A stretch of 64,000 nt of DNA. Source: Halorubrum salsamenti (lineage in GTDB: Archaea > Halobacteriota > Halobacteria > Halobacteriales > Haloferacaceae). Numbering within the stretch: position 1 is the first letter of the stretch; every line of letters starts with the position of its first letter. Location of the stretch: the NCBI RefSeq assembly GCF_007671685.1, contig NZ_VCNL01000001.1, positions 496,001 to 560,000 on the forward strand, in the 5' to 3' direction. Of the stretch, positions 1 through 64,000 are shown in pieces. The position numbers and the translations under genes were made by a program. The notes under the pieces are model-generated. The model ran no database searches. It was not told the origin of the DNA and saw only the letters and a list, made by a program, of their open reading frames with translations.

Positions 1-440
1 CGGGTCGCGACGCCGACGGAGACCCAGAGGCTCGCGGCCGCGGCGAGCGCGAGGAGCCCGCCGGTGACGCGGCGGTCCTCCCGCCCGAGCGCGACGCCCG
101 CCGTCGCGCTGGCCGCCGCGAGGAGGTAAAACCCGATCGCGAGCGGCCACGCCCGGATCGACGCCGGAAGCGTCCCGAACGGGCGCGGCTGTTCGAGGAA
201 GTACGCCCACACGGGGTAGCCGCCGGCGGTGACCCCCGGGCCGGACGTGCTCAGGAAGCCCCACAGGCTCACGACCGTGAGGTCGTCGCCGGGTATCACG
301 GCCATCGGCACCGCGAGGAGAGCGAGAACGAGGAGCCAGCCGTTCCGGCGAGTGACGCGTGCGACGCGGCAACCGCGGTCGTCCGACCGCGCTGGCCGCG
401 TGTTCCTCGCCTCCGATCCTGGCCCCGATCCCTCGGACAT
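1..440 (-). CDS. Haloarchaeal membrane protein, TIGR04206-like (3' truncated by window edge)
   Basis: About 146 codons are present and the C-terminus lies outside the window. The start is the ATG at 440. After a basic, polar N-terminus of about 30 residues come hydrophobic helices (around residues 34-50, 100-115 and 125-145). Between them is a loop with an Leu-Pro-Ala-Ser-Ile-Arg-Ala-Trp-Pro stretch, followed by Gly-Arg-Glu-Asp-Arg-Arg-Val-Thr before the last helix. That layout resembles the haloarchaeal family TIGR04206 as I remember it; its function is unknown. It is transcribed divergently from the dehydrogenase at 539, with about 100 bp between them. The frame and hydrophobicity are clear; the family name is inference. 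Confidence 0.65.
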
Positions 441-538
441 ATCGTCGCCTGGGTGGGCCGCGGGTAAGTATCGTCCGAAGGCGGTCTCGCGTTCGGGGAC
501 GCGCAACGTTCTTTGAGTCGGGGGTCGCTTGCTTCGGT

Positions 539-1855
539 ATGCGAGTCACCGTCGTCGGAAGCGGTTACGTCGGAACGACCCTCGCGGCCTGCCTCGCGGA
601 CGCGGGTCACGACGTGACCGCCGTCGACATCGATCCGGACGTGGTCGCGGCGATCAACGACGGGCACGCCGCCATCCACGAACCCGGCCTCGACGACCTG
701 CTGTCCGAGCACGCGGGCGACCGGCTCCGAGCCACGACCGAGTACGAGAGCGTCCCCGACGCCGACGTGACGTTCCTCGCGATCGGCACCCCGTCGAACG
801 AGGACGGGAGCATCGACCTCGGGGCGCTCACCGCGGCCGCGGAGATGACCGGCGAGGCGCTGGCGGGAGAGGGGAACGGCTCGGGGGCGACCCCGGACGA
901 CCGCCACCTCGTCGTCGTCAAGAGTACGATCACGCCGCCGGGGGTCGGGGCGGTGCGCGAGGCGCTCCACGCGGGCGCGGGCGACGCCGCGGACCGCGTC
1001 GAACTCGCGACCAACCCGGAGTTCCTCCGCGAGGGAACCGCCGTCGACGACTTCCGGCACCCGGACAAGATCGTCTTCGGGACCGAGTCCGAGTGGGCCA
1101 CGGAGCGGTTGGAGACGCTGTACGAGCCGCTCGTCGCGGCGACCGACGCGGACGTGCCGGTCATCCGGACCGACCCCGAGACGGCGGTGATGATCAAGTA
1201 CGCCAACAACGCCTTCCTCGCGTCGAAGATCTCGCTGTCGAACGACCTCGGAAACATCTGCAAGCGGTTCGGGATCGACGCCTACGAGGTGATGGACGCG
1301 GTCGGACTCGACGACCGGATCGGGGCGAAGTTCCTACGCTCGGGGGTGGGTTGGGGCGGATCGTGCTTCCCCAAAGACGTCGACGCCATCCGCGCCGCGG
1401 CCCGCGAGGCGGGCTACGAGCCCGCGCTCCTCGACGCCGCGGTCGCGGTGAACGACGGCCAGCCGGAGCGCATGCTCGAACTGCTCGACGCCCACGCCGA
1501 CGTCGCGGGCGGGCGCGTCGCGGTGCTCGGGCTCGCCTTTAAACCCGGCACCGACGACGTCCGGAACTCCCGCGCGATCCCGATCATCGAGGGGCTGCAA
1601 GACCGGAGCGCAGACGTAGTGGGCTACGACCCCGTCGCTGCCGAGAACACCCGCGAGCGGTTCCCCGACATCGAGTACGCGGACTCGGCCGCGGCCGCGC
1701 TCGACGGGGCGAGCGCGGCGCTCGTCGTCACCGACTGGGACGAGTTCGCGGCGCTCGACGACGCGTTCGACGCGATGGCGGATCCGGTCGTGATCGACGG
1801 CCGGCGGGTGATCGAGCGGCGAGCGGGGCTCACCTACGAGGGACTCACCTGGTAG
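539..1855 (+). CDS. aglM: UDP-glucose / nucleotide-sugar 6-dehydrogenase, AglM type
   Basis: Oxidises a UDP-hexose to the UDP-hexuronate in two NAD-dependent steps, in the cytoplasm. The 438-aa product starts directly with a Rossmann strand and the dinucleotide motif GSGYVG (residues 7-12). It carries the conserved TNPEFLREG and the K-Y-A-N-N-A helix, and the catalytic cysteine (Cys276) sits in GGSCFPKD. The C-terminal UDP-binding domain contains [14 protein letters not shown]. The ATG at 539 was chosen because upstream in-frame codons are not protein-like and would precede the Rossmann fold. Haloferax AglM supplies glucuronate for the S-layer N-glycan; the same role is inferred here because aglF, epimerases and glycosyltransferases follow. 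A second, divergent family member (wecC) lies at 57706. Confidence 0.92.
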
Positions 1856-1913
1856 CCGGGGCCTCTCGCGCCTCTCCCTCTTGATTTATGTGCCCCGGGA
1901 GAGATACCCGAAT

Positions 1914-2792
1914 ATGGCGGCCCTCCAATCCCTCCGCCCGGCAGCCAGTGGCGTCGTTCGCAACCCGATACTCGTGCTCATCACGGCGCTGTACGGGCTC
2001 TTTCAACTCCCGAACCTGCTCGTGGAGTCGACCAGCCCGGTGCTCGCGTCGGTGATCTCGCTCGTCACGTTCGGCGTGATGATCCTCGTCCTCCCGTTCT
2101 TCCAGGGCGGTCTGCTCGGCATGGCCGACGAAGCGGTCGCGGGCAAGACGCGTCTCGGAACGCTGCTCGCGGTCGGGAAGGCGAACTACGTCCCGCTACT
2201 CTTAGGCTACTTCGTCCTGCTCGCGGTGAACATGGTGTTCGGGTTCATCGTGTTCATGGGCGTGATCATCGTGGTTATCGGCGGGTCGGTCGCCGGGATG
2301 GACGGCGGAACTGGTGGCGGGATGGGCGGCGCCGGCACGGGCGTCGACGCGCCGGCTCTCGGATTCGATCCGACGCTGCTCGCGGTCGTCGGCATCGTCG
2401 CGGTCGGGCTCGTTCTGGTGTATCTCCTCGTCACCTTCTTCATCCAGTTTTACGCCCACGCCGTCGTCCTCGACGATACCGAGCTCGTCGACGGGTTCCG
2501 CCGCAGCGCGGGGCTCGTCCGATCGAACCTCCTCAGCGTGTTCGGCTACACGGTGCTGCTCACGACCGGCGGCGTGCTGGTCGGCGTGTTGGCCGCGGCC
2601 GGATCGCTCGTCTTCGGTCCCCAGCAGCCCGCGGGCTCCCCGTTCGCGGAGATCGTCTCGATCGAGCCGACCCCGGCGGTCGTCGCCGCGATCGCGCTCG
2701 GCTACGTCCTCCTGACCGGGGTGGCCGGCGCGTTCTACGCGACGTACTCTGTGGCGTTTTACCGGCGTATCAGCGGGACTGCGGCGGCCTGA
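1914..2792 (+). CDS. Polytopic membrane protein, DUF7847-like
   Basis: A 292-aa integral membrane protein of unknown function, starting at the ATG MAALQSLRP. About six hydrophobic segments are visible (roughly residues 22-40, 45-65, 95-125, 150-175, 205-230 and 255-285). A Gly/Met-rich loop of about 25 residues sits between the third and fourth. A short amphipathic stretch near 180-200 (hydrophobic, then acidic, then FRRS) matches the haloarchaeal DUF7847 pattern as I recall it. It lies 58 bp after aglM on the same strand, so co-transcription is possible, but nothing in the sequence links it to glycan synthesis. The topology is seen; the family name is a weak inference. Confidence 0.7.
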   Translation: MAALQSLRPAASGVVRNPILVLITALYGLFQLPNLLVESTSPVLASVISLVTFGVMILVLPFFQGGLLGMADEAVAGKTRLGTLLAVGKANYVPLLLGYFVLLAVNMVFGFIVFMGVIIVVIGGSVAGMDGGTGGGMGGAGTGVDAPALGFDPTLLAVVGIVAVGLVLVYLLVTFFIQFYAHAVVLDDTELVDGFRRSAGLVRSNLLSVFGYTVLLTTGGVLVGVLAAAGSLVFGPQQPAGSPFAEIVSIEPTPAVVAAIALGYVLLTGVAGAFYATYSVAFYRRISGTAAA

Positions 2793-3016
2793 CGCGTTCG
2801 CCCTCTCGCCGCCCGCGATCGATGGTTAAGCGACCGCGGTCGACTCCGGAACCCGAAGTCGCGTACGCGTTCCCCTCTTGTGGGATGCGTTCGACGACGT
2901 CGTCCCGTCGAGATTCCCCTTTTCAAACGCAGTCGCGTCCGAAACAGCCGGTCACTGAAACGTGATTGCACTACTGAACGGTCTGACAGAACCGATCGAA
3001 CGGTCACTGCAGACGC

Positions 3017-3877
3017 CTACTCGGGGACTCCCGTGTTATACTCTTTCAGCAGTTGAACGAGTGGTTCCACCTCGGAGAACTTCGGTCCCTTGGAGATGGT
3101 GTCCGCCTCAGTGTCCCACGCGATGTATCCGGCGTCGGCTAATTTGGGGACGTGAATGTGGTACAGCGCTACTCGGTCCTCCTCGTCGTTCAACCGTCGC
3201 TCGAGGGCGGCGATACTGGTCTCGGTGGTGTCTAACAGCGTCACGAGAAGGGTGCGTCTCACGCGACTTTTGAGTGCGTCCATCATCGAGTCGATGGCTT
3301 CCGAGGAAACGGTGCGCCCCTCGATCGTATCGATGCGCGTCTCCCGAAACAGCGGCTCGTCCCAGTGGGTCATCGTGTACCCCACCCACTGGCTGTGCAT
3401 CTCGACGAGGGCTTTCTCTCTGTCGCTGATCGGCTCATCACGGGCGTCGGTGTCCGCAAAACAGAGCGTTCCGTAGAGTTCGCCGTCGACCGAGACCGTC
3501 GTCCCGAGATAACTTCCTAACCCGAATGTCTCGTATGCCGGATCACCGTCCCACCCTTCGGCGAGGGCGTCACTGACGGCCATTGTCCCTTCCGGGTCCG
3601 TGATGGTCTTCCGACAGTAGGTTTCGGAGAGCGGGACGGAGGTCCCCGAGTTGAGGTCCTCGTGGGAGCCATATACGATCTCGAAGCGTTCCGTCTCGTT
3701 TTCGAGATCGATATGCGACAGAAACGCACAGTTCAGGTCGAGCTCTTCGGTTTCGGTTTCAAACAGGCGTTCGAGTCTGGTTCTTGGGTCGGTGTTGGGC
3801 GCTAACAGCGTTCGCCAGAGGCGCTGAAAGTACGCCAATCCCTCGTTCGCTTCCGATGTACAGATGCTGTGTGACAT
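3017..3877 (-). CDS. GAF-domain regulator with C-terminal DUF7344-type winged helix
   Basis: A 286-aa soluble protein in two parts. Residues about 20-165 look like a GAF sensor domain: the phrases SVPLSETYCRK, GLGSYLGTTVSVDGELYGTLCFAD and SDREKALVEM are typical GAF strands. Residues about 185-286 form the haloarchaeal winged-helix fold seen in DUF7344, with MMDALKSRVRRTLL, HIHVPKLADAGYI and an acidic wing. It is probably a cytoplasmic one-component sensor and transcription regulator; the ligand is unknown. The ATG at 3877 was chosen because there is no upstream coding signal. The 187 bp beyond it, towards the hydrolase gene's stop, holds a TTAGCTAA palindrome near 3956 and no other gene. Codon use matches its neighbours. 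Confidence 0.8.
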   Translation of the reverse strand: MSHSICTSEANEGLAYFQRLWRTLLAPNTDPRTRLERLFETETEELDLNCAFLSHIDLENETERFEIVYGSHEDLNSGTSVPLSETYCRKTITDPEGTMAVSDALAEGWDGDPAYETFGLGSYLGTTVSVDGELYGTLCFADTDARDEPISDREKALVEMHSQWVGYTMTHWDEPLFRETRIDTIEGRTVSSEAIDSMMDALKSRVRRTLLVTLLDTTETSIAALERRLNDEEDRVALYHIHVPKLADAGYIAWDTEADTISKGPKFSEVEPLVQLLKEYNTGVPE

Positions 3878-4064
3878 GGAATGTGTCAGTTGGCGTGTCG
3901 GGCGGCCCGCTCCGTCCGGTTACTTTGATCGTGACTATGTCTCGTAGTGACATTTAGCTAAGGGGTAGTTAACCGCCCCTCAGAGAGCCGCTCGGCGAAC
4001 GCTTCGCCTGCAAAGCCGACGACGTATTTAAAAAAACCGCGATGCGGCCGCGCGGAACGGTCAG

Positions 4065-5411
4065 CTACGCGTTCAGGAGGCTGTCGCCGTCGAAGTCGCC
4101 GTCGTGCTCGACGTCCATCAGATCGAGGATCGTCGGCGTCACGTCGAAGAGGTTCGAGCCCGCGACGTCGAGGTCGGGGTCGGTCGAGTACAGCAGCGAG
4201 TTCTCGAACTTATGCATCCCGTTGCGGGGGCCTTCGGTGAAGACGGCCGCTTTGCCACCGAAGCCGGACTTCAGGTCGAAGCCGTCCGCGGGGACGACCA
4301 CGAGGTCGGGCGCGATCTCGTCGTGGTCGCCGTCGAAGACGGTCTCGCCTTTCACGATCCGCTTGCACACCTGCCGGCCGTCGGGACCGGTGAGCGATTC
4401 GAGGTCGTCGATGAGCTCCTCGCGGACCGCCTCGTACTCCGACTCGGGAACGACGCCCTCCGGCTCGCGGCCCTCCAGATTGAGGAAAAACCGGCCGGGA
4501 ATAAGCGAGTACGCCCGGGTTTCGTCGTCGATGTCGGTGAGCGAGTCGTGGTCGTCGCCGTCGTACGAGAGCCACCCCTCGTCGGCGAGGAACTGGTTGC
4601 AGTTCACCTCCCACTCCAGCTCGGTGAACCCGTGGTCGGAGGCGACGATCAGGGTCGTGTCGTCGTCGAGCGCGTCGCGGATCTCGCCGATGTACTCGTC
4701 GAGGGTCCGGTAGAAGTCGAGGAAGGCGTCCTTGTTCTCCCCGTCGTTCTCGTAGTCGCCGAACAGGAAGTGGTTGACCCGGTCGGTGCTCATGAAGACG
4801 CCGAAGAAGAGGTCCCAGTCGTCCTGATCGAGGTAGTGAGTGAACACGTCGTAGCGGGCGTCGAGCGTCGCGTGCGCGTTCTCGATGAACTCGGTCTTGT
4901 CGTCCTCGTGGCCGAGCTTCGCGTTCACGTCGATCTGATAGTCGCGGTCCTCCAGCACCCGTCGGACCGAGTCGTCGCTCGCGGCCGCGTCGAGCGAGGG
5001 AGAGAGGAATCCGGAGACCTGGCGCTGGATCCGGCTCGACGGGGGGAACGTGACGGGGACGTTGAGCACGGTCGCGTCGCGGCCGTCGTCGGTGACGCGG
5101 TCCCACAGCCGCGTCGCCGACACGTGTTTCCCCATCGGGACGTACGTCTCGTAGGAGTCGATCTCGCGGTCCTGAAAGCCGTACACGCCGGTCGCTCCGG
5201 GGTTTTTCCCCGTCGTGAGGCTCGGCCAGCACGCGCTCGACTCGGGCGGCACGATGCTTTCCAACCGACCCGCCGAGCCCGACTCGGCGATGTCGGTCAG
5301 GTTCTCGAAGACGTCGGGGTGATCCTGGACGAGGTCGTACGGTACGCCGTCGATGCCGAGGAAGACCACGCGCTCGTCGTCGCCGCCGCGCAGCCGATCG
5401 AACAGTCCCAT
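4065..5411 (-). CDS. Alkaline-phosphatase-superfamily phosphodiesterase/phosphatase
   Basis: A 448-aa metal hydrolase of the type I phosphodiesterase / nucleotide pyrophosphatase / sulfatase superfamily. Seen: N-terminal FLGIDGVPYDL (metal Asp), the nucleophile region SSACWPSLTTGKNPGATGVYG, a second metal cluster in VASDHGFTELEWEV, DRVNHFLFGDY, and the C-terminal HxxE-like NGMHKFENSLL followed by LFDVTPTILDLM. The start used is the ATG of MGLFDRLRGGDDERVVF; another ATG nine codons upstream (5438) is possible. Such hydrolases are frequent in haloarchaeal agl/eps clusters, where substrates may be nucleotide sugars or phospho- or sulfo-glycans. The true substrate cannot be read from the sequence. 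It is divergent from the CysD-like gene at 5567. Confidence 0.85.
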   Translation of the reverse strand: MGLFDRLRGGDDERVVFLGIDGVPYDLVQDHPDVFENLTDIAESGSAGRLESIVPPESSACWPSLTTGKNPGATGVYGFQDREIDSYETYVPMGKHVSATRLWDRVTDDGRDATVLNVPVTFPPSSRIQRQVSGFLSPSLDAAASDDSVRRVLEDRDYQIDVNAKLGHEDDKTEFIENAHATLDARYDVFTHYLDQDDWDLFFGVFMSTDRVNHFLFGDYENDGENKDAFLDFYRTLDEYIGEIRDALDDDTTLIVASDHGFTELEWEVNCNQFLADEGWLSYDGDDHDSLTDIDDETRAYSLIPGRFFLNLEGREPEGVVPESEYEAVREELIDDLESLTGPDGRQVCKRIVKGETVFDGDHDEIAPDLVVVPADGFDLKSGFGGKAAVFTEGPRNGMHKFENSLLYSTDPDLDVAGSNLFDVTPTILDLMDVEHDGDFDGDSLLNA

Positions 5412-5566
5412 GGACAGGGAGTGACTTCGAGTCGACATATCCCTTGTGTTCTGGCGATTTATGCCCCAGCCGGCCGTCCGCGGCGAATCGCGCCGCAGTT
5501 CCCGTGCGCTGGCAAGCCGCGCCGATTCAGAAGGCCTATTCCCCTCGGCACAGACATATCCGGCGT

Positions 5567-6538
5567 ATGACCGACGACTTCCCGGCGAGCGTCGACGTCG
5601 ACTACGCCGACGGCGAGGGCGAGGATCCGGCGGACTACCCGTCGCTGCAACACAAACTCGAGAAGGCGATCGAGGTCACGCGTCGCGGGTTAGAGCAGTA
5701 CGACACCCCGGCGGTGATGTGGACGGGCGGGAAGGACTCCACGCTGACGCTGTACTTCATCAACCAGGTCGCCGAGGAGTACGGCTACGAGAAGCCGACC
5801 GCCGTCTTCATCGACCACTTCCAGCATTTCGACGACATCACCGACTTCGTCGAACACTGGGCCGACGAGTGGGATATCGACCTCGTGTACGCCCGCAACG
5901 AGGACGTGGGCGCGTACGTCGACGAACACGGCCTCGAACCCGGCGACGACATCCCGGTCGCCGAGCTGAACGAGCAGAACCAGCACCACATTCGCGACAT
6001 CCTCGAGTTCGAAGAAGACACGTTCCCGTTCCTGCTCGACACCTACGTCGGGAACCACCTGCTGAAGACGGTCGCGCTCAACAACGCCCTCGAAGAACAC
6101 GACATCGACGGCGTGATTTCGGGAGTTCGCTGGGACGAACAGGAGGCGCGTGCGGACGAGACGTTCTTCTCGCCGCGTCACGATCCCGATCTCTTCCCGC
6201 CGCACGACCGCATCCAGCCCATCCTGCAGTTCGCCGAGGCCGACGTGTGGGACGCCTTCTGGAACTACGTCGTCCCCGACACCGTCGAGGCGTTCCCCGA
6301 CGAGGGGTACATCCCGCAGGCCGACGACGACCTTCCCGAGGGCGTCACGCAGGAGGACGTGCCGATCTCGCCGAAGTACTTCGCCGGGTTCCGCTCGCTG
6401 GGCAGCGAGGTCAGTACGGAGAAAACGACCGAGGAGCCCGCGTGGCTCCAGAACCTCGAAGACACGACCGAGCGCGCCGGCCGCGCCCAGGACAAGGAGG
6501 ACCTGATGGAGCGCCTGCGCGACCTCGGCTACATGTAA
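5567..6538 (+). CDS. PAPS-reductase-family protein, CysD-like (sulfate adenylyltransferase subunit 2-like)
   Basis: A 323-aa adenine-nucleotide alpha-hydrolase-like protein. The PP-loop WTGGKDST (around residue 50) binds ATP. The C-terminal half follows the CysD plan rather than CysH: GVISGVRWDEQEARADETFFS, an IQPILQFAEADVWDAFW block, then FRSLGSEVS and a basic, Arg-rich tail ending DLGYM that parallels the CysD C-terminus. CysD normally works with the GTPase CysN to make APS from ATP and sulfate; no cysN is visible in the window. In this context the protein could feed sulfation of surface glycans. That is inference, and a role in assimilation is equally possible. The ATG at 5567 precedes the first well-formed acidic sequence. 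Confidence 0.8.
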   Translation: MTDDFPASVDVDYADGEGEDPADYPSLQHKLEKAIEVTRRGLEQYDTPAVMWTGGKDSTLTLYFINQVAEEYGYEKPTAVFIDHFQHFDDITDFVEHWADEWDIDLVYARNEDVGAYVDEHGLEPGDDIPVAELNEQNQHHIRDILEFEEDTFPFLLDTYVGNHLLKTVALNNALEEHDIDGVISGVRWDEQEARADETFFSPRHDPDLFPPHDRIQPILQFAEADVWDAFWNYVVPDTVEAFPDEGYIPQADDDLPEGVTQEDVPISPKYFAGFRSLGSEVSTEKTTEEPAWLQNLEDTTERAGRAQDKEDLMERLRDLGYM

Positions 6539-6613
6539 CGCTCGGCGGAACCGCTCCGTTTCGGTACCGGTAGCCGTTTTTCCGATCGACGCCGAATCGC
6601 GCGCTGAGAGGGT

Positions 6614-7537
6614 TCAGTTCTCGTCGTCGAGGTAGGGTTCACAGACGAGTTCGACGCCCTCCTCGAAGCCGACTTCGGGCTCCCAGCCGGTGGCCTCGTG
6701 GAACGTCGAGTAGTCGGCCATGGTGTCGTGGACGTAGCCGTCGAAGGGACACTCGATGTACTCGGGATCGATATCGGTGCCGAGCGCGTCGTTGATCATG
6801 GTTACCATCTCGTTGAACGAGTAGGACTCCTGGGTGCCGACGTTGTACACACCCGTCAGCTCGTGGTCGGCCGCGAGCTCGCAGGCGCGCGCCACGTCCG
6901 AGACGTGCGTGAAGTCGCGCGTCTGGCTGCCGTCGCCGAACAGCTCGGGTGCCTCGCCGTTCGCGATCGCGTCCGCGAACTGCGCCACCGTGTTCGCGTA
7001 CTCGCCTTTGTGCTCCTCGTTGCCGGCGAAGCCTTGGTAGACGGAGAAGAAGCGGAGTCCCGCCATCGCCATGTCGTGGTGGTTGGCGTAGTACTCGGCG
7101 TAGCGCTCGCGGGCGAGCTTGGAGGCCTCGTAGGCGGTGTGGGCTTCCACGTCCATGTCGACGGGAGAGGGCTCGGTGCGGCTCCCGTAGATCGAGGAGG
7201 TCGACGCGTAGACGACGGTCTCGCAGCCCTCTTTTCGGGCGCGCTCGACGGCGTTGACGAACCCCTCGACGTTGACGCGGCAGCCGCGCTGGGGATCGGT
7301 CTCGTGCATGTTCCGCGAGGAGAGCGCGGCGAGGTGGAACAGAACGTCGACGTCCGCGGGGAAGTCGTCGTCGAGCACCGAGGCCTCGACGAACTCCACG
7401 TCGTCGTCGAGGTTCTCGGGCGTCCCGAGGTAGGTGTCGTCGACCGCGATCACGTCGTTGTCGGCCGCGAGCCGGTTCGCGAGGTTCGACCCGATGAACC
7501 CCGCCCCGCCCGTGACCAAGACGCGCTGATCGTGCAT
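6614..7537 (-). CDS. NAD-dependent sugar epimerase/dehydratase (extended SDR)
   Basis: A 307-aa extended short-chain dehydrogenase acting on a nucleotide sugar. Seen: TGGAGFIGSN (residues 9-18) for NAD, the acidic ribose-binding strand end, HLAALSS, and the catalytic Tyr136-x3-Lys140 in AYEASKLARERY. Further on is SVYQGFAGNEEHKGEYAN with a sugar-binding GDGSQTRDFTHVSDV. The closest functional class is UDP-glucose 4-epimerase / UDP-glucuronate epimerase; the exact sugar is not readable. It lies about 100 bp downstream of aglF on the same strand, so it is probably co-expressed. A decayed copy of a close relative is found at 63354-63540. Confidence 0.88.
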   Translation of the reverse strand: MHDQRVLVTGGAGFIGSNLANRLAADNDVIAVDDTYLGTPENLDDDVEFVEASVLDDDFPADVDVLFHLAALSSRNMHETDPQRGCRVNVEGFVNAVERARKEGCETVVYASTSSIYGSRTEPSPVDMDVEAHTAYEASKLARERYAEYYANHHDMAMAGLRFFSVYQGFAGNEEHKGEYANTVAQFADAIANGEAPELFGDGSQTRDFTHVSDVARACELAADHELTGVYNVGTQESYSFNEMVTMINDALGTDIDPEYIECPFDGYVHDTMADYSTFHEATGWEPEVGFEEGVELVCEPYLDDEN

Positions 7538-7637
7538 GGGCGTATGTCGTTAGGACAGGTGGATTACCGCTTCGGTTTGGTTCGGCCGGGACGAACCGGG
7601 TTTCACCTTCAGCCGCTCTGCGTCGGCGTCGGATCGT

Positions 7638-8423
7638 CTACCCGTCGACGATAGCCTCGTCCGCGTTCGCCTCGCTCTCCGTGTCGTCTTCGCTCTCGGC
7701 ATCGGTCTCGGCCAGTTCGTCGAGGCGCTCTTCGGCGCGGTCGCGGTCTTCGGGATAGCCCACGTCGATGCGCCAGCCGTCGAGCCGGATCGCGTCGATG
7801 GTGCGGCCGGACTGGATGAGCAGATCGATCGCGTCGGGGAGCTCGTACTCGCCTCGATCGGAGGGCTGGACGAGATGGCACGCGTGGAAGATCGCGGGCG
7901 TGAACGTGTAGAAGCCGGTCATCACGAGGTTGCTCGGCGGGTCCTCGGGCTTCTCGACGACCTCGACGACCTCCCCGTACTCGTTGGTGTCGAGGACGCC
8001 GTACCGAGACGCCTCCTCGTAGGGCACCTCCTCGACGAGAAACGCGGCGTCGGCGCGCGCTTCCTGCTGGCGGTTGGTGACATCGGCGAGGTTGCCGCGG
8101 AACACGTTATCCCCGAGCATCAGCATGAAGTTGCCGTCGACGTGGGGTTCGGCTTGGAGGATGGCGTGTGCGAGGCCTAACTGCTCGCGCTGGTGCGCGT
8201 ACGTGATCGGCACGTCGCGATACTCGTCGCCGTAGCGGTCGATGATCTGCTCGGCCTTGTAGCCGACGACGATGACGAGTTCGCTCGCGCCGGCGTCGAT
8301 CAGGTTCTCGAAGACGTCCTCGATCAGCGGCGTCCCGTTGACCTCGACGAGCACCTTGGGCTTGTCGTCGGTGAGCGGTCGAAGCCGAGTCCCCTTCCCC
8401 GCCGCGAGTACCACTGCTTGCAT
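7638..8423 (-). CDS. aglF: Glucose-1-phosphate nucleotidyltransferase, AglF type
   Basis: Makes a UDP- or dTDP-hexose from hexose-1-phosphate; in Haloferax AglF does this for the S-layer N-glycan hexuronates. The 261-aa product begins with the nucleotidyltransferase signature LAAGKGTRLRPLTDDKPK. It has the metal/sugar motif MLMLGDNVFRGN, VVEKPEDPPSNLVMTGFY and a C-terminal GWRIDVGYPEDRDRAEERL, followed by an acidic tail of about 25 residues. An upstream in-frame extension exists but the enzyme fold starts at this ATG. A TATA-like element (complement of 8450-8458) lies about 27 bp before a very short leader. It probably forms an operon with the downstream epimerase and lies just past trmB1. 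Confidence 0.9.
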   Translation of the reverse strand: MQAVVLAAGKGTRLRPLTDDKPKVLVEVNGTPLIEDVFENLIDAGASELVIVVGYKAEQIIDRYGDEYRDVPITYAHQREQLGLAHAILQAEPHVDGNFMLMLGDNVFRGNLADVTNRQQEARADAAFLVEEVPYEEASRYGVLDTNEYGEVVEVVEKPEDPPSNLVMTGFYTFTPAIFHACHLVQPSDRGEYELPDAIDLLIQSGRTIDAIRLDGWRIDVGYPEDRDRAEERLDELAETDAESEDDTESEANADEAIVDG

Positions 8424-8545
8424 GAGCCCCCGATCGGATCCTCGGTGTAAGGGTATACGCCGCCTAACGCGTGTCGACGGCGACCTCGAGACCGCTTCGG
8501 CGAGGTCTCGACCTCGGTCACAGATCCACAATCACGGGACCTCGG

Positions 8546-9361
8546 TCACGCGTCCCCGTTCGAGAGGAGCCCGGTGTACATCAGCCGGCGAACGATCGCG
8601 ACGAGCCCGTTGTCGAACCCCCTCCCGAACACCGCCTGCTCGTGATCGTGGCCGATCCCCAAGTCCTCGTGAAACGAACTCACGAGGATCGTGTTGCGGT
8701 CGACGAGGAGGAGCCGGCGGATCACCGTCTCGTCGCCGGTCTCGGCCGAGCTACTCAGCCACTCCAGCCCGGAGGCGAACACCTTCGCGCCGGGGAGTTC
8801 GCGTTCGACGCGCTCTCGCAGCGGCTCGTCCGTGATCCCGATCACGACGCTGACGTCTCGATCCCCGGCGGCCTGCAGGCGTTCCTGTAGCTTCGGGGTG
8901 TACGCCGACTCGTCGCCGATCACGAGAATGACCTCGTCGCCGGACTCGTCGACGAGCTGTCGGGTCCGGCTGGTTATCGCCGAGTCCCCGGACAGCGACC
9001 ACACCTCGTGGGTGACCTCCGTCTCCTCGGACGGGGCCGCCGGTTCGATCGTCCGGAGCGTCGCCCGGAGCGAATCGGTGCGTTCCTCGTACTCGCGCCT
9101 GAGCGTCTCGGCCGCCTCGTCGATGGAGACGGCGCGGAACCGCTGCGGGTTCGCGTGCTGGATCTCGACTAACCCCTTCGTTTCCAAGACTCGGACCGCG
9201 TCGTAGACCCGCGTGCGGGGAACCTCGGAGATCTCGCTGATCTCCTTCGCGGTCCCCGTCGGGAGCCGAGTGAGAGCGACGAACGCCTTGGCCTCGTACT
9301 CTTTAAGTCCGAGCTCTTGGAGCAACTCGATCGCTTGTTCGTGATTCGATAGATCATTCAT
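8546..9361 (-). CDS. TrmB-family transcriptional regulator (trmB1)
   Basis: A 272-aa regulator with an N-terminal TrmB winged helix (residues about 10-90: LGLKEYEAKAFVALTRLPTGTAKEI, then EVPRTRVYDAVRVLETKGLV). The C-terminal effector-like domain is about 180 residues and contains VILVIGDESAYTPKLQERL and LLLVDRNTILVSSF. Haloarchaeal TrmB proteins control sugar and central carbon genes by binding TACT-N7/8-GAGTA; a matching site lies 19 bp upstream of this start (9380-9395), suggesting autoregulation. Of the possible starts, the ATG at 9361 was chosen because it begins just before the winged helix. It is transcribed towards aglF and divergently from a paralogue at 9748. Confidence 0.88.
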   Translation of the reverse strand: MNDLSNHEQAIELLQELGLKEYEAKAFVALTRLPTGTAKEISEISEVPRTRVYDAVRVLETKGLVEIQHANPQRFRAVSIDEAAETLRREYEERTDSLRATLRTIEPAAPSEETEVTHEVWSLSGDSAITSRTRQLVDESGDEVILVIGDESAYTPKLQERLQAAGDRDVSVVIGITDEPLRERVERELPGAKVFASGLEWLSSSAETGDETVIRRLLLVDRNTILVSSFHEDLGIGHDHEQAVFGRGFDNGLVAIVRRLMYTGLLSNGDA

Positions 9362-9379
9362 GGGTCCCAACCATTCCGC

Positions 9380-9395
9380 TACTGACAATTGAGTA
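9380..9395. promoter_or_regulatory. TrmB operator-like site TACT-N7-GAGTA
   Basis: The sequence is TACTGACAATTGAGTA, an exact match to the published Halobacterium TrmB consensus (TACT, 7-8 nt, GAGTA). It lies 19 bp upstream of the trmB1 start codon. That the site works is inference; the match is direct. Confidence 0.65.
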
Positions 9396-9653
9396 GCTAC
9401 TGCGGATTTGATCTCCCACGTGAAAATCACTTCCCCTTCTGAACCCCCATCGGCGCCGAACCGCACACGCGGTGACTCCATGATCGTCCCCTATCGCGGC
9501 GCTCCGGGCTCCGAAGAGGCGTCATGGAGAGGAGAGAGATCGGCGCCCGATCGGCGCCAGTGGTCACCACAGCGATCTCGTCGGGGTCAGATCCGATCCG
9601 AATTAACTCATATAATCACAATAAGAATATATCCCGGGGACACGAAACGGTCG

Positions 9654-9674
9654 ATGGCACACGGGTTCAGATAG
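9654..9674 (+). other. Possible leader micro-ORF (six codons plus stop)
   Basis: ATG followed by five sense codons and TAG, encoding MAHGFR. A TATA-like box at 9626-9632 would place the transcription start at or next to this ATG, so it could be a leaderless upstream ORF in the trmB2 transcript. The first nine bases are the same as the MAHK gene starts at 13688, 51970 and 62232. Chance cannot be excluded for such a short ORF. Confidence 0.3.
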
Positions 9675-9703
9675 GGTCCCAACCACTCTGCGCCCGCGTG
9701 CCC

Positions 9704-9722
9704 GACTACCCCTCGGGTAGTC
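9704..9722. promoter_or_regulatory. Perfect inverted repeat upstream of trmB2
   Basis: GACTACCC-CTC-GGGTAGTC, with two 8-bp arms, lies 25 bp before the trmB2 ATG. The position fits an operator or a short 5' hairpin controlling trmB2. It differs from the TACT-N7-GAGTA site, so it could bind another protein. Confidence 0.5.
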
Positions 9723-9747
9723 TTCGACCGAGAGGACGCCCCTTCAG

Positions 9748-10533
9748 ATGAGTTTCAACAATTCGGACGACCCGCGATCGACCGCCGTCGACCAGCTCGA
9801 AGCGTTCGGCCTGAGTACCTACGCGGCCAGGACGTTCGTCGCGCTGGCCGGTCTCGGCGAGGGGACCGCCAAGGACGTGAGCGCGCTGGCGGAGGTCCCC
9901 CGTACGCGCGTCTACGACGCGACCGCCGAACTCCGAGAGCACGGTCTCGTCGACGTTCAGCAGTCCACGCCAAAGCGGTTCACCGCGGTGTCGGCGGAGA
10001 CCACCGGTCGACGGTTCCGCCGGGAGTACACGCACCGGGCGGACGCGCTGACGGAGGCGCTCGACGGGATCGAGCCGGTGACACCGAACGCGGAACAGCG
10101 CGGCGTCTGGACGGTCACGGGGCGGGAGATGGTGTCGGACCGGGTCGTGGAGTTCGTCGACGGCGCGAGCGAGGAAGTCGTCCTCGTGACGCTCGACGCC
10201 CTCCTGACCGACGACGTCGCCAGCGCCCTCCGGAGCGCGACGGACCGTGGCGTCGCCGTCCGGGTATGCGGGATGGATTTCTCGGCGACGGAGGGGAGCG
10301 GCGATCGCCTGCCGGACGGGTGCGGCTTCGAGTCTTCCCGGACGTGGAGCGGGGTCCCCGCCGGGCGGCTCCTGATGGTCGATCGCAGTCGGACGCTCGC
10401 GAGCGTGGTGGTGGACGGCGACGGAGAGCACCCGCCGGGCGAACGCGACGAGACCGCGATCTGGGGCGCCGGCGACAACAACAGCCTCGTGGTCGTGCTG
10501 AAAGCGATGTTCGCGTGGCTCAACGGCGAATAG
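9748..10533 (+). CDS. TrmB-family transcriptional regulator (trmB2)
   Basis: A 261-aa paralogue of the divergent trmB1. The winged helix (residues about 14-95) has the same layout: LEAFGLSTYAARTFVALAGLGEGTAKDV, then EVPRTRVYDATAELREHGLV and an FRREY linker. The C-terminal domain has VVLVTLDALLTDDVASALRSATDRGVAVRVCG and a conserved LLMVDRSRTLASVVV, and ends in a hydrophobic helix. The two proteins share architecture but differ in the effector domain, so they probably sense different ligands. The ATG at 9748 is the only good start. It is followed 129 bp later by a HalOD1 gene. The role in glycan or sugar metabolism is inferred from the neighbourhood. Confidence 0.86.
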   Translation: MSFNNSDDPRSTAVDQLEAFGLSTYAARTFVALAGLGEGTAKDVSALAEVPRTRVYDATAELREHGLVDVQQSTPKRFTAVSAETTGRRFRREYTHRADALTEALDGIEPVTPNAEQRGVWTVTGREMVSDRVVEFVDGASEEVVLVTLDALLTDDVASALRSATDRGVAVRVCGMDFSATEGSGDRLPDGCGFESSRTWSGVPAGRLLMVDRSRTLASVVVDGDGEHPPGERDETAIWGAGDNNSLVVVLKAMFAWLNGE

Positions 10534-10662
10534 CGAGCCGGTCTGTCACCCGTGTCCTTACAAACGTTCTTCCCCTCGGCGCCGTGATGCAGCATATAGT
10601 GGCTGACACATCCCCGGGGAGCGACGACGCAGACGGGATGGACGACTGAGATCAGCACTCGA

Positions 10663-10989
10663 ATGGATATGACTTTCAATACCGTGAACCAAGCGGGAGA
10701 CGTGGAAGATAGTGAGCCGTCGGATACCGTTCAGGCCGCGTGGGACAGTTCCGGATCCCCAAGTATGGCCGTCATGGAGGCGGTCGCGGCCGCGACCGGA
10801 CGGAACACGATGGAGATGCCGAGTCTGTACGACACCCTCGACGTCGAAGCGCTGGACGGCCTCCTGACCTCCGAACGGGCCGCGGCGAACGGAAACGTCG
10901 CCGTCTCGTTTACGTACGACGGGGCGTACGTCTGGATCGACAGCAGTGGCGCGATCGAAATCGACCCGAACGCGGCTCGTTCCGAGTAA
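10663..10989 (+). CDS. HalOD1 output-domain protein
   Basis: A 108-aa acidic protein. Residues about 35-103 match the haloarchaeal output domain 1 (HalOD1) pattern: an AVMEAVAAATGRNTMEMPSLYDTLDVEALDGLL helical half, followed by a short beta half ending in VSFTYDGAYVWIDSSGAIEI. The domain is common as a stand-alone signalling partner in haloarchaea; its molecular role is unknown. Two start codons are possible, 10663 or 10669 (third codon). Three more HalOD1 proteins occur in the window (33425, 59020, 63746). Confidence 0.8.
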   Translation: MDMTFNTVNQAGDVEDSEPSDTVQAAWDSSGSPSMAVMEAVAAATGRNTMEMPSLYDTLDVEALDGLLTSERAAANGNVAVSFTYDGAYVWIDSSGAIEIDPNAARSE

Positions 10990-11028
10990 GGCGGTGGTGC
11001 CTCCGAGTGGGCCCCAGGGCCTTCGGGC

Positions 11029-11289
11029 TTAAATAACGGTCGTGACCCGGAGGTAGACGACGTATCCGAACACCGCGAAACAGACCGCGACGAGCGCCCG
11101 GAGCGGGAGCCACCACCGCTCGCCGCTCTCCGTCGGCGCGTACAGCTGCATGACCGACAGCAGGCCGATGAAGGAGACGACGAAGAAGTTCTGCGGAGTG
11201 AACGCGTCGAGCGCGACCAACACGCCGAGCGACGCGAGCAGCCACGCGATCAGCGTCACGAGGAACCCGTCGCGGTGTTCGGAAGCCAT
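11029..11289 (-). CDS. Small membrane protein, 86 aa
   Basis: An 86-aa hydrophobic protein with three predicted helices (about residues 8-27, 33-50 and 60-82) and a short TESGERWW loop. No family recognised. The start ATG at 11289 is the first in frame. It faces the HalOD1 gene tail to tail, 40 bp apart, and is divergent from the large membrane protein at 11590. Hydrophobic composition and haloarchaeal codon use support a real gene; its function is unknown. Confidence 0.6.
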   Translation of the reverse strand: MASEHRDGFLVTLIAWLLASLGVLVALDAFTPQNFFVVSFIGLLSVMQLYAPTESGERWWLPLRALVAVCFAVFGYVVYLRVTTVI

Positions 11290-11589
11290 TGAGCGGGGTA
11301 CCGCCTCGACACGGGTTGTTATATCAGCGCTAACCGGCGGGTCGTGGCGACCGGTCCAGAGTCAGCGTCGGCCGCGCCGGAGACCCCGCCGGAGACAGCG
11401 CCGATCGCCGCCGAACCCGGCACTGCGGCGCTGACGCGGTCCGTGATGCGGCCGCGATCGCGGTCCGGTACCGAGGGACCGAGCGTTATCTCGGGTATTA
11501 CTACACGGACTAGGTCACTGTGTCGGGACAGGTACCGCCCGCGGGCGCTGTCGCCTGTGACCCCGCGGGCCGCCGGATTTCGATACGAC

Positions 11590-13500
11590 ATGTACGACGA
11601 CACCGGGACGCTGTGGACGAAGTGGTTGGCGGCCGTCGGGACCGCGTGTCTGTTGGGGGCGGTGTGGTTCCTCTACCGGGTCCCGTCCGCGACCGGCTAC
11701 GAGGTCTCGATATACCGCGCGTACCCGACGCTCTTCTGGGTGTTCCTGGTAGCGGCGATGTTCGTCGGCCAGCTCGTCGTGCTGCTGGCCGGGACCGCCG
11801 ACGGACGTGACGCGGCGGACCTGCTTCCCGGGGCGGCGCTCGTCGTCGTTCCCGGATTCGTCTTAGTGCTGCTTCCGTACGTCCGCGGATATCCGGTGTA
11901 CGGTCGGGGCGACGTGCTGACGCATCTCGGGCTTCTGCGAGACCTCCCTGAGCTCGGGATCGCCCTGAACATCTACCCCCCGACCCACATCCTCACCCAG
12001 GCGCTGTCGGCCGCGACCGGGCTGCCGGAGGTGAACACGATCAACCTCCTGTCGCCCGTGTTCCTCGCCGTCTACCTCGGCTCGATGGCGCTGTTAGTCG
12101 ATCACCTGTTCGACGACGCCCGACGGCGGGCGTTCTGTCTGCCCGTCGTGCTGGTTCCGATCGGCGGCTCGGCCCACGTGACGGCCGTCCCGTTCGTCCT
12201 GAGCGTCCTCCTCGCCCCGTTCCTCCTCTACCTCCTCGTCAAGGAGCGGGGTTCGCACGCGGTCCCCGTCCGCGCGCTGGTGTTGATAGCGATCGCCGGC
12301 GTCGTGGTGTACCATCCGCTGACGGCCGCCTTCGCGCTGGTCGCCCTCGGCACCTACAGCGTCTTCAACAGGGTCCCGGTGATACGGACGCAGTGGAGCG
12401 GACTCCCGAACGTCACCTCGCTGGCGACCGTACTGTTCGTTTCCTGGTACGTGAAGTACACCGGGATCATCGTTCGGTTCCGGAACGTCGTCGACGACTT
12501 TCTGGGCCCGACCGGCGGCTCTTCCCCCCTCCAGTCCACCACCGAGACGGTCGAGCGCACGTCGCCCGACCTGATCGACCTGCTCAAGGTCGCGCTCATC
12601 CAGTACGGCGTCGACCTGCTGGTCTTCGGACTGGCGTCGACGTTCTTCGGTATCGCGGTCATGCTGTGGTACTACCGGAACGAACGACCGGCCGTCTTCA
12701 CGTTCGCGTACGGGAGCACGACGTTTTTGTTCGGACTGATGGCGACGCTGTTCCTGACGAACGACCTCATCGCCGGGTTCGGTCGGCCGCTCCTGTTCGG
12801 GAAGCTGTTCGCCGCGTCGTTCGTCGGGGCGCTGTTTCATCTCGTCTGGCGGCGGTCGGACAGGATCGAGGTGCGCACCGTCGTCAGCGTCGTGTTCGCC
12901 GGGCTGTTGTTGGTGACGATCATGCTGTCCGTGTTCGGAATGTTCACATCCCCCATTGTGTTCGACAAGAACCACCAGGTCACCGAGATGGAACTCGACG
13001 GGACGGAGTGGCTGTTCGAGAACCGGGACTCGGACCACCTCATCGACGAGCAGGGGATCCGCCACTACCGCTTTTATCACTACTACTACGGGACAAACCA
13101 ACCGGACGAAACGATCCGCTGGGAAGGAGCGTCACCCCCGGATCACTACAACTACACCGTTAACGAGCGGCTCGGCCAGAGCTACGACGACGACAGGTAT
13201 CTGCTGTTGCCGCGGGCGGGACGGATCACGTATCCGGAGCGGTTCCCGGACTACCGCGAGCAGTGGCGGTTCGTCCCCGAGGACTTCGAACGACTCGAAG
13301 TCGATCGATCTGTCAACCGCGTGTACGACAACGGGGAAGTGAACGTGTACCTGGTCGAGTCCGGATCGGCGCCCGCCGAAGCCGACAGCGGGACGGACGA
13401 TACTGACATGGCGGCCGGAGGCAACGAGACGGCCGGAGGGAACGGAACAGCCGGAGCCGACGGCGAGATCCCCAACCGGATCCGAGCGAAAACGAGATAA
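11590..13500 (+). CDS. Large polytopic membrane protein, GT-C-like glycosyltransferase candidate
   Basis: A 636-aa protein with about 12-13 hydrophobic segments over residues 10-460 and a soluble C-terminal domain of about 170 residues. The tail is Gly/Asn/Thr-rich and ends basic. The first large outer loop contains an Asp in YGRGDVLTHLGLL and a YPPTHILTQALSAATGL stretch, which recalls the acidic first loop of GT-C enzymes. The C-terminal part has many Tyr/Asp (YHYYYGTNQPDE) and probably faces outside. The ATG at 11590 was preferred over an 82-codon upstream extension of poor, Pro/Arg-rich composition; a TATA-like GTATTACTA at 11494-11502 supports a leader. Similar proteins occur in haloarchaeal eps loci. 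The enzymatic role is inference. Confidence 0.7.
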   Translation: MYDDTGTLWTKWLAAVGTACLLGAVWFLYRVPSATGYEVSIYRAYPTLFWVFLVAAMFVGQLVVLLAGTADGRDAADLLPGAALVVVPGFVLVLLPYVRGYPVYGRGDVLTHLGLLRDLPELGIALNIYPPTHILTQALSAATGLPEVNTINLLSPVFLAVYLGSMALLVDHLFDDARRRAFCLPVVLVPIGGSAHVTAVPFVLSVLLAPFLLYLLVKERGSHAVPVRALVLIAIAGVVVYHPLTAAFALVALGTYSVFNRVPVIRTQWSGLPNVTSLATVLFVSWYVKYTGIIVRFRNVVDDFLGPTGGSSPLQSTTETVERTSPDLIDLLKVALIQYGVDLLVFGLASTFFGIAVMLWYYRNERPAVFTFAYGSTTFLFGLMATLFLTNDLIAGFGRPLLFGKLFAASFVGALFHLVWRRSDRIEVRTVVSVVFAGLLLVTIMLSVFGMFTSPIVFDKNHQVTEMELDGTEWLFENRDSDHLIDEQGIRHYRFYHYYYGTNQPDETIRWEGASPPDHYNYTVNERLGQSYDDDRYLLLPRAGRITYPERFPDYREQWRFVPEDFERLEVDRSVNRVYDNGEVNVYLVESGSAPAEADSGTDDTDMAAGGNETAGGNGTAGADGEIPNRIRAKTR

Positions 13501-13650
13501 CACCTCGTTAACAGCGCCTTAATATCGTCCTAACTGCTCCACGGACTGGGAGAATTCCCCGCAAAGCCGCACCTCGACGCCGAAACCGCCTCTCCGTCGA
13601 TCCGGTTAGTGAGATGAACAGTCATCAAGTGATGAACATATAAGTAACGA

Positions 13651-13687
13651 TATACTTATTGCGGTTAACCTTGGATTACCATCCGCA
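13651..13687 (+). promoter_or_regulatory. MAHK-type promoter and leader, copy A
   Basis: TATACTTATTGCGG (13651-13664) followed by TTA, GGATTA and CCGCA directly before the ATG. With TATA at 13651-13658 the transcript would start about 7 nt before the ATG. From 13652 into codon 8 the sequence is 52/58 identical to copy B at the other Tat gene (complement of about 51949-52006), far beyond chance for unrelated genes. Confidence 0.65.
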
Positions 13688-13906
13688 ATGGCACACAAGC
13701 TGGCACACAACGGCGGTAGCGACCGCTCTACGACGTCATCTGACGATGGCCGGAAACGGCGACTTACCCGGCGGCAGTACGTTAAGCTCGGCAGCGCAAC
13801 TGCAGCGAGTCTCCTGATCGGCGGGGCGTCGGTCAGCGGGTCGACGGGCGCGACGACGGACACCGGCGAGCTCTTCTGGACCGACTTCAGCGACGGATCG
13901 CTATGA
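13688..13906 (+). CDS. Detached Tat signal peptide ORF of the following pectate-lyase-fold protein
   Basis: A 72-aa product: MAHKLAH N-terminus, polar linker, then a twin-arginine signal (LTRRQYVKLG followed by the hydrophobic SATAASLLIGGASV) and a short mature stretch ending FSDGSL. It stops at a TGA that overlaps the ATG of the next ORF (ATGA, 13903-13906). Related secreted proteins normally carry the Tat signal on the same polypeptide. This therefore looks like a -1 frameshift between signal and enzyme, either a natural mutation, a sequencing error or programmed slippage. Its start-codon region is fully complementary to the loop of the putative RNA at 30004-30078. Confidence 0.75.
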   Translation: MAHKLAHNGGSDRSTTSSDDGRKRRLTRRQYVKLGSATAASLLIGGASVSGSTGATTDTGELFWTDFSDGSL

Positions 13907-16611
13907 CGGTCCTGAACGTCCAAGATTTCGGCGCGGTCGGGGACGGCTCGACCGACGACACCGCCGCGATCCAAGACGCGATCGACGCGGCGGGCGACGG
14001 CGACGAGGTGTACGTCCCCGCGACCGGGAGCTCCTACCTCGTGACGGGATGGGACAGCATCATCGACGTCGATTCGTCGAACGACGGCGTCCGGCTCTAC
14101 GGCAACGGCAGGGAGAGCCGGATCGAGTACGCCGGCGGTAACGACGGACGGAACGTGTTCATGGTCAGCGTCGACCCCGGAGACGAGGGCCTCGAAGGTT
14201 TCGTGCTGGAGCACCTGACGCTCGACGGGGGACTCGACAGCGTCGACGGCGACCCGAACGTCGCCTCGGCGGTCCAGGTTCGGAGCCCGGAATCCGGCGC
14301 CGAGGGCAACGTGGACATCACGGTCCGCGACGTGCGGGCGACGAACTGCTACGGCAACGGCATCGACGTCGGCGCCGCGGGAACGACGGTCGTGAACTGC
14401 ACGGCCGAGAACAACCGACAGCACGGGTTCGGGATGGAGACCAGCTACGACCCGTTCCAGGACCCGCCCGTCCGGTTCGAGCGCTGTCTCTCTCGTGGAA
14501 ACGGCTTCGGTGGGGGGTACTACGGCATGGACCTGTCGGGGGGAAAGGCCGTGGCCGAGGACTGCGTGCTCCGCGACAACGAGGGCGCGGGCGCGACCAA
14601 GTGCTCGGTCGGGAGCGAACACATGGTGTACCGGCGCTGTCGGCTGGCGAGCAACGAGGGTCACACCTTCCAGAACACGAGCGGAGAGGGCGCGACCGTC
14701 GTCTTCGACCGGATCGTCGCCGAGGACAACGTGGACTGCATGCGGCTGACGGAGGACGGAGTCTACCGGGTCCCGGCGGGCTCGGAGCTCGTGTTCGTCG
14801 ACAACGGGCCGGACGTTCGCGGCGGGCTGTACCTCACCCACGAGTCGGTGTTGGAGGCCGGCGACGCGACGCTCTGGATCAACGGCCAGACCGGCGGGGC
14901 CGGCCTGCGCGCCAGCTCTGACGGGAGCGGGAGCCGCGTCGGGACCTACTACCACGCGAACAACGAGGACGGGGCGGTCTCGAACGATCAGCACATCTCG
15001 TTCGGGACGGTCGCGAGCGATCTGAAGACCGACCTCGACGCCGTTCCGACCGCCGATCAGGTCGGCGCGTGGACCGGCGCCAAAAGTGACGCCGGTAGTG
15101 ACGACGGGACGACCGACGACGGGTCGACCGACGACTCGCCGTTCGAGGCCTGGACCCCGCGGTGGGACGCCGACGCCAGCGACTGGGGCGTCGTCGCGGG
15201 CGACGAGTACGAGGGCGGGCACGCGCTCCGGTACGACCACGACGGCACGGACGTGGCCCGGCGGGCGATCTCCTGGGACGCCGTCGGCACCCCCTCGGAC
15301 GTCGAGGTCCTGGACAGGGTCCGGGTTCCGTCGTTCGACGCCGACGGGGACCGCGGGTACCACGCCCGGGTGCACCTCCGGTCGTCGTACGCCGGCGGGG
15401 AGGAGCTCGGCTACTGGATCGAACTGGAGGACGCCGAGGACGGGTTCAGGCTGGCCAAGTACTCCGCCGACGGGATGGAGACGCTGGCACGGTTCGGCAC
15501 GCCCGCAGAGGGGACGTTCTTCTACCGCCGGTTCCGTGCCGAGGGCGACCGCCTCCGGGTCAAAGTGTGGGAGGCGACCGAGTCCGAACCCGACGGCTGG
15601 GACGTCGACACCACCGACGCGGACCACGCCGACGGGTGGGTCGGGCTCGGCTCCTTCGACCCGGGCGCGTTCCAGACGGACGTGCTCGGCGTCGCGACCG
15701 ACGGCGGAACGGTCCAACTCGAGTCCGACGCTGCGCAGCCGACGGTGTCCTGGCGGGGTCCCGTCGACGGGGACACGGTCGGCGGGAGCGTTCCGGTGCG
15801 GATCGAGGCCGCGGACGGCGCCGGGTCCAGCGAGGGCGTGACCGTCGAGTACCGAGCCGCCGGCGGCTCCTGGACGGCGACGACCTACGACGCCGAGAGC
15901 GACACCCACGAGGCGACGTGGGACTCCACCGACGTCGCCGCGGGCGACGTCTCGCTCGAGGCGCGCGCGACGAGCGACGACGGGTCGACCGCCGGCGCGA
16001 CGGTCTCGGTGACCGTCGACAACGACCCCGAGGTCGTCTCGCTGGAGGCCCGGGACCTGACGGCCGACGGAGCGACGCTCGCCGGCGACCTCCGGGACCT
16101 CGGCGGAGATGATGAGGTCCGCGTGCGCTTCGAACTGCGCGCCGCGGACACGGACGCCTGGACGGCCGTGGGCGGCGAGACGCTCGGTTCGCCGTCGGAA
16201 TTCACGCACATCGTGTCGGGACTCAACCCGGGCGGCGCGTACGAGTTCCGCGCCGTCGCCGACGGGGACAACGCGACCGTTTCCGGGGAGGCCGTCCCGT
16301 TCGCGACGCGCGAGGACGCGGACGGGAACGACGCACCGACGGTCGATCGGTTCGAGGTCACCGATCGGAGCGGGAACAAGTGGACGCGGTTCGACGTCGA
16401 CTGGGCGGTGACCGACGGCGACGGCGACCTCGACGCGGTCGTCTCGACGCTCAAACGCAACGGCCGAACGGTCGCCGCGGAGAGCACGACCGTGTCGGGG
16501 GACTCGGCGAGCTACACTCACGTACTCCGCGTTCGCGGGAAGGTCGACGCCGTCCACCTCTGCGTGAACGACACGTCGAACGCGACGGCGATGCGGAAGC
16601 GAGATATCTAA
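13903..16611 (+). CDS. Secreted pectate-lyase-fold multidomain protein, lacking its own signal peptide
   Basis: 902 aa. Residues 1-30 contain the Pectate_lyase_3 hallmark VQDFGAVGDGSTDDTAAIQDA, which opens a right-handed beta-helix to about residue 400. Then come a DDGTTDDGSTDD linker, a laminin-G-like domain of about 190 residues, an Ig-like domain (VSWRGPVDGDTVGGSVPV) and fibronectin-III-like domains to the end. Such proteins bind or cleave acidic polysaccharide at the cell surface. No signal peptide exists in this frame; it sits in the overlapping upstream ORF (13688-13906). Without a frame change the enzyme would stay inside. Translation could be coupled through the ATGA overlap, but that would not attach the signal. 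Catalytic residues are not identifiable. Confidence 0.85.
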   Translation: MTVLNVQDFGAVGDGSTDDTAAIQDAIDAAGDGDEVYVPATGSSYLVTGWDSIIDVDSSNDGVRLYGNGRESRIEYAGGNDGRNVFMVSVDPGDEGLEGFVLEHLTLDGGLDSVDGDPNVASAVQVRSPESGAEGNVDITVRDVRATNCYGNGIDVGAAGTTVVNCTAENNRQHGFGMETSYDPFQDPPVRFERCLSRGNGFGGGYYGMDLSGGKAVAEDCVLRDNEGAGATKCSVGSEHMVYRRCRLASNEGHTFQNTSGEGATVVFDRIVAEDNVDCMRLTEDGVYRVPAGSELVFVDNGPDVRGGLYLTHESVLEAGDATLWINGQTGGAGLRASSDGSGSRVGTYYHANNEDGAVSNDQHISFGTVASDLKTDLDAVPTADQVGAWTGAKSDAGSDDGTTDDGSTDDSPFEAWTPRWDADASDWGVVAGDEYEGGHALRYDHDGTDVARRAISWDAVGTPSDVEVLDRVRVPSFDADGDRGYHARVHLRSSYAGGEELGYWIELEDAEDGFRLAKYSADGMETLARFGTPAEGTFFYRRFRAEGDRLRVKVWEATESEPDGWDVDTTDADHADGWVGLGSFDPGAFQTDVLGVATDGGTVQLESDAAQPTVSWRGPVDGDTVGGSVPVRIEAADGAGSSEGVTVEYRAAGGSWTATTYDAESDTHEATWDSTDVAAGDVSLEARATSDDGSTAGATVSVTVDNDPEVVSLEARDLTADGATLAGDLRDLGGDDEVRVRFELRAADTDAWTAVGGETLGSPSEFTHIVSGLNPGGAYEFRAVADGDNATVSGEAVPFATREDADGNDAPTVDRFEVTDRSGNKWTRFDVDWAVTDGDGDLDAVVSTLKRNGRTVAAESTTVSGDSASYTHVLRVRGKVDAVHLCVNDTSNATAMRKRDI

Positions 16612-16707
16612 CCGGTCGACGAGCGTCCAACGCCTCCGAGGCGTCGAACCCGCGGTCTGGGTGTTTGCCTCCTCTTAACTATCCCTCGCTGTCCCCAAAC
16701 GACGCCA

Positions 16708-18033
16708 ATGGTATCTCGCCGCCGTGCGCTCTCTCTCTTGTCCCTCTCAGCCGTGGCGCTGGCGGGCTGTAACGCGAGGGACAGCGGTTCCGGGGCCGAA
16801 TCCGATCCCGACACGCGCGACGACGCGGTCTTGGACATCCGCGACTTCGGAGCCGCCGTCGACGGGACGACCGACGACACGCAGGCGGTCCGGGACGCGA
16901 TCGACGCGGTCGGTGAGGGCGGCACCGTCTACTTCCCGACCGGGACGACGCTCGTGTCGGCGGACGACAGGACGGCCGAAGGGGCGAAGGCGATCGAGGT
17001 CCGCGGCGACGACCTCCCCGACGACGTGACCTTCCGCGGCGACGGCGAGGGCTCCGTGGTCCGGCTCGCCGGCGGCCACGAGGACAACCACGGGCTGTTC
17101 TCCTGGAAGCCGGAGGGAGGGATCGTCGGGCACGTCATCCGAGACCTCACGGTCGACGGCAACCGACACGAGCAGCCCGCGGATCCCGAAAACGACAAGA
17201 ACGGGCTGAACCTCGGCGTGAGCGAGGCCACAAGCGACGAGTCGACCGTCGACGTCACGTTCCGCGACGTGCGGAGCGTCGACGCCAACACCGAGTGTTT
17301 CACCTTCCTCCAGGGCGGCTGCGTCGCGGACCGATGCACCGCCAGCGGCGCCGGAAAACACGGGTTCGGGATCGACACGTACGACAACGTCGGTCCGGCT
17401 CTGCCGCCCGTCGTCGTCCGGAACTCCCACGCGTACGACTGCGACGTCTACGGGATCGACTGCTCCGGGGGAACGACCCTCGTCGAGGACTGCGTCCTCG
17501 AGGAGAACGGCTGGGGAACGAAGACGACCGCCCACGTGGTCGAAGCGACGTTCCGACGGGTGCGGATAGCGAACAACGAGCAGCTCGGGTACCAGCGGAA
17601 CGACGTCCCGATGGAGACCGAGGAGACCGCGACGGTACGCCTCGACGACGTCGTCGCCCAGTCGAACGGCGATCAGGGGTTCCGTTTCGGACGGGACACC
17701 GAGTACGCGGTCGGGACCGTCACCGCGCTCGGGAACAACGGCGCCGGAAACGGGAGCGGCAACATCGCGATCATGGACAACGCGAGCGTGACCGCCGACG
17801 AGATCCGCTCGTTCAACGCCGAGTTCGGTGCCGGTATCCACTACTGGAGCTCGGAGCCGTCCACGATCTCGCTGTACGTGAACTTCGGGAACCGGAACGG
17901 GCCGTTCGACGGAGAGCTCGAACGGCTCGCCGTGCGGGCCATCGACGTCGACGTGCCGAACGACGTCGTCGACTCGATCGCGACCGGCCCGGTGCCAAAC
18001 TCGTCGGATGTCGGCGCGGGAACGGGCGACTGA
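16708..18033 (+). CDS. Tat lipoprotein with pectate-lyase / beta-helix fold
   Basis: 441 aa. N-terminus MVSRRRALSLLSLSAVALAGC is a Tat lipoprotein signal with lipobox LAGC, so the protein is anchored on the outer face of the membrane. The mature part opens with LDIRDFGAAVDGTTDDTQAV, the Pectate_lyase_3 motif also seen in the preceding gene. It continues as a parallel beta-helix (repeated short strands with Asn/Asp turns such as GKHGFGIDTYDN and YGIDCSGGTTLVEDC). It is a paralogue of 13903..16611 without the extra C-terminal domains, lies 96 bp downstream and is probably co-expressed. Role: binding or cleavage of surface polysaccharide; substrate not readable. Confidence 0.88.
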   Translation: MVSRRRALSLLSLSAVALAGCNARDSGSGAESDPDTRDDAVLDIRDFGAAVDGTTDDTQAVRDAIDAVGEGGTVYFPTGTTLVSADDRTAEGAKAIEVRGDDLPDDVTFRGDGEGSVVRLAGGHEDNHGLFSWKPEGGIVGHVIRDLTVDGNRHEQPADPENDKNGLNLGVSEATSDESTVDVTFRDVRSVDANTECFTFLQGGCVADRCTASGAGKHGFGIDTYDNVGPALPPVVVRNSHAYDCDVYGIDCSGGTTLVEDCVLEENGWGTKTTAHVVEATFRRVRIANNEQLGYQRNDVPMETEETATVRLDDVVAQSNGDQGFRFGRDTEYAVGTVTALGNNGAGNGSGNIAIMDNASVTADEIRSFNAEFGAGIHYWSSEPSTISLYVNFGNRNGPFDGELERLAVRAIDVDVPNDVVDSIATGPVPNSSDVGAGTGD

Positions 18034-18186
18034 CGGAGGGCACGACCAGAACCGCTCCGAGCGAAGCGACTCCGACGAGCGGTGCCGTCGCCGACCGAGT
18101 TCCGCCCACGAGGTAACCGGACGGATATCGCGGCGTACCCCCTCTATGATCTCTATATATATGTGGGTAGCAGCGGCACACTCGGT

Positions 18187-18972
18187 ATGATCGGGCTCTT
18201 GGGAGAGGTGGAACGGGTCCGGCGCTCGCAGGGCACGCTGACGATGGTCCGGGAGGGCGTGAACTACCTCGCGTGGCGCGGGTCTCCGGTGCTGTGGCCG
18301 CTGTTGAACCGCGGTCGGGCCGTCAGCCACCGGCTACGGTACGACGCCCCGACGAGATTGTACGAACCGATCTTCGTCTCGCCGTCGGAGATCACTCGAT
18401 ACACGTGGGGCGTCTCCAAGACCCTCGGGCTCGGGACGGTCCGCGGCGGCGACTGGGAGAGCGACTCGCTGCCGCTCTCCGAGAAGTGGGAGTGTCGGGG
18501 ACTCGAACAGCGGTTCGTCGGCGAACTCGACTGGGGGGACACGGAGTACGTCCGGTATCCCCGCCGGGAGTACTTCGCGAAGGGAGAGGACATCTGGGGA
18601 TACAGCTCCGAGGAGGAGTTCATCGATCACCGGTGTCGCTACGTGGACCGGCTCTACGAGAGCATCCGGCAAGACGGATACGTGCGGTCCGAGAACGGGA
18701 CGAACGGGTTCCCGGGCATGGACATCCGCCGGATCGGCTATCACCACAACTTCGACCCGCTGATCTGTATCGGGGCGGACGGCACCGTATATCACCGGGA
18801 CGGCTACCACCGGCTGATGATCGCTAAGGCCCTCGACCTCGACGCGATCCCGGTGCTGGTGCTCGCCCGACACCCGGCGTGGCAGGCGGTGCGTGAACGC
18901 GCGTACTCCGGCTGGCTCGCCGATACCGATCCTGCCCGCACGCACCCCGACATCGCGCCGCTGCTGGATTAG
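18187..18972 (+). CDS. ParB-fold (sulfiredoxin/ParB-like) protein of glycan clusters
   Basis: A 261-aa soluble protein. The C-terminal part GADGTVYHRDGYHRLMIAKALDLDAIPVLVL (here split: YHRDGYHRLMIAKAL then DLDAIPVLVL) matches the ParB N-terminal fold core, where GxHR binds nucleotide. The N-terminal 160 residues are not recognised; they contain KLGLGT-like and YVRYPRREYF stretches. The start at ATG 18187 fits a strong TATA box (TCTATATATATG, about 18148-18160) that gives a leader of only a few nucleotides. ParB-fold proteins in eps loci are known but uncharacterised; they may be CTP/ATP-dependent. Downstream is a short gene and a propeller protein on the same strand. Confidence 0.7.
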   Translation: MIGLLGEVERVRRSQGTLTMVREGVNYLAWRGSPVLWPLLNRGRAVSHRLRYDAPTRLYEPIFVSPSEITRYTWGVSKTLGLGTVRGGDWESDSLPLSEKWECRGLEQRFVGELDWGDTEYVRYPRREYFAKGEDIWGYSSEEEFIDHRCRYVDRLYESIRQDGYVRSENGTNGFPGMDIRRIGYHHNFDPLICIGADGTVYHRDGYHRLMIAKALDLDAIPVLVLARHPAWQAVRERAYSGWLADTDPARTHPDIAPLLD

Positions 18973-19126
18973 CGGACGTATATACATAGCCGGTGGTCCC
19001 GACGGACACAGACATGGAAACACCACCGCGCGGCGATCGAACCCGGTCGGCGGATCGGGTTCGGACGGCAGACCGAACCCGGTCGACGGACCCCGACAAT
19101 CGCCCCGTCCCGGCGGCGTGACCGAC

Positions 19127-19390
19127 ATGTTCGACGGAAGCACCGGAACCCCTCTCGGTCTCTCTGCCGGGGTCTCGCGCGGTCGATCCGTCGCCCACGC
19201 CGCGCGCCGGCGGCTCCCGGCGTTCGCGGACACCGGAAGCGACGAGGAGCACCTGTCCGCTGCGGCCGACTGGCTGTTCCGCAGCCAAGACGCGGCCGAC
19301 GGAGGCGAGTCGGCCGCCACGTACAACCGTGATCTGGCCGCGTACACGGAAACCCTACCGATGAGCGACCGGATGGAGGCGTCGCCGTGA
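19127..19390 (+). CDS. Small ORF, probable truncated remnant of a squalene-cyclase-like EPS protein
   Basis: 87 aa. Residues about 40-75 (EEHLSAAADWLFRSQDAADG, then ESAATYNRDLAAYTETLP) resemble the start of the prenyltransferase / squalene-cyclase repeat proteins of polysaccharide loci. Those read HLxAAxDWLxxAQDxxxDGGVS and SYPETTGY. The reading frame ends soon after, at a 26-bp tandem duplication (19361-19386 and 19387-19412) that also creates the GTG start of the next gene. Stop and start overlap (GTGA). It is probably a broken gene; a conserved short protein is also possible. Confidence 0.45.
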   Translation: MFDGSTGTPLGLSAGVSRGRSVAHAARRRLPAFADTGSDEEHLSAAADWLFRSQDAADGGESAATYNRDLAAYTETLPMSDRMEASP

Positions 19391-20466
19391 GCGACCGGTT
19401 AGAGGCGCTGCGGCGAGTCCCGTTCGTCCTCTCCGCCGCGCGATCGGCGGGGAAGCTGGTCAACCACACGGTCCCGGACCTGCTGCGTCCCGACGTCGAC
19501 CCCGCCGCGGTCGACCGGTCGGCGGTCGATCCCGCGGCCGCCGCGCCGGCGACCTCGCTCGGACCGGGGGCGCGCGACGAGACGGACCTGCCCCTGACAC
19601 CCGCGGAGATCCCGGCCGCGCGGAATCCGGCGTTCACCGCGGAGGACGTGACGGACTTCGGGTCGGTGGACTTCGTCGCGGACCCGTTCATGCTTCCCGG
19701 ACCGGACCGCTGGCACCTCTTCTTCGAGGTGTGCAACTACGCCCGCGACCCGGACGCCGTCATCGGGCACGCGACCAGCCCCGACGGGCTCCGCTGGGAG
19801 TACGACCGCGCCGTGTTGAACACCGGCGAGCACCTCTCTTTCCCCTACGTGTTCGAGTGGGAGGGAACGCGCTACATGGTGCCCGAGGAGGGCGGATCGC
19901 ATGGCCGGTCGATTCGGCTCTACGAGGCGACGGACTTCCCCGGGGAGTGGGAGCCCCGCGCGACGCTCGTGTCCGCGGACCACCGCACCGACGACACGGT
20001 CCTGTTCAGGTGGCGCGACCGCTGGTGGCTGCTCGTCGGCGACGGAGACGTGGCCGGAATCCGGGCCTACCACAGCGACTCGCTCGTCGCCGACGACTGG
20101 GTGCCGCACGGGGACAACCCGGTCGTCACCGGGCGCCCCGCCGCGTTCCGGCCCGGCGGGCGGCCGATCGTCGGCTCCGACGGCGTCGTCGTCTTCTTCC
20201 AGGACTGCGAGCGGCGGTACGGCGAGGCCGTCCGCGCGTTCGAGGTCACGGATCTGGGACCGGAAACGTACGCCGACGAGGATCGACCGGAGTCGCCGAT
20301 CCTCGAAGGGACGGGCGCGCGGTTCGGCTGGAACTCCGGCCGGATGCACCACGTCGACCCGTGGTACGTCGACGGCCGCTGGCTCTGCGTCGCCGACGGC
20401 AACGTCGCCAACAGCGCGGTGTTCACCGGTCGCCACTGGGCGCTCGGGATGTACTCGGCCGACTGA
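19387..20466 (+). CDS. Five-bladed beta-propeller protein, GH43/GINT1-like
   Basis: 359 aa, GTG start overlapping the previous stop. From residue about 90 it has the repeated blade pattern of GH32/43/68-type propellers, best matching the GINT1 N-terminal family of polysaccharide loci. Seen: FVADPFMLPGPDRWHLFFEV, HATSPDGLRWEYDRAVL, SFPYVFEWEGTRYMVPEE, TDDTVLFRWRDRWWLLVGD, and a WNSGRMHHVDPWYVDGRWL last blade. The Asp in VADPF and the Glu in VPEE correspond to conserved polar residues. No signal peptide was seen, so it may act inside on nucleotide- or lipid-linked glycans as transferase or hydrolase. The exact chemistry is not readable. Confidence 0.75.
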   Translation: MSDRLEALRRVPFVLSAARSAGKLVNHTVPDLLRPDVDPAAVDRSAVDPAAAAPATSLGPGARDETDLPLTPAEIPAARNPAFTAEDVTDFGSVDFVADPFMLPGPDRWHLFFEVCNYARDPDAVIGHATSPDGLRWEYDRAVLNTGEHLSFPYVFEWEGTRYMVPEEGGSHGRSIRLYEATDFPGEWEPRATLVSADHRTDDTVLFRWRDRWWLLVGDGDVAGIRAYHSDSLVADDWVPHGDNPVVTGRPAAFRPGGRPIVGSDGVVVFFQDCERRYGEAVRAFEVTDLGPETYADEDRPESPILEGTGARFGWNSGRMHHVDPWYVDGRWLCVADGNVANSAVFTGRHWALGMYSAD

Positions 20467-20475
20467 GCGCAGCGC

Positions 20476-21675
20476 TCACCGGCGGACCGCGTCGACGACC
20501 CGCGACCCGAGCGTCGCGGCCATCCCGATCCCGTCGGCGACGAACGGTAGCGGGTCGTCGAGCGAGAGCAGATCGAAGTTGGGATTCCGGTACAGCGAGG
20601 TCGCCAGCGCGGCGACCTCGCGGCCGATCGGAGGCGGGTCGCCGTGGCCGTCGGCCCGAAGCACGTTGTAGAGGTACGCGAACTCCCCGCTGAGAAGGTG
20701 CGAGCCGACGCCGACCCGGTATTCGGGCAAGCCTCCCTCCGGACGCTGCCCGGCGGCGAGGGCGGCGTAGTGACGCGGGAAGTCGACGCCGGCGTGAACC
20801 GGAAGCGCCAGCGACCCCCAAAACCGGGGGTTGATCTCCATGAGCCTGAAGGAGCCGTCGCGCGCGTCGCGCCGGAACTCCACCATCGCCGGGCCGTGCC
20901 AGTCCAGCGCCGACAGGAGGGCGGTGCCGTGCTCGCGCAGTTCCGCCCCGTCGACCGCCTCCCGGTAGACGCTCGCGCCGCCGGAGTAGGTGAAGCTCCG
21001 GATCCGGCGGTGCTGGAACGTCGCGACCGGCTCGCCGCGGTCCATCAGCGCGAAGAAGCCGTACTCCCCGTCGCTCGGCACGAACTCCTGTGTGACGGGC
21101 ACGTGGCCCATCTCGTCGACGACCGACTGGACCGGCGGTCGCTCCCCGGCGTCGAGGAGCCGGACGTCGGGCTCGTGAGAGCCCCCGCCGTCCTCGTCCA
21201 CCACGATGGTGTACCGCGGTTTGACGACCAGCGGCCCGTCGTCGTCCGGCCAGTCGGTGAGCGGTCGCGTTCGCGGGACCGGGATGTCGAGGCCCTCGGC
21301 GATCGAAAAGAGGGCCCGTCGGTCCTGCGCGCTCCGGAGCGTGTCGAAGTCGGGCCACACGGGGTCGAGGTGCGTCGAGAGCTCCTCGCGCCGCGACGCG
21401 AGCGCGTACGCGTCCGCCTCGCGCAGCGGGAGGACCGTCGTCACGTCGTCGCGCGCGGCGAGGTCGACCAGCGCGTCCGCGTACCCGCGCATCGACTCGG
21501 TCGGGTCGGGGACGTCGACGGCCTCCGCACGGTGCTTCGACGAGAGCGCCGGGGACCGCTGGCCGTCGGACGCGAGGACGGGCGCGACTCCCGCACGGGC
21601 GAGCGACCGCACCGCGACGACGCTGCTCTGAGTGCCGATCGCCGGGACGACCGCCGCCGGCCGGTCGGCGGTCAT
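20476..21675 (-). CDS. ATP-grasp carboxylate-amine ligase
   Basis: 399 aa. The N-terminal domain (residues 1-115) has the VPAIGTQSSVVAVRSLARAGV opening seen in PylC/CarB-like ATP-grasp enzymes. The central ATP-grasp region has GPLVVKPRY (ATP-binding Lys), QEFVPSDGEYGFFALMD, AMVEFRRDARDGSFRLMEINPRFWGSL (split: AMVEFRRD then LMEINPRFWGSLAL) with the metal-binding Glu and Asn. It forms a C-N (amide) or similar bond on an unknown acceptor, perhaps attaching an amino acid to a sugar acid. It is translationally coupled (ATGA) to the upstream LMW phosphatase gene. Confidence 0.85.
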   Translation of the reverse strand: MTADRPAAVVPAIGTQSSVVAVRSLARAGVAPVLASDGQRSPALSSKHRAEAVDVPDPTESMRGYADALVDLAARDDVTTVLPLREADAYALASRREELSTHLDPVWPDFDTLRSAQDRRALFSIAEGLDIPVPRTRPLTDWPDDDGPLVVKPRYTIVVDEDGGGSHEPDVRLLDAGERPPVQSVVDEMGHVPVTQEFVPSDGEYGFFALMDRGEPVATFQHRRIRSFTYSGGASVYREAVDGAELREHGTALLSALDWHGPAMVEFRRDARDGSFRLMEINPRFWGSLALPVHAGVDFPRHYAALAAGQRPEGGLPEYRVGVGSHLLSGEFAYLYNVLRADGHGDPPPIGREVAALATSLYRNPNFDLLSLDDPLPFVADGIGMAATLGSRVVDAVRR

Positions 21676-22253
21676 CGCTCGGACTCCAGCGTCTCGGCGA
21701 GCCCGTCCACCGCCCGGACCACGTCGACGTACAGGGTTCGGAACCCGTCGAGCCCCTTCCCGTACGGGTCGCTGATCTCGTATCCCTCGCCCGAAAAGAT
21801 CCCGAGGAACCGCGTCTTGTCGTCGAGGTCGCCGAACCCCCGACGGAGGTCGTGGTAGTTGAGAAGGTCCATCACCACGATGAGATCGCTCCGTTCGAGC
21901 TGCTCGGCCGTGACCGGCTTCGAGCGATGGTCGGAGAGGTCGACGCCGAGCTCGTCGGCCACCTGAACCGCGTCGTCCGGGCTGGCGCGGCCGGCCGTCG
22001 TTCGGAGTCCGGCGGAGTCGACGGAGAGCCCGTCGATCCCCCGGTCTGCGGCCACCGATTCGAGGTATCGCTCCGCGAGGGGGCTCCGACAGATGTTCCC
22101 GTAACAGAGGAACAGCACGTTCAGGTCGCTCGACGCGGCGCCGTCCGGCGGCGATACGTCGAGGACCGACGGCGACCGCGCGAGCGCGAGGCGCAGGCGC
22201 TGGGTTTCGATGGCGGCGTGATTCCGTGCGGCCGAGAGGTATGAGCGGATCAT
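21672..22253 (-). CDS. Low-molecular-weight protein-tyrosine phosphatase family protein
   Basis: 193 aa. After a leader of about 44 residues with a basic amphipathic helix, the phosphatase core starts at NVLFLCYGNICRSPLAE. The nucleophile is Cys50 and the phosphate-binding Arg is Arg56 (C-x5-R). The general acid is in SDPYGKG (Asp162). LMW phosphatases of eps clusters dephosphorylate tyrosine kinases or transfer enzymes that control polymer export. No kinase is visible nearby. It overlaps the ATP-grasp gene by 4 bp (ATGA), so the two are co-translated. The N-terminal extension is longer than the family norm; an internal start is possible. Confidence 0.87.
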   Translation of the reverse strand: MIRSYLSAARNHAAIETQRLRLALARSPSVLDVSPPDGAASSDLNVLFLCYGNICRSPLAERYLESVAADRGIDGLSVDSAGLRTTAGRASPDDAVQVADELGVDLSDHRSKPVTAEQLERSDLIVVMDLLNYHDLRRGFGDLDDKTRFLGIFSGEGYEISDPYGKGLDGFRTLYVDVVRAVDGLAETLESER

Positions 22254-22494
22254 TGATGAGCGGGCGTTGGTCGGGCGCGACCGGTGGGGCCGCGGTGCTA
22301 GATATCGGAGTAGAGCGCTCCGAGACGCTTCGTTACGAAGACGCTAATCCGCGGACGAGGAGTCGAACCGACCGCCAGTGGTCACGCGGAGGAGACCGGG
22401 AATCGGTGTCGACCGACGGAGAGAGCCTCGATCCGCCGATAGCCGGCGGATACCTTTATCGGCCCCAGACGGAGGGGCAGTCGAGCCGTTTCGA

Positions 22495-23676
22495 ATGTAC
22501 ACCATCCTCGCGAGCGCCGTCAACCACCCGGACACGATCGAGCGCTACACCGGCCTGTTCAACCACCGCATCCTCCGCTCGCTCGCGGAGGCCGGCACCG
22601 ACTTGAACGTGGTGTCGCCCCGACCGTTCGCCCCGCCGATCGGTCCGTACGCCGAGTACGGGTCGATCCCGACCGTCGAAGACTGGGGGGCGTACGAGGT
22701 CCGTCACCCCCGGTTCTGGTACCTGCTCCCGAAGCGGTTCTTCTACGGGCTCGCCGGCGACTCGTTCGCCCGACGGGTTCCCCCGTACGCGGACCGAGCG
22801 TTCGAGACCCCCGACGTGGTCCACGCCTGTCACATCTATCTCGACGGCTACGGGATTCTCCCGTACGTCCGCGAGCACGACCTCCCGCTGTTCGTCGTCG
22901 CCCACGGGACGATCCTCAACTCGTACGACGACCTCGCGCGGGGGGTCCGCGAGCGCGTCCGCGAGACCGTGAGGGAGGCGACCGGCGTCCTCTGCGTGAG
23001 CGACGCGCTCGCCGAGCGCGCGGGCGAACTGACCGACCCCGCGAAGGTCTCGACGGTCCCGCTCGGCGCCGACCCGGAGCGCTTCCCGGTCGACCGGCGC
23101 GAGGAGCTCCGGCGCGAACTGGGCGTCGACTCCGACGCGACGGTGGTCCTCTTCGTCGGGCAGTTCCTGAAGCGCAAGGGCGTCGAGGAGGCGATCGACG
23201 TCGTCCGGCGCGTCGACGACCCGGACGCGACGTTCGTCTTCGTCGGCCACGGCGGCGACCTCGCCGACGAGGTGCGCGACGCGCTCGCTGACACGGGACG
23301 GTCCCCGCGGCTCGTGTTCGACGGCCTCCCGCCGGTCGCGCTCCGCCGGTGGTTCGCGCTCGCCGACGTGCTGTGGCTGCCGAGCCACACGGAGGGCCGA
23401 CCCACCGTCATCTACGAGGCGATGGCGAGCGAGACCGCCGTGTTGGCGTCGTCTGTCGGTGGGGTCCCGGAGCAGGTGGTCGACGGCGAGACCGGACTGC
23501 TGGTCGATCCGGTCGACGTCGACGGGCTGGAGGCCGGGCTCCGGTCGCTGCTCGCGGACCGGAACCGCACCCGAGCGATGGGGCGAGCGGGCCGCGACAG
23601 GCTCCTCGAACGAGGGTGGACGTGGGAGGCCCACGCCGAGCGGGTCCGACAGCTCCACGAGGGGGCGATCGAATGA
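22495..23676 (+). CDS. Glycosyltransferase family 4
   Basis: 393 aa GT-B enzyme transferring a sugar from a nucleotide sugar. The N-terminal domain has the GNT/acceptor-side HGTILNSYDDL. The C-terminal domain has ATVVLFVGQFLKRKGVEEAI, FVGHGGDLADEV and the donor-binding SHTEGRPTVIYEAMASETAV (E-x7-E), then GGVPEQVVDGETGLLVDP. The ATG at 22495 was chosen over upstream in-frame codons. A TATA-like TACCTTTATC at about 22451 places the transcript start shortly before it. It overlaps the next glycosyltransferase by 4 bp (ATGA), so both act in the same pathway. Acceptor and sugar unknown. Confidence 0.9.
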   Translation: MYTILASAVNHPDTIERYTGLFNHRILRSLAEAGTDLNVVSPRPFAPPIGPYAEYGSIPTVEDWGAYEVRHPRFWYLLPKRFFYGLAGDSFARRVPPYADRAFETPDVVHACHIYLDGYGILPYVREHDLPLFVVAHGTILNSYDDLARGVRERVRETVREATGVLCVSDALAERAGELTDPAKVSTVPLGADPERFPVDRREELRRELGVDSDATVVLFVGQFLKRKGVEEAIDVVRRVDDPDATFVFVGHGGDLADEVRDALADTGRSPRLVFDGLPPVALRRWFALADVLWLPSHTEGRPTVIYEAMASETAVLASSVGGVPEQVVDGETGLLVDPVDVDGLEAGLRSLLADRNRTRAMGRAGRDRLLERGWTWEAHAERVRQLHEGAIE

Positions 23677-24848
23677 GGGATTCGACGGGTGAGCAGGCGA
23701 CCGACCTCTCCCTCCTCGTCTTCACCTCCCACCGACCCGAGGAGGTCGTGGAGCCGCTCCGCGAGACGGCCCTCGACGTGGCCGTCGTCAGCGTCGACGA
23801 CGGCGGGTCGCTTCCCTCGCGGTCCGTGGCCACCGTCCGGCGGACGCGGCGCGCGCTCGCGGCGCACGACCCCGACGCGGTCCTGCTCGACTGCTACGAG
23901 GCGATGGGCGCGCTGGTCACGCTGCTGGCGGACCGACGTGGCGTCCCGGTCGTCGACCGGCTCGTGGGCGACACGTGGCTGCGGTTCGAGAACGGGACCC
24001 GGGAGGCGAAGGCCGACGGGGAGTGGGGGCGCGTCGCGGCCTACCGAGCGATCCTCGGGGTCGACGAGTTCGTCTTCTCCCGCGCGAGCGGGTTCGTCGT
24101 CGTCTCCGACCAGCTCGGGGAGGTCGTCCGCCGGCGGACCGGCTGTCCTCCGGACCGCGTCGGGAAGGTGCCCGTGCCGGCGCCGGGGGGAGGAGGGAGG
24201 GCGGAAGAAGGCACGGAGGCGGAAGGAGGCACTGGGACGATCGCGCCGTCAGACGACGGCGACCGGTTCGGGGTCGACGCGGACCGCGTCCTGCTGACGG
24301 TGACGAACCTGAAGTACCGGGCGAAGCTCCGCGGGGTCGAGACGGCGCTGGAGGAGGTTCTCCCGCTGCTCGAAGCCGACCCGGACCTCGCGTACGTCGT
24401 CGCCGGCGGCGGCGAGTACGCATCGGAGTTCCGGGCGACGCTCGACGAGCGCGTCGACGACTCGAACGTTCGGCGGCGGATCCGCGCGCTGGGGTTCGTC
24501 GACGGCGTCGCCGACCTCTACGCGCTGGCGGACGTGTTCGTCTACGTCTCGTACCTCGACGGCTACCCGCGCGTCGTGCTGGAGGCGCAGGAGGCCGGGC
24601 TCCCGGTCGTCGCGAACGACGCGTACGGGATGCGCGAACAGGTCCGAGACGGCGAGAGCGGGTTTCTGATCGACCCGGGGGAGACCGGAGCGCTTCGCGA
24701 GGCCGTCTCCGATCTCCTTGCGGACCCCGAGGCCCGACGCCGATACGGGCAGCGCGGCCGCGATCGCGTCGCGAGAGAGAACGCGCCCGAGGTGGTGGGA
24801 CGACAGTTGGAGGCGTTTCTTCGGCGGCTGATGACGGACCTCGACTGA
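23673..24848 (+). CDS. Glycosyltransferase family 4 with low-complexity insert
   Basis: 391 aa. Its C-terminal GT4 domain is typical: VLLTVTNLKYRAKLRGVETA, VVAGGGEYASEF, ADVFVYVSYLDGYPRVVLEA, VVANDAYGMREQVRDGESGFLID. The N-terminal domain carries DCYEAMGALVTLLADRRGVPVVDRL. Between the domains (residues about 168-195) is a Gly/Glu/Thr-rich stretch encoded by purine-rich imperfect tandem repeats (about 24180-24245), absent from related enzymes. It looks like a recent in-frame expansion at the domain linker. Start coupled to the preceding gene. Sugar and acceptor unknown. Confidence 0.87.
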   Translation: MRDSTGEQATDLSLLVFTSHRPEEVVEPLRETALDVAVVSVDDGGSLPSRSVATVRRTRRALAAHDPDAVLLDCYEAMGALVTLLADRRGVPVVDRLVGDTWLRFENGTREAKADGEWGRVAAYRAILGVDEFVFSRASGFVVVSDQLGEVVRRRTGCPPDRVGKVPVPAPGGGGRAEEGTEAEGGTGTIAPSDDGDRFGVDADRVLLTVTNLKYRAKLRGVETALEEVLPLLEADPDLAYVVAGGGEYASEFRATLDERVDDSNVRRRIRALGFVDGVADLYALADVFVYVSYLDGYPRVVLEAQEAGLPVVANDAYGMREQVRDGESGFLIDPGETGALREAVSDLLADPEARRRYGQRGRDRVARENAPEVVGRQLEAFLRRLMTDLD

Positions 24849-25016
24849 TCGGCGGCTCTCGTCCGGTTCCCCCCCCGAGATGTTGACTACCCGCCGTGGA
24901 CGTTGTTGCGCTTTTTTAGGCACAGGACAGAGCGAATATATAGCTACTAACGGCTGCTTATTTATTTATCAACAAGTTTGTATAATTACCATAGAATATT
25001 ATAGTCATTAGTTAAC

Positions 25017-25388
25017 ATGTGTGCTATGCTGGGGTACAGGCCTAACTCGGAGGAGACGGATCGCGCACTGAATGCGTTGTCTCACGCCGGTCGCCGTCGG
25101 TTGCTGTTCGAACTCTACGAGCAAGCGGACGCGGAAGGGGAGCGCGTCTGCTATACCGACATTCCGCAGTTCAGGGCTCAGAGAAGACGCGTCCTACTGT
25201 ATCATTCCCATCTCCCCAAACTCGAAGCGGCCGGATACATCAACTGGAACGAGGCCGAGAAGACGATACAGAAAGGGCCTCAATGGGAAGAGATCGAACC
25301 GCTTCTCGAACTCATCTATACGCATCTGTACGAACTCCCGCCGTTTCTCCAAGGGAAACCATCTGACAATACCGAAACGCAATGCTAA
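25017..25388 (+). CDS. DUF7344-type winged-helix protein
   Basis: 123 aa. SHAGRRRLLFELYEQA opens the helical part; VLLYHSHLPKLEAAGYINWN is the recognition-helix/wing block that defines the family; IEPLLELIYTHL closes it. It is preceded by a very AT-rich 150-bp region with TATAATTA at 24981-24988 and a leader of a few nucleotides. Base composition is lower in GC than its neighbours, suggesting separate acquisition. Either of two ATGs (25017, 25026) may start it. Probably a DNA-binding regulator; targets unknown. Confidence 0.78.
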   Translation: MCAMLGYRPNSEETDRALNALSHAGRRRLLFELYEQADAEGERVCYTDIPQFRAQRRRVLLYHSHLPKLEAAGYINWNEAEKTIQKGPQWEEIEPLLELIYTHLYELPPFLQGKPSDNTETQC

Positions 25389-25493
25389 ATCGTTCGTCCG
25401 CTGTCGACCGCAGGCGGGCGGAATGAACCATCGATCACGGCCGTAACGGAGCCTCATCCTTCGAGTTCCACCTACTCGTCCGCCGAGTCCCGC

Positions 25494-27500
25494 CTACCCG
25501 TCCGCCGAGTCGATCGACAGCAGCGACCGCACCTCGCCGTCCGTCGGCTTCGTGACCGCGATCATCGGCCGGAGCAGCTCCCGGCCGTACTCGGGGAAGT
25601 ATGGGGACGCCGTGAGTCGCACGCGCTCCGTTCCGGGGAACCGAATCGACCCGAGCCGCTCCCCGTCCGCGCGGATCGCGAAGCCGTCCGTCCCGGACCG
25701 AAGCTCGCTGTCGGGGCCGGGATCGGCGTCCGGCGCCGCGTCGGGGGGCGTCACGGGCGATCCCCGCACGTCGACGTCCGGATGGAAGTGGTAGCGGACC
25801 GTGTACGTCGCGTCCGGATCGCCCGTGACGCGGTCGGTGATCCGCCAGCCCGACGCCGACCCCGACGCCGCCTTCCCACCCGATACCGACGCCGCTCCCG
25901 ACACCGCCGCCATCGTCGATATCGATCGGCGGTGTTCGTACGAGGGGGCACCGAACGAGTTCCGGGCGTGGCTGGCGGCGATCCGGTCGCTCTCGTCGGC
26001 GTCGACGGTGACGCTCGTGCGCTTGCCCAGCATGTAGCTGCCGCCGGTCGGAATTGGCTCGACCCCGTCGTACTGCGCGGTGTTGTGGGCGGCGACACTG
26101 CGGGCGTACTGCCTGCGCGCGTTCGCCCCGTAGTCGTACACGCCGGTGTCCGCGAGCACCTGTCGGCCGTCGATCCACAGCAGGACGCCGAGTTGGTCGT
26201 TGTGCGAGTGCGCCGGGAGATGCGGCGGTCCCACGTCGCCGACGTCGAAGAGGAGAGTCCCGTCGCCCGTGGAGAGCGTCCGATACCCGGAGCCATCGGG
26301 GTGGTGTCGCGAGCGCGACGACGGCGTCAGCGAGCAGGCCCGACAGTACGCCAGACAGGAGGCCGCGCGGATCGCCTCCCCGCGGACCGAGTCGTTCAAC
26401 AGCGGGATTTCCCCCGAGGGCTCGACGAGCGACGAGAGGAACCCCATGGCGTGTTCGGCAACCGTCCCGACCGCGGTCGTCGGGAGCCCGACCGCCGACA
26501 GGAGGTCGGTCGCGGTCGCGTACCGCCGGAGGACCGTGACGTGGTACATCGGGCTCCGCTCGAAATGCCCGCCGTCGGCGAGGAACTGTCGGTTTCCGGC
26601 GCGTTTGAACAGGTCTCGCCCCGTCCGCACCCATCCGGTGTCGTGGTCCCGGAAGAGCACGCCCGCAACGATCAGCGCCGCGGCGTTCTCGATCAGGTGG
26701 TTGCCGCCGATCTCGTGTTCGACGTGGTTCGCGAGGAACAGGGCGTTCCGGTAGATCATCCGCACCAGTCGATCGGGGGCCTCGGCCTCGTCGTCGCCGT
26801 CGCACCAGGCGACGTAGCGGGACCAGCCGAGTATCCGAAGCGACACCGAGTGGGGCGTCCACGAGCGGCGGAGGTAGGCCTCCTCGCCGATCGGGCACGA
26901 CCCGCTCCAGTCGTACGCCTGCGCCTCGAGCCGCGACCGGACGCCGTCGAGCCTCGCCGGCGACTCGTGGCCGAGTACGAGCCACTCGAACCCCTCGAAC
27001 GAGGCGAGCTTCAGCCGCCAGAAGAGCGGCTCCTCGTCGATCCCCTCGTGGTCCCAGTCGATGCGGTCGCCGAACGATATCGTCCGGTCGAGGTACGTGT
27101 ACCGACCGTCCGCCGCCTCGTCGGCCGCCGCGCGGTAGTCCGCGCGCTCGGTTTCGGAGAGGCTCTCCCGGAGCCGATCGAGATTGGCGCGGATCGGGTC
27201 GGGCGTGATGGAGAGATCGTCGGGGACCCGTCGGTCGTACCGCTCGTCGAAGTCGATCGGGAGCCGTGGAACGACGGCGTGTCGGAGCCGACGTTCGACG
27301 ATCCCGGCGAGCTGGATCGGCTTCATGTTGTAGACCGTGTGAGACGCGACCGACCACTCTCCGGGCCGTCGGAGCAGGCCTCGCCCGTCATCCGAGCCGT
27401 CGCGTTTGAGGTCCGAACCGCCGCGGTCCCACTCCGATTCGGCCGGCGTCTCTCCGCCGGCCCCGCGTCGCTCCGCGGGCGTTCGGAACGGGTCGCTCAT
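25494..27500 (-). CDS. Heparinase II/III family polysaccharide lyase-like protein
   Basis: 668 aa. An alpha/alpha-toroid N-terminal half contains WDHEGIDEEPLFWRLKL, LRILGWSRY and a FLANHVEHEIGGNHLIENAA helix pair. A C-terminal beta-sandwich contains LPAHSHNDQLGVLLWIDGRQVLADTGVYDYG (split: PAHSHNDQLGVLLW then ADTGVYDYG) and AAHNTAQYDG. His/Tyr/Asn residues of these blocks form the catalytic site in the family. These lyases act on uronic-acid polysaccharides; in eps loci they often accompany export genes. No signal peptide is visible, so it is cytoplasmic or uses an unusual route. An insert rich in Ala/Ser/Gly (about residue 560) is low complexity. ATGA overlap with the GT4 gene. Confidence 0.87.
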   Translation of the reverse strand: MSDPFRTPAERRGAGGETPAESEWDRGGSDLKRDGSDDGRGLLRRPGEWSVASHTVYNMKPIQLAGIVERRLRHAVVPRLPIDFDERYDRRVPDDLSITPDPIRANLDRLRESLSETERADYRAAADEAADGRYTYLDRTISFGDRIDWDHEGIDEEPLFWRLKLASFEGFEWLVLGHESPARLDGVRSRLEAQAYDWSGSCPIGEEAYLRRSWTPHSVSLRILGWSRYVAWCDGDDEAEAPDRLVRMIYRNALFLANHVEHEIGGNHLIENAAALIVAGVLFRDHDTGWVRTGRDLFKRAGNRQFLADGGHFERSPMYHVTVLRRYATATDLLSAVGLPTTAVGTVAEHAMGFLSSLVEPSGEIPLLNDSVRGEAIRAASCLAYCRACSLTPSSRSRHHPDGSGYRTLSTGDGTLLFDVGDVGPPHLPAHSHNDQLGVLLWIDGRQVLADTGVYDYGANARRQYARSVAAHNTAQYDGVEPIPTGGSYMLGKRTSVTVDADESDRIAASHARNSFGAPSYEHRRSISTMAAVSGAASVSGGKAASGSASGWRITDRVTGDPDATYTVRYHFHPDVDVRGSPVTPPDAAPDADPGPDSELRSGTDGFAIRADGERLGSIRFPGTERVRLTASPYFPEYGRELLRPMIAVTKPTDGEVRSLLSIDSADG

Positions 27501-28711
27501 CGGCCGGTGACCTCGTCGAGTATCCGGCCGAGTTCGCGAGCGACGGCCCCGCGGTCGTACCGCTCGACCATATGCGCCCGTCCGCTGTCGCCGAGCGCGT
27601 CCCGACGCTCCGCGTCCGACAGCAGGTCGTCGAAGGCGACCGCGAGCCGTTCCGGGTCGTTGTCGACGAACAGGCCGCCGCCCGACTCGTCGATCAGCGT
27701 CTCGACCTCCCCGATACCGGTGGCGACGACCGGGAGCTCGCAGGCCATGTATTCGTACGCCTTCGTCGGCACCGCGTACTCCAGCGTGTCGTCGCGTTTC
27801 AGCGGGGCGACGCCGATCATGGCCCCGTCGAGGACCTCCGGGATCGTCTCCCGGGGGACGAGCCCGGTGAACTCGACGCGGTCGCCCACCTCCTCCTCGG
27901 CGACCAGCCGCTCCAGCCGGTCTCTCGTGTCGCCGCCGCCGACGATCCGGAGTAGTGCGCCCGGCGACGAGACCGACGACATGGCGCGGATACAGGCGGC
28001 CAGATCCTGCGCGTGGCCGACGTTCCCGGCGTAGACGATGGTCGGCTCCCGGTTCGCTCCGTCCGGCCGGAACGTCTCGGTGTCGACCCCGTTCGGCAGG
28101 TGACGAACGGACCGCTCGTCGACGCCGTACCGGTCGACGAGGTCCTCGCCGAGCACCGTGGTCGTGACGGTGACGCGGTCCGCTGTCCGGAGGACGATCC
28201 CCTCGTACCACCTGCTGGCGCGCTCAACCACGCTCCCTTCGTCGATGAATCCGAGACCGACGGCGGCGTCGATCCAGAGGTCGCGGACGTCGACGATCCA
28301 CGGCGTGTCCGTCAGCAGGCCGAACGGGAGTCCGGCAAGCCCGGTGAAGATCGGCGGAGAGGAGGTGACGATCGCGTCGTACTCGCGGTGATTGAACAGC
28401 AGCCAAAGCAGCGCGTGCAGCGGGAACAGGACGTAGTAGGCCATCCGAGCCAGGAAGCCGGGGTCCTCCGTCGCCGGCTGCCACGCCCAGAGCCGATGCG
28501 CGGTGACGCCGTCGACCGTGCGCGAAGTTTTGCGTTTCCAAGTGCGGGAGAACTGCCCGTGGGGGAACGCGGGCGGCGGGGCCACCACCGTGACGTCCCA
28601 GTCGCCCTCGGCGAGGTGCACACAGGTGTCGCCTACCCGCGAGGCGTTGCCGGACCGATCGGGCGGGTAGTGCTGGGAGACGACGACGACGCGTGGGGAA
28701 TCGTCCGCCAT
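27497..28711 (-). CDS. Glycosyltransferase family 4, WbuB-like
   Basis: 404 aa. Starts with VVVVSQHYPPDRSGNASRV, the N-terminal signature of WbuB-type GT4 enzymes. A hydrophobic patch AYYVLFPLHALLWLLF (residues about 90-107) suggests membrane association. Donor site: PTIVYAGNVGHAQDLAACI, LRIVGGGDTRDRLERL, GVAPLKRDDTLEYAVPTKAYEYMACELPVVAT. These usually transfer an amino sugar (for example GlcNAc, FucNAc) to a lipid-linked acceptor. It lies upstream of the heparinase on the same strand and overlaps it by 4 bp, so the pair are an operon. The specific sugar is not readable. Confidence 0.9.
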   Translation of the reverse strand: MADDSPRVVVVSQHYPPDRSGNASRVGDTCVHLAEGDWDVTVVAPPPAFPHGQFSRTWKRKTSRTVDGVTAHRLWAWQPATEDPGFLARMAYYVLFPLHALLWLLFNHREYDAIVTSSPPIFTGLAGLPFGLLTDTPWIVDVRDLWIDAAVGLGFIDEGSVVERASRWYEGIVLRTADRVTVTTTVLGEDLVDRYGVDERSVRHLPNGVDTETFRPDGANREPTIVYAGNVGHAQDLAACIRAMSSVSSPGALLRIVGGGDTRDRLERLVAEEEVGDRVEFTGLVPRETIPEVLDGAMIGVAPLKRDDTLEYAVPTKAYEYMACELPVVATGIGEVETLIDESGGGLFVDNDPERLAVAFDDLLSDAERRDALGDSGRAHMVERYDRGAVARELGRILDEVTGR

Positions 28712-28984
28712 CCGTTATCGCGTCGGCGAGGGCGGCCGAGTCGGTGAGGACCGCCGGATCGGGTGTCGTTCGGTGGGCTGTCCTCGACCGGGCGGCCGAC
28801 CGGTCGGTTGGCGGCGGATCGAAGCGAGCTGTGGGTTCATGGTCGGGGCGATCGCCCGTCCCGATCGGACGCGGCGTGTCACTGTCCCGGCGTACCGCCC
28901 TCGAGGGTATTGTTACGGAGTCGCTAAGCCGTCACGGGCGCCGGTTCCCGTGGCGGCGGAGGACTCGGCGACCGAGCCGTCGCC

Positions 28985-29884
28985 CTACTCCTCCGAGGTG
29001 AGCGTGTCGAGTCCCGCCGCGAGGCCGACGGTCGGCTCGTAGCCGAGACGCTCGCGCGCTCGCGAGATGTCCGCCCTGCTGTGTCGGACATCGCCCTCGC
29101 GGGCGTCGGTGTGGACGATTTCCGAGTCGCTCCCGACGGCCTCCCGCACGCGCTCGGCGAGTTCGGTGATCGTCGCCGACTCGCCCGTGCCGACGTTGTA
29201 GCCGACCCCCACCTCGTCGGTCTCGGCCGCGAGGCGGTTCGCCCGAACCACGTCGTCGACGTGGACGAAGTCGCGGGTCTGCTCGCCGTCTCCGTGGACC
29301 GTCAGGGGATCGCCGCGCCGCGCCTGTTCGAGGAACGTGTCGATGACGCCGGCGTAGTCGCCGCCGGTCTGGCCGGGGCCGTACACGTTGAAGTATCGGA
29401 GCGCGACCGTCTCCACGTCGTACAGGTCGTGGTACAGCCGGGCGTAGTGGTCGCTCGCGAGCTTCTGGAGCCCGTACGGCGAGGCGGGATCGAGCGTCGC
29501 CGTCTCCGGGACGGGGACGCCGTCGGGGTCGCCGTAGATCGCGGCGCTCGACGCCAGAACGACGCGCGCGTCGTGGGTCCGGGCGGCCTCCAGCACGCGC
29601 AGCGTGCCGGTCGCGTTGACGGAGTGGCTCTCCAGGGGGCGGTCCACCGAGTCGGCGACGCTCACGAGGGCGGCCTGATGGAACACCGCGTCGACTCCGG
29701 CGACCGCCTCGTCGAGGACCTCCCGGTCCCGGATGTCGCCTTCGATCGCCCGGACGTCGTCCGGCACGTCGGACCCCGGGTCCACGTCGAGCACGCGGAC
29801 CTCGGCGTCACCGCGGAGCGAGTCGACGAGCGCGCCGCCGATGAATCCGCCGCCTCCAGTAACGAGCACACGCTGTGCGTCCAT
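28985..29884 (-). CDS. NAD-dependent UDP-sugar 4-epimerase-like SDR
   Basis: 299 aa. TGGGGFIGGAL (residues 9-19) binds NAD; the catalytic Tyr137-x3-Lys141 lies in SPYGLQKLASDHY. Later motifs are RYFNVYGPGQTGGDYAGVI and GDGEQTRDFVHVDDVV. The length and NVYGPGQ motif place it with UDP-GlcNAc/GalNAc or UDP-Glc 4-epimerases; which substrate is not certain. It is preceded by TACTAAA (complement of about 29911-29918) as promoter, with a leader of about 25 nt. Between it and glmS sits the small RNA candidate. It faces the GT4 gene across 273 bp that hold no gene I can recognise. Confidence 0.88.
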   Translation of the reverse strand: MDAQRVLVTGGGGFIGGALVDSLRGDAEVRVLDVDPGSDVPDDVRAIEGDIRDREVLDEAVAGVDAVFHQAALVSVADSVDRPLESHSVNATGTLRVLEAARTHDARVVLASSAAIYGDPDGVPVPETATLDPASPYGLQKLASDHYARLYHDLYDVETVALRYFNVYGPGQTGGDYAGVIDTFLEQARRGDPLTVHGDGEQTRDFVHVDDVVRANRLAAETDEVGVGYNVGTGESATITELAERVREAVGSDSEIVHTDAREGDVRHSRADISRARERLGYEPTVGLAAGLDTLTSEE

Positions 29885-30003
29885 GATAGCTCCCGGTTCG
29901 CCCGACGCCGGGTTTAGTAGGCGGTGCCTTTCGGGGACGGAATCGGAGGATCTGCGTCGAACTCGCCGGCCGCGACGACCGGCGTGGCGGTCGCTCAGTG
30001 CTT

Positions 30004-30078
30004 AAAAAGGGACCCGGACGTTGCAAAACACAGGTGCTGGCACACAAGCTGGTTTGCGGTTTTGCGACCGGTGTCCCT
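30004..30078 (-). ncRNA. Putative small hairpin RNA, antisense to MAHK start regions
   Basis: On the minus strand: TATA-like TTTAATAT (complement of 30101-30108), about 27 nt before AGGGACACCGG. That sequence is the 5' arm of an 18-bp stem (6+4+2+6 with small bulges) closing at GTCCCT, followed at once by TTTTT (30004-30008). The loop (about 29 nt) contains CCAGCTTGTGTGCCA (30038-30052), an exact complement of TGGCACACAAGCTGG at the starts of the genes at 13688 and 51970, and over 12 nt of the gene at 62232. Promoter, stem and T-tract are all read directly from the sequence; the function as a trans-acting antisense RNA is inference. It could instead be only a glmS terminator. Confidence 0.55.
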
Positions 30079-30100
30079 ACCCCTTCTTCGTTGGCTAGTG

Positions 30101-30108
30101 ATATTAAA
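30101..30108 (-). promoter_or_regulatory. TATA-like box for the small RNA candidate
   Basis: TTTAATAT on the minus strand, 22 bp after the glmS stop codon and 23 bp before the predicted RNA start. It would give the RNA its own promoter rather than depending on glmS readthrough. Confidence 0.45.
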
Positions 30109-30129
30109 CTGCTGGAAGCGGGGGCCGCG

Positions 30130-31941
30130 TCACTCGACGGTGACGCTCTTCGCCAGGTTCCGCGGCTTGTCGATCGGTCGAGAGAGCTCGTCCGCGGCGA
30201 GGTACGAGACGAGCTGGAGTTGGACGTTCGCGAGGACGCCCGCCACGTCGGGATGCGTGTCCGGAATCTCGAGGACGTGATCGGCGTACTCCTCGATCCG
30301 GTCGGTCCCCTCGGCGGCCACCGCGACCACGGGCGCGCCGCGGGCGCGGATCTCCTTGACGTTGTGCAGCGTCTTGGTGTCGTCGCGGCCGGTAAACACG
30401 GCGAACACCGGCGTGTTCTCGGTGACGAGCGCCAGCGGCCCGTGTTTGAGCTCCGCCGCCGAGAACCCCTCGGCGTGGTCGTAGGTGATCTCCTTGAACT
30501 TCAGCGCGCCCTCCAGCGACACCGGGTGGCCGACGCCCCGACCGATGAAGAAGTACGAGTCGCTGTCGTGGTACTCGGCGGCGACGTCCTCCGCCGTCGA
30601 CTCGTCGAGGATGCGCTGGACGTCGTCCGGCAGCACCGTGAGCGCCTCCAGGAGCTCCGCGGTCGCCCGCGGGGTCCCGCCGACGATGTCGTGGCTCAGC
30701 CGCTCGCTCAACAGGACCAGCGTCGCCACCTGCGAGGAGAACGACTTGGTCGCCGCCACGCCGATCTCCGGGCCGGCGCGGATGTAGACGGTGTCCTCGC
30801 ACTCGCGGGTGATCGTCGACCCGACGACGTTCGTCACCGCCAGCGTGTGCGCGCCCGTCCCTTGGATGCTCCGGACGGCCGACAGCGTGTCGGCGGTCTC
30901 CCCGCTCTGGGTGACCGCGATCACGAGCGTCCGCTCGTCCGTCGGCGGCGGGCTCGACCCGTACTCGCCCGACAGGAACGCCTGCGCGGGGATCCCCCGG
31001 TCGGCGAGCAGCGTCTGCGTGTACAGCGCCGCGTGGTACGAGGTGCCCATCGCGACGAGGTGGACCGACTCGATCCCCTCGAAGGCGTCGCCCGCGAGCT
31101 CCTCCAGTTCGGCGCGTCCCTCGAGCGGGTCGCTCCGCCCACGGATCGACTGCCGGAGCGCGGTCGGCTGCTCGTAGATCTCCTTGAGCATGTAGTGGTC
31201 GTAGCCGCCCTTTCCCGCGTCGTCGGGGTCCCAGTCGACGGTCTCGACCTCGCGCTCGACGGCGACGCCGTCGGTGTCGGTGATCTCGTAGCCGTCCGGG
31301 TCCATGACGACGACGTCGCCGTCCTGCAGGTAGACGACCTCGTCGGTGTACTCCAGGAAGGCCGGCACGTCGCTCGCGAGGTAGCAGCTGTCGTCGGACC
31401 GGCCGAGCACCAGCGGGGAGCCGGACCGGGTCCCGTACACGGCGTCGCTCCCCTCGAAGACCGCGGCGATCGCGTAGCTCCCGGAGATCCTGTCGACCGC
31501 GCGGCGGAACGCCTGCTCCGGCGAGTAGCCGGCCGAGAGCAGCTCCTCGATCAGGTGCGGCACGACTTCGGTGTCCGTGTCGCTCGTGAACTCGTGGGTC
31601 GAGAGCTCGTCTCTGAGTTCGGTGTAGTTGTCGATGATCCCGTTGTGGACGACCGCGACCTGCCCCAGACAGTCGGTGTGGGGGTGGGCGTTCGCGTCCG
31701 TCGGCGGGCCGTGCGTCGACCACCGGGTGTGACCGATCCCGGTCGCGCCGCGCACCGAGGTCGCCTCGACAGCCTCGCACAGCGCGTCGATCTCGCCGGA
31801 GCGCTTGATCACGTCGATCCCGTCCGGCGTGACCGTGGCGACCCCGGCGGAGTCGTAGCCGCGGTATTCGAGGTTGCGGAGCCCCGAGAGGAGCTCGTCG
31901 ACCGCGTCGCCCGTCCCGACGCGAGCGGTGATGCCGCACAT
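30130..31941 (-). CDS. glmS: Glutamine--fructose-6-phosphate aminotransferase (isomerizing)
   Basis: 603 aa. First step of UDP-GlcNAc synthesis: fructose-6-P plus glutamine to glucosamine-6-P. N-terminal glutaminase: MCGITARVG, with Cys2 as nucleophile after Met removal, and TRWSTHGPPTDANAHPH. Two SIS isomerase domains: MGTSYHAALYTQTLL with TQSGETADTL (first) and FIGRGVGHPVSLEGALKFKE with KHGPLAL (second). The C-terminus ends in the family tail KPRNLAKSVTVE. It overlaps glmU by one base (TGATG). No riboswitch-like leader was seen. Confidence 0.96.
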   Translation of the reverse strand: MCGITARVGTGDAVDELLSGLRNLEYRGYDSAGVATVTPDGIDVIKRSGEIDALCEAVEATSVRGATGIGHTRWSTHGPPTDANAHPHTDCLGQVAVVHNGIIDNYTELRDELSTHEFTSDTDTEVVPHLIEELLSAGYSPEQAFRRAVDRISGSYAIAAVFEGSDAVYGTRSGSPLVLGRSDDSCYLASDVPAFLEYTDEVVYLQDGDVVVMDPDGYEITDTDGVAVEREVETVDWDPDDAGKGGYDHYMLKEIYEQPTALRQSIRGRSDPLEGRAELEELAGDAFEGIESVHLVAMGTSYHAALYTQTLLADRGIPAQAFLSGEYGSSPPPTDERTLVIAVTQSGETADTLSAVRSIQGTGAHTLAVTNVVGSTITRECEDTVYIRAGPEIGVAATKSFSSQVATLVLLSERLSHDIVGGTPRATAELLEALTVLPDDVQRILDESTAEDVAAEYHDSDSYFFIGRGVGHPVSLEGALKFKEITYDHAEGFSAAELKHGPLALVTENTPVFAVFTGRDDTKTLHNVKEIRARGAPVVAVAAEGTDRIEEYADHVLEIPDTHPDVAGVLANVQLQLVSYLAADELSRPIDKPRNLAKSVTVE

Positions 31942-33119
31942 CAGCCCATCACCTCCGCGCCCTCGGGAACGTCGTGTCTGAGCGCGACGCCGGACCCGAC
32001 CGTCGCGCGCGGTCCGACCCGACAGCCGGGGGTGATCGTGACGTTCGACCCGACCGTCGCTCGGTCCGCGACGATGCCGCCGAGCCGGCGGTCGGTGTAC
32101 TCGACGCCGTCTAAGACGAGCGTCGCCGAGCGGCCGGGCGAGACCGTCCCGTCACCGATCGTCGCGCCGCCGCCGACGATCGTGTCCCGAAGGACCGTCC
32201 CCGCGCCGATCCGGGCGTCCGGACCGACGATAGACCCCTCCAAGACGGCGTTCTCTCCGACGGTCGTGCTCGCGTGCAGGCACGTCCCGCTCCGGACGAC
32301 CGCGCCGGCCGATACCTTGCAGTCGGGGCCGACGAGGACGTGGTCGCCGATCACCGCCGACTCGTGGACCCGGGCGGAGTCGTCGACGGGCCGGTCCGCG
32401 GCGACGAGCTCCGGGTGCGAGTACAGCAGCGTCTCGTTGGTCTCCAGCAGGTCCCACGGGTACGAGGAGTCGAACCAGACGCCGTTCGGTGCGGCGGCGA
32501 CCACGGGCCCCCGCAGCTCGGCGATCGCGGCGGTGAGGGGTCGCTCGCCGTTTTCGAACCCGGTCCGGTCGAGCGCGCCGAAGATCGTCTCGTCGAACGC
32601 GTACACGCCGGTGTTGGCCCGTCCGGACCCGCTGTCGTCGCTCTCGTCGATCCGGTCGACGAGGCCGTCGCGGACGCCGACCGTGCCGTACTCGGTCGCG
32701 TCCGTCGCCGAGGTCACGGCCAGCGCGGCGGTCGCGTTCGCCTCCGCGTATCGCTCCGCGGTCCCGCGCACCATCGCCTCGTCGATGACGTTGTCTCCGT
32801 TTACGACGAGAAAGTCGCCGGCCACGTGGCCAGCGGCGACCTGAAGGGCGTGGCCGCTCCCCAGTTGGCTCTGTTGGGTCAGGTACGTGAGGTCGAGGCC
32901 GCGGTAGTCGTCGCCGAAGTGGTTCTGGATCCGCGTCTTCGCGTGGCCGACGACCATCGCGACCTCCTCGACGCCGAACGCCGCGAGGGCGTCGAGCGGG
33001 TACTCCAGTATCGGCCGGCCCGCGACGCGGAGCATCGGCTTCGGCTGGTATCGGGTCAGCGGCCGGATGCGTTTCCCCTCGCCCGCCGCGAGGACGACCG
33101 CCTGTTCGAACGAGTTCAT
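31941..33119 (-). CDS. glmU: Bifunctional sugar-1-phosphate nucleotidyltransferase / acetyltransferase, GlmU-like
   Basis: 392 aa, archaeal GlmU plan. The N-terminal nucleotidyltransferase has AVVLAAGEGKRIRPLTRYQPKPM and VVNGDNVID; the C-terminal left-handed beta-helix has hexapeptide repeats from about residue 250 (VHESAVIGDHVLVGPDCKVSAGAVVRSG split here, then VGENAVLEGSIVGPDARIGAGTVLRD). It makes GlcNAc-1-P and UDP-GlcNAc from GlcN-1-P. Directly upstream of and overlapping glmS, so they are one operon. A second copy is at 41065. The 305-bp upstream region holds its promoter (distant CTTATTT) and no gene. Confidence 0.92.
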   Translation of the reverse strand: MNSFEQAVVLAAGEGKRIRPLTRYQPKPMLRVAGRPILEYPLDALAAFGVEEVAMVVGHAKTRIQNHFGDDYRGLDLTYLTQQSQLGSGHALQVAAGHVAGDFLVVNGDNVIDEAMVRGTAERYAEANATAALAVTSATDATEYGTVGVRDGLVDRIDESDDSGSGRANTGVYAFDETIFGALDRTGFENGERPLTAAIAELRGPVVAAAPNGVWFDSSYPWDLLETNETLLYSHPELVAADRPVDDSARVHESAVIGDHVLVGPDCKVSAGAVVRSGTCLHASTTVGENAVLEGSIVGPDARIGAGTVLRDTIVGGGATIGDGTVSPGRSATLVLDGVEYTDRRLGGIVADRATVGSNVTITPGCRVGPRATVGSGVALRHDVPEGAEVMG

Positions 33120-33424
33120 GAGCGCAACGCGACCCCCCGAATCGGCTGCGAGCGATTAGCGTCCGCGGTGCGAACGGATGCCCGGCTCCGGTGAGGGGCT
33201 CCGAAATAAGATCGAGCCATGCCCTGCCTGTGGCGCCGGGACTGATTGTAATGCGGAACCTTTCGCCCGGCATACCTCGAGACGGGCTCACTGCGGGCCC
33301 GGCCGCATCCGTTAGGACCGTCCTACCGATCGGGTGTCGGGCGGTCCGATCGATCGGCTCCCGAGCGGCGATTGAAGCGCGAGACGGCGGCCCCCCGAAC
33401 CGCCGGTCGAGCGCTACGCGGCCG
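33120..33424. other. 305-bp gene-free stretch upstream of glmU
   Basis: No ORF with protein-like composition. On the minus strand a CTTATTT element about 110 bp before the glmU ATG is a possible promoter. No repeats or hairpins of note. Confidence 0.5.
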
Positions 33425-33724
33425 TCACCGGGGGTCCAGCGTGACCGCGTCGTCGGTGACCGTGACGGCGTAGCCGCAGTAGTCGAACGAGAAGAAGACG
33501 CCGGATCGGCCGGGGCGATCGTCCTCGAACAGTTCGTCGAGCGCCTCGGGATCGATCACGTCGCTCAGTAGAGAGAGATCGCCCGGAGACGCCCCCTCGG
33601 CCTCGGCGACGGCCCGTACGACCGCGACGGTCGCGGAGGTGTCGTCCTCCATCGAAATCCGGGTACCCGGTGACTCGGCAGTTGAAACCCTCGTTCGTCG
33701 GCATTCCGCTTCGGAAGTAGTCAT
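33425..33724 (-). CDS. HalOD1 output-domain protein
   Basis: 99 aa from the ATG MTTSEAECRR; a longer in-frame start at 33802 lies inside the promoter and is unlikely. Core HalOD1 pattern: VAVVRAVAEAEGASPGDLSLLSDVIDPEALDELF (split: VAVVRAVAEAEG then LSDVIDPEALDELF), then FSFDYCGYAVTVTDDAVTL. Promoter: TTTATAAAAG on the minus strand (complement of about 33752-33761), leader about 20 nt. Role: small signalling or protein-interaction domain of unknown partner. Confidence 0.8.
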   Translation of the reverse strand: MTTSEAECRRTRVSTAESPGTRISMEDDTSATVAVVRAVAEAEGASPGDLSLLSDVIDPEALDELFEDDRPGRSGVFFSFDYCGYAVTVTDDAVTLDPR

Positions 33725-34118
33725 GAATGTGTGCCTTGTCCGGTGTAGCGACTCACTTTTATAAACAGTGTCGATCTGTATCTCTGATGCTCCGGCTACC
33801 ACCGGGTTCGACCCTCGAAACGTCTATTTTTGGACAAGTCGACGCACGGGACGAGGCTAGAATCGGACCAACCGACGACGCGTCGGATCGCGTGATTTTC
33901 ATCTGTTGCGTGATAAGTACGCCATATCGGTTTTAGATGATATATAGCAAAGTCTCCCTCGGTCCAATCGGGAATCGTACCGCAGTCGGACGTGAACGTC
34001 CATGACCCCGGGCGGCCCGCCTCCGCTGTGGTACCGGTCCTCGCCTTTTCGGTACGCCCGTTCCGTCAGCTGAGCGTCCGCGCCGGGGAGGTTCGTCGGC
34101 CGTCGCAAGCCGTCGTGT
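33725..34118. other. 394-bp gene-free region with HalOD1 promoter
   Basis: Lower GC than the surroundings, especially 33755-33955. Contains the HalOD1 TATA box described above. Nothing else recognised; the short ORFs here have no protein-like composition. Confidence 0.5.
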
Positions 34119-35297
34119 TCACGAGCCGGCCGGCGGCGTCCGGCGTTCGACCGTCGCGGTGCGGTCCGCCCGGATGGCCTCCGTACCGGCGACGAACACG
34201 CGGTCGACGGTCGGCGTTCCGCTCGGATCGACCACGATCAGGTCCGCGCGTGCACCCTCCTCGATCCGTCCCCTGTCGCCGAGTCCGGCGGCTTCCGCGG
34301 GGTTGCGGGTGACGCGGTTCACGCGCGTCGAAAGCGATTCGCCGGTGTCGACGAACGGGGCCGCGAGCAGCGACGGCGGGTGGTAGTCGGCACACAGCAC
34401 GTCGACGAGCCCGTCGTCGACCGCGTCGCGCGCGCTGAGGTTGTCCCAGAGGCTCCCGCCGCGGACCAGGTTCGGGGCCCCCATCACGGTGGCGAGGCCG
34501 AGGTCGGTCGCGCGCCGCGCGGCCTCGCGGGTGAGCGGGTACTCGCTGATGTCGGTGCCGTGGTCCGCCATCCGCTCCACGTCGCGCGGGGACTCGTCGT
34601 CGTGGGACGCCAGCGGCACGCCCGCGCTCCGCGCCAGACCGACGATCCGGCGGATGCGGTCGTCGCGGTCGGCTCGGTCCAGCGACTGCCGCGTCTCGAT
34701 CACGTCATCGACGGACTCCGCCGGCCAGTTCCGGTCTTCGACGTAGTGGCGCTCGAACTCCTCGTCGTCGTACTGCCCGTCGCCGGGCGCGTGGTGCATC
34801 ACCGAGAGGAGGTCGATCCCGAACCGCTCGATGACGCCTTCGACGGCGTCGGCGCTCTCGCCCGCCAGCTCGCACCTGGCGTGCAGCCGGTTGTCGCCGA
34901 GGGTGTACTCCTCCCGGCTGATCTCGGCGGCGATCTCCTCGGCGGTCCGGAGCGTTCGGCCGTCGTCAGGCGATTCTTCGAACGCGACCGCGTGGAACTT
35001 GGTCGTGATCCCGTTGAGCAGATTCGCCCGATCGGCCGCCGTGAGGGCGGTTCGAACGTCGACGCTGGCACCCCCTCTGGGGGCGCGGTGGTGCTCGATG
35101 TCGTCGCCGTGGAGGTCGACGATCCCGGGCATCACGACTCGGTCGTCGGCGTCGACGGTCGTCGGTCCGGACGAGCCGTTGGCGGGTCCCCGGTCGACCC
35201 GGACGATCCGGTCGCCGGCGATCACGACGCGTCCGCCCTCGACGACTCCCGAGGGCGTGACGACCCGAGCGTTTTTGATCTCCGTGATACCGGTCAT
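34119..35297 (-). CDS. phnM: Alpha-D-ribose 1-methylphosphonate 5-triphosphate diphosphatase, PhnM
   Basis: 392-aa amidohydrolase-fold enzyme of the C-P lyase pathway; removes pyrophosphate from RPnTP before C-P cleavage. Seen: VMPGIVDLHGDDIEHH (metal site I, PhnM-specific GDDIE), HARCELAGESA, SVMHHAPGDGQY, ASHDDESPRDVERM (metal ligands), VMGAPNLVRGGSLWDN and LCADYHPPSLL. These match PhnM, not general dihydroorotases. No other phn gene is in the window, so its partners must be elsewhere or it is a remnant. Adjacent on the left is the HalOD1 region and on the right a 378-bp gene-poor stretch. Confidence 0.9.
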   Translation of the reverse strand: MTGITEIKNARVVTPSGVVEGGRVVIAGDRIVRVDRGPANGSSGPTTVDADDRVVMPGIVDLHGDDIEHHRAPRGGASVDVRTALTAADRANLLNGITTKFHAVAFEESPDDGRTLRTAEEIAAEISREEYTLGDNRLHARCELAGESADAVEGVIERFGIDLLSVMHHAPGDGQYDDEEFERHYVEDRNWPAESVDDVIETRQSLDRADRDDRIRRIVGLARSAGVPLASHDDESPRDVERMADHGTDISEYPLTREAARRATDLGLATVMGAPNLVRGGSLWDNLSARDAVDDGLVDVLCADYHPPSLLAAPFVDTGESLSTRVNRVTRNPAEAAGLGDRGRIEEGARADLIVVDPSGTPTVDRVFVAGTEAIRADRTATVERRTPPAGS

Positions 35298-35675
35298 CGC
35301 TCGGTCACCTCGTTCGCCCCGGCCGGCCGGAACGACCCGATCGTCGAGATCGCGATCGTCGCGTTCGCAACGGTGGAAGGGCAGTGCATGACATTACCGT
35401 TATCCAGCCAAATAATTGTTAAGCGGTGACAACCGAACGCCGTCGACGCGGCGCGGACCGAGTAGGCGCCGCCTATCGCCGCGGGAGGATATCGGCTCCG
35501 GCGCGGGAGACCCCGGCGCCGGCTCGGAGAGAGGGCGGATTCGGATATCGTGTGAGTATCGGAGTGAATATCCTTCCTTATCCGTCTAGAACGTGTGTGA
35601 TTTCATATCAATATTCTTGCGATCGAATCGCACGAACGGTCGGCCGACTCTGAGGGGAGCCGGGCGTCGGTCGAA
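35298..35675. other. 378-bp gene-free region right of phnM
   Basis: Contains the phnM promoter (AATTATTT on the minus strand near 35410). The right part is AT-rich and leads into a truncated winged-helix reading frame at 35676. No intact gene; possibly the eroded 5' part of that regulator. Confidence 0.5.
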
Positions 35676-35810
35676 ATGCGTCACTCGCATCTGCCGATGT
35701 TGACAGACGCGAACGTGATCGAATACAACCGAGGACGCGATTCGATCGCCTGCCGCGGCGACGACCAGATAGAAGCGCTTCTGGAGTTCATCTCCGAGCG
35801 GCTGGAGTGA
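35676..35810 (+). pseudogene. C-terminal fragment of a DUF7344-type winged-helix regulator
   Basis: 44 codons from an in-frame ATG to TGA. RHSHLPMLTDANVIEYNRG is the family's recognition block (compare YHSHLPKLEAAGYI at 25017), followed by a short, acidic C-terminal helix LLEFISERLE. The N-terminal 50-60 residues, normally holding the first helices, are not found in any frame upstream. This is a truncated gene, too short to fold as a full winged helix. Confidence 0.7.
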
Positions 35811-35833
35811 GTGTGTCGGGCTGGGTGAGTGGT

Positions 35834-35910
35834 TGTTTATAAGTAGTCGAGCGGTATTGCTGGCGGCTGTTTATAAGCGATCGTCGCTGTCGCTCGCAGT
35901 CGTTTAAATA
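35834..35910 (+). repeat. Three TATA-like elements at about 34-bp spacing
   Basis: TGTTTATAAG at 35834-35843 and again at 35868-35877, then TTTAAATA at 35903-35910. All are good haloarchaeal TATA boxes on the plus strand, yet the next plus-strand gene is several kb away. They might drive an unannotated RNA or be a recombination or duplication product next to the truncated regulator. Confidence 0.45.
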
Positions 35911-36043
35911 CCACACCGCAACCGACGAACTGCAACGCTCACTCCCGCAATCGATCGAGAAGCGGTCTCCGGCGACGAGTCGTTTCGGACTGAGAGGTGT
36001 CTGAAAAGGGGTTCCAACGGCACTGTCGGTTCCCGTTCGTCAG

Positions 36044-37078
36044 CTACGCGCTCGGCCCCGTCGCGCTCGCGTCACCCACGTCGACCCAGACGTGCACCGA
36101 CCGGTACGCGTTCTCGCTGGCCGGGGACGTCGGCGGTGCGTCGACGTACAACAGGAAGGCGATCCGAAGTCCGTCACCCTCCATCGTCGGCTCGAACGTC
36201 CGCGTTCGTTCCACCGATTCCCCCGGCCGCAGTTGCGCGTCGAACCGATCGATCTCCGACCGCTCGACGACGCGATCCTCCCCGCCGCCGTCGCTCAAGC
36301 GCTGTAGCTGCGCCACCACCGTATACGTCTGCGCGGTCGCTTCGCGGTTCTCGATCCCGACGCGAATCGACGCCTCCTCACCGGAGTCGAGCCCCTGCGG
36401 GTACTCGTCCGCGATCGCCGCCCCGGTATCCGGGTCGTCGCCGAGGACGTACAGCTCGGTGTACCGCTCGCCGTTCGTCGCCGTCGCCGCGGCGAGCCCG
36501 ATACCGGCGACGGCGACGACGAGGCCGACGACGAGGAAGACGTTGAGGGCGGTGTAGACGGGACGGTTCGGCTCGCGAACCCAGTCGTTCAATCGGGTGG
36601 GCAGCGCGAGCGAGGCGACCGCGAACCGCTCGTCCGGCGGGAGCCGAAGCCGCCGAATCGCGGCGAGCACGGAGAGGGCGACCGTCGCGGCGGCGACGCC
36701 CGGGACCATCGTCTCCGGGCGGATCCCCCACTGGGTGTAGTGCAGGAGGAAGCCGACGCAGGGGACGAGGATCACGCTGACCGCGATCGACGACACGACC
36801 CGTTCGAGTCCGGAGAGGGAGAGCGTCTCTCCCCGGCGGAACCCGAGCGTGGAGAGGCGCTCCGGGACGCTCGAGGTCCGCTGCGGCAACAGCGCGGAGA
36901 CCAGCGCGTACCCCGGACAGAAGACCACGAACGCGCCGCCGAGTGCCTGGCGAACGACACCGCCCCCGCTCCCCGCGGCGGCGAGCGCGACGACCCCGAC
37001 CGAGACGAGCGAGACGAGCAGAAGATCCAGGGGAAGCCGGCCGGCGAGCGGCGCGTTCCCCCGGTCATCGAACGACAT
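36044..37078 (-). CDS. DUF1616 membrane protein
   Basis: 344 aa. Four predicted helices in residues about 18-40, 45-65, 90-115 and 120-140, then a cytoplasmic stretch and another helix at about 185-210. A C-terminal extracellular beta-rich domain of about 130 residues follows (TELYVLGDDPDTGAAIADEYP, VGIENREATAQTYTVVAQLQ). This layout and the YVLxxD/IxNRE motifs are those of DUF1616, a family repeatedly found in archaeal glycosylation and surface gene clusters; its function is unknown. ATG at 37078 was chosen; a long upstream extension is Arg/Ser-rich and not membrane-like. It is downstream of the GT2 gene, separated by 106 bp. Confidence 0.86.
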   Translation of the reverse strand: MSFDDRGNAPLAGRLPLDLLLVSLVSVGVVALAAAGSGGGVVRQALGGAFVVFCPGYALVSALLPQRTSSVPERLSTLGFRRGETLSLSGLERVVSSIAVSVILVPCVGFLLHYTQWGIRPETMVPGVAAATVALSVLAAIRRLRLPPDERFAVASLALPTRLNDWVREPNRPVYTALNVFLVVGLVVAVAGIGLAAATATNGERYTELYVLGDDPDTGAAIADEYPQGLDSGEEASIRVGIENREATAQTYTVVAQLQRLSDGGGEDRVVERSEIDRFDAQLRPGESVERTRTFEPTMEGDGLRIAFLLYVDAPPTSPASENAYRSVHVWVDVGDASATGPSA

Positions 37079-37184
37079 GCGAGCCCGTTTCGCGCAGGGA
37101 CCCAAAGGTAGGCGTCGGCTAACGGCCGGAGCGTCGATCGACGCCACTGACCCGACAGACGGGACGGTCACCGAGCCGCGCCGC

Positions 37185-38207
37185 TCACCCGAGCGACCGG
37201 GAGATCCCGCGCGCGAGGAGGTGCGTGGACCGCCCCCCGAGCGACGCGAGCAGGTACGTGAAGAACCGGGGCTCAAACGGGTACCGCGCGACCGCGGTGA
37301 ACAGGAGCCGACGGGCGTCGCCGTAGTTGCCTGTGTACAGCGCCGACGACCCGACTCGGAACGCGGCCCACGCGCGCATCTTCCGATGGAAGGGGCGCCC
37401 GTACGCCGCCGCGACGTCGTCGAACCGGTCGAGGAAGCTGTCGTAGCCGCGCCGCTTCTTCTCGAAGTCGTCGCTCAGTCGGCCGTGCGACGTGTACTCG
37501 TAGACGACGAGCGGCTCGGGGAGCCGGACGAACGCGGCCCGCTGGGAGACCCGAACGAACCACTCCAGATCGGCCCACGCCTCGAACTCCTCGTCGAACG
37601 GGATCTCCCTCGCGAGGTCGCCCCGGACCATCACGACGGACATCGACCCGACCACGTTCCGACACAGCAGCGCCTTCGTCAGGTCGCCGTCGATCCGCGG
37701 CGGCAGCTCCTCGCGGGCGCCGTCCTCGCGGATGGCCTTCGTCCCCGAGTACACGACGCCGACGTCTTCGCCGGCCGCCTCGAACGTCTCCACGTGTCGC
37801 TCCACCTTCTCCGGGACCCACCGGTCGTCGTCGTCGAGGAAGGCGACGTACGCCCCGGATCCGGCCTCGATGCCGGTGTTCCGCGCGGCGTTGACGCCGC
37901 GGTTCGTCCCGTGCCGGACGCACCGATACCCGGCCAGCGAGCCGGTGTCGACGTCCGCCAGCGTCTCGCTCGCGGGGGTGTCGGAGCAGTCGTCGACGAC
38001 GACGAGCTCGATCGGCTCGTACGTCTGTTCGAGCACGCTTTCGACGGAGTCGCGCAGGTACGAGGGCCGGTTGTACGTCGTGATAACCACGGTGACGAGC
38101 GGTCGGTCGGCGTCCCGATCGGCTCCGGCGCCCGGGCCTTCGCCGGCGTCGGTCGCCCCGGGTACAAAGCCCGGCAGTCGGTCGCGGAGGGGCGTGAGTC
38201 CGAGCAT
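37185..38207 (-). CDS. Glycosyltransferase family 2
   Basis: 340 aa GT-A enzyme. LVTVVITTYNRPSYLRDSVE (residues 37-56) opens the fold; VDDCSDTPAS carries a nucleotide Asp; the metal-binding DDDD run is at 125-128 in FLDDDDRWVPEKV; the acceptor-side block is EAWADLEWFVRVSQRA. Soluble, with hydrophobic C-terminal patches. It transfers a sugar to a growing lipid-linked or polymer glycan; sugar unknown. It directly follows the FG-GAP gene (1-bp gap), so the two and perhaps the DUF1616 gene form an operon. Confidence 0.9.
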   Translation of the reverse strand: MLGLTPLRDRLPGFVPGATDAGEGPGAGADRDADRPLVTVVITTYNRPSYLRDSVESVLEQTYEPIELVVVDDCSDTPASETLADVDTGSLAGYRCVRHGTNRGVNAARNTGIEAGSGAYVAFLDDDDRWVPEKVERHVETFEAAGEDVGVVYSGTKAIREDGAREELPPRIDGDLTKALLCRNVVGSMSVVMVRGDLAREIPFDEEFEAWADLEWFVRVSQRAAFVRLPEPLVVYEYTSHGRLSDDFEKKRRGYDSFLDRFDDVAAAYGRPFHRKMRAWAAFRVGSSALYTGNYGDARRLLFTAVARYPFEPRFFTYLLASLGGRSTHLLARGISRSLG

Positions 38208-38208
38208 C

Positions 38209-39489
38209 TTACGGGCGATTGTACCAGACGTCGACGTGTGCGTGCGGTTCGAACGACTTCCCGAGGAGGTCGGGCCGACCGTTCCCGTCGACGTCGACGG
38301 CCTTCCCCTCGTGGGTCGGCACCCCGCTCTCGACGACGGTCTCCCTGAACTCCCCGCCGCCCCGATTCCGGAACAGGATGTGCTGGGCGGTCTCGTCGTT
38401 CTCCCCGAGCCCCATCTCGGCGACGTACACGTCGAGCGAGCCGTTGCCGTCGAAGTCGGCTATCTGAACCGTGTGCGGACAGTACAGGTCGTCGCGGAGG
38501 ATGTGCGCGTCCCAATCGGGCGGGTCGAACCACCCGACGCGGCCCATGTGTTCGCCGAGCAGCGGCGAGTCGCCCTCCGCGAACACCACCTCCGGGTCGC
38601 CGTCGTCGTCCACGTCGCCGACGGCGACCCGCGTCCAGTCCCAGCCCGTGACGACGTGTTCTCGGGTCCACCCGTCCGACACGTCGGAGGCGTCCTCGGA
38701 GATCGAGGCGGTCGGGTCGGCTGCGGTTCCGCCCGTCGCGTCCTCGCCGGCCGCGTCCTCGCCGGCCACGCCCCCGTCAGCCACGCCCTCGTCGGCCGCG
38801 CCTCCGTCGACCTGCCGATATATCGCCGTTCCCGCGACGAGCTCGTTGTCGCCGTCGCCGTCGAGATCGGCGATCGCGAGCCCCTCGACGTTGGTGTTCC
38901 GGCTCACCACCGTGAGACAGTCGCTCGGCCACGGCGAGCGCGCGGGGTCGTCGGGGACGTCGTAGTAGAAGACCGCCTCGCTCTCCTGTGACGCGCCGAC
39001 GACCTCGGGCTCCCCGTCGTTGTCGACGTCGCCGAACGCGAGGTCGTGGTACTTCGAGAAGTCGTCCGCGATCAGGTGTTTCGTCCACTGCTCTCGGGGG
39101 TCGACCGGCTGTTCGAACCAGTACACGTCGCTCCCGCCGAACCCCTGACCGACGATGAGGTCGAGCCGCCCGTCACCGTTCACGTCGCCGAGCGCCGCGC
39201 CGAGCGCGTGGAGGTCCGACGCCGACGAGATCGTGTGCCGGGTCCACGCCGCGTCCCCGTCGTGGTTCCCGTGCCCGGGGTTCTCGTACCAGAAGAGGTC
39301 GTTCTCGAGCCGCCGGAACAGCCGTCCAACGAGGGGGATCGTCCGGTCCCCCAACACCGGGAGGTCCTCGGAGCCCATCCCGCCGACGATGAGGTCCGGG
39401 AGGCCGTCGCCGACGAGGTCGACGGGCTCACACACGAAGAGGCGCCCGCACGGGGGAGAATCGTCGATCGTTTGGTGGTCGAATCTCAT
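38209..39489 (-). CDS. FG-GAP/VCBS-type beta-propeller protein
   Basis: 426 aa. Several FG-GAP-like repeats with calcium-loop motifs: DLVGDGLPDLIVGG, GDVNGDGRLDLIVGQ, GDVDNDGEPEVVGAS, ADLDGDGDNELVAGT, GDVDDDGDPEVVFAE, ADFDGNGSLDVYVAE, VDVDGNGRPDLLGKS. Seven blades fit one propeller. Between blades four and five is a low-complexity insert (about 38690-38815, repeated GGVAGEDAAGEDA-type units). No signal peptide is seen from the ATG at 39489; a longer start at 39597 is Arg-rich and not a signal either. Probably a carbohydrate- or lipid-binding scaffold. Promoter: TATAGTAA on the minus strand near 39523. Confidence 0.82.
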   Translation of the reverse strand: MRFDHQTIDDSPPCGRLFVCEPVDLVGDGLPDLIVGGMGSEDLPVLGDRTIPLVGRLFRRLENDLFWYENPGHGNHDGDAAWTRHTISSASDLHALGAALGDVNGDGRLDLIVGQGFGGSDVYWFEQPVDPREQWTKHLIADDFSKYHDLAFGDVDNDGEPEVVGASQESEAVFYYDVPDDPARSPWPSDCLTVVSRNTNVEGLAIADLDGDGDNELVAGTAIYRQVDGGAADEGVADGGVAGEDAAGEDATGGTAADPTASISEDASDVSDGWTREHVVTGWDWTRVAVGDVDDDGDPEVVFAEGDSPLLGEHMGRVGWFDPPDWDAHILRDDLYCPHTVQIADFDGNGSLDVYVAEMGLGENDETAQHILFRNRGGGEFRETVVESGVPTHEGKAVDVDGNGRPDLLGKSFEPHAHVDVWYNRP

Positions 39490-39648
39490 CTCGTCGGAGA
39501 CGACCGCTCCGCGACGCCTTACTATACGCAGACTAACCGCCTCGGCGGGGCGGCCGGGCGGTGCTCGACGCGTTACTCCCGGACTATCGGCGGACACACC
39601 GTCGAAAACGGTCGACGGCTACATATTCGCTCGGACGGTTGTCACCCT

Positions 39649-40995
39649 ATGTTCGGAACGAGCGGGATCAGGGGTCGTGTCGGCGAGTCGATCACCGCGT
39701 CGGTCGCGCTGGACGTGGGACGGGCCGTCGGAACGGACGCCGACCGAGTGCTGGTGGGGCGAGACGCGCGCGACTCCGGACGGACTCTCCGGGACGCCCT
39801 CGTCGCCGGCCTCCAGGAGACGGGAACCGACGTCGTCGACGCCGGGGTGGCGGCGACGCCGACGGTCGCCCGCGGGATCGCCTCCCGAGAGGCCGACGCC
39901 GGCGTCGTGGTGACCGCCTCGCACAACCCGCCGGAGGACAACGGCCTCAAGCTCTGGACCCCCTCGGGACAGGCGTTCTCGACGGCACGGCAGGACGAGG
40001 TCGCCGAGCGGATCCGCGAGGCCGACTTCGACCTCGCGGAGTGGGACGAGCAGGGGAGACGCCGGACCTGGGACGACGCGACCGCTCGCCACCGCGAGGC
40101 GCTCGTCGAGGCCGGGCGACGCGACGCGGCGGCGGGCGACGCCGACCTCTCGTCCCTGTCGGTCGTCGTCGACGTCGGGAACGGCACGGGCGGCGTCACG
40201 GCCGAAGCGCTGTACGAGCTCGGCGCCGACGTCGAGACGCTCAACGCGCAGCCGGACGGCAGGTTCCCCGCCCGCCCGAGCGAGCCGACGGCGGAGACGT
40301 GCGAGACGCTCGCGGCGACGGTTCCCGCCGTCGACGCCGACCTCGGGATCGCCCACGACGGCGACGCGGACCGGATGATGGCCGTGGCGGACGACGGCGA
40401 GTTCGTTCCGGGCGACCTGTTGCTCGCGCTCTTCGGGCGCGAGGAGGCCGGATCCGGGGACCGGGTCGCCGCCCCGGTCAACACGAGCCTCGCGGTCGAC
40501 GACGCCCTGGAGGCGGTCGGGGCGGAGGTCGTCCACACGCGCGTCGGCGACGTGTACGTCGCGGAGCGGGCCCGCGACCCCGCCGTCGCGTTCGGCGGCG
40601 AGCCCTCCGGCGCGTGGATCTTCCCCGAGGAGACGCTCTGTCCCGACGGGCCGCTCGCCGCCGTGAAGCTCGCCGCCCTCGCCGCGGCGGAGCCGATCTC
40701 GGACCGGCTCGCGCGGATCGATCGGTACCCCATCCGTCGCGCGACCGTCGAGACGGACGCCAAGGACGCCGTGATGGACGCGGTCGACGGGCTCGTCCGC
40801 GAGCGGTACGACGAGGTCACCGCCCTCGACGGCGTTCGAGTCGAGACCGCGGACGGCTGGTTCCTGATCCGGCCGTCTGGGACGCAGCCGCTGATCCGAC
40901 TGACCGCCGAGGCCCGCGACCCGGAGACCGCGACGGAGCTGCTCTCGACGGTGCGATCGCTCGTCGAGACCGCCGCCGAGACGGCCTCGACGTGA
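39649..40995 (+). CDS. glmM: Phosphoglucosamine mutase / phosphomannomutase-family protein
   Basis: 448 aa. GlcN-6-P to GlcN-1-P, second step of UDP-GlcNAc synthesis. Starts with MFGTSGIRG, typical of GlmM. Active-site Ser91 is in TASHNPPEDNGLKLW, the metal loop in DGDADRM (237-243), the sugar loop in GEPSGAW, and the phosphate-binding C-terminal motif in RPSGTQPLIRL. Chosen start ATG 39649 gives the canonical N-terminus. GlmM versus other phosphohexomutase specificity is inferred from the glmU neighbour 69 bp downstream and glmS-glmU at 30130. Confidence 0.9.
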   Translation: MFGTSGIRGRVGESITASVALDVGRAVGTDADRVLVGRDARDSGRTLRDALVAGLQETGTDVVDAGVAATPTVARGIASREADAGVVVTASHNPPEDNGLKLWTPSGQAFSTARQDEVAERIREADFDLAEWDEQGRRRTWDDATARHREALVEAGRRDAAAGDADLSSLSVVVDVGNGTGGVTAEALYELGADVETLNAQPDGRFPARPSEPTAETCETLAATVPAVDADLGIAHDGDADRMMAVADDGEFVPGDLLLALFGREEAGSGDRVAAPVNTSLAVDDALEAVGAEVVHTRVGDVYVAERARDPAVAFGGEPSGAWIFPEETLCPDGPLAAVKLAALAAAEPISDRLARIDRYPIRRATVETDAKDAVMDAVDGLVRERYDEVTALDGVRVETADGWFLIRPSGTQPLIRLTAEARDPETATELLSTVRSLVETAAETAST

Positions 40996-41064
40996 GGACA
41001 GCCCCCCGCGAATCCCGGCTATAGTCGGAGAATAGCTTTGTCCCCGCTCCGGAGTGGTCCAGTC

Positions 41065-42246
41065 GTGCAAACCGTCGTACTCGCGGCCGGCGAGGGGACT
41101 CGGATGCGCCCGCTGACGGACAGGCTCCCGAAACCGATGCTCCCCGTCGCCGGGGAGCCGCTCGTCGGGCACTGTATCGACGGGGCGATAGCCGCCGGCG
41201 CCTCGCGGGTCGTCGTCGTGGTCGGGTACGAGGCCGAGGCGGTCCGCGAGGCGCTCGGGAACCGGGAGTGGCCCGTCCCCGTCGAGTTCGTGGACCAGCC
41301 CGTACGGCGCGGGACCGCCGACGCCGTCCGCGCCGCCCGAGACGCGCTCCGCGACGGGCCGTTCGCGGTGCTGAACGGCGACGTCCTCTACGACGACTCG
41401 CTTCGGGACCTGTTCGAGTCGGGCCCGGCCGTCGGCTCCTTCCGCGTGGACGACCCCTCCGCGTACGGGGTGCTGGAGACCGACGGCGACCGCGTTCACG
41501 GCGTCGTCGAGAAGCCCGCGAACCCGCCGTCGGAGCTCGTGAACGCCGGCGCCTACGTCTTCCCCGAGGCCGCGCTCCCGTGGCTCGACGTCGAGGAGAG
41601 CGACCGCGGAGAGCTGGAACTGACGGACGTGCTCCAGCGGACCTGCGAGTCGTTCGACGTGACCGCGGTCCCGTTCGAGCGCTGGCTCGACGTCGGTCGG
41701 CCGTGGGAGCTGCTCGCGGCGAACGAGTGGAAGCTCCCGGAGGCGGACGGCGAACTCGCCGGCGACGTCTCGTCCGACGCCGAACTCCGCGGACGCGTCA
41801 CCGTCGAGCGGGGCGCGACGATCGAACCGGGCGCCGTCATCGAGGGACCCGTCTACGTGAGTTCGGGCGCCCACGTCGGACCGAACGCGTACGTTCGGGG
41901 GGCGACGTACCTCGGCCCGGACGCGAAGGTCGGGCACGCCGTCGAGGTGAAAAACAGCGTCGTGATGGCGGGCTCGCACGTCCCCCATCTCTCCTACCTC
42001 GGGGACAGCGTCCTCGGTCGAGACGTCAACCTCGGTGCCGGGACGACCGTCGCGAACCTCCGTCACGACGGCGAACCGGTCCGGCTGACGGTCAAGGGGC
42101 GACGCGAGAGCACCGAGCGCCGCAAGTTCGGGATCGTCTGCGGCGACGACGTGAAAACGGGAATTAACAGCACCATCGACGCCGGCGTGACGCTGTCGAC
42201 CGGCGCGACCGTCGGTCCGGGCGAAATCGTGCTTCGAGACCGGTGA
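41065..42246 (+). CDS. glmU: Bifunctional sugar-1-phosphate nucleotidyltransferase / acetyltransferase, second GlmU-like
   Basis: 393 aa from the GTG at 41065 (QTVVLAAGEGTRMRPLTD follows immediately); an upstream TTG in frame would add nine residues. Nucleotidyltransferase motifs: LPKPMLPVAGEPL, VLNGDVLYDD, VVEKPANPPSELVNAGAYV. C-terminal left-handed beta-helix: GPVYVSSGAHVGPNAYVRGA, then DVNLGAGTTVANLRHDG as the acetyltransferase active-site region. It is a diverged paralogue of 31941..33119. Pairing each with a different partner (glmS, glmM) suggests they came from two cassettes. Confidence 0.9.
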   Translation: MQTVVLAAGEGTRMRPLTDRLPKPMLPVAGEPLVGHCIDGAIAAGASRVVVVVGYEAEAVREALGNREWPVPVEFVDQPVRRGTADAVRAARDALRDGPFAVLNGDVLYDDSLRDLFESGPAVGSFRVDDPSAYGVLETDGDRVHGVVEKPANPPSELVNAGAYVFPEAALPWLDVEESDRGELELTDVLQRTCESFDVTAVPFERWLDVGRPWELLAANEWKLPEADGELAGDVSSDAELRGRVTVERGATIEPGAVIEGPVYVSSGAHVGPNAYVRGATYLGPDAKVGHAVEVKNSVVMAGSHVPHLSYLGDSVLGRDVNLGAGTTVANLRHDGEPVRLTVKGRRESTERRKFGIVCGDDVKTGINSTIDAGVTLSTGATVGPGEIVLRDR

Positions 42247-42359
42247 CGGCCGGAGGTGAATCGCGGTCGGGGTCGTCCACGGTTCCCGGTGTCGCTCGTG
42301 CGCGGTCAAACTCGGAGAAGGCCGTTGCGAGGGGCGCGTTCCGGATCCGGCCCGTCGGT

Positions 42360-43352
42360 TCACCCGTTCTCAGATTTTCGCGATCGCAGAACCCAGTGGT
42401 AACACCGAGAAGAGAGGTGATAGGCCGCTCTCGCTGGAAACATCACCGGTTCCTGTTTGATGTTGGACACGCCCTCGGTAACGCTTCGGCGTGACCGCCC
42501 GACGATCGAAGGGTTCAGCATCTCGTTCGTGTCGTAGCAGAACACCGGACGGTTCGTCTTCCGACAGATCTCCGCTGCTTGGCTCGGGTTGCTCTCGATG
42601 AAGAGATCCGCGTCGGCCGAATCATACGCGTCCGCTTTGTACTGCCCGTAATTGCCCCGTTTCTGCCGAGTCTCCATATCCGGCAGGTCCATCATGACGA
42701 GCGTGTCGTACTCGATCCCGTGTTTGTCTAACCACCTCTCGGTCTCGGGGCGGTATTTCTCCAGTCTTGAGGTCACGAGCCAGCCGATAGGCCGCTTCGG
42801 GGTGACGTTCGGTTCGACGGTTCTGAGGAACTCGCGGTAGTTCCGCCCGTCGTCGTTCTCCTCCGGAGTCGGGTCGCGACAGAGGACCCCGTCGATGTCC
42901 ACACAGAAGTCCGTCAGCCTCGTGTGATGGAGAATGTTCCACTCGAATATGCGCGGTGAGGAGACGGTCTCGCTCCAGTAGTCGACGTATCGGTGACCCC
43001 GCGAGGAGATATACACGGCACCGAACGTGGTATCAAACGGAAAGTCGTGCTCGGCGACCCGCTCGCGAGTTTCCGACATCTGCCCGCCCGTTAACACGGA
43101 GTCGTCGACGACGAACACCGAATCGAACTCGTCGAAGGAGTCGCGGTGTTCGAACCTGGACCCGGTGTCGAACAGCCGCCCTTCGCAGAGCCCGTCGATA
43201 TCTGTCATCGGAACGTCGAGGTGGAGACACAGGAGATTCGCGGCCAAGAGGCCACTTCTGGGTATTCCGGCTACCAGATCGATCTCCTGAGGGAGCTTCT
43301 TCGCGAGGCGGCGCGCATCCTCATTCAGTTCCGCCACGGTCTTGTAATTCAT
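42360..43352 (-). CDS. Phosphoribosyltransferase-HAD fusion protein
   Basis: 330 aa. The N-terminal domain is a type I phosphoribosyltransferase: AGIPRSGLLAANLL and the PRPP loop VFVVDDSVLTGGQM (79-92). The C-terminal domain is HAD-like, with motif I in FCVDIDGVLC (nucleophile and second Asp 152/154) and a helical cap. The fusion suggests a phosphoribosyl compound made in one site is dephosphorylated in the other, or a regulator of nucleotide-sugar supply. Similar proteins occur in bacterial and archaeal eps loci without assigned function. Divergent from thrC with two good TATA boxes between them (GTATAATAA on its own strand). Confidence 0.82.
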   Translation of the reverse strand: MNYKTVAELNEDARRLAKKLPQEIDLVAGIPRSGLLAANLLCLHLDVPMTDIDGLCEGRLFDTGSRFEHRDSFDEFDSVFVVDDSVLTGGQMSETRERVAEHDFPFDTTFGAVYISSRGHRYVDYWSETVSSPRIFEWNILHHTRLTDFCVDIDGVLCRDPTPEENDDGRNYREFLRTVEPNVTPKRPIGWLVTSRLEKYRPETERWLDKHGIEYDTLVMMDLPDMETRQKRGNYGQYKADAYDSADADLFIESNPSQAAEICRKTNRPVFCYDTNEMLNPSIVGRSRRSVTEGVSNIKQEPVMFPARAAYHLSSRCYHWVLRSRKSENG

Positions 43353-43523
43353 TTTATCATAATACTGCTGACCGACGTATTATTATACGGGTTATAATCG
43401 ATTCGGCCGACACAGCGAGCGCGGGAAACACCCACTCGTCCGCGTCTGCAGCGCCCAGCGAAGGTGATGACGTCTCACGGAGAGCACGAAAACGTATATC
43501 TTGCTCGCCGCCGCAGCGTCGCC

Positions 43524-44729
43524 ATGTCCTTTTCGCTGAGCTGTTACCGCTGTGGAGAGCGCTACGAGGATACCGCTCGCGTCCGGTGTGCCTGCGGGGA
43601 ACCGCTTTGGGTCGACGCGCGGCCGACCGCGTTCTCGTGGGACGACTGTCGAAACCGGGACGGAATGTGGCGGTACGAGGCGCTGCTGCCGATCGATCGG
43701 CCGGAGGGCGTCGCGCGGGCCGCGGGCGGCACGCCGCTCGTCAGGAGTCCGGGACTCGACGACGTCGCCGGCGGTCGGGTGTTCGTCAAAGACGAGGGCG
43801 AAAACCCGACCGGCGCGTACAAGGACCGCGGGAGCGCGGTGGCGGTCCCGCACACGATCGCGACCGGCGACGACGTCGTCGGCACGGTCTCGTACGGGAA
43901 CATGGCTATCAGCACCGCCGCTCACGCGACGAGTCTCGACCGGGAGTGTCTCGTGTTCGTCCCGGAGGGGACCTCGTCGGTACGGCTGGAGCTCATCGCT
44001 CAGTACGAGCCGACTATCGCGCAAGTCAGCGGCGAGTACGGAGCGCTGTACGGGGACGCGCTCGACCTGTCCGAACGGCTCCCGATCGACGTTCTCGTGA
44101 GCGACGCGCCGACCCGTATCAGCGGGTACAAAACGGCGCTGTTCGAGATATGCGACTCCCTCGCCCCGGAGACGCCGGACGTGATCGCGCTGCCGGCGAG
44201 TTCCGGCGGGTTCGCCTCGGGCGTCTGGCTCGGGATCCGAGACCTCGAGAGCGCGGGGCTGATCGACGAGTCGCCGCGCCTGTGTCTCGTCCAGACCGCC
44301 GCCGCCGATCCGCTGACGAGGGCGTTCGAAGACGGTGCGACGGATCCGACGCCCATGTCATCCGACGAGACCGGCGACACGATCGCTCACTCGATCGGGA
44401 ACCCGGACCCGCCGAGCGGCGCTCGCGCGCTCGCCGCGGTTCGCGACACTGACGGTGCCGTCGTCTCCGTCACCGACGACGAGATACGCACCGCGCAGCG
44501 CCGGTTCGCCGTCGACGGCGGCTTCTGCGTCGAGCCCGCGTCAGCGGCGACGCTGGCGGGGGTCTCGCGCCTCGCGGAGCGGGGAGAGCTCTCCGCCGAC
44601 GAGTCCGTCGTCCTCGTCCCGACCGGGACGGGATTCAAAGAGCTGGGGACCGGTGGGAGGGACGTCGCGACTGAAACGGTTCACAGAGCCGACTTACGGG
44701 ACCGGCTCGAATCGCTGCTCGCTCCGTAG
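43524..44729 (+). CDS. thrC: Threonine synthase
   Basis: 401 aa PLP enzyme; O-phosphohomoserine to threonine. N-terminal Cys4 zinc-ribbon-like stretch (Cys7, 10, 22, 24) as in archaeal threonine synthases; the PLP lysine is Lys100 in NPTGAYKDRGS; SYGNMAIS binds the phosphate end; a C-terminal PTGTGFKE loop follows. TATA (about 43492) is 27 bp before the start, so the mRNA is leaderless. Its presence among glycan genes is probably chromosomal housekeeping at the island's edge. A diaminopropionate- or cysteate-forming variant is possible but not indicated. Confidence 0.88.
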   Translation: MSFSLSCYRCGERYEDTARVRCACGEPLWVDARPTAFSWDDCRNRDGMWRYEALLPIDRPEGVARAAGGTPLVRSPGLDDVAGGRVFVKDEGENPTGAYKDRGSAVAVPHTIATGDDVVGTVSYGNMAISTAAHATSLDRECLVFVPEGTSSVRLELIAQYEPTIAQVSGEYGALYGDALDLSERLPIDVLVSDAPTRISGYKTALFEICDSLAPETPDVIALPASSGGFASGVWLGIRDLESAGLIDESPRLCLVQTAAADPLTRAFEDGATDPTPMSSDETGDTIAHSIGNPDPPSGARALAAVRDTDGAVVSVTDDEIRTAQRRFAVDGGFCVEPASAATLAGVSRLAERGELSADESVVLVPTGTGFKELGTGGRDVATETVHRADLRDRLESLLAP

Positions 44730-44755
44730 AGCCACGGAGGCGACACCCGAAGCGG

Positions 44756-46597
44756 TCAGACGCCCCAGATGACGGCGATACCGGCCGTCGCGACGACGGC
44801 GAGGAGCAGCTGGAGCGGGCCGCCGACCCGCAGGAAGTCGGCGAACTCGTAGCCGCCGGGCCCGTACACCATGAGGTTCGTCTGGTAGCCGACCGGGGTC
44901 ATGAACGACGTCGCGGACGCGAACATCACCGCGAGCAGGAACGCGAACTCGTTGGCGCCGAGCCGAGCGGCCGTTGAGACGCCGACCGGGATCATCAGCA
45001 CGGCCGTCGCCACCGGCGTGATAACGCTCGCCAGCAGGCCGGAGACGGCGTACAGGACGAACATGACGCCCACGGTCGGGAGGAACTCGTCGGTCGCGAC
45101 GAGGAACTCCGAGACGACGGCCGCGCCGCCCGTGGACTCCAGCGCGATCCCGAGCGGGATGACCCCGGCCAGGAGGAAGATAACGTTCCACGAGACGGCG
45201 TCGTAGGCGTCGGCGGTCGTCAGGCAGCCGGTGACCACCATCGCGACGACGCCGGCCAGCGCCGCGATCACGATCGGGAGCATGTCGAGGGCGGCCAGCG
45301 CGACGACGCCGACGAGGACTCCGACGGCGATCGGGGTCTTCGGCGAGAGGGGGGCGACCTCGTCGATGTCCGCGTCGGCCAACCGGTCGAACGCGCGCTC
45401 GTCGGCGACGACGAGGTCGCCGGTGTCGGTGAAGTACCGGACGGACGCGGGCGTCGTCCGGACCAACAGCAGATCCCCTACCTCCAGCGTGCGATCGGCG
45501 AGGTCCGTGCGGAACAGCTCACCGCCCCGGCGCACGGCGAGCACGCTCGTCTCGTGGTAGTCGTGGAGGCCCGTCTCGCCGACGGTCTCGCCGACAAACG
45601 GCGACTGCTCAGAGACGACTGCCTTCGCGAGCATGCCGTCGGTGGCCGCCGACTCGAACGTGTCTTCGGTCACCGTCTCACGGGGTCGCTTCCCGAGTTT
45701 CGCCTCCTCGCGGAACCGGGCGACCGCCTGCAGAGGGCCGTGGACGACGACGCCGTCGCCCGCCTCGATGACTCGGTCGGAGTGCGGGCCGGCGTACGCC
45801 TCGCCGTCGCGTCGGATCTGCAGGATGCGGACCTCCGGGTACGCGTCGTCGAACGCCTCGACGGACAGGCCGACGGCGGCCGATCCCGGTCGAACGTACA
45901 GGTGCGTGAGGTAGTCGTCGAGGTCGAACTCCGAGACGGGGTCGCTGTCCACGGGGACGCGAGCCGGGGTCAGCCGCCAGCCGACGGTCAACAGGTACGC
46001 GATCCCGACGGCGAGCAGGACGGCTCCGAGCCCCGTGAACTCGAACATCCCGATGCCGTCGCGGCCGTCGATGAGGAGGCGCGCGAAGTCGCTGGCGAGG
46101 ATGTTCGTGGAGGTCCCGATGAGGGTGAGCGTGCCGCCGAGAATGGCGGCGTACGACAGCGGGAGGAGGAGCTTCGAGGGGCTCAGCTTCGAGCTCTCGG
46201 CGAGCCCGGTGACCATCGGGATGAAGACGGCGACGACCGGCGTGTTGTTCACGAATCCCGCGATGGGGCCGGTCGTGCAGACGGTGGCGACGAGCGCGCG
46301 GTACTCCCGCCCGGCGGTGAACTCCGCGAGGGAGACGCCGAGCCGTTCGACCACCCCCGTGTTCTGGACGCCGGCGCTGAGCATGTACATCGCGATGATG
46401 GTGACCGTCGCGGGGTTCGCGAACCCCGAGATGGCGTCCCGTGCGCCGACGCCGGTCCACGGTTCGAGGACGACGAGCGCGGCGACGACGCCGATCGCGG
46501 TGACGTCGTTGGGCACGACTTCGGTGACGAACGCCACCAGCACGGCGAGGATGAGCAGGAAGACGACGGCGACGCCCGACACCTCGATGATCGGCAT
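44756..46597 (-). CDS. SLC13-family anion permease with two TrkA-C (RCK_C) domains
   Basis: 613 aa. Membrane halves at residues about 1-205 and 405-613 flank a cytoplasmic region of about 200 residues with two TrkA-C domains (LHDYHETSVLAVRRGGELF, LEVGDLLLVRTTPASV). The membrane part has GFVNNTPVVAVFIPMV and LLLPLSYAAILGGTLTLIGTSTN, the SLC13/CitT helix-hairpin signature. Members take up sulfate, dicarboxylates or similar anions. With the CysD-like gene in the island sulfate is a reasonable guess. It converges with thrC (27 bp) and is downstream of the flippase, from which it is separated by 65 bp. Confidence 0.9.
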   Translation of the reverse strand: MPIIEVSGVAVVFLLILAVLVAFVTEVVPNDVTAIGVVAALVVLEPWTGVGARDAISGFANPATVTIIAMYMLSAGVQNTGVVERLGVSLAEFTAGREYRALVATVCTTGPIAGFVNNTPVVAVFIPMVTGLAESSKLSPSKLLLPLSYAAILGGTLTLIGTSTNILASDFARLLIDGRDGIGMFEFTGLGAVLLAVGIAYLLTVGWRLTPARVPVDSDPVSEFDLDDYLTHLYVRPGSAAVGLSVEAFDDAYPEVRILQIRRDGEAYAGPHSDRVIEAGDGVVVHGPLQAVARFREEAKLGKRPRETVTEDTFESAATDGMLAKAVVSEQSPFVGETVGETGLHDYHETSVLAVRRGGELFRTDLADRTLEVGDLLLVRTTPASVRYFTDTGDLVVADERAFDRLADADIDEVAPLSPKTPIAVGVLVGVVALAALDMLPIVIAALAGVVAMVVTGCLTTADAYDAVSWNVIFLLAGVIPLGIALESTGGAAVVSEFLVATDEFLPTVGVMFVLYAVSGLLASVITPVATAVLMIPVGVSTAARLGANEFAFLLAVMFASATSFMTPVGYQTNLMVYGPGGYEFADFLRVGGPLQLLLAVVATAGIAVIWGV

Positions 46598-46661
46598 ACC
46601 CCGACGACTCGCCTCGTTCCCTTCACTGTTCCCCCCTATCGGTCGGCAGGCCGCCGAGCCG

Positions 46662-48164
46662 CTATCCTCTGATCCCGTCGCTGATCATCCGCAGGTTGCG
46701 CTCGATCCCCCAGTCGAACTGCCGTTCGAGCAGGAACGCGGCCGCGAAGTACACGACCGCGCCCGACGGGATCAACACGAGGAACTCGACGATCGGAGTC
46801 AGGTCCGTCGCGAGCGCCACGTACCACAGGGTGACGAACATGGCCGAGGCGGCGACGAACGGGTAGGCGTATTCGGCGTACAGCTGTCTCTGTCGGGCCT
46901 TGACCATCCGCGCCGAGAGGTACACGTCCAGCGGGAGCATCGGGAAGACGTACACCCCGACGACGACCAGCGCGGTCCCCTCGATCCCCCACCTCGCCGT
47001 CGCCGGCCAGATGAACGCGGCGATACACGCCACGCGGATCAGCCCGGTCTTGACGATAAGGTCCGGGCGGTCGAGCGCCTTCCAGATGGCACCGAAGTTC
47101 CGCGTGATCGCGTGTAGGAGTCCGTACATCGCGAGTATCTGCATCGCCACGATCATCGGGCGCCACTCGTCGCCGAGGACGGCGGGGACGAAGCTCGGCG
47201 CCACGAGGGCGATGCCGAACGACAGCGGAAACGCGATGAACGCGGTCAGTCGGGTCGTCTGGAGCAGCGCCCCGCGGAGCTCGTCGATGTCGCCCTGAAG
47301 CTGGGAGTACGCAGGAAACGTGATCTCCGAGATGATTCCGGCGGCCTCGGACGCGGGCATGTCCGCGATCCGGTAGGCGTACTGGTAAAATCCGAGGGCG
47401 GTCGCGGAGAGGAACCAGCCGACGAACGCGTCGTCGCCCTCGCTGTAGACGAACCCGATGATCGACGCGCCGGTGATCCACTTGCCGTAGTCGATGAGCC
47501 GCCGCGCGACGGCGATATCGAAGGCCGGCCTCGGGCGGTAGTCGTGGAGGACGTACGAGAGGAGAAACTTGAAAAAGGACTTGCTGACGGTCGCGAACAC
47601 GAGCGCCCAGACGGTCGGCGAGTACAGCGCGTACCCGACGCCGACCACGAACTGCACGACCGACCCGCTCGACTTGAAGACGAAGTCCTTGTGAAAGGAG
47701 AGGTCCTTCTGGAAGTAGACGATGCCGGGATTGCGGAACCCGTACAGCAGCGGGCTCAGGCCGAGTACCCGGATGAGGTTCGTCGCGTTCGGTTCGTCGA
47801 AAATCCCGGCGATGAACGGTGCCGCGACGGCCAACACGCCGAAGATGAGGAGGCCGCGAACGGCCTCGAGGGTCCACGTCGTGTTGAGGTACTCGTCGAC
47901 GTTCTCCTTTTTGTCTTGGATGAGGGCCGCGTTGATTCCGATGTCGGTGAACCGCCTGATCCCGGAGAGGACGAGCAGGGCGATGCCCATCAGTCCGAAG
48001 GCGCGCGGGGAGAGCAGCCGCGCGAGGACGATCAGCATCAGGATCTGAGACAGCCGGACCGCCAGCTTCGTCGCCGTCACCCAGATCCCGCTTTTGACGG
48101 TTCGCTGGACGACGGAGCCCGACGGGACGGCGCGCTCGACGAGTTCCCGGAGGCGGTCCTTCAT
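46662..48164 (-). CDS. Polysaccharide / lipid-linked oligosaccharide flippase, MOP superfamily (WzxC-like)
   Basis: 500 aa with about 14 helices. The opening (SGIWVTATKLAVRLSQILMLIVLARLLSP, split SGIWVTATKLAVRLSQ then LIVLARLLSP) and ALIQDKKENVDEYLNTTW are typical of WzxC flippases. RNPGIVYFQKDLSFHKDFVFK is the conserved loop after helix 4. It moves a lipid-linked glycan across the membrane, as the export step of the island. The C-terminal half is less conserved but keeps the transporter layout. Start ATG at 48164 is supported by the basic, amphipathic N-terminus. Upstream is a 536-bp gene-free region. Confidence 0.92.
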   Translation of the reverse strand: MKDRLRELVERAVPSGSVVQRTVKSGIWVTATKLAVRLSQILMLIVLARLLSPRAFGLMGIALLVLSGIRRFTDIGINAALIQDKKENVDEYLNTTWTLEAVRGLLIFGVLAVAAPFIAGIFDEPNATNLIRVLGLSPLLYGFRNPGIVYFQKDLSFHKDFVFKSSGSVVQFVVGVGYALYSPTVWALVFATVSKSFFKFLLSYVLHDYRPRPAFDIAVARRLIDYGKWITGASIIGFVYSEGDDAFVGWFLSATALGFYQYAYRIADMPASEAAGIISEITFPAYSQLQGDIDELRGALLQTTRLTAFIAFPLSFGIALVAPSFVPAVLGDEWRPMIVAMQILAMYGLLHAITRNFGAIWKALDRPDLIVKTGLIRVACIAAFIWPATARWGIEGTALVVVGVYVFPMLPLDVYLSARMVKARQRQLYAEYAYPFVAASAMFVTLWYVALATDLTPIVEFLVLIPSGAVVYFAAAFLLERQFDWGIERNLRMISDGIRG

Positions 48165-48700
48165 GGAGCGCCGTGCCCGGTCGGCCCGAGGCGCACGGCG
48201 GCTTTGCTGGAACGATTCATACCCGATATCCGGCTGATGAAGGGATTGTTATGGCGCTTGTAACGCCCGGACGCGCGGATCGGGACGTTCCCTTCCGGGA
48301 TCGAGATCCGGTATCGCGTGTGCCCCGCGCTGTCGAATCCACGGAAGGCGAGGGGATAGCGTCGCTCCGAAGGCGGAAGCAAGGCGAAAGGGTCGAATGT
48401 GGCTAACCCGCTCTTCCGCCTCGGTACGTAAGCCGCGTCGCTGTCTGCCCCGATATTCGAGATTCGCGGTCTCTAGCGTCTCAGTGAGCAGTTCTTGACG
48501 CCGGGATAACATTTAAATCAAGAAACTGGTCATCTATTAAACTAGTTAACTAAACAGTATCCAACAAAGCAATTTATACTTATTCGGATTGGCGGTCTCC
48601 GCCGATACGTCGTGACACTCCTAGAGACCGATCCTCGCGCGTCGCAGTTCACTACTGGCGGACCGTCCGTCGAGGAGCCACTCGGCCGGTCCCGAGACCG
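48165..48700. other. 536-bp gene-free region between flippase and GT4
   Basis: No protein-like ORF. The left part is GC-rich. From 48500 it is AT-rich with TATACTTATT followed by CGG at 48575-48587, about 25 bp before a possible transcript start at 48600, giving a leader of about 100 nt for the GT4 gene. The TATACTTATT box is the same as that of the MAHK genes at 13651. Confidence 0.5.
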
Positions 48701-49876
48701 ATGACCGACGGCGACGACCTCACGCTGCTGTTGATGAGCGGGAGCTGGTACCCGGAGAACGCGTACATGACGCTGCTCGCGGACGCGCTCCGCGAGGCCG
48801 GCGTCGAGGTCCGGACGCCGTCGCTCCCGCTGTTCTTCCCCCTCACGCGCGCGGTCCTCGCGAACCCGGACGCCGACGCGATGCAGCTCGACTGGATCTA
48901 CGACTACTACGTGACGACCGGGACGGGGTTCGGCCCCGCGAACGCGCTGGTCTCGTTTCTCCGGGCGGCCGCGTTCCTGATCGAGGTCGCACTCGTCTCC
49001 CTGCTCGGCGTCGGCGTCGTCCGGACCGTCCACAACGAGCGCCACCACGAGGAGCTGTACCCCCGAACGGAGCGGGTCGTCAACGAGTTCGTGTTCGCGG
49101 TCGCCGACGCGGTCACGGTCAAGTGCACCGCCGCGGCCGACGCGGTCGCCGCGGCGTACCGCGTCCCGGAGGCCGACGAGATGCACGTGGTCCCCGACGG
49201 GAACTTCGTCGCGGCCTACGAGAACGACGTGTCCCGCGGGGCGGCCAGGCGCGACCTCGGGATCGACGACGACGCCTTCGTGGTCCTCTTCTTCGGGCTG
49301 ATCCGCGAGTACAAGGGCGTCCCGGACCTCGTCGAGGCGTTCGCCGACCTCGACGCGCCGGACGCGGAGCTGTGGCTGGTCGGGAACCCGCACGACGAGC
49401 GGATCGAGGCGCAGATCGCGGCGCTCGCGCGGAGCGACCCGCGGATCGAGACCCGCCTCGAATTCGTCTCGGACGAGCGGATCCAGTACTTCCTGAACGC
49501 CGCCGACGCGCTCGCGTTACCGTATCGCCGGATCCTCAACTCGGGGACGGCGCACCTCGGGCTCTCGTACGGTCGCCCGGTGATCGCGCCCGCGATCGGC
49601 TGTCTCCCGGAGACGGTGCCGCCCGAGAACGAGCTCCTCTACGATCCGAGCGACGACGACGCCCTTGCGGAGGCGCTGCGGCGGGCGTACGACCATCCGG
49701 ACCTCGAGTCGATCGGGTGTGCGAACCACTGCCACGCTCGGTCGCAGAGCTGGGCGCAGGCGGCCGGGGCGCTGACCGACATCTATCGGGAGGCGGCCGA
49801 CGGCGGTCGTCGGTCAATTCGCACGCGGATATGCGGCCCATTACTTCCGGTCGACGGACCGGACTCCGGACAATGA
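48701..49876 (+). CDS. Glycosyltransferase family 4
   Basis: 391 aa. N-terminal domain with a hydrophobic helix (FLIEVALVSLLGVGVV) and TVHNERHHEELYP. C-terminal donor domain: FFGLIREYKGVPDLVEAF, LVGNPHDERIEAQI, ADALALPYRRILNSGTAHLGLSYGRPVIAP with the E-x7-E-like acidic pair replaced by NSGTAHLGLS. That change fits the GT4 subgroup of TagE/PssF-like enzymes. Overlaps the isomerase gene by 4 bp (ATGA). Function inferred: adds a hexose to a lipid-linked glycan. Confidence 0.86.
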   Translation: MTDGDDLTLLLMSGSWYPENAYMTLLADALREAGVEVRTPSLPLFFPLTRAVLANPDADAMQLDWIYDYYVTTGTGFGPANALVSFLRAAAFLIEVALVSLLGVGVVRTVHNERHHEELYPRTERVVNEFVFAVADAVTVKCTAAADAVAAAYRVPEADEMHVVPDGNFVAAYENDVSRGAARRDLGIDDDAFVVLFFGLIREYKGVPDLVEAFADLDAPDAELWLVGNPHDERIEAQIAALARSDPRIETRLEFVSDERIQYFLNAADALALPYRRILNSGTAHLGLSYGRPVIAPAIGCLPETVPPENELLYDPSDDDALAEALRRAYDHPDLESIGCANHCHARSQSWAQAAGALTDIYREAADGGRRSIRTRICGPLLPVDGPDSGQ

Positions 49877-50769
49877 GCCGGTCAGAATCAGCGGAACGGG
49901 AGGCGGAGACGCGCCCGCGCCCGGCGATACAGCTGCACACGCTCCGGAACATCGACGAGCCCCTACCCGAAACGGTCCGACGGGTGGCCAACGCCGGCTT
50001 CGAGGGGGTAGAGTTCGCCGGCGCGTTCCTCGAGTCGGACCCCTACGCGGTCCGGGAGGTCCTCGACGAGACGGGCGTCGAGCCCGTGGCCGCGCACGCC
50101 GACCTGGGCCTGCTGGAGGAGGACCTGGAGTCGATCGCCGACCGCTGTCACCGCGTCGGCTGTGACCACCTCGTCATCCCCCACCTCGGCGCCGGCTACT
50201 TCCGGACGACGACGCACGTGGACGCGCTCGCGAGGCGGCTCGACGGGCTCTCGAACCGGGTGGACAGCTACGGACTCGAACTCTCGTATCACACCTCGAA
50301 GGACCCGTTCCTCCCGCTTCTCGACCGGTTCGGGCTCGGGATTCCCGCGAACCTCCCGTCTCCTGGCTTGGTCTGGGAGCAGGTGGCCGAAGCGCTTGAC
50401 CTGACCGTCCGCGGAGATGACCGAACCGTGGAGACGACCGGGTTCGGTCGGCTCGTGTCTCGCACCGACGAACTCACCTTCGAGATCGACGTCGGGTGGG
50501 TCACCGCCGGCGGGTACGATCCGGTCGACGTGTTCGAACTGCTCGGGGACCGGCTGTCGCTGATCCACATCGCCGACGTCGAGCGAACGCGTCGCTTCCC
50601 GCCGGCGTTCCGATCGGTCCCGCCCGGCGAGGGACTCCTCGACCTCGAACGGGTTCTCCGGGCCTCGCGGGAGACCGACGTCGACTGGCTCGTGTTCGAG
50701 GACGACCACCCGTCGGACCCCGAAGCGGCGGTCTACCGCGGTCGGGCGACGCTCAACCGGATCGACTGA
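49873..50769 (+). CDS. Sugar phosphate isomerase/epimerase, AP-endonuclease-2 TIM barrel
   Basis: 298 aa. The TIM-barrel pattern is RPAIQLHTLRNIDEPL, GFEGVEFAGAF, VEPVAAHADLGLL, CDHLVIPHLGAGYF, LELSYHTSKDPF, LTFEIDVGWVTAGG, LSLIHIADVERTR and DWLVFEDDHPSDP. Metal ligands (Glu, Asp, His, Glu) are in these strands. It interconverts or dehydrates sugars or sugar acids; the substrate is unknown. Coupled to the GT4 gene. Confidence 0.85.
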   Translation: MSRSESAEREAETRPRPAIQLHTLRNIDEPLPETVRRVANAGFEGVEFAGAFLESDPYAVREVLDETGVEPVAAHADLGLLEEDLESIADRCHRVGCDHLVIPHLGAGYFRTTTHVDALARRLDGLSNRVDSYGLELSYHTSKDPFLPLLDRFGLGIPANLPSPGLVWEQVAEALDLTVRGDDRTVETTGFGRLVSRTDELTFEIDVGWVTAGGYDPVDVFELLGDRLSLIHIADVERTRRFPPAFRSVPPGEGLLDLERVLRASRETDVDWLVFEDDHPSDPEAAVYRGRATLNRID

Positions 50770-50828
50770 CCGCGAGCGCCCCGACCCCCTCCGCGCGGCC
50801 CGCCGAGAACCCGATCGGGCCGACAGCT

Positions 50829-51419
50829 TCAGGCTCGAATCCGCTTGAACGCCCGCCGAAACGGACCCGTAACCAGCGAGAGACCGGGCCGTCCGTCGGC
50901 CAGCCACAGCGCGGCCCCGAACACGACCGAGCCGAGTTGGAGCGCGATGACCGGGGTGACCTCCAACGTGAGTAGTTGCGCGGCGTACTCGGTCAACAGC
51001 CCGTAGACGCCCTCGACGAAGGAGCCGCGGTCGGGCGACGGGAGGGGCTCGGCGATCGGCCACAGAACCGGAGAGGGCTCGAGTCGCCCGCGCGACAGCG
51101 ACGCCGGGAGCACGTCGCCGACGAGGTGGAGCACGTACCCGATCAGGAAGGCGCCGCCGACCGCCCCCGCGCGCCGACGCTCGGCGAGCGCGTACACGAC
51201 GAACGCCGCCGGGACGCCGAGGAACACCGAGTGAGCGACCGCGTACCCCGTCCCGAACACGTTGAACTCCCAGGCGAGCGGTTTGTCGATCAGGTCCGGG
51301 AGCACAGCGCCGAACGCGAGCGCGACCGCGGGGAGGTCCCCCGGTCGCAACCGATACCTGCCGTGAACGTACATCGAGTAACACACGTAAGCGAACAGCA
51401 CGTGCTCCCATGGCCACAT
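50829..51419 (-). CDS. DUF457/YdjM-like membrane-bound metal-dependent hydrolase
   Basis: 196 aa with about four helices. MWPWEHVLFAYVCYS, AVLPDLIDKPLAW, AHSVFLGVPA and FLIGYVLHLVGDVLPAS hold the His/Asp residues that define the membrane-associated LexA-binding / YdjM family (PF04307). Substrate unknown. It is downstream of the small Tat protein gene on the same strand, with 116 bp between. Confidence 0.85.
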   Translation of the reverse strand: MWPWEHVLFAYVCYSMYVHGRYRLRPGDLPAVALAFGAVLPDLIDKPLAWEFNVFGTGYAVAHSVFLGVPAAFVVYALAERRRAGAVGGAFLIGYVLHLVGDVLPASLSRGRLEPSPVLWPIAEPLPSPDRGSFVEGVYGLLTEYAAQLLTLEVTPVIALQLGSVVFGAALWLADGRPGLSLVTGPFRRAFKRIRA

Positions 51420-51535
51420 GTGATCACGGACCCGTCGGTCGGGGGTAGTTATAGATGGAGTATCGAGGGATCCGCCTCCTACCGACGCGGTCGGAGCCAG
51501 TACCGGAGTCGAAAGTGGCTCTCCGCGCGGTCCGG

Positions 51536-51970
51536 TTACCGTCCGAACGCCTCCCCGTCGAGCGAGACCTCGGCGTCACCGTCGACGGTGACGTCGTGGA
51601 GTTCGCCGCGGAACCGGTAGCCGCGGTCGTCGCTCGTGACCGCGCCCTCCGCGGTGGACCCCGAGATGTGGCCCGTGACCCGGCTCGTTTCATCGTCCGC
51701 GACGAGTTCCCCGCCGACGGTCACCTCGTACGTGGACGGGGTCCCCGACCCGCGGATCCGGATCCGTCGTTCCGAGTCGTCGACGTCGTCCGCCGACGCC
51801 GCGACGGTCCCGTTCGTCCGACCGGTAAGCGTCGCGAGCGTCGCGATCGCCGCCCCGCTGAGGCGGGCGTATCCCCGGCGCGTGACGCCGGTGGATCCGG
51901 ACTCGTCGCGACCGTTATCAGGAGGTTCTCCCCCCGTCGACTGCAGCCTGTGTGCCAGCTTGTGTGCCAT
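51536..51970 (-). CDS. Small Tat-secreted protein, MAHK-type start
   Basis: 144 aa. Starts MAHKLAH, then polar, then a twin-arginine signal (TRRGYARLSGAAIATLATL) and a mature domain of about 90 residues. That domain has the beta pattern RIRIRGSGTPSTYEVTVGGE, SGSTAEGAVTSDDRGYRF and LHDVTVDGDAEVSLDGE, which I recognise as the C-terminal domain often fused to haloarchaeal secreted pectate-lyase-like proteins. Here it stands alone. Its start region is identical over 27 nt (CCGCA through codon 8) to that of 13688, and the 15-nt start-codon stretch (complement of 51955-51969) pairs perfectly with the RNA loop at 30038-30052. Confidence 0.82.
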   Translation of the reverse strand: MAHKLAHRLQSTGGEPPDNGRDESGSTGVTRRGYARLSGAAIATLATLTGRTNGTVAASADDVDDSERRIRIRGSGTPSTYEVTVGGELVADDETSRVTGHISGSTAEGAVTSDDRGYRFRGELHDVTVDGDAEVSLDGEAFGR

Positions 51971-51993
51971 TGCGGCCGTTAATCCTATGCTAA

Positions 51994-52006
51994 CCGCAAT
52001 AAGTAT
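51994..52006 (-). promoter_or_regulatory. MAHK-type promoter element, copy B
   Basis: ATACTTATTGCGG on the minus strand, 24 bp before the start codon of the small Tat gene. Matches copy A (13652-13664) exactly. A TATA box here predicts a leader of about six nucleotides. Confidence 0.6.
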
Positions 52007-52103
52007 TCGGTTTTTGATACATCCGGGGAAAAATGAATATCCGGTCAGATGAGAGGTGTCTGCGTCGGGATTCGACCGCGATAAACCGACTGACCGCGTT
52101 CAG

Positions 52104-53252
52104 TTACTCGTTGTCGGGCCAGTCGTCCATCCCGCCGAGCTGTTCGGCCTCGTACATTTCTTCGAGGGGATTACCCTCTATCTCCAGCGGGAGGTGGACG
52201 CGGCCGCGCTGTCGCGCGGACTCCCAGCTCGCGAACACCAGTTCGGTACCGCGGAGGGCGCGCCGGCCGGAAAAGGCCGGCTCCGTGTCGGTCGCCAGCG
52301 CGTCGACGAGGTGTTCGATCGCCTTGTCGTAGTGGGTCGGCGGGTCCGCAGGCCACGTCACGCCCGGCAGAACCCCGGTGACCGTACTGAGGGCCGCGCG
52401 AGCGAGCCCGGGCGTTGGACCGTACACGCTCTCGTCGGTGTCGACGGTCCGCCACTTTCCGTCGGTCCGGACCCGGAGCGGCGTCCCGTCGTCGGCTTGG
52501 ACCTCTATGGTCCCGTCCTCGCCGACGACTCGGAGGTAGGCGTCGACGCTGGTCACCCCGTCCTCCGCCGTCGACGCGACGCCGAGAGTGCCGTCGGCGT
52601 ACCGCCACTGGGCGATCGACCGCGTCTCGTTGAGGGCGCCGAACCACCGGTTCTCGTGCGAGCAGTCGATCGCCGCGAGCGCCCACTCCGCGCGCGCGCC
52701 GTCCACGAAGAGGTCACAGAGGTCGAAGAGGTGCGAGCCGGCGTCGAAGAGGTTCACCTCGGACCACTCCAAGCGCTTGAGATCGCCGATCTCCCCGTCG
52801 TCGAGCAGTTCCTTCGCCCGCAGGACCGGCTCGGCCATTCGGCGCTGGTGGTCGATCGTCAGCTGGACGCCCTCGCGGTCGCAGACGTCCACCATGCGTC
52901 GGCAGTCCTCCCACGCCGTCGCCATGGGCTTCTCGCAGTGGACCGCGTCGACCGAGGGCGCGGACGCGCTGTCGACGACGAGGTCGGCGTGAATCGCCGG
53001 CGGCACGCAGATGCTCACGATGTCGGGCTCGGCCTCTTCGAGCATGACTTCGTGGTCCTCGTAGACGGCGTCGAGCCCGTGATGTTCGGCGAACGCCTCG
53101 GCGTTCTCCGGGACGATATCCGCGCAGGCGACGAGCGAACACGAATCGAGCCGCTGGTACCCGGCGGCGTGGCGATACGCCATCGCGAAGCCGTCTCTAT
53201 CCCGCGTTTCGGGGTTCTCTCCGGTCCCGATTATCGCGACACGGTATGTCAT
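52104..53252 (-). CDS. Gfo/Idh/MocA-family oxidoreductase
   Basis: 382 aa. N-terminal Rossmann domain with VAIIGTGENPETRDRDGFAMAYRH, VACADIV and SICVPPAIHADLV; the catalytic Lys is in the CEKPMATAWEDC motif (typical EKP). The C-terminal domain has FDAGSHLFDLCDLFV with the conserved His. It oxidises or reduces a sugar or cyclitol with NAD(P). The ATG at 53252 was chosen; TATACTATTC (complement of about 53279-53288) predicts a leader of about ten nucleotides. Substrate probably a nucleotide-sugar or inositol, from the neighbourhood. Confidence 0.88.
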   Translation of the reverse strand: MTYRVAIIGTGENPETRDRDGFAMAYRHAAGYQRLDSCSLVACADIVPENAEAFAEHHGLDAVYEDHEVMLEEAEPDIVSICVPPAIHADLVVDSASAPSVDAVHCEKPMATAWEDCRRMVDVCDREGVQLTIDHQRRMAEPVLRAKELLDDGEIGDLKRLEWSEVNLFDAGSHLFDLCDLFVDGARAEWALAAIDCSHENRWFGALNETRSIAQWRYADGTLGVASTAEDGVTSVDAYLRVVGEDGTIEVQADDGTPLRVRTDGKWRTVDTDESVYGPTPGLARAALSTVTGVLPGVTWPADPPTHYDKAIEHLVDALATDTEPAFSGRRALRGTELVFASWESARQRGRVHLPLEIEGNPLEEMYEAEQLGGMDDWPDNE

Positions 53253-53480
53253 TATAGCCCCCACACGAGGTCGAAAGAATAGTATACGTCTGCTAACAGA
53301 ACCGCCGATCGCCGAACCGGTCGGAACGCGGAGCGAACCGATCGGATCACAGCGGCGTCGACGCCGATCGAGCCGCCGGTCAGCGACGGAACACCGTGAC
53401 CGCCGGTTGTCGGTGTTCCCGAACTGTTAGAACCCGTTAATATCATTATATACAAGGTAGTGTACCGTGTGGGTGGGTCC

Positions 53481-54098
53481 ATGAGTGCGGGAAATTCGGG
53501 GTCACTTAGCGGGGATCAACTCAAGACCGATTCCGAGACATCGACCGACGACGTATCGAACTTAGAGGAGATCGGGAAGTCGTCCCGATCGAACGGGTCG
53601 GCCCTCGAAAAGGGCGAGATCTTCGATCTCTTGAAGAACAGCCGCCGGCGCAGCATCATTCAGTACCTCCGCGCGAACGACGGGTACGCGGAACTCAACG
53701 AGGTCGCCGAGCACATCGCGGCGGACGAGAACGACATCACCGTCCGGGAACTCTCGTCCGACCAGCGGAAGCGGGTGTACATCGGCCTCTACCAGTGTCA
53801 CCTCCCGAAGATGGACTCGCTAGGGGTCGTCGAGTACGACAAGAACCGCGGGACGATCGAACTGCAGGACTCGGTGTCCCAGCTGTTGGCTTATATGGAC
53901 CCCGTCGACGACGACGAAAGCGGGAGCTCGGACCCAGATCGGCGCTGGCTTACGCCTGCGATCGCCGCCACCGTCGTCGCTCTCGTCGGACTCGGGACGC
54001 TCGGGATCGGCGCCCTTTCGGCCGTGCCGGCGGCCGCCTGGACCGTGCTGTGCGTCGTCGGCATCCTCGCCATCATCGGAGTCCAATACCTGAACTGA
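53481..54098 (+). CDS. DUF7344-type winged-helix regulator with two C-terminal membrane helices
   Basis: 205 aa. After a Ser/Thr-rich 45-residue leader the winged helix (KGEIFDLLKNSRRRSIIQYL, ELNEVAEHIAADEN, SSDQRKRVYIGLYQCHLPKM, LGVVEYDKNRGTIEL) is complete, followed by two helices near the C-terminus (about 160-205). A membrane-anchored regulator of unknown trigger. TATTATATAC (about 53446-53455) promotes it. Its paralogue with the same layout lies 54 bp downstream on the opposite strand. Confidence 0.82.
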   Translation: MSAGNSGSLSGDQLKTDSETSTDDVSNLEEIGKSSRSNGSALEKGEIFDLLKNSRRRSIIQYLRANDGYAELNEVAEHIAADENDITVRELSSDQRKRVYIGLYQCHLPKMDSLGVVEYDKNRGTIELQDSVSQLLAYMDPVDDDESGSSDPDRRWLTPAIAATVVALVGLGTLGIGALSAVPAAAWTVLCVVGILAIIGVQYLN

Positions 54099-54152
54099 CC
54101 GCGGAGTACCCTCCGGGCTTTTCTCTCCCCTCCTCTCGCCCCGCCGAACGTC

Positions 54153-54683
54153 TCAGTCGTTCACTAACTGTTCGAGGAACGAGTACTCCCCGCGTTTGAC
54201 GGTCGTCTCGTAGTACTGGAACACCGCCAGCGACAGGACGGAGCCGGCGAACAGCAGGCTCAGCACCGCCGAAATCGCACTCAGGAGCTGGGCGACGCCG
54301 ATCGCTACGCCGACCAGCGCGAGCGCGCCGTAGTAGAGCGCCCACTGGCGGTCCGGCCCGGTGTCCTCGTTCAGCACGTGAGCGACGTCCGCGACCCGAT
54401 CGGTGAGCGTGACGGTCTTCTCGTCGCCGTCGTACTCCACCAGCCCGACCTGTTCCAGCTTCGGAATGTGGGTCTGGTACAGCGAGATGTAGAACCGCTT
54501 AACCACGTCGCTGTCGACCGGTTCGTCCGTCTCGTCCGTCTCGTCCGCCGCCGTGTCCCGGGCTAGGGAACGAAGGTCCGCACGTCCGCCGCGCCGATGC
54601 AGGTGGTACAGGATCTGCCGGCGTCGTGAACTGCTCAATACCTCGAACACTTCGTCTTTCGTGAGTTCCTCCGTCGAGTTCAT
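54153..54683 (-). CDS. DUF7344-type winged-helix regulator with C-terminal membrane helices
   Basis: 176 aa from the ATG MNSTEELTKDEV. Winged helix: VFEVLSSSRRRQILYHLHRRG, VKRFYISLYQTHIPKLEQVG, VEYDGDEKTVTLTDRV. Two helices follow (WALYYGALALVGVAIGV and LSLLFAGSVLSLAVFQYY). A paralogue of the gene at 53481, facing it tail to tail. Longer starts upstream lack protein-like sequence. Function unknown; likely a transcription regulator tethered to the membrane. Confidence 0.82.
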   Translation of the reverse strand: MNSTEELTKDEVFEVLSSSRRRQILYHLHRRGGRADLRSLARDTAADETDETDEPVDSDVVKRFYISLYQTHIPKLEQVGLVEYDGDEKTVTLTDRVADVAHVLNEDTGPDRQWALYYGALALVGVAIGVAQLLSAISAVLSLLFAGSVLSLAVFQYYETTVKRGEYSFLEQLVND

Positions 54684-54997
54684 GGGGTAGTCTCGTGATC
54701 GGACGGCAACTTTCGCCCCCTCTCTCCCGGCGGGGACGGGCTGATGGCAAACACATGATGCCTCACTCAATTTGTTATCACGTCCATATCGCGGATTAGC
54801 CGAGGCGAACAGCCGTCCGCGACGAGCCCATCCCCGGTCGTCGCTCCCGTCTCGTGGCCCGGCGTCCCGGCCGTCGCTCGTCGCTCGCACCACCCGCGCC
54901 GAACCCGTGCCGCACCCGCGTTCAACCGCGGTAGTCCCCCCTGACGTTCCCGTTTATGCGTACATAACGAAACTCTTGGGGGGGCCACTGTCGCAAC
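54684..54997. promoter_or_regulatory. Divergent control region, wHTH (left) and PadR (right)
   Basis: 314 bp without a gene. The right end has the PadR promoter with TTTATG (about 54953-54958) and an inverted repeat at 54954-54967. The left end has the promoter of the regulator at 54683. The middle is GC-rich and holds nothing I recognise. Confidence 0.5.
54954..54967. promoter_or_regulatory. Inverted repeat overlapping the PadR TATA box
   Basis: TTATGCGTACATAA, two 5-bp arms with a 4-nt spacer, 30 bp before the PadR ATG. PadR proteins typically repress their own promoter at such sites, so it is a likely autoregulatory operator. Confidence 0.4.
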
Positions 54998-55282
54998 ATG
55001 ACTGATCCCCTTTTCGAACTGACTAGCTTCCAACGAGACCTCCTCTACGTGGTCGTCGGGGAGACGGACCCGTCGGGCCAGGAGATCAAAGCTGAGCTCG
55101 AGACGGTGATGGACGACATCACCCACGGACGGCTGTATCCGAACCTCGACACGCTGGTGAAGAAGGGCTACGTCGAGAAGGGGGAGATCGACCGCCGGAC
55201 CAACTTCTATCAGGTGACCGAGAAGGGGTTCGAGGCGCTTCAGGCGCGGCGGGACTGGGAGGATCAGTACGTCGATCTGTGA
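54998..55282 (+). CDS. PadR-family transcriptional regulator
   Basis: 94 aa. A compact winged helix: SFQRDLLYVVVGETDPSGQE, GRLYPNLDTLVKKGYVEKGE, INFYQVTEKGFEAL. The linker 'HGRLYPNLD' is PadR-typical. It lies directly before the GT2-wecB-wecC operon (221 bp) and may control it; targets are inference. Regulator length is that of single-domain PadR proteins. Autoregulation through the inverted repeat is probable. Confidence 0.86.
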   Translation: MTDPLFELTSFQRDLLYVVVGETDPSGQEIKAELETVMDDITHGRLYPNLDTLVKKGYVEKGEIDRRTNFYQVTEKGFEALQARRDWEDQYVDL

Positions 55283-55502
55283 GCCCCCGTCCACCGGCCG
55301 ACCGAGTGATGCAGTGTATAACGAAGCCCGCTTCCGACGGCTATTCAGCCAGTCACCCCGCGCCGCGTCCGACCTCGCACGCGGGGGCATCACCCCAACC
55401 CATGATCGTATCCAACGTCAGAGACGCCGACCAACGCCGACGGCAGTTCCGGACCCGACCAGTCGGACCGACCGCGACCCGACACGGGGGGAGGACCTGA
55501 CG

Positions 55503-56612
55503 ATGTACGACGGACGGAGCGTCGGGGTCGTCGTTCCCGCGTACAACGAGGCGGGACACGTCGGCGAGGTGATCGAGACGATGCCGAGATACGTCGACCG
55601 GGTTTACGCGGTCGACGACGCGTCGACCGACGGGACGTGGGCAGAACTCCGCGACTGCGCCCAGCGAGTCAACGGTCGGGCCGCCGAGTCGTCTCTCGGC
55701 CGCGGTGCCGGCCCGCCGCACGTCGTCACGATCCAACACGATCGGAACCGCGGCGCCGGAGCGGCGGTAAAGACCGGCTACTCGCGCGCGCTCGACGACG
55801 GGGTCGACGTCATCGCCGTGATGGACGGTGACGGACAGATGGACCCGGCCCACCTCGAACGGATCGTCGCCCCGGTCGCCGCGGGCGAGGTGACCTACGC
55901 GAAGGGGAACCGGCTCAGCTCCCGGCGAGACTACGAGCGGATGTCGCGCTGGCGGCTGTTCGGAAACGTCGTCTTGACGCTTCTGACCCGCGTCTCCAGC
56001 GGGTACTGGGAGGTCTCCGACCCGCAGAACGGTTTCACGGCGATCTCGAACGACGCCCTCAGACGGGTCCGATTCGAGCGGCTCTACGACGAGTACGGCT
56101 TCCTCAACCACCTCCTGTTCGCGCTTAACCTCGACCGAGAGGAGATCGCCGACATCTCCCACCCCTCGGTGTACGGCGACGAGACGAGCAGCATCCGGTA
56201 CTCGACGTTCGTGCCGCGACTCTCGGCGCTTCTGGCCCGGAACTTCGTCGAACGCATCGGGCGGTCGTACGTCCTCCGGCAGTTCCACCCGTTAGTCGTC
56301 TGCTACGCGCTGGGAGCGACGGTCACGCTCACCGGGATCTTCGGGGGGGCCTACGCCCTCGCGTCGGCGGGCGTCGACGCGTTCCTCGGCGGTATGATGT
56401 CGGTCTCCGTCGCGGCCATCGGCGGCCTGCTGTTGACCCTCGGAATGTGGTTCGACGTGTCGGAGAACGACGGCCTCGTTCGGTCCGTCCCCGAGCCACC
56501 GGAGCCGGGACCGGAGGTGGACGCCGACCGAGAGGTCGGAGGCGGCCAGCGGTTCCCCGTCTTCCAAGACGGCGGTGAAGTGGCCCGACCGACGGAGGGG
56601 GAAGCCGAATGA
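55503..56612 (+). CDS. Polyprenol-phosphate-type glycosyltransferase family 2
   Basis: 369 aa. VGVVVPAYNEAGHVGEVIET opens the GT2 fold; the metal site is in VIAVMDGDGQMDPAHL (107-112); the acceptor block DPQNGFTAISNDALR and HLLFALN are those of DPM1/AglJ-type enzymes. Two C-terminal helices (about 275-330) anchor it in the membrane. A low-complexity Pro/Glu tail ends it. It transfers a sugar to dolichol phosphate as the first step of N-glycan assembly; identity of the sugar unknown. First gene of an operon with wecB and wecC (4-bp overlaps). Confidence 0.88.
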   Translation: MYDGRSVGVVVPAYNEAGHVGEVIETMPRYVDRVYAVDDASTDGTWAELRDCAQRVNGRAAESSLGRGAGPPHVVTIQHDRNRGAGAAVKTGYSRALDDGVDVIAVMDGDGQMDPAHLERIVAPVAAGEVTYAKGNRLSSRRDYERMSRWRLFGNVVLTLLTRVSSGYWEVSDPQNGFTAISNDALRRVRFERLYDEYGFLNHLLFALNLDREEIADISHPSVYGDETSSIRYSTFVPRLSALLARNFVERIGRSYVLRQFHPLVVCYALGATVTLTGIFGGAYALASAGVDAFLGGMMSVSVAAIGGLLLTLGMWFDVSENDGLVRSVPEPPEPGPEVDADREVGGGQRFPVFQDGGEVARPTEGEAE

Positions 56613-57709
56613 CCGAAGTCGCCTTCGTCCTCGGAACGCGGCCAGAGATCATCAAGCTCGCACCCGTTATCCAGGCGTGCCAGCGGCGACGGATCGAGTA
56701 CGTGATCATCCACACCGGACAGCACTACTCCGACAGCCTCGACTCGGTGTTCTTCGACCAGCTCGACCTGCCGGACCCGGACTACGAGCTGGCCGTCGGC
56801 TCCGGGTCTCACGGGGAACAGACCGCGGAGATGCTCGTCGGGGTCGAACGCGCTCTCACCGAGGCCGCGCCCGACGTCGTACTGGTCCAGGGAGACACCA
56901 ACAGCGTGCTCGCCGGCGCGATCGCCGCCAGCAAGATGGACACCGAACTGGGCCACGTCGAGGCGGGACTCCGGAGCTTCGACCGAGAGATGCCCGAGGA
57001 GACGAACCGGGTACTCGCCGACCACGTCGCGGACTACCACTTCGCGCCGACCGACCGCAGCAAGGGGTACCTCCTCCGCGAGGGGATCTCCGCGTTCCGG
57101 ATCACCGTTACGGGAAACACCGTGGTCGACGCGATCGAGCGGAACCTCGACATCGCCCGCGAGAAGAGCACGGCCGTCGCGGACCTGGGTCTCGACGGCT
57201 CGCGGTTCTTCCTGATGACGGCCCACAGAGCGGAGAACGTCGACGACGAAGAGCGGTTCAGAGGCCTCCTCGCGGGTGCCCAGCGTGCCGGCGACGCCCA
57301 CGACGTCGACGTGATCTACCCGATGCATCCCCGGTCCCGGAGCCGCGTCGAGGAGTTCGGCATCGACCTCCCGCCGCGCGTCCGGGCGGTGGAGCCGCTG
57401 GAGTACCTCGACTTCCTGCGGGCGGCGTCGTCGGCCGACCTCATTCTGACCGACTCCGGCGGGGTCCAAGAGGAGGCCTGTATCCTCGGCGTCCCCTGCG
57501 TGACGATGCGGGACAACACCGAGCGCTCCGAGACCGTCGACGTGGGAGCGAACCGACTCAGCTCCTGTGACCCGGAGCGGATCGAGCGGAGCGTCGCGGA
57601 GATGCTCGGCGCGGACGACTGGGAGAACCCGTTCGGTGACGGCGACGCCGCCGAGCGGATCCTGCGGGCGCTTCCGTTGGACGCCCGATCGAAGGAGGTG
57701 CCGCAATGA
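56609..57709 (+). CDS. wecB: UDP-N-acetylglucosamine 2-epimerase (non-hydrolysing)
   Basis: 366 aa. UDP-GlcNAc to UDP-ManNAc. Seen: VLGTRPEIIKLAPVIQACQR, IIHTGQHYSDSL, VLVQGDTNSVLAGA, LGHVEAGLRSFDREMPEETN with the catalytic acids (Asp/Glu), VDAIE, FLMTAHRAENVD, and LTDSGGVQEEACILGVP. Full length for WecB. Overlaps wecC start (ATGA). Confidence 0.94.
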   Translation: MTEVAFVLGTRPEIIKLAPVIQACQRRRIEYVIIHTGQHYSDSLDSVFFDQLDLPDPDYELAVGSGSHGEQTAEMLVGVERALTEAAPDVVLVQGDTNSVLAGAIAASKMDTELGHVEAGLRSFDREMPEETNRVLADHVADYHFAPTDRSKGYLLREGISAFRITVTGNTVVDAIERNLDIAREKSTAVADLGLDGSRFFLMTAHRAENVDDEERFRGLLAGAQRAGDAHDVDVIYPMHPRSRSRVEEFGIDLPPRVRAVEPLEYLDFLRAASSADLILTDSGGVQEEACILGVPCVTMRDNTERSETVDVGANRLSSCDPERIERSVAEMLGADDWENPFGDGDAAERILRALPLDARSKEVPQ

Positions 57710-58992
57710 GCACCGTCTGCGTCCACGGGCTGGGGTACATCGGGCTGCCGACGGCCGCGATGCTCGCCAACTCGGGCCACGACGTCCGCGGCTACGACGT
57801 CGACGAGGGTCTCGTCGCGACCCTCCGCGGCGGCGACGTCAGCCTGAACGAACCGGGCCTCTCCGAGTTCGTCTCGCGCGCGCTCGACGGCGGCGGCCTG
57901 ACGGTCGTCGACGAGGTGCGGCCCGCGGAGTACCACCTCGTCTGCGTCCCGACGCCGTTCGACGAGGCCGAGCGGCGGGCCGATCTGGAGTACATCCGGG
58001 CCGCGTCGAGGGCTATCCGCCCCGTCCTCCGCGAGGGGGACACGGTCATCCTCGAGTCGACGGTCCCGCCGGGAACGACCGCCTCGCAGATGCGACCGAT
58101 CTTAGAGGAGTCGGGGCTGAGCGCGGACGATGAGTTCGGGCTGGCCCACTGCCCGGAGACGGTCCTCCCCGGCAACATCATCGCGGAGCTCCGGGCGAAC
58201 GACCGCATCGTCGGCGGGATGACCGACGAGGCCACGGCGGCGTCGGTGGCGCTGTACGAGTCGTTCGTCGACGGGGAGATCCGGACGACCGACGGGCCGA
58301 CGACCGCCGAGTTCGTCAAGCTCATTCAGAACACGTTCCGAGACGTGAACGTCGGATTGGCGAACGAGATCGCCCGGCTCGCCCACGATTACGGGATCGA
58401 CTCCCGCGAGGCGATCGAGATGGCGAACGGTCACCCGCGGGTGAACCTCCTCCGGCCCGGGCCGGGCGTCGGCGGCCACTGCCTCCCGATCGACCCGTGG
58501 TTCCTCGGAGACGGCTCCGATAACCTCGACCTGATCGCGGCCGCGCGGCGGGTGAACGACGGGATGGTCGGATTCGTCGTCGAGCTCCTCGAAGAGCTGC
58601 TGCCGGAGCTCGACGGGAAGCGCGTCGCCGTGTTCGGCGCTGCGTACAAAGGAAACGTCGACGACACCCGAATGAGCCCGGGGCTCAAACTCGCCCGCGA
58701 GCTCCAGCACGGATCGAAACAGCTGAAGCCGGCGACGGACGGGGGAGCCGGTCGCGTCGAGGTCGCGGTCCACGATCCGTACGTCGAGGACCCGACGCTG
58801 AATCTCGAAGACGCGACCACGGCCGTGACGGGCGCACACGCGCTCGTGATCACGACCGATCACGACGAGTTCGAGGAGTTGGATCCGAACCGGTTAGCGG
58901 AGCGAATGGCGGAATCGAACGTGGTCGACACGAAGGGGATACTGGACGCCGATCGGTGGCGCCAAGCGGGGTTCTCGGTCCGACGGGTCTGA
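57706..58992 (+). CDS. wecC: UDP-N-acetyl-D-mannosamine dehydrogenase
   Basis: 428 aa. UDP-ManNAc to UDP-ManNAcA with two NAD. Rossmann motif GLGYIGLPTAAM (residues 8-19), GDVSLNEPGL, ESTVPPGTT, HCPETVLPGNIIAELRANDRIVG (split), KLIQNTFRDVNVGLANE, and the catalytic Cys in GGHCLPIDPWFL. UDP-binding C-terminus GAAYKGNVDDTRMSPG. The product is a hexosaminuronate for the surface glycan, as in the N-glycans of some methanogens and halophiles. Last gene of the operon; 27 bp to the convergent HalOD1 gene. Confidence 0.94.
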   Translation: MSTVCVHGLGYIGLPTAAMLANSGHDVRGYDVDEGLVATLRGGDVSLNEPGLSEFVSRALDGGGLTVVDEVRPAEYHLVCVPTPFDEAERRADLEYIRAASRAIRPVLREGDTVILESTVPPGTTASQMRPILEESGLSADDEFGLAHCPETVLPGNIIAELRANDRIVGGMTDEATAASVALYESFVDGEIRTTDGPTTAEFVKLIQNTFRDVNVGLANEIARLAHDYGIDSREAIEMANGHPRVNLLRPGPGVGGHCLPIDPWFLGDGSDNLDLIAAARRVNDGMVGFVVELLEELLPELDGKRVAVFGAAYKGNVDDTRMSPGLKLARELQHGSKQLKPATDGGAGRVEVAVHDPYVEDPTLNLEDATTAVTGAHALVITTDHDEFEELDPNRLAERMAESNVVDTKGILDADRWRQAGFSVRRV

Positions 58993-59019
58993 GCCCGTCG
59001 CTATCGGTGTGGTCGCGAT

Positions 59020-59265
59020 TTACTCCGGGTATGTCGCTCGTACGGTCTCGTCGCCGGTGACGGTCACGAAACAGCCGGCCATCCGAAACGAAACGGACAG
59101 GTCGATGTGATCGGACGTCCACGCCTGATCGGCGAGCCGTGCCAGAGACTCGACGTCGACGATGTCCTGAAGCCGGTGGTCTATCTCGTGTGGCTCGACG
59201 CCGCGTTCGTCGGCTACCGTCTTTACGATGCGCCAGCAGAGGTCATCGGCCGTATCGAGTTCCAT
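59020..59265 (-). CDS. HalOD1 output-domain protein
   Basis: 81 aa from ATG 59265 (MELDTADDLCWRIVKTVADE); a GTG nine codons upstream (59292) is possible. HalOD1 pattern: VKTVADERGVEPHEIDHRL, VDVESLARLADQAW, then VSFRMAGCFVTVTGDETV. Unusual in replacing the usual PLYxxIDPDALD by DIVDVESL. Function unknown. Confidence 0.72.
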   Translation of the reverse strand: MELDTADDLCWRIVKTVADERGVEPHEIDHRLQDIVDVESLARLADQAWTSDHIDLSVSFRMAGCFVTVTGDETVRATYPE

Positions 59266-59450
59266 GTGTGCCCGTTTGTTCGAAACGGCCACGCGGGCAT
59301 CGACGTTACTTCAACGAGTGTAGCATGTCAACTGGTCCGGTACTACATACGTAGTGTCGGTCCGAGACGGACGAGAGTCCGGGGAAAGCGGATACGCAGG
59401 CGACGCGGCCGGATCGCGGAATCCGTTTCCCGCCGTCGGGCGAACTTCGA

Positions 59451-61955
59451 TCAGGTCTCCCCGTTCGGCTGTCCCTCGAACAGGGCCGAAAAGAGCTTCC
59501 GCTCGGTCGTTCGGAGGTGCCTGTTGAACGTCGGCTGCGTGATCCCCATCGCGGACGCGACCTCCTCGCCCGTGTTCGTCCGCGGCCACTCGAAGTAGCC
59601 CGCCAGGTGTGCGGTCCGCGCCGCCTCGCGTTGCCTGTCAGTGAGCCGGTCGAGGACCGCAGACGACTCGACGGACTCCGGTTCGGTCCGCTCTGCGTCC
59701 CGGCGAGAGAGCAGTTCGACCGCGTCGTACCGGTCGCCGAGAGCCTCCACGAACGACCGGACGTCTGCGGTCCGCGGGAGCGTGACCGCGACGTCGATAC
59801 CGGACGGTGTCGCGAGGAGACGCTCGACGGTCGCTCCGTGAGTCGCCAGTCGATCGACGACGGTCTGTTCGCTGACCGAGAGCTCCGCTTGCGAACCCGA
59901 CTCACCGTCGGGTCGTCGGACCGAATCGACGCCGGGGACCGTCGAGAGATCCGACTCGGGGTCGACGTCGGAGTCGACGTACACCAGGGACCGATCGCCC
60001 CCCTGTGGCACCGTTCCGTCGACTCGCATCGGCTCCGAGAGCGCGGACGCGATCCGGACGAGAAGCGCGTCCGGAGCGTCGACGTGTACCTCGAGTTCGA
60101 CGGCCGACTCGCTCCGAAGCGACCGTCTCGTTTCGATGCTGTTGATGGCGTCGGCGACGGTGTTCCCGAGTTCCACGAGCAGCTCGCCGAACTCGGCGTC
60201 GAACGCTCCGCTCCGATCGGCGTACACCGAGAGGACCCCGTACTCGAGGTCGTTGTACGCCAGCGGAACGGCGATGACGGAGCGGTATCCGTACACGAGC
60301 GCACGCTCTCGCCAGGGAGACTCGTGCAGCCGCTTCGAGACGTCGGGAACGGCGACCACCTCCGCGGTGTCGAGCGCGCGGCGGGTCGGCTCGTTCCGGA
60401 ACTCGGACGAGTCGTCTCGACCGTTAGCGGCGGTAAAGCGGAGGTCGTCGAGGTATCCCTCGTCTCTCCCGCCTCGAGCGATCGGTTCGAGGTCACCGCC
60501 CGTGAGATACGTCTCTCCGAACCAGGCGAACTGGACCGGGTCGGCGTCGACGAGCAGTTCACAGACGGCATCGCCGACCTCCTGAAGCGTGTCGGCGTCG
60601 ACGAGCGCCGCGTTGACGCGTCGGATCAGGTCGTTGAGGTCGTGGAGCCGCCGGAGCGTCTGGTTCCGTTCCGTGAGGGCGTCGCTCTGATGCGAGAGCT
60701 CCGCCTCGCGCTCCACGCGCCCGAGCGCCGCGACCGCGTTGGCCGCCAACAGCTCCACCGATTCCTTGGCGTTACTCACCTCCGGATCGCCCGAGACCTC
60801 GACGTAGAGGAGTCCGTACTCATCGAGGGTCGCGTATAACGTCCGAGCGGGAGACGTCGAGTCCCCCTCGACTCGTTCGACGACGCGACCGCTCGGGCGC
60901 ATCGTATCGTCGTCGTCCGGTTCCGCGAAGTCGTCCCTGTCGTCCGGGATTTTCACTCCGTCTTCTCCCGTCAGGAACTCCTCCCAAACGGTGCTTCCCG
61001 GGCCGCGCGGCTCGGGGAGGTCACCCGACGCGACGACCGGTTCGAGCACGGATTCGACTTCGTCGAACGAATACACGACGAGCGTCGCATCCGGCCAGAC
61101 CGCCGCGGCGACGTCGATGATCGTCTCGTAGACCGCCCGGTCCGTGTCCGCTCGGAGGAGTCGACGGGCCGACCGATTCAGCTCGCGGAGCGTCCGCTCG
61201 CTCCGGAGACGGTCGGTTAAGTCCCTGATAATACCGACGCGCTGTTGGCGACCGCTCGCGAACTCGACGGTCGAGAACTGCGTCTCGATCGGGAGGTCCT
61301 CGCCGTCGGCCGTCCGGATCGTCGACTCGATGACGCCGATATCCGAGCCCTCTCCGCGGAGTCGCTCGATGATCGTGTCGGCCATCGAGATAGTTTCGGA
61401 GTTGGCCAGCATCGACGCGTGAGAGCCGACGAGCTCTTCGCGGCTGTAGCCCGTCATCGCCGTCACCGCGTCGTTGACCATGGTGATGACGAACGCTTCG
61501 TCGAGGACGAACACGCCGTCGTCGAGGGTCTCGAGGATCCGACTCGAGCGCTGGAGCTCCCGCCGCATCGAGACGCGCTCGCTGACGTCTCGGACGGCCA
61601 GCGCGACCGCGTCCTCGACGGGGATCACCGTTATCTCGAACGACCCGCCCCGGTCGAGGGCGACTTCGAAATCCGCGATATCGCCGGTGCGGAACGCCTC
61701 CTCGACGGCGGTAGCGATCTCCGCTCCCGTCGGTGGGGCGATCCGGCTCACGTCGTACTCCGAGGGGTCCCCGTCGATACCGAGCAGATCGGTGACCGCC
61801 TCGTTCCAAGCGATCACGGTCGAAGCGCTGTCGACGACGAGCAACCCCGCGTGCGTCCGGTCGAGAAACTCCGCGATCTGCCGAAACGACTCGGTTCCCA
61901 CGGGTCCGAAATCAGTCAGATCTGTTTCCCCCTCATCAGATCCGTCGTTAGACAC
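59451..61955 (-). CDS. Bat-type sensor-regulator: PAS-PAS-GAF-GAF-HTH_10
   Basis: 834 aa, one-component regulator. Residues about 25-130 and 140-255: two PAS domains (LLVVDSASTVIAWNEAVTDL; GVFVLDEAFVITMVNDAVTA). About 265-420 and 450-610: two GAF-type domains (LLRADTDRAVYETIIDVAA; VDADTLQEVGDAVCELLV). From about 620: Bat-associated domain; 770-830: HTH_10 (LTDRQREAARTAHLAGYFEW, GEEVASAMGITQPTFNRHL). In Halobacterium, Bat activates bacterio-opsin and isoprenoid/retinal genes in response to oxygen and light. It is divergent from the terpene-synthase-like gene at 62232 across 276 bp of AT-rich DNA, so that gene may be its target (inference). Confidence 0.9.
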   Translation of the reverse strand: MSNDGSDEGETDLTDFGPVGTESFRQIAEFLDRTHAGLLVVDSASTVIAWNEAVTDLLGIDGDPSEYDVSRIAPPTGAEIATAVEEAFRTGDIADFEVALDRGGSFEITVIPVEDAVALAVRDVSERVSMRRELQRSSRILETLDDGVFVLDEAFVITMVNDAVTAMTGYSREELVGSHASMLANSETISMADTIIERLRGEGSDIGVIESTIRTADGEDLPIETQFSTVEFASGRQQRVGIIRDLTDRLRSERTLRELNRSARRLLRADTDRAVYETIIDVAAAVWPDATLVVYSFDEVESVLEPVVASGDLPEPRGPGSTVWEEFLTGEDGVKIPDDRDDFAEPDDDDTMRPSGRVVERVEGDSTSPARTLYATLDEYGLLYVEVSGDPEVSNAKESVELLAANAVAALGRVEREAELSHQSDALTERNQTLRRLHDLNDLIRRVNAALVDADTLQEVGDAVCELLVDADPVQFAWFGETYLTGGDLEPIARGGRDEGYLDDLRFTAANGRDDSSEFRNEPTRRALDTAEVVAVPDVSKRLHESPWRERALVYGYRSVIAVPLAYNDLEYGVLSVYADRSGAFDAEFGELLVELGNTVADAINSIETRRSLRSESAVELEVHVDAPDALLVRIASALSEPMRVDGTVPQGGDRSLVYVDSDVDPESDLSTVPGVDSVRRPDGESGSQAELSVSEQTVVDRLATHGATVERLLATPSGIDVAVTLPRTADVRSFVEALGDRYDAVELLSRRDAERTEPESVESSAVLDRLTDRQREAARTAHLAGYFEWPRTNTGEEVASAMGITQPTFNRHLRTTERKLFSALFEGQPNGET

Positions 61956-62231
61956 ACCCGATAACGTGCGGCAGTGCTGATAAACACCCCAATATGCTCT
62001 CGAATTTATATATTGAGTTGACAGAACCCGGTTTCGGCGCCGATAATATCATATTTAATTTTTACTTATCGAGTAGAAACCACACAGTAGGGCTGAAACC
62101 GCCGATATAGAGGTTTTAAAAATACCATTTAAAATATGAGAGTATCCATGATATTCACAGAATATCTCTTTAATTAACTCATCGGTATCTTGAACCAAAC
62201 AGTTAAGGCGGTTATTCATATATTAACGGCT
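61956..62231. promoter_or_regulatory. AT-rich divergent region between Bat-type regulator and terpene-synthase-like gene
   Basis: 276 bp, much richer in A/T than the surroundings. No gene. It contains AACAGTTAAGGCGGTTA at 62199-62215 and the MAHK-type leader ATATTAACGGCT before the ATG, plus several TATA-like stretches (AATTTATATATT near 62003; TTTTAAAAATA near 62115). Any of these could promote either gene. Confidence 0.55.
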
Positions 62232-62243
62232 ATGGCACACAAG
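62207..62243 (+). promoter_or_regulatory. MAHK-type leader and start region, copy C
   Basis: GCGGTTA at 62209-62215, ATATTA, ACGGCT, then ATGGCACACAAG (62232-62243). It matches copies A and B in the order of blocks, with 3 nt fewer before the ATG. TGGCACACAAGC (62233-62244) is complementary to the RNA loop over 12 nt. Confidence 0.5.
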
Positions 62244-63260
62244 CCTCTGGGGGAGACCGCCGTGCAGATGCCGGCCGAGACGCCGAGTCGGAACGACTAC
62301 GAGCGGACGATCGCCGACGTCGACCTTCCGCCGACGGTACAGACGTTCGCGGAGCGGTACGATCGGGTCCTCGGCGAACGCGACGTGTTCCTCTGGAAAT
62401 GGATCCATAACCTCTTCGACGAGTTCACGCTGTCGTCGGTCCCCGCCGGCGCGAAAGAGGAGGTGTTCGAATCGAAGACGCTCCTGACGATCCTCGTTAC
62501 GGTCCTCGACGATCTCGCCGAGCGGAACGGCGAGAGAGCGACGTTCGACGTCGCGCGTCGGATCCCGTTTCGGACGGCTTCGACCGCTGACTCGGCGCAG
62601 TCGGACAGCGAGCCGACTCGGGACGACGTCGACGCGGCCGTGATCGATTTCCTCGCCGATCTCTGGACCGAGATCGAGACCTCGATCGCGGCCGCACCGC
62701 GGTACGACGAGTTCGTTGACGTCTTCGAGTACGACTTCCGCCAGACGTGTAACGCCATGGAGTACTCCCGGCTCTTGAACCACAACATGTCGATGGCGAA
62801 CCGGACGGAGGCGGAACGGTACGACGCGTATAACATGACCGTGTTCCCTTACGCGTGTATCGATCTCATGCACTCCCCGTCGTTCGACCGCGGGGAGCTC
62901 GGTGCGCTCCGGAGCCTCCTCTGTGAGCTCCAACAGATGGCCCGAATCGGCAACTGGATCACGACGTGGGAACGAGAGCTGGCGGAAGGAGACGTCAGTT
63001 CCGGCGTGGTCGTCTGCGCGCTTCGTCGAGGAGTTATCACTCCCGAAGAGGTGACCGGCACCGACGAGACTGACGTCGAGCGCCTCGTCGAGCGGATCAG
63101 AACGAACGGGATCGAGTCCGAGTTCGTCCGGGAGTGGGAGATCCGCAATCAGACCGTTCGGAAACGGACCGCGGAGATCCGCAGCGTCGACTGCGAAGCC
63201 GTCGTCGACGGGATCCGTACGGTCATGAACCACCACCTCGCGAGTGAAGGGAGCAAGTGA
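62232..63260 (+). CDS. Class I terpene-synthase-like protein (isoprenoid synthase fold)
   Basis: 342 aa, all helical. TLLTILVTVLDDLAERNGE places a DDxxE motif at residues 93-97. GNWITTWERELAEGD provides N241-x3-T245-x3-E249, the NSE triad of class I terpene cyclases. Spacing of 148 residues and overall length match bacterial and fungal class I terpene synthases. A hydrophobic DLMHSP stretch (about 211-216) lies between. The start used is the second in-frame ATG, MAHKPLGETAV, because it matches the MAHK leader of other genes; the 14-residue extension from 62190 is unlikely. Substrate would be a prenyl diphosphate, perhaps FPP or GGPP. Family membership is inferred from motifs only; I know no characterised haloarchaeal example. 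Confidence 0.6.
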   Translation: MAHKPLGETAVQMPAETPSRNDYERTIADVDLPPTVQTFAERYDRVLGERDVFLWKWIHNLFDEFTLSSVPAGAKEEVFESKTLLTILVTVLDDLAERNGERATFDVARRIPFRTASTADSAQSDSEPTRDDVDAAVIDFLADLWTEIETSIAAAPRYDEFVDVFEYDFRQTCNAMEYSRLLNHNMSMANRTEAERYDAYNMTVFPYACIDLMHSPSFDRGELGALRSLLCELQQMARIGNWITTWERELAEGDVSSGVVVCALRRGVITPEEVTGTDETDVERLVERIRTNGIESEFVREWEIRNQTVRKRTAEIRSVDCEAVVDGIRTVMNHHLASEGSK

Positions 63261-63353
63261 AGGGAGCGGGTGACCAGGTCGGACGGGCGGACGCCGCGGG
63301 TCGAGACCGCGATTTTGCGTCACTGATCTCGCGTTACTGACCGCAATTTCGAG

Positions 63354-63540
63354 TTACCGATACGGCTCACACACGCGCAGGACCCCGGTTTCGAAGTCGA
63401 CCGTCGGCTCCATCCGGTCGCGGCGACGAGGGCGTCGGCCACGTGGTCGGCGAACTGCGCGATCACGTTGGCGTACTCGCCTCGTGCGCCTCGGCGCCTC
63501 CGTATCCCCGATTCCGCGCTCCGGGAACACGTACGCTTCC
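63354..63540 (-). pseudogene. Degenerate sugar epimerase (SDR) remnant
   Basis: Reading the minus strand, three blocks of the epimerase at 6614..7537 are recognisable in different frames: GYGGAEAHE (63483-63510), then GEYANVIAQFAD in the next frame, then ATGW and EPTVDFETGVLRVCEPYR before the stop at 63354. In the intact gene these read FAGNEEHKGEYANTVAQFAD and ATGWEPEVGFEEGVELVCEPYL. About 80 codons between the second and third blocks are missing and at least two frameshifts are needed. The 5' part of the gene was not found upstream, so this is a broken, internally deleted copy. Confidence 0.7.
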
Positions 63541-63745
63541 CCGTTCTTGGCTCCTGTGACCATCCCGATCTGTTCCCTCCTCGGAGCTGACGACCCGTTT
63601 TCCCTCGCCGTCGTCGAATACCTTCGTTCGCTCCATCGCGCGTTCTCGGTCAGGACTCTGGAGTCCGGTGTGAAGGGCCGATTCACCGAATATCATTTTT
63701 ATTGAATGTCTTTTCCATCGGATTCCAACAGAGCTATTTTTATTC

Positions 63746-64000
63746 ATGGCCAATCGCGAACACTGTGGGACGGTACACGAGTCGAATCAAGGGCCCCTCC
63801 GACTGGATCGAACGGTCGCCAACATGACCGATGATCACCTCGTCAGCAGACGATACGACTGGGACGACGTTCCCCCGATAGTCGGCGTCGTCGAGGCACT
63901 GAGCGACGCCGACGACACCGAGCCGAACGGGATTCCGACGCTGGCCGAGACGGTCGACCCCGAACCGCTCAACGTCCTCTGCGCGAGCGCGTCTACCCAG
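63746..64000 (+). CDS. HalOD1 output-domain protein (cut off by window end)
   Basis: 85 codons from ATG 63746 to the window edge, in frame to the last base. VPPIVGVVEALSDADDTEPNG followed by IPTLAETVDPEPLNVL is the HalOD1 helical half; the beta half lies beyond. A TATTTTTATT stretch just upstream (63735-63744) is too near to be the TATA box but shows the local AT-richness. Fourth HalOD1 gene of the window. Confidence 0.65.
   Translation, partial: MANREHCGTVHESNQGPLRLDRTVANMTDDHLVSRRYDWDDVPPIVGVVEALSDADDTEPNGIPTLAETVDPEPLNVLCASASTQ

Follow-up and report, generated by a model that had tools for sequence, protein, structure and literature searches.

A conserved module of promoter and first codons shared by non-homologous genes around a polysaccharide locus of Halorubrum salsamenti

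RESULTS

Genes at the locus

The window, i.e. the whole 64,000 nt stretch of Halorubrum salsamenti DNA analysed in the present study (G000:C1:496001-560000, G+C content 67.6%), belongs to a genome of 3.67 Mb and contains three genes, termed A, B and C, that carry related 5' ends. The locus between A and B is conserved in four relatives (G109, G120, G123 and G140), and its enzymes comprise an NTP transferase, an epimerase, a UDP-GlcNAc 2-epimerase, a UDP-sugar dehydrogenase and a glycosyltransferase. Regulator genes are dense in this polysaccharide locus (8546-10989 and 53460-55282), where we found two TrmB and two DUF7344 genes together with a PadR and a HalOD1 gene. The genes needed here are as follows.

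13688-13906, + strand: A leader ORF, 72 aa, with a Tat-type signal and the tail WTDFSDGSL
13903-16611, + strand: beta-helix ORF, 902 aa, without a signal of its own (PF12708, 2e-13; PF13229)
51536-51970, - strand: B, 144 aa, Tat-type; a small beta-sandwich is predicted for about residues 66-140
56609-58992, + strand: UDP-GlcNAc 2-epimerase and UDP-sugar dehydrogenase (PF02350; PF03721/PF00984/PF03720)
62232-63260, + strand: C, a 342-aa terpene-synthase-like protein, no Tat signal seen (PF19086, 5.4e-5, just under the cut-off)

The A leader ORF and the beta-helix ORF overlap by 4 nt (ATGA), so that A is followed by an operon as its cargo; the overlap is conserved. Tat-leader ORFs that precede signal-less beta-helix ORFs are 65-76 aa long and end in a tail like TDFSEG or TDFSEY; the 4-nt [AG]TGA overlap was present in six Halorubrum A genes, in a second G120 paralogue (L114), in G209 (L181) and in G181 (L168), and the two ORFs are separated by a short ORF in G326 and by a gap in G385. 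Because the leader is a separate ORF in these last two distant relatives, a programmed -1 frameshift from leader to beta-helix protein is disfavoured. The A-type leader ORF may serve the beta-helix protein as a Tat signal given in trans, or the two ORFs may be translationally coupled. In G109, the A copy (L033:4786, - strand) has decayed, its leader stopping after 35 aa and running into the beta-helix region, with the promoter and MAHKLAH intact.

For B, we found no Pfam match, and its predicted beta-sandwich of approx. 75 residues (model pLDDT about 70-90 there) gave no Foldseek match at E≤0.001 and a best VIA-align Z of 5.8. Stretches like it presumably form the C-terminal parts of other haloarchaeal secreted proteins.

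A common module in front of different genes

Copy A (13652-13709) and the complement of copy B (51949-52006) are identical at 52 of 58 positions, exactly as counted in an earlier note on this DNA, and copy C (62209-62244, CGGTTATTCATATATTAACGGCTATGGCACACAAGC) keeps the blocks that the same note had described, in the same order. On both strands of the whole window, no further ungapped 58-mer reached 30 or more positions identical to A. The identity of A and B is 1.0 across 0 to +19 and falls to background values of 0.14-0.31 from +20; it had been said to run through codon 8, and it does cover codons 1-7 plus one base, but breaks inside codon 8 (AAC against AGG). The proteins behind these starts are indeed otherwise unrelated where C is compared with A and B, whereas A and B have a Tat-type N-terminus, and only this, in common. 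Exact matches to ATGGCACACAAG numbered three in the window (chance expectation 0.03 at ≤1 mismatch), and the same three places were the only ones in the genome, compared with none for the reversed control.

The promoter alignment (25 copies, 39-42 columns, no internal gaps) has a majority sequence of AACnAAACACTTATTGCGGTTAnnGnnnGATTAAC and invariant letters at A1, C3, A7, T11-A13, T21, A22 and T32. The promoter profile, R1, from which the three rows of the C orthologues of G120, G123 and G140 were left out, holds promoter columns only and no coding letters. At a threshold of E≤10 in the home genome, R1 matched four places, namely A, B, C and a further gene, D (C1:625370, outside the window), which encodes a beta-helix protein starting MARKLVSEDV. 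A, B and D all have Tat-type leaders, starting MA[HR]K or MAHR. The module as a whole extends from about -70 to +16/+21, i.e. approx. 90 bp, and consists of a distal box, a BRE/TATA region, a GGTTA-N7/8-TTAAC box and the first five to seven codons, located as follows.

13618-13625, + strand: distal box of A, ACAGTCAT, at -70 from the ATG
13646-13660, + strand: BRE/TATA region of A, AACGATATACTTATT (R1 match 13646-13687, E 3.5e-8)
13661-13678, + strand: proximal box of A, GCGGTTA-N7-ATTA, between TATA and start
13688-13708, + strand: 5' coding box of A, codons 1-7 (MAHKLAH), synonymously invariant in six intact orthologues
52033-52040, - strand: distal box of B, ATATTCAT, at -70 from the ATG
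51998-52012, - strand: BRE/TATA region of B, AACCGAATACTTATT (R1 match 51971-52012, E 1.7e-7)
51980-51997, - strand: proximal box of B, from the alignment
51950-51970, - strand: 5' coding box of B, codons 1-7, synonymously invariant in seven orthologues
62151-62158, + strand: distal box of C, ATATTCAC, at -81 from the ATG
62193-62231, + strand: core promoter of C (BRE/TATA, GGTTA-N8-TTAACG; R1 match E 5.3e-7)
62232-62244, + strand: 5' coding box of C, ATGGCACACAAGC

The distal box follows the pattern A[ACT][ATG][GT]TCA[CT] and was present in 24 of the 25 training promoters and in ten of 15 others; the ten stretches farther upstream that served as controls gave 0-6 of 25 and 0-2 of 15. It lies at -70 in A and B (at the identical position in all seven A orthologues), at -69 in nine of the 15 further copies and at -80 to -82 in the C copies, about one helical turn farther out. 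TTA is invariant at model columns 11-13, and most A, B and D copies read TTAT there, in agreement with a TTWT-type TATA element, with the place of the BRE taken by an A-rich AACnAnA stretch and not by CGAAA. Mean column identity climbs to at least 0.78 from -90 among the A orthologues, and among the B orthologues at -75 to -45, reaching 0.83 from -45. Relative to A and B, the promoter stands 2-3 nt closer to the ATG in C, and 1 nt closer in most D copies, the coding box staying at the ATG. The proximal box has a weak dyad symmetry, with 68% of cells paired, a value that 47 of 500 shuffles equalled or exceeded and that compares with 58% after a slide of +3. An RNA hairpin was also considered and rejected: by eye, not all relatives keep the perfect ATTGCGG...CCGCAAT repeat that A and B have in the home genome, and pair counts for the GGTTA/TAACC dyad are close to those of shuffles.

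Occurrence among relatives

With up to three mismatches, the cassette pattern was found at 15 places in seven of 170 family genomes, all of them in the window's genus. Each of the seven has one A-type and one B-type gene, and G123 carries an extra copy before a beta-helix protein (type D); the cassette-bearing relatives are H. amylolyticum, H. kocurii, H. lipolyticum, H. halophilum, H. aquaticum and Halorubrum sp. CSM-61. Homologues of C are more widespread (50 of 170 family genomes), the nearest of those examined having the same promoter plan and starting MAHE, MVHE, MIHE or similar. The C orthologues of G120, G123 and G140 keep MAHK and TTAACCGG and lack the BRE/TATA and GGTTA pattern.

Across the genus, R1 matched 29 places in 13 of 52 genomes, i.e. 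22 training copies and seven new ones, six of which run straight into ATGGCACGCAAGCTGG; the seventh, in G108 (C53), lies inside a beta-helix-like reading frame and has no coding box. A second profile, R2, matched 18 places in seven of the 392 genomes of the order, and at the threshold used it failed to recover some of the rows on which it was trained (B of G181, A of G326). Two of its places are in G209, from another family and outside both training sets; one precedes an A-type leader and the other a B-type protein, and both start ATGGCACACAGG. The two promoter-only profiles thus gave nine places beyond their training rows, eight of which directly begin ATGGCACRCARG.

The 16-nt coding pattern alone was found at 22 places in 11 of the 392 genomes (12 in the genus and ten outside it), compared with 21 places for the reversed control. 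The possibility that such matches are as frequent as random expectation, raised at the outset, fails in the home genome and holds for the bare count of this coding pattern over the order. Outside the genus, context alone separates true matches from chance ones: eight of the ten places come with the module's gene types or its promoter, and two (G375 and G466) look like chance. The architecture of the module was found in several haloarchaeal families.

Constraint on the first codons

At codons 2-7, synonymous identity was complete both among six A orthologues (90 of 90 informative pairs, against 603 of 769 in the rest of the gene) and among seven B orthologues (126 of 126, against 1698 of 2123), i.e. 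about 79% elsewhere; as complete identity is also seen in a few other six-codon stretches (one of A, from fewer pairs, and three overlapping ones of B), these codons are among the most constrained but are not unique by that measure alone. The three cassettes contain five alanine codons, and each of these is GCA, which makes up 2.5% of the alanine codons in predicted ORFs of the window. Among the C orthologues examined, codon 2 is GCA, GTA, ATA or TCA (alanine, valine, isoleucine or serine), and its third base, A, is kept. The coding box of A survives also in the decayed copy of G109. The proposal that the shared start is selected at the nucleic acid level is supported by the fixed synonymous sites and by the rare GCA at every cassette alanine, and these data suggest that it is the nucleotide sequence of the first codons, as DNA or as RNA, that is preserved and not the peptide. 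The first 21 nt were also more open than their synonymous versions (mean rank 0.80 over 40 copies), a modest difference from the 0.62 obtained for 27 other ATG ORFs with predicted starts.

Candidate regulators

Three regulator genes near B and C were considered as candidates.

53460-54098, + strand: DUF7344 protein near B (PF24035, 1.8e-29)
54998-55282, + strand: PadR-like protein, 94 aa (PF03551, 1.4e-12)
59451-61955, - strand: PAS-GAF-BAT-HTH_10 protein, divergent from C, assigned by domain matches

The R1 promoter is present in 13 of 52 genus genomes, and orthologues of PadR (at least 69% identity, the next match being at 63%) and of DUF7344 (at least 63%, the next at 54%) are each found in all of these 13 and in none of the 39 without it; since PadR, DUF7344 and the promoter mark one locus, and such counts ignore species kinship, the two are candidates only and the binder is not singled out. 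PadR was rejected as the sole candidate because DUF7344 has the same 13 genomes. In the stretches examined outside the genus, G089 has both PadR and a DUF7344 homologue, G385 has PadR, and G181 and G209 each have a DUF7344 homologue.

The BAT/HTH_10 orthologue was found only in the ten genus genomes that have C, against 13 that bear the promoter. C and its divergent regulator gene (59451-63260) form a conserved pair, a homologue of the regulator being present at 24 of 30 haloarchaeal C loci. In G181, a distant homologue (31% identity over 813 aa) is divergent from B; the gene is thus linked to C, and to B in G181, but not to A, B and D in general.

DISCUSSION

We consider it likely that the copies represent an old regulatory module of approx. 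90 bp, common to one regulon of surface- and polysaccharide-related genes. As read from the genes behind the copies, the genes under its control would be, around the polysaccharide locus, an operon of Tat-leader and beta-helix ORFs, other beta-helix proteins exported by Tat, the small Tat-type protein B and the terpene-synthase-like gene C, which suggests that genes around this surface-sugar locus may be switched on together. That a duplicated 5' regulatory module stands before different cargo, as originally proposed, is supported, and its placement under one control is well supported by the shared architecture and by the promoter, PadR and DUF7344 in the same 13 genus genomes.

The further suggestion that the module was recently copied, or moves between genes, did not survive the comparison of relatives. 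The sharp end of identity at codons 7-8 and the 52 of 58 identical positions within one genome speak for it; however, A and B are no closer to each other within genomes (mean likeness 0.779) than between them (0.768), and we saw neither the excess of within-genome likeness nor the varying genomic sites expected of a mobile element. The best partner of A is the B of its own genome in two of seven cases. Both genes occur in the same seven species, their orthologues sit in conserved neighbourhoods of the polysaccharide locus, and other families carry the module as well. A recent or mobile origin is therefore largely refuted, and we regard it as most improbable; the near-equal likeness and the occurrence in several families point to an old duplication that selection has maintained. 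It also seems quite unlikely that the N-termini are simply Tat signal peptides of common descent, conserved as protein, with the likeness of the DNA as a by-product. Although A, B and D do all have Tat-type leaders with similar starts, the fixed synonymous sites and the rare alanine codon argue against this, as do the promoter common to the copies and the start of C, which is not Tat-like yet has the same beginning and in whose orthologues codon 2 varies in amino acid but not in its final A. The coding box might instead belong to a DNA operator that spans the transcription start, as it adjoins the proximal box and the start probably lies 0-3 nt from the ATG, judging from the position of the TATA element. 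The coding box nevertheless stays at the ATG while its distance from the proximal box varies by 1-3 nt, which favours a role in the mRNA, and we hold the operator to be doubtful.

Control of all copies by the BAT/HTH_10 regulator beside C, in the manner of Bat and the bop regulon, would be in keeping with its place at most C loci and beside B in G181, and with the common upstream activator sequence of bop and crtB1 (PMC3184054). Three genomes (G108, G109 and G118), however, carry A and B with paralogues of 32-35% identity as the best matches and no BAT/HTH_10 orthologue. As it is absent from three of the seven genomes with A and B, the BAT-type regulator was rejected as the sole controller, and we think it unlikely that it governs every copy. 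The likeness to the Bat/bop regulon (PMC3184054) lies in a PAS/GAF/BAT/HTH_10 regulator adjoining a terpenoid-type gene and in an upstream element on several promoters; unlike there, A and B occur without an orthologue of the regulator.

The core of the module resembles the Haloferax volcanii basal promoter, which consists of a BRE, a TATA element with the consensus TTWT and a -10 WW, with 72% of Haloferax protein-coding transcripts leaderless (PMC4983044). TTAT stands here in an A-rich, BRE-like setting approx. 30 bp before the ATG, at a spacing that fits a start at or just before it. Since TTAT fits TTWT and most of those transcripts are leaderless, transcription is likely to start 0-3 nt before the ATG, giving an mRNA that would be leaderless or nearly so. 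Compared with that basal promoter (PMC4983044), the module has two additional boxes, distal and proximal, and conserved 5' coding sequence on non-homologous genes. In haloarchaeal mRNAs with very short leaders (hsp70), the bases from -4 to +6 alter expression (PMC4574771); conservation in the module, unlike this start-codon context, reaches +16/+21 and is common to a set of genes. Our search of open-licence papers found no paper on this promoter-plus-start module.

Members of the PadR family are small winged-helix regulators whose genes stand beside their presumed targets. The small PF03551 gene is similarly placed here. A PadR or DUF7344 regulon would be expected to have a palindromic operator, and the dyad seen in the proximal box is a weak one.

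For the regulon, we envisage that PadR, DUF7344 or, where present, the BAT/HTH_10 protein would act at both the distal and the proximal box of a promoter from which transcription would begin within 3 nt before the ATG, giving a nearly leaderless message. The coding box would then work in the mRNA, tied to the AUG, either favouring initiation or serving as an RNA target. Its constancy at the ATG makes it possible, though we put this forward tentatively and at somewhat less than even chances, that the first 16-21 nt are an mRNA element of leaderless transcripts, common to non-homologous genes of the regulon, through which an RNA, an RNA-binding protein or the initiating ribosome would exert joint translational control beside joint transcription.

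Regulons are usually recognised by their upstream sites, whereas the signature described here crosses the start codon and goes on into the coding region, where the synonymous sites are fixed. A likely regulon is thereby defined for a haloarchaeal surface-polysaccharide locus, together with three candidate regulators, and a second testable point is the conserved pairing of a Tat-leader ORF with a beta-helix ORF that lacks a signal. As the genes of the module are probably leaderless, they provide a test case for whether the start of a leaderless archaeal mRNA carries regulatory information. If the AUG-tied mRNA element is real, haloarchaea would be marking a group of transcripts to be translated under common control as well as transcribed together.

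Follow-up and report, generated by a model that had tools for sequence, protein, structure and literature searches.

Organisation of the hairpin locus

The DNA analysed here, referred to as the window, is a stretch of 64,000 nucleotides from Halorubrum salsamenti, in which positions 359-63260 form a large surface-polysaccharide cluster with genes for epimerases, nucleotidyltransferases, a polysaccharide flippase-like protein, a UDP-sugar dehydrogenase and glmS. A compact gene occupies the minus strand at 30004-30108, where a TATA box is followed after about 24 bp by a hairpin of about 71 nt and then by a T-run (Table 1). The stem consists of the pairs AGGGAC/GTCCCT, CCGG/CCGG, CG/CG and CAAAAC/GTTTTG, and the loop is antisense to ATGGCACACAAGCTGG starts. 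The initial annotation had described TTTAATAT (complement of 30101-30108), the stem, the T-run and CCAGCTTGTGTGCCA in the loop, and every one of these elements was confirmed in the sequence. Rfam covariance models gave no match over the hairpin even at E values up to 1, and one sub-threshold Rfam match was located outside it.

Table 1. Positions of the hairpin gene and of its predicted targets in the window
Feature	Positions	Strand	Basis
Promoter block ATATAAgTAACGATA.ACTTATTGCGGTTA...GATTAcC.., ~50 bp, common to targets	13638..13687	+	many genomes
Target 1, start of 72-aa Tat-type leader ORF (13688-13906)	13688..13703	+	15/15 loop pairs; start and promoter conserved in other genomes
902-aa pectate-lyase-like beta-helix protein	13903..16611	+	Pfam PF12708, 2e-13; start overlaps leader-ORF stop by 4 nt (ATGA)
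T-run, likely terminator	30004..30008	-	T-rich 3' flank in most homologs
Hairpin, putative sRNA, ~71 nt	30008..30078	-	covarying stem pairs, 23 aligned sequences
Loop seed CCAGCTTGTGTGCCA, antisense to target starts	30038..30052	-	near-invariant homolog loop; pairs with target starts
TATA box of the putative sRNA gene, TTTAATAT	30101..30108 (complement)	-	hexamer conserved upstream of stem in homologs
Target 2, start of 144-aa Tat-type protein (ORF 51536-51970)	51955..51970	-	15/15 loop pairs
Same promoter block before target 2	51971..52020	-	83% match to target 1 region
Target 3 (weaker), start of 342-aa terpene-synthase-like protein (ORF 62232-63260)	62232..62244	+	12/15 loop pairs

Gene starts complementary to the loop

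The 15-mer TGGCACACAAGCTGG occurs at 13689 and 30038 on the plus strand and at 51955-51969 on the minus strand, with its first 12 nt again at 62233 on the plus strand. These three exact copies are the only ones in the 3.67 Mb genome and all of them fall inside the window; two are bases 2-16 of gene starts, and the third forms the hairpin loop, where it is antisense for a minus-strand RNA. When up to three mismatches were allowed, the window held 5 matches to the 15-mer, as against 0.33 expected from shuffles. The sequence search thereby confirmed the earlier claim that the 15-mer lies at the gene starts 13688 and 51970 and its first 12 nt at 62232, and the second pairing register proposed at the same time was recovered as a 12-nt form in two targets. 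A fourth member, ATGGCACGCAAGCTGG, begins a 915-aa ORF about 65 kb beyond the window. The protein of target 3 matched Pfam Terpene_syn_C_2 at 5.4e-5, just under its cutoff; its proposed place in the regulon held, as the gene belongs to the target set of several genera. The description of the targets as unlinked stood only loosely, since most of them are situated within or close to the same polysaccharide clusters.

Across genomes, the start type ATGGCAC(A/G)CA(A/G)(A/G)CTGG, together with AT-rich upstream DNA and the shared promoter block, was found at four kinds of gene, namely Tat-type ORFs of 65-76 aa, Tat-type proteins of about 145-160 aa, Tat-type proteins of 480-1000 aa and terpene-synthase-like proteins. 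The sharing of a block of about 50 bp suggests that a common transcription factor acts on the targets besides the putative sRNA. In most genomes examined, the short Tat ORF overlaps the start of a beta-helix protein of 800-920 aa by 4 nt, so that blocking the short ORF would probably lower the translationally coupled beta-helix enzyme as well. The 72-aa Tat-type ORF ends in a conserved WTDFSxGxL-like motif, and no signal peptide is evident in the 902-aa beta-helix protein itself.

The common start could have been conserved for the sake of the protein (MAHK or MARK), for example for N-terminal processing or export, with the resemblance to the loop being incidental. Most targets do have Tat-type N-termini, but codon use speaks for constraint on the nucleotides: codon 2 was GCA in every real target, even though the pattern used to collect targets fixed the neighbouring bases and left the variable base of codon 2 free, whereas GCA made up 2% of the alanine codons in the genes of the window and 4.5% in all regions fetched, and was found at second-codon alanine in 3 of 30 other genes. 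The terpene-synthase-like protein, moreover, has the same start with nothing suggesting secretion, and the CAC/CGC and AAG/AGG changes alter the protein and keep the pairing. Protein-level conservation was therefore rejected on codon use and is, in our judgement, extremely improbable as the explanation.

Distribution of the hairpin and its independence from glmS

The hairpin is present in more than 20 other haloarchaeal genomes. A search of 170 family genomes recovered it, with a loop of the same type, in additional Halorubrum genomes (H. aquaticum, H. kocurii, H. halophilum, H. amylolyticum, H. lipolyticum, sp. CSM-61 and G135) and, beyond this genus, in Halobellus rarus and two relatives, Halalkalirubrum salinum, SHRA6 and G005. 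A pattern scan combined with a covariance model extended it to further haloarchaeal families (G192, G242, G342/SHR40, two MAGs, G321 and G411). The loop is near-invariant among the homologs, an apparent invariance inflated by the fact that the loop motif itself served to find most members. The hairpin of G302 is doubtful and was left out of the support. Matches to the loop pattern in bacteria (Pseudoalteromonas, Mariprofundus and others) and in one viral contig had no stem and were taken as chance.

In H. salsamenti, as in most Halorubrum genomes, glmS and an epimerase gene flank the hairpin. As it follows glmS on the same strand and ends in Ts, it could be merely the transcription terminator of glmS, matching the 15-mer by coincidence. 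An intrinsic terminator of glmS would be expected at a fixed position behind that gene, but in nine genomes (G135, G005, G006, G007, G192, G242, G342, G426 and G427) the neighbours are other than glmS, usually other surface-sugar genes. A TATA box stands between glmS and the stem, and the hairpin co-occurs with the target starts, both of which speak against the terminator reading. Conservation outside the glmS context refuted that reading, to which we give next to no credence, and we take the hairpin to be an independent minus-strand gene, because in other genomes a TATA box of its own precedes it and the genes around it differ.

Stem structure and coding strand

As a single sequence, the hairpin folds unremarkably (z = -0.8), so its significance comes from comparative evidence rather than from single-sequence folding. 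Among 23 aligned members, 94% of the stem cells were paired, 7 of the 9 stem pairs had changes on both sides, and double-change cells numbered 26 as compared to 5.9 in shuffles. Sliding the pairing partner by one column cut the covariation score from 0.455 to 0.135, a large contrast even though fitting the alignment to the covariance model favours the structure. The strand was assigned from folding and from the position of the TATA box. With the seed held open, the fold energies of the 23 members summed to -487 kcal on the minus strand as against -421 on the plus strand; in 18 of 23 the minus hairpin was the more stable of the two, with a clear difference in most of the divergent members. A TATA-like hexamer was found 21-30 bp (mostly 22-25) upstream of the minus-strand stem in all 23 homologs examined, with a mean score of 6.1 on the hairpin strand vs 3.2 for the weaker counterparts on the plus strand. 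The polarity of the stem and the placing of the TATA box ruled out a plus-strand RNA or decoy. Two features of a trans-acting antisense sRNA were thus found here, a conserved RNA secondary structure (covariation and strand polarity) and, in an intergenic region, a promoter and likely terminator of its own (TATA box in the 23 homologs and T-rich 3' flank in most of them).

Alternatively, the 15-mer may be a protein-binding site, in DNA or RNA, at the target starts, the intergenic copy being an extra site or decoy. The conserved promoter block at the target starts makes a common regulator likely anyway. The intergenic copy, however, forms part of a loop whose stem covaries as a minus-strand RNA, has a TATA box in the antisense direction and is without the promoter block, and the changes in the targets preserve pairing with the loop. 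We consider a protein site quite improbable and an antisense RNA the better reading.

Co-occurrence of hairpin and target starts

In 391 haloarchaeal genomes, the strict target starts ATGGCACACAAGCTGG, ATGGCACGCAAGCTGG and ATGGCACACAGGCTGG occurred 32 times in 13 genomes, and all 32 occurrences were in hairpin-bearing genomes; none was found in the 372 hairpin-less haloarchaeal genomes. The Fisher value for this co-occurrence was 4e-20, a figure that ignores phylogeny and shared ancestry and treats genomes as independent, which they are not. The strict pairs span five genera, and covarying or additional pairs add the lineages of G006/G007, G192, G247/G215 and the MAGs G426 and G427. Orthologs of target 2 that align from residue 1 were present only in hairpin-bearing genomes. 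Likewise, orthologs of the terpene-synthase-like gene kept the site only where the hairpin exists; in hairpin-less close relatives, they have a similar promoter and start with ATGGTACACGAG, ATGATACACGAG, ATGTCACACGAG or ATGGCAAATAAG. The mean duplex energy at this start was -26.1 kcal in hairpin-bearing genomes vs -15.3 in hairpin-less genomes (p 0.0014). The terpene-synthase-like start of G135 pairs poorly.

No complementary hairpin was found in the genera g9 (G025, G027 and relatives) and g26 (G164, G165 and G167), where the starts of the related genes are conserved in another form, ATGGTAAGYGAACGG or ATGGCACGCGAAC(T/A)GG. The search may have missed a diverged sRNA in these groups; the hairpin candidates examined there look like coding sequence or like the target starts themselves. 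The ATGGCACRCARACTGG starts examined in g34 and family f4 seem to belong to unrelated genes preceded by GC-rich DNA.

Joint changes in loop and target starts

The initial annotation had proposed that loop and target starts should change together between relatives, and this was observed in three lineages: Halalkalirubrum salinum with archaeon SHRA6 (G006/G007), G192, and a family in which the hairpin was predicted from its target and then found. In G006/G007 the loop CAGTTTGTG faces the target AAACTGG, and in G192 the loop CAGCCTGTG faces ACAGGC in both targets; for the sites of these genomes, their own loop mostly ranked first or second. The strongest case is the prediction. G247 and G215 (family f8) have the target-like start ATGGCACGCAAACTGG, yet the hairpin was absent from the model scan, and it was sought because of that start. 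A hairpin with the loop CCAGTTCGCGTGCCA and a TATA-like box was found in both genomes, 12.5 kb from the target-like start (model 15.3 bits, E 0.11). Elsewhere in both genomes, the start ATGGCACGCGAACTGG, the exact complement of the CCAGTTCGCGTGCCA loop, heads a short ORF, and duplex energies favoured the genomes' own loop. In G411, a CACGA change is common to the loop and the terpene-synthase-like start, with one mismatch remaining.

Over 53 sites, two of which are unrelated starts, the pairing cells comprised 721 Watson-Crick, 42 wobble and 32 mismatched. Variation in the targets is mostly A-to-G or C-to-T, and pairing is kept by G.U. Loops differing by one wobble (G109 and G135) fitted their own targets no better than other loops did. 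A further mark of an antisense sRNA, conserved and co-varying complementarity to mRNAs encoded elsewhere, was thus present.

Proposed mechanism

Pairing between loop and targets is strongly supported by these comparisons, and the hairpin RNA is very probably a real, undescribed RNA switch. The hairpin, its strand, the complementarity, the co-occurrence and the co-variation are read from sequence; from these we infer transcription and the repressive sign. The stand-alone minus-strand gene would give an RNA of about 70 nt, essentially a single hairpin, whose large loop would expose 15-18 nt for pairing with the U-G of AUG and the next four codons. The loop would pair with positions +2 to +16 of a few mRNAs whose leaders are presumably short or absent. 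In 40 of 51 targets, counted by eye, there is a GC or GCA just before the AUG, through which the duplex can be lengthened if the A of AUG bulges out. As the duplex would cover the start codon, ribosomes could not initiate, and when the RNA is made, the secreted Tat-type proteins, the coupled beta-helix enzymes and the terpene-synthase-like protein would be expected to fall together. The targets could also be tied together at transcription through their shared promoter blocks.

It is likely that a trans-acting antisense sRNA covers the start codon and lowers translation of its targets. A translation block is the most likely outcome of pairing because the duplex would cover the place of initiation on short leaders. 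The same sRNA and pairing could instead activate or stabilise the mRNA, for example by shielding its 5' end from nuclease. The pairing evidence is silent on the sign, and sRNA154 of Methanosarcina is reported to stabilise some mRNAs and to block another (PMC5867862); a duplex on the start codon itself, with likely little leader for the ribosome to use, makes activation unlikely, though less so than the other alternatives. In its broader form, which we hold to be reasonably probable, the proposal of a translation block is that a widespread family of haloarchaeal sRNAs controls leaderless or near-leaderless mRNAs by loop-to-start-codon pairing. Pairing would then have dictated the first codons (MAHK/MARK) of unrelated proteins and, through ATGA-coupled leader ORFs, one seed would also control large secreted enzymes that lack their own signal peptide.

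Relation to known systems

A search of open-licence papers found no description of the hairpin element. The closest described mechanism is that of loop 2 of Methanosarcina mazei sRNA154 on glnA2 mRNA, in which an archaeal intergenic sRNA likewise masks a translation initiation region in trans by a structured loop (PMC5867862). However, sRNA154 masks the ribosome binding site and serves the nitrogen regulon, whereas the present loop, of unrelated sequence and from haloarchaea, would cover the start and first codons (PMC5867862). Haloferax volcanii s479 is also a haloarchaeal trans-acting sRNA with several targets, but it lies between a CRISPR locus and cas genes, its 3' end pairs with sites in the znuC1 transcript and transporters are affected; loop-to-start-codon pairing is not among the features given in the sections cited (PMC8155600). 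H. volcanii sRNA132 is similarly intergenic and tied to one operon, but, according to the portion of the report cited, it acts in the phosphate starvation response (PMC6560208). The CreA guide RNAs of CreTA are small haloarchaeal RNAs with short complementarity to a gene start region; they differ, as described in the cited excerpt, in having CRISPR-like repeats and in acting as transcriptional repressors with type I CRISPR-Cas (PMC8501985). CRISPR-like repeats were not found around the pairing segment, nor was an Rfam CRISPR repeat over the hairpin. A guide RNA of the CreA/CRISPR type was rejected, the flanks being covarying stem arms whose sequence changes between genera.

About 72% of the protein-coding transcripts of H. 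volcanii are leaderless, and short leaders are usual in haloarchaea (PMC4983044). How sRNAs control translation of such mostly leaderless haloarchaeal transcripts is, in the cited part of one report, still to be unravelled (PMC8155600). The present system would be a concrete, testable answer, and it offers a compact RNA with a defined seed, several targets in each genome and natural loop variants. Its likely role is to coordinate polysaccharide synthesis with secreted enzymes, and the N-terminal codons of unrelated proteins appear to be under constraint from a regulatory RNA.

For the G321 hairpin, the search turned up no full target. In G321 (L332) and G411 (L330), which belong to one genus, the loops hold two tandem antisense units, the complement of TTGGCACACGAACTGGCACGCGAACCGG, as though copied from the two repeats present in a target start.
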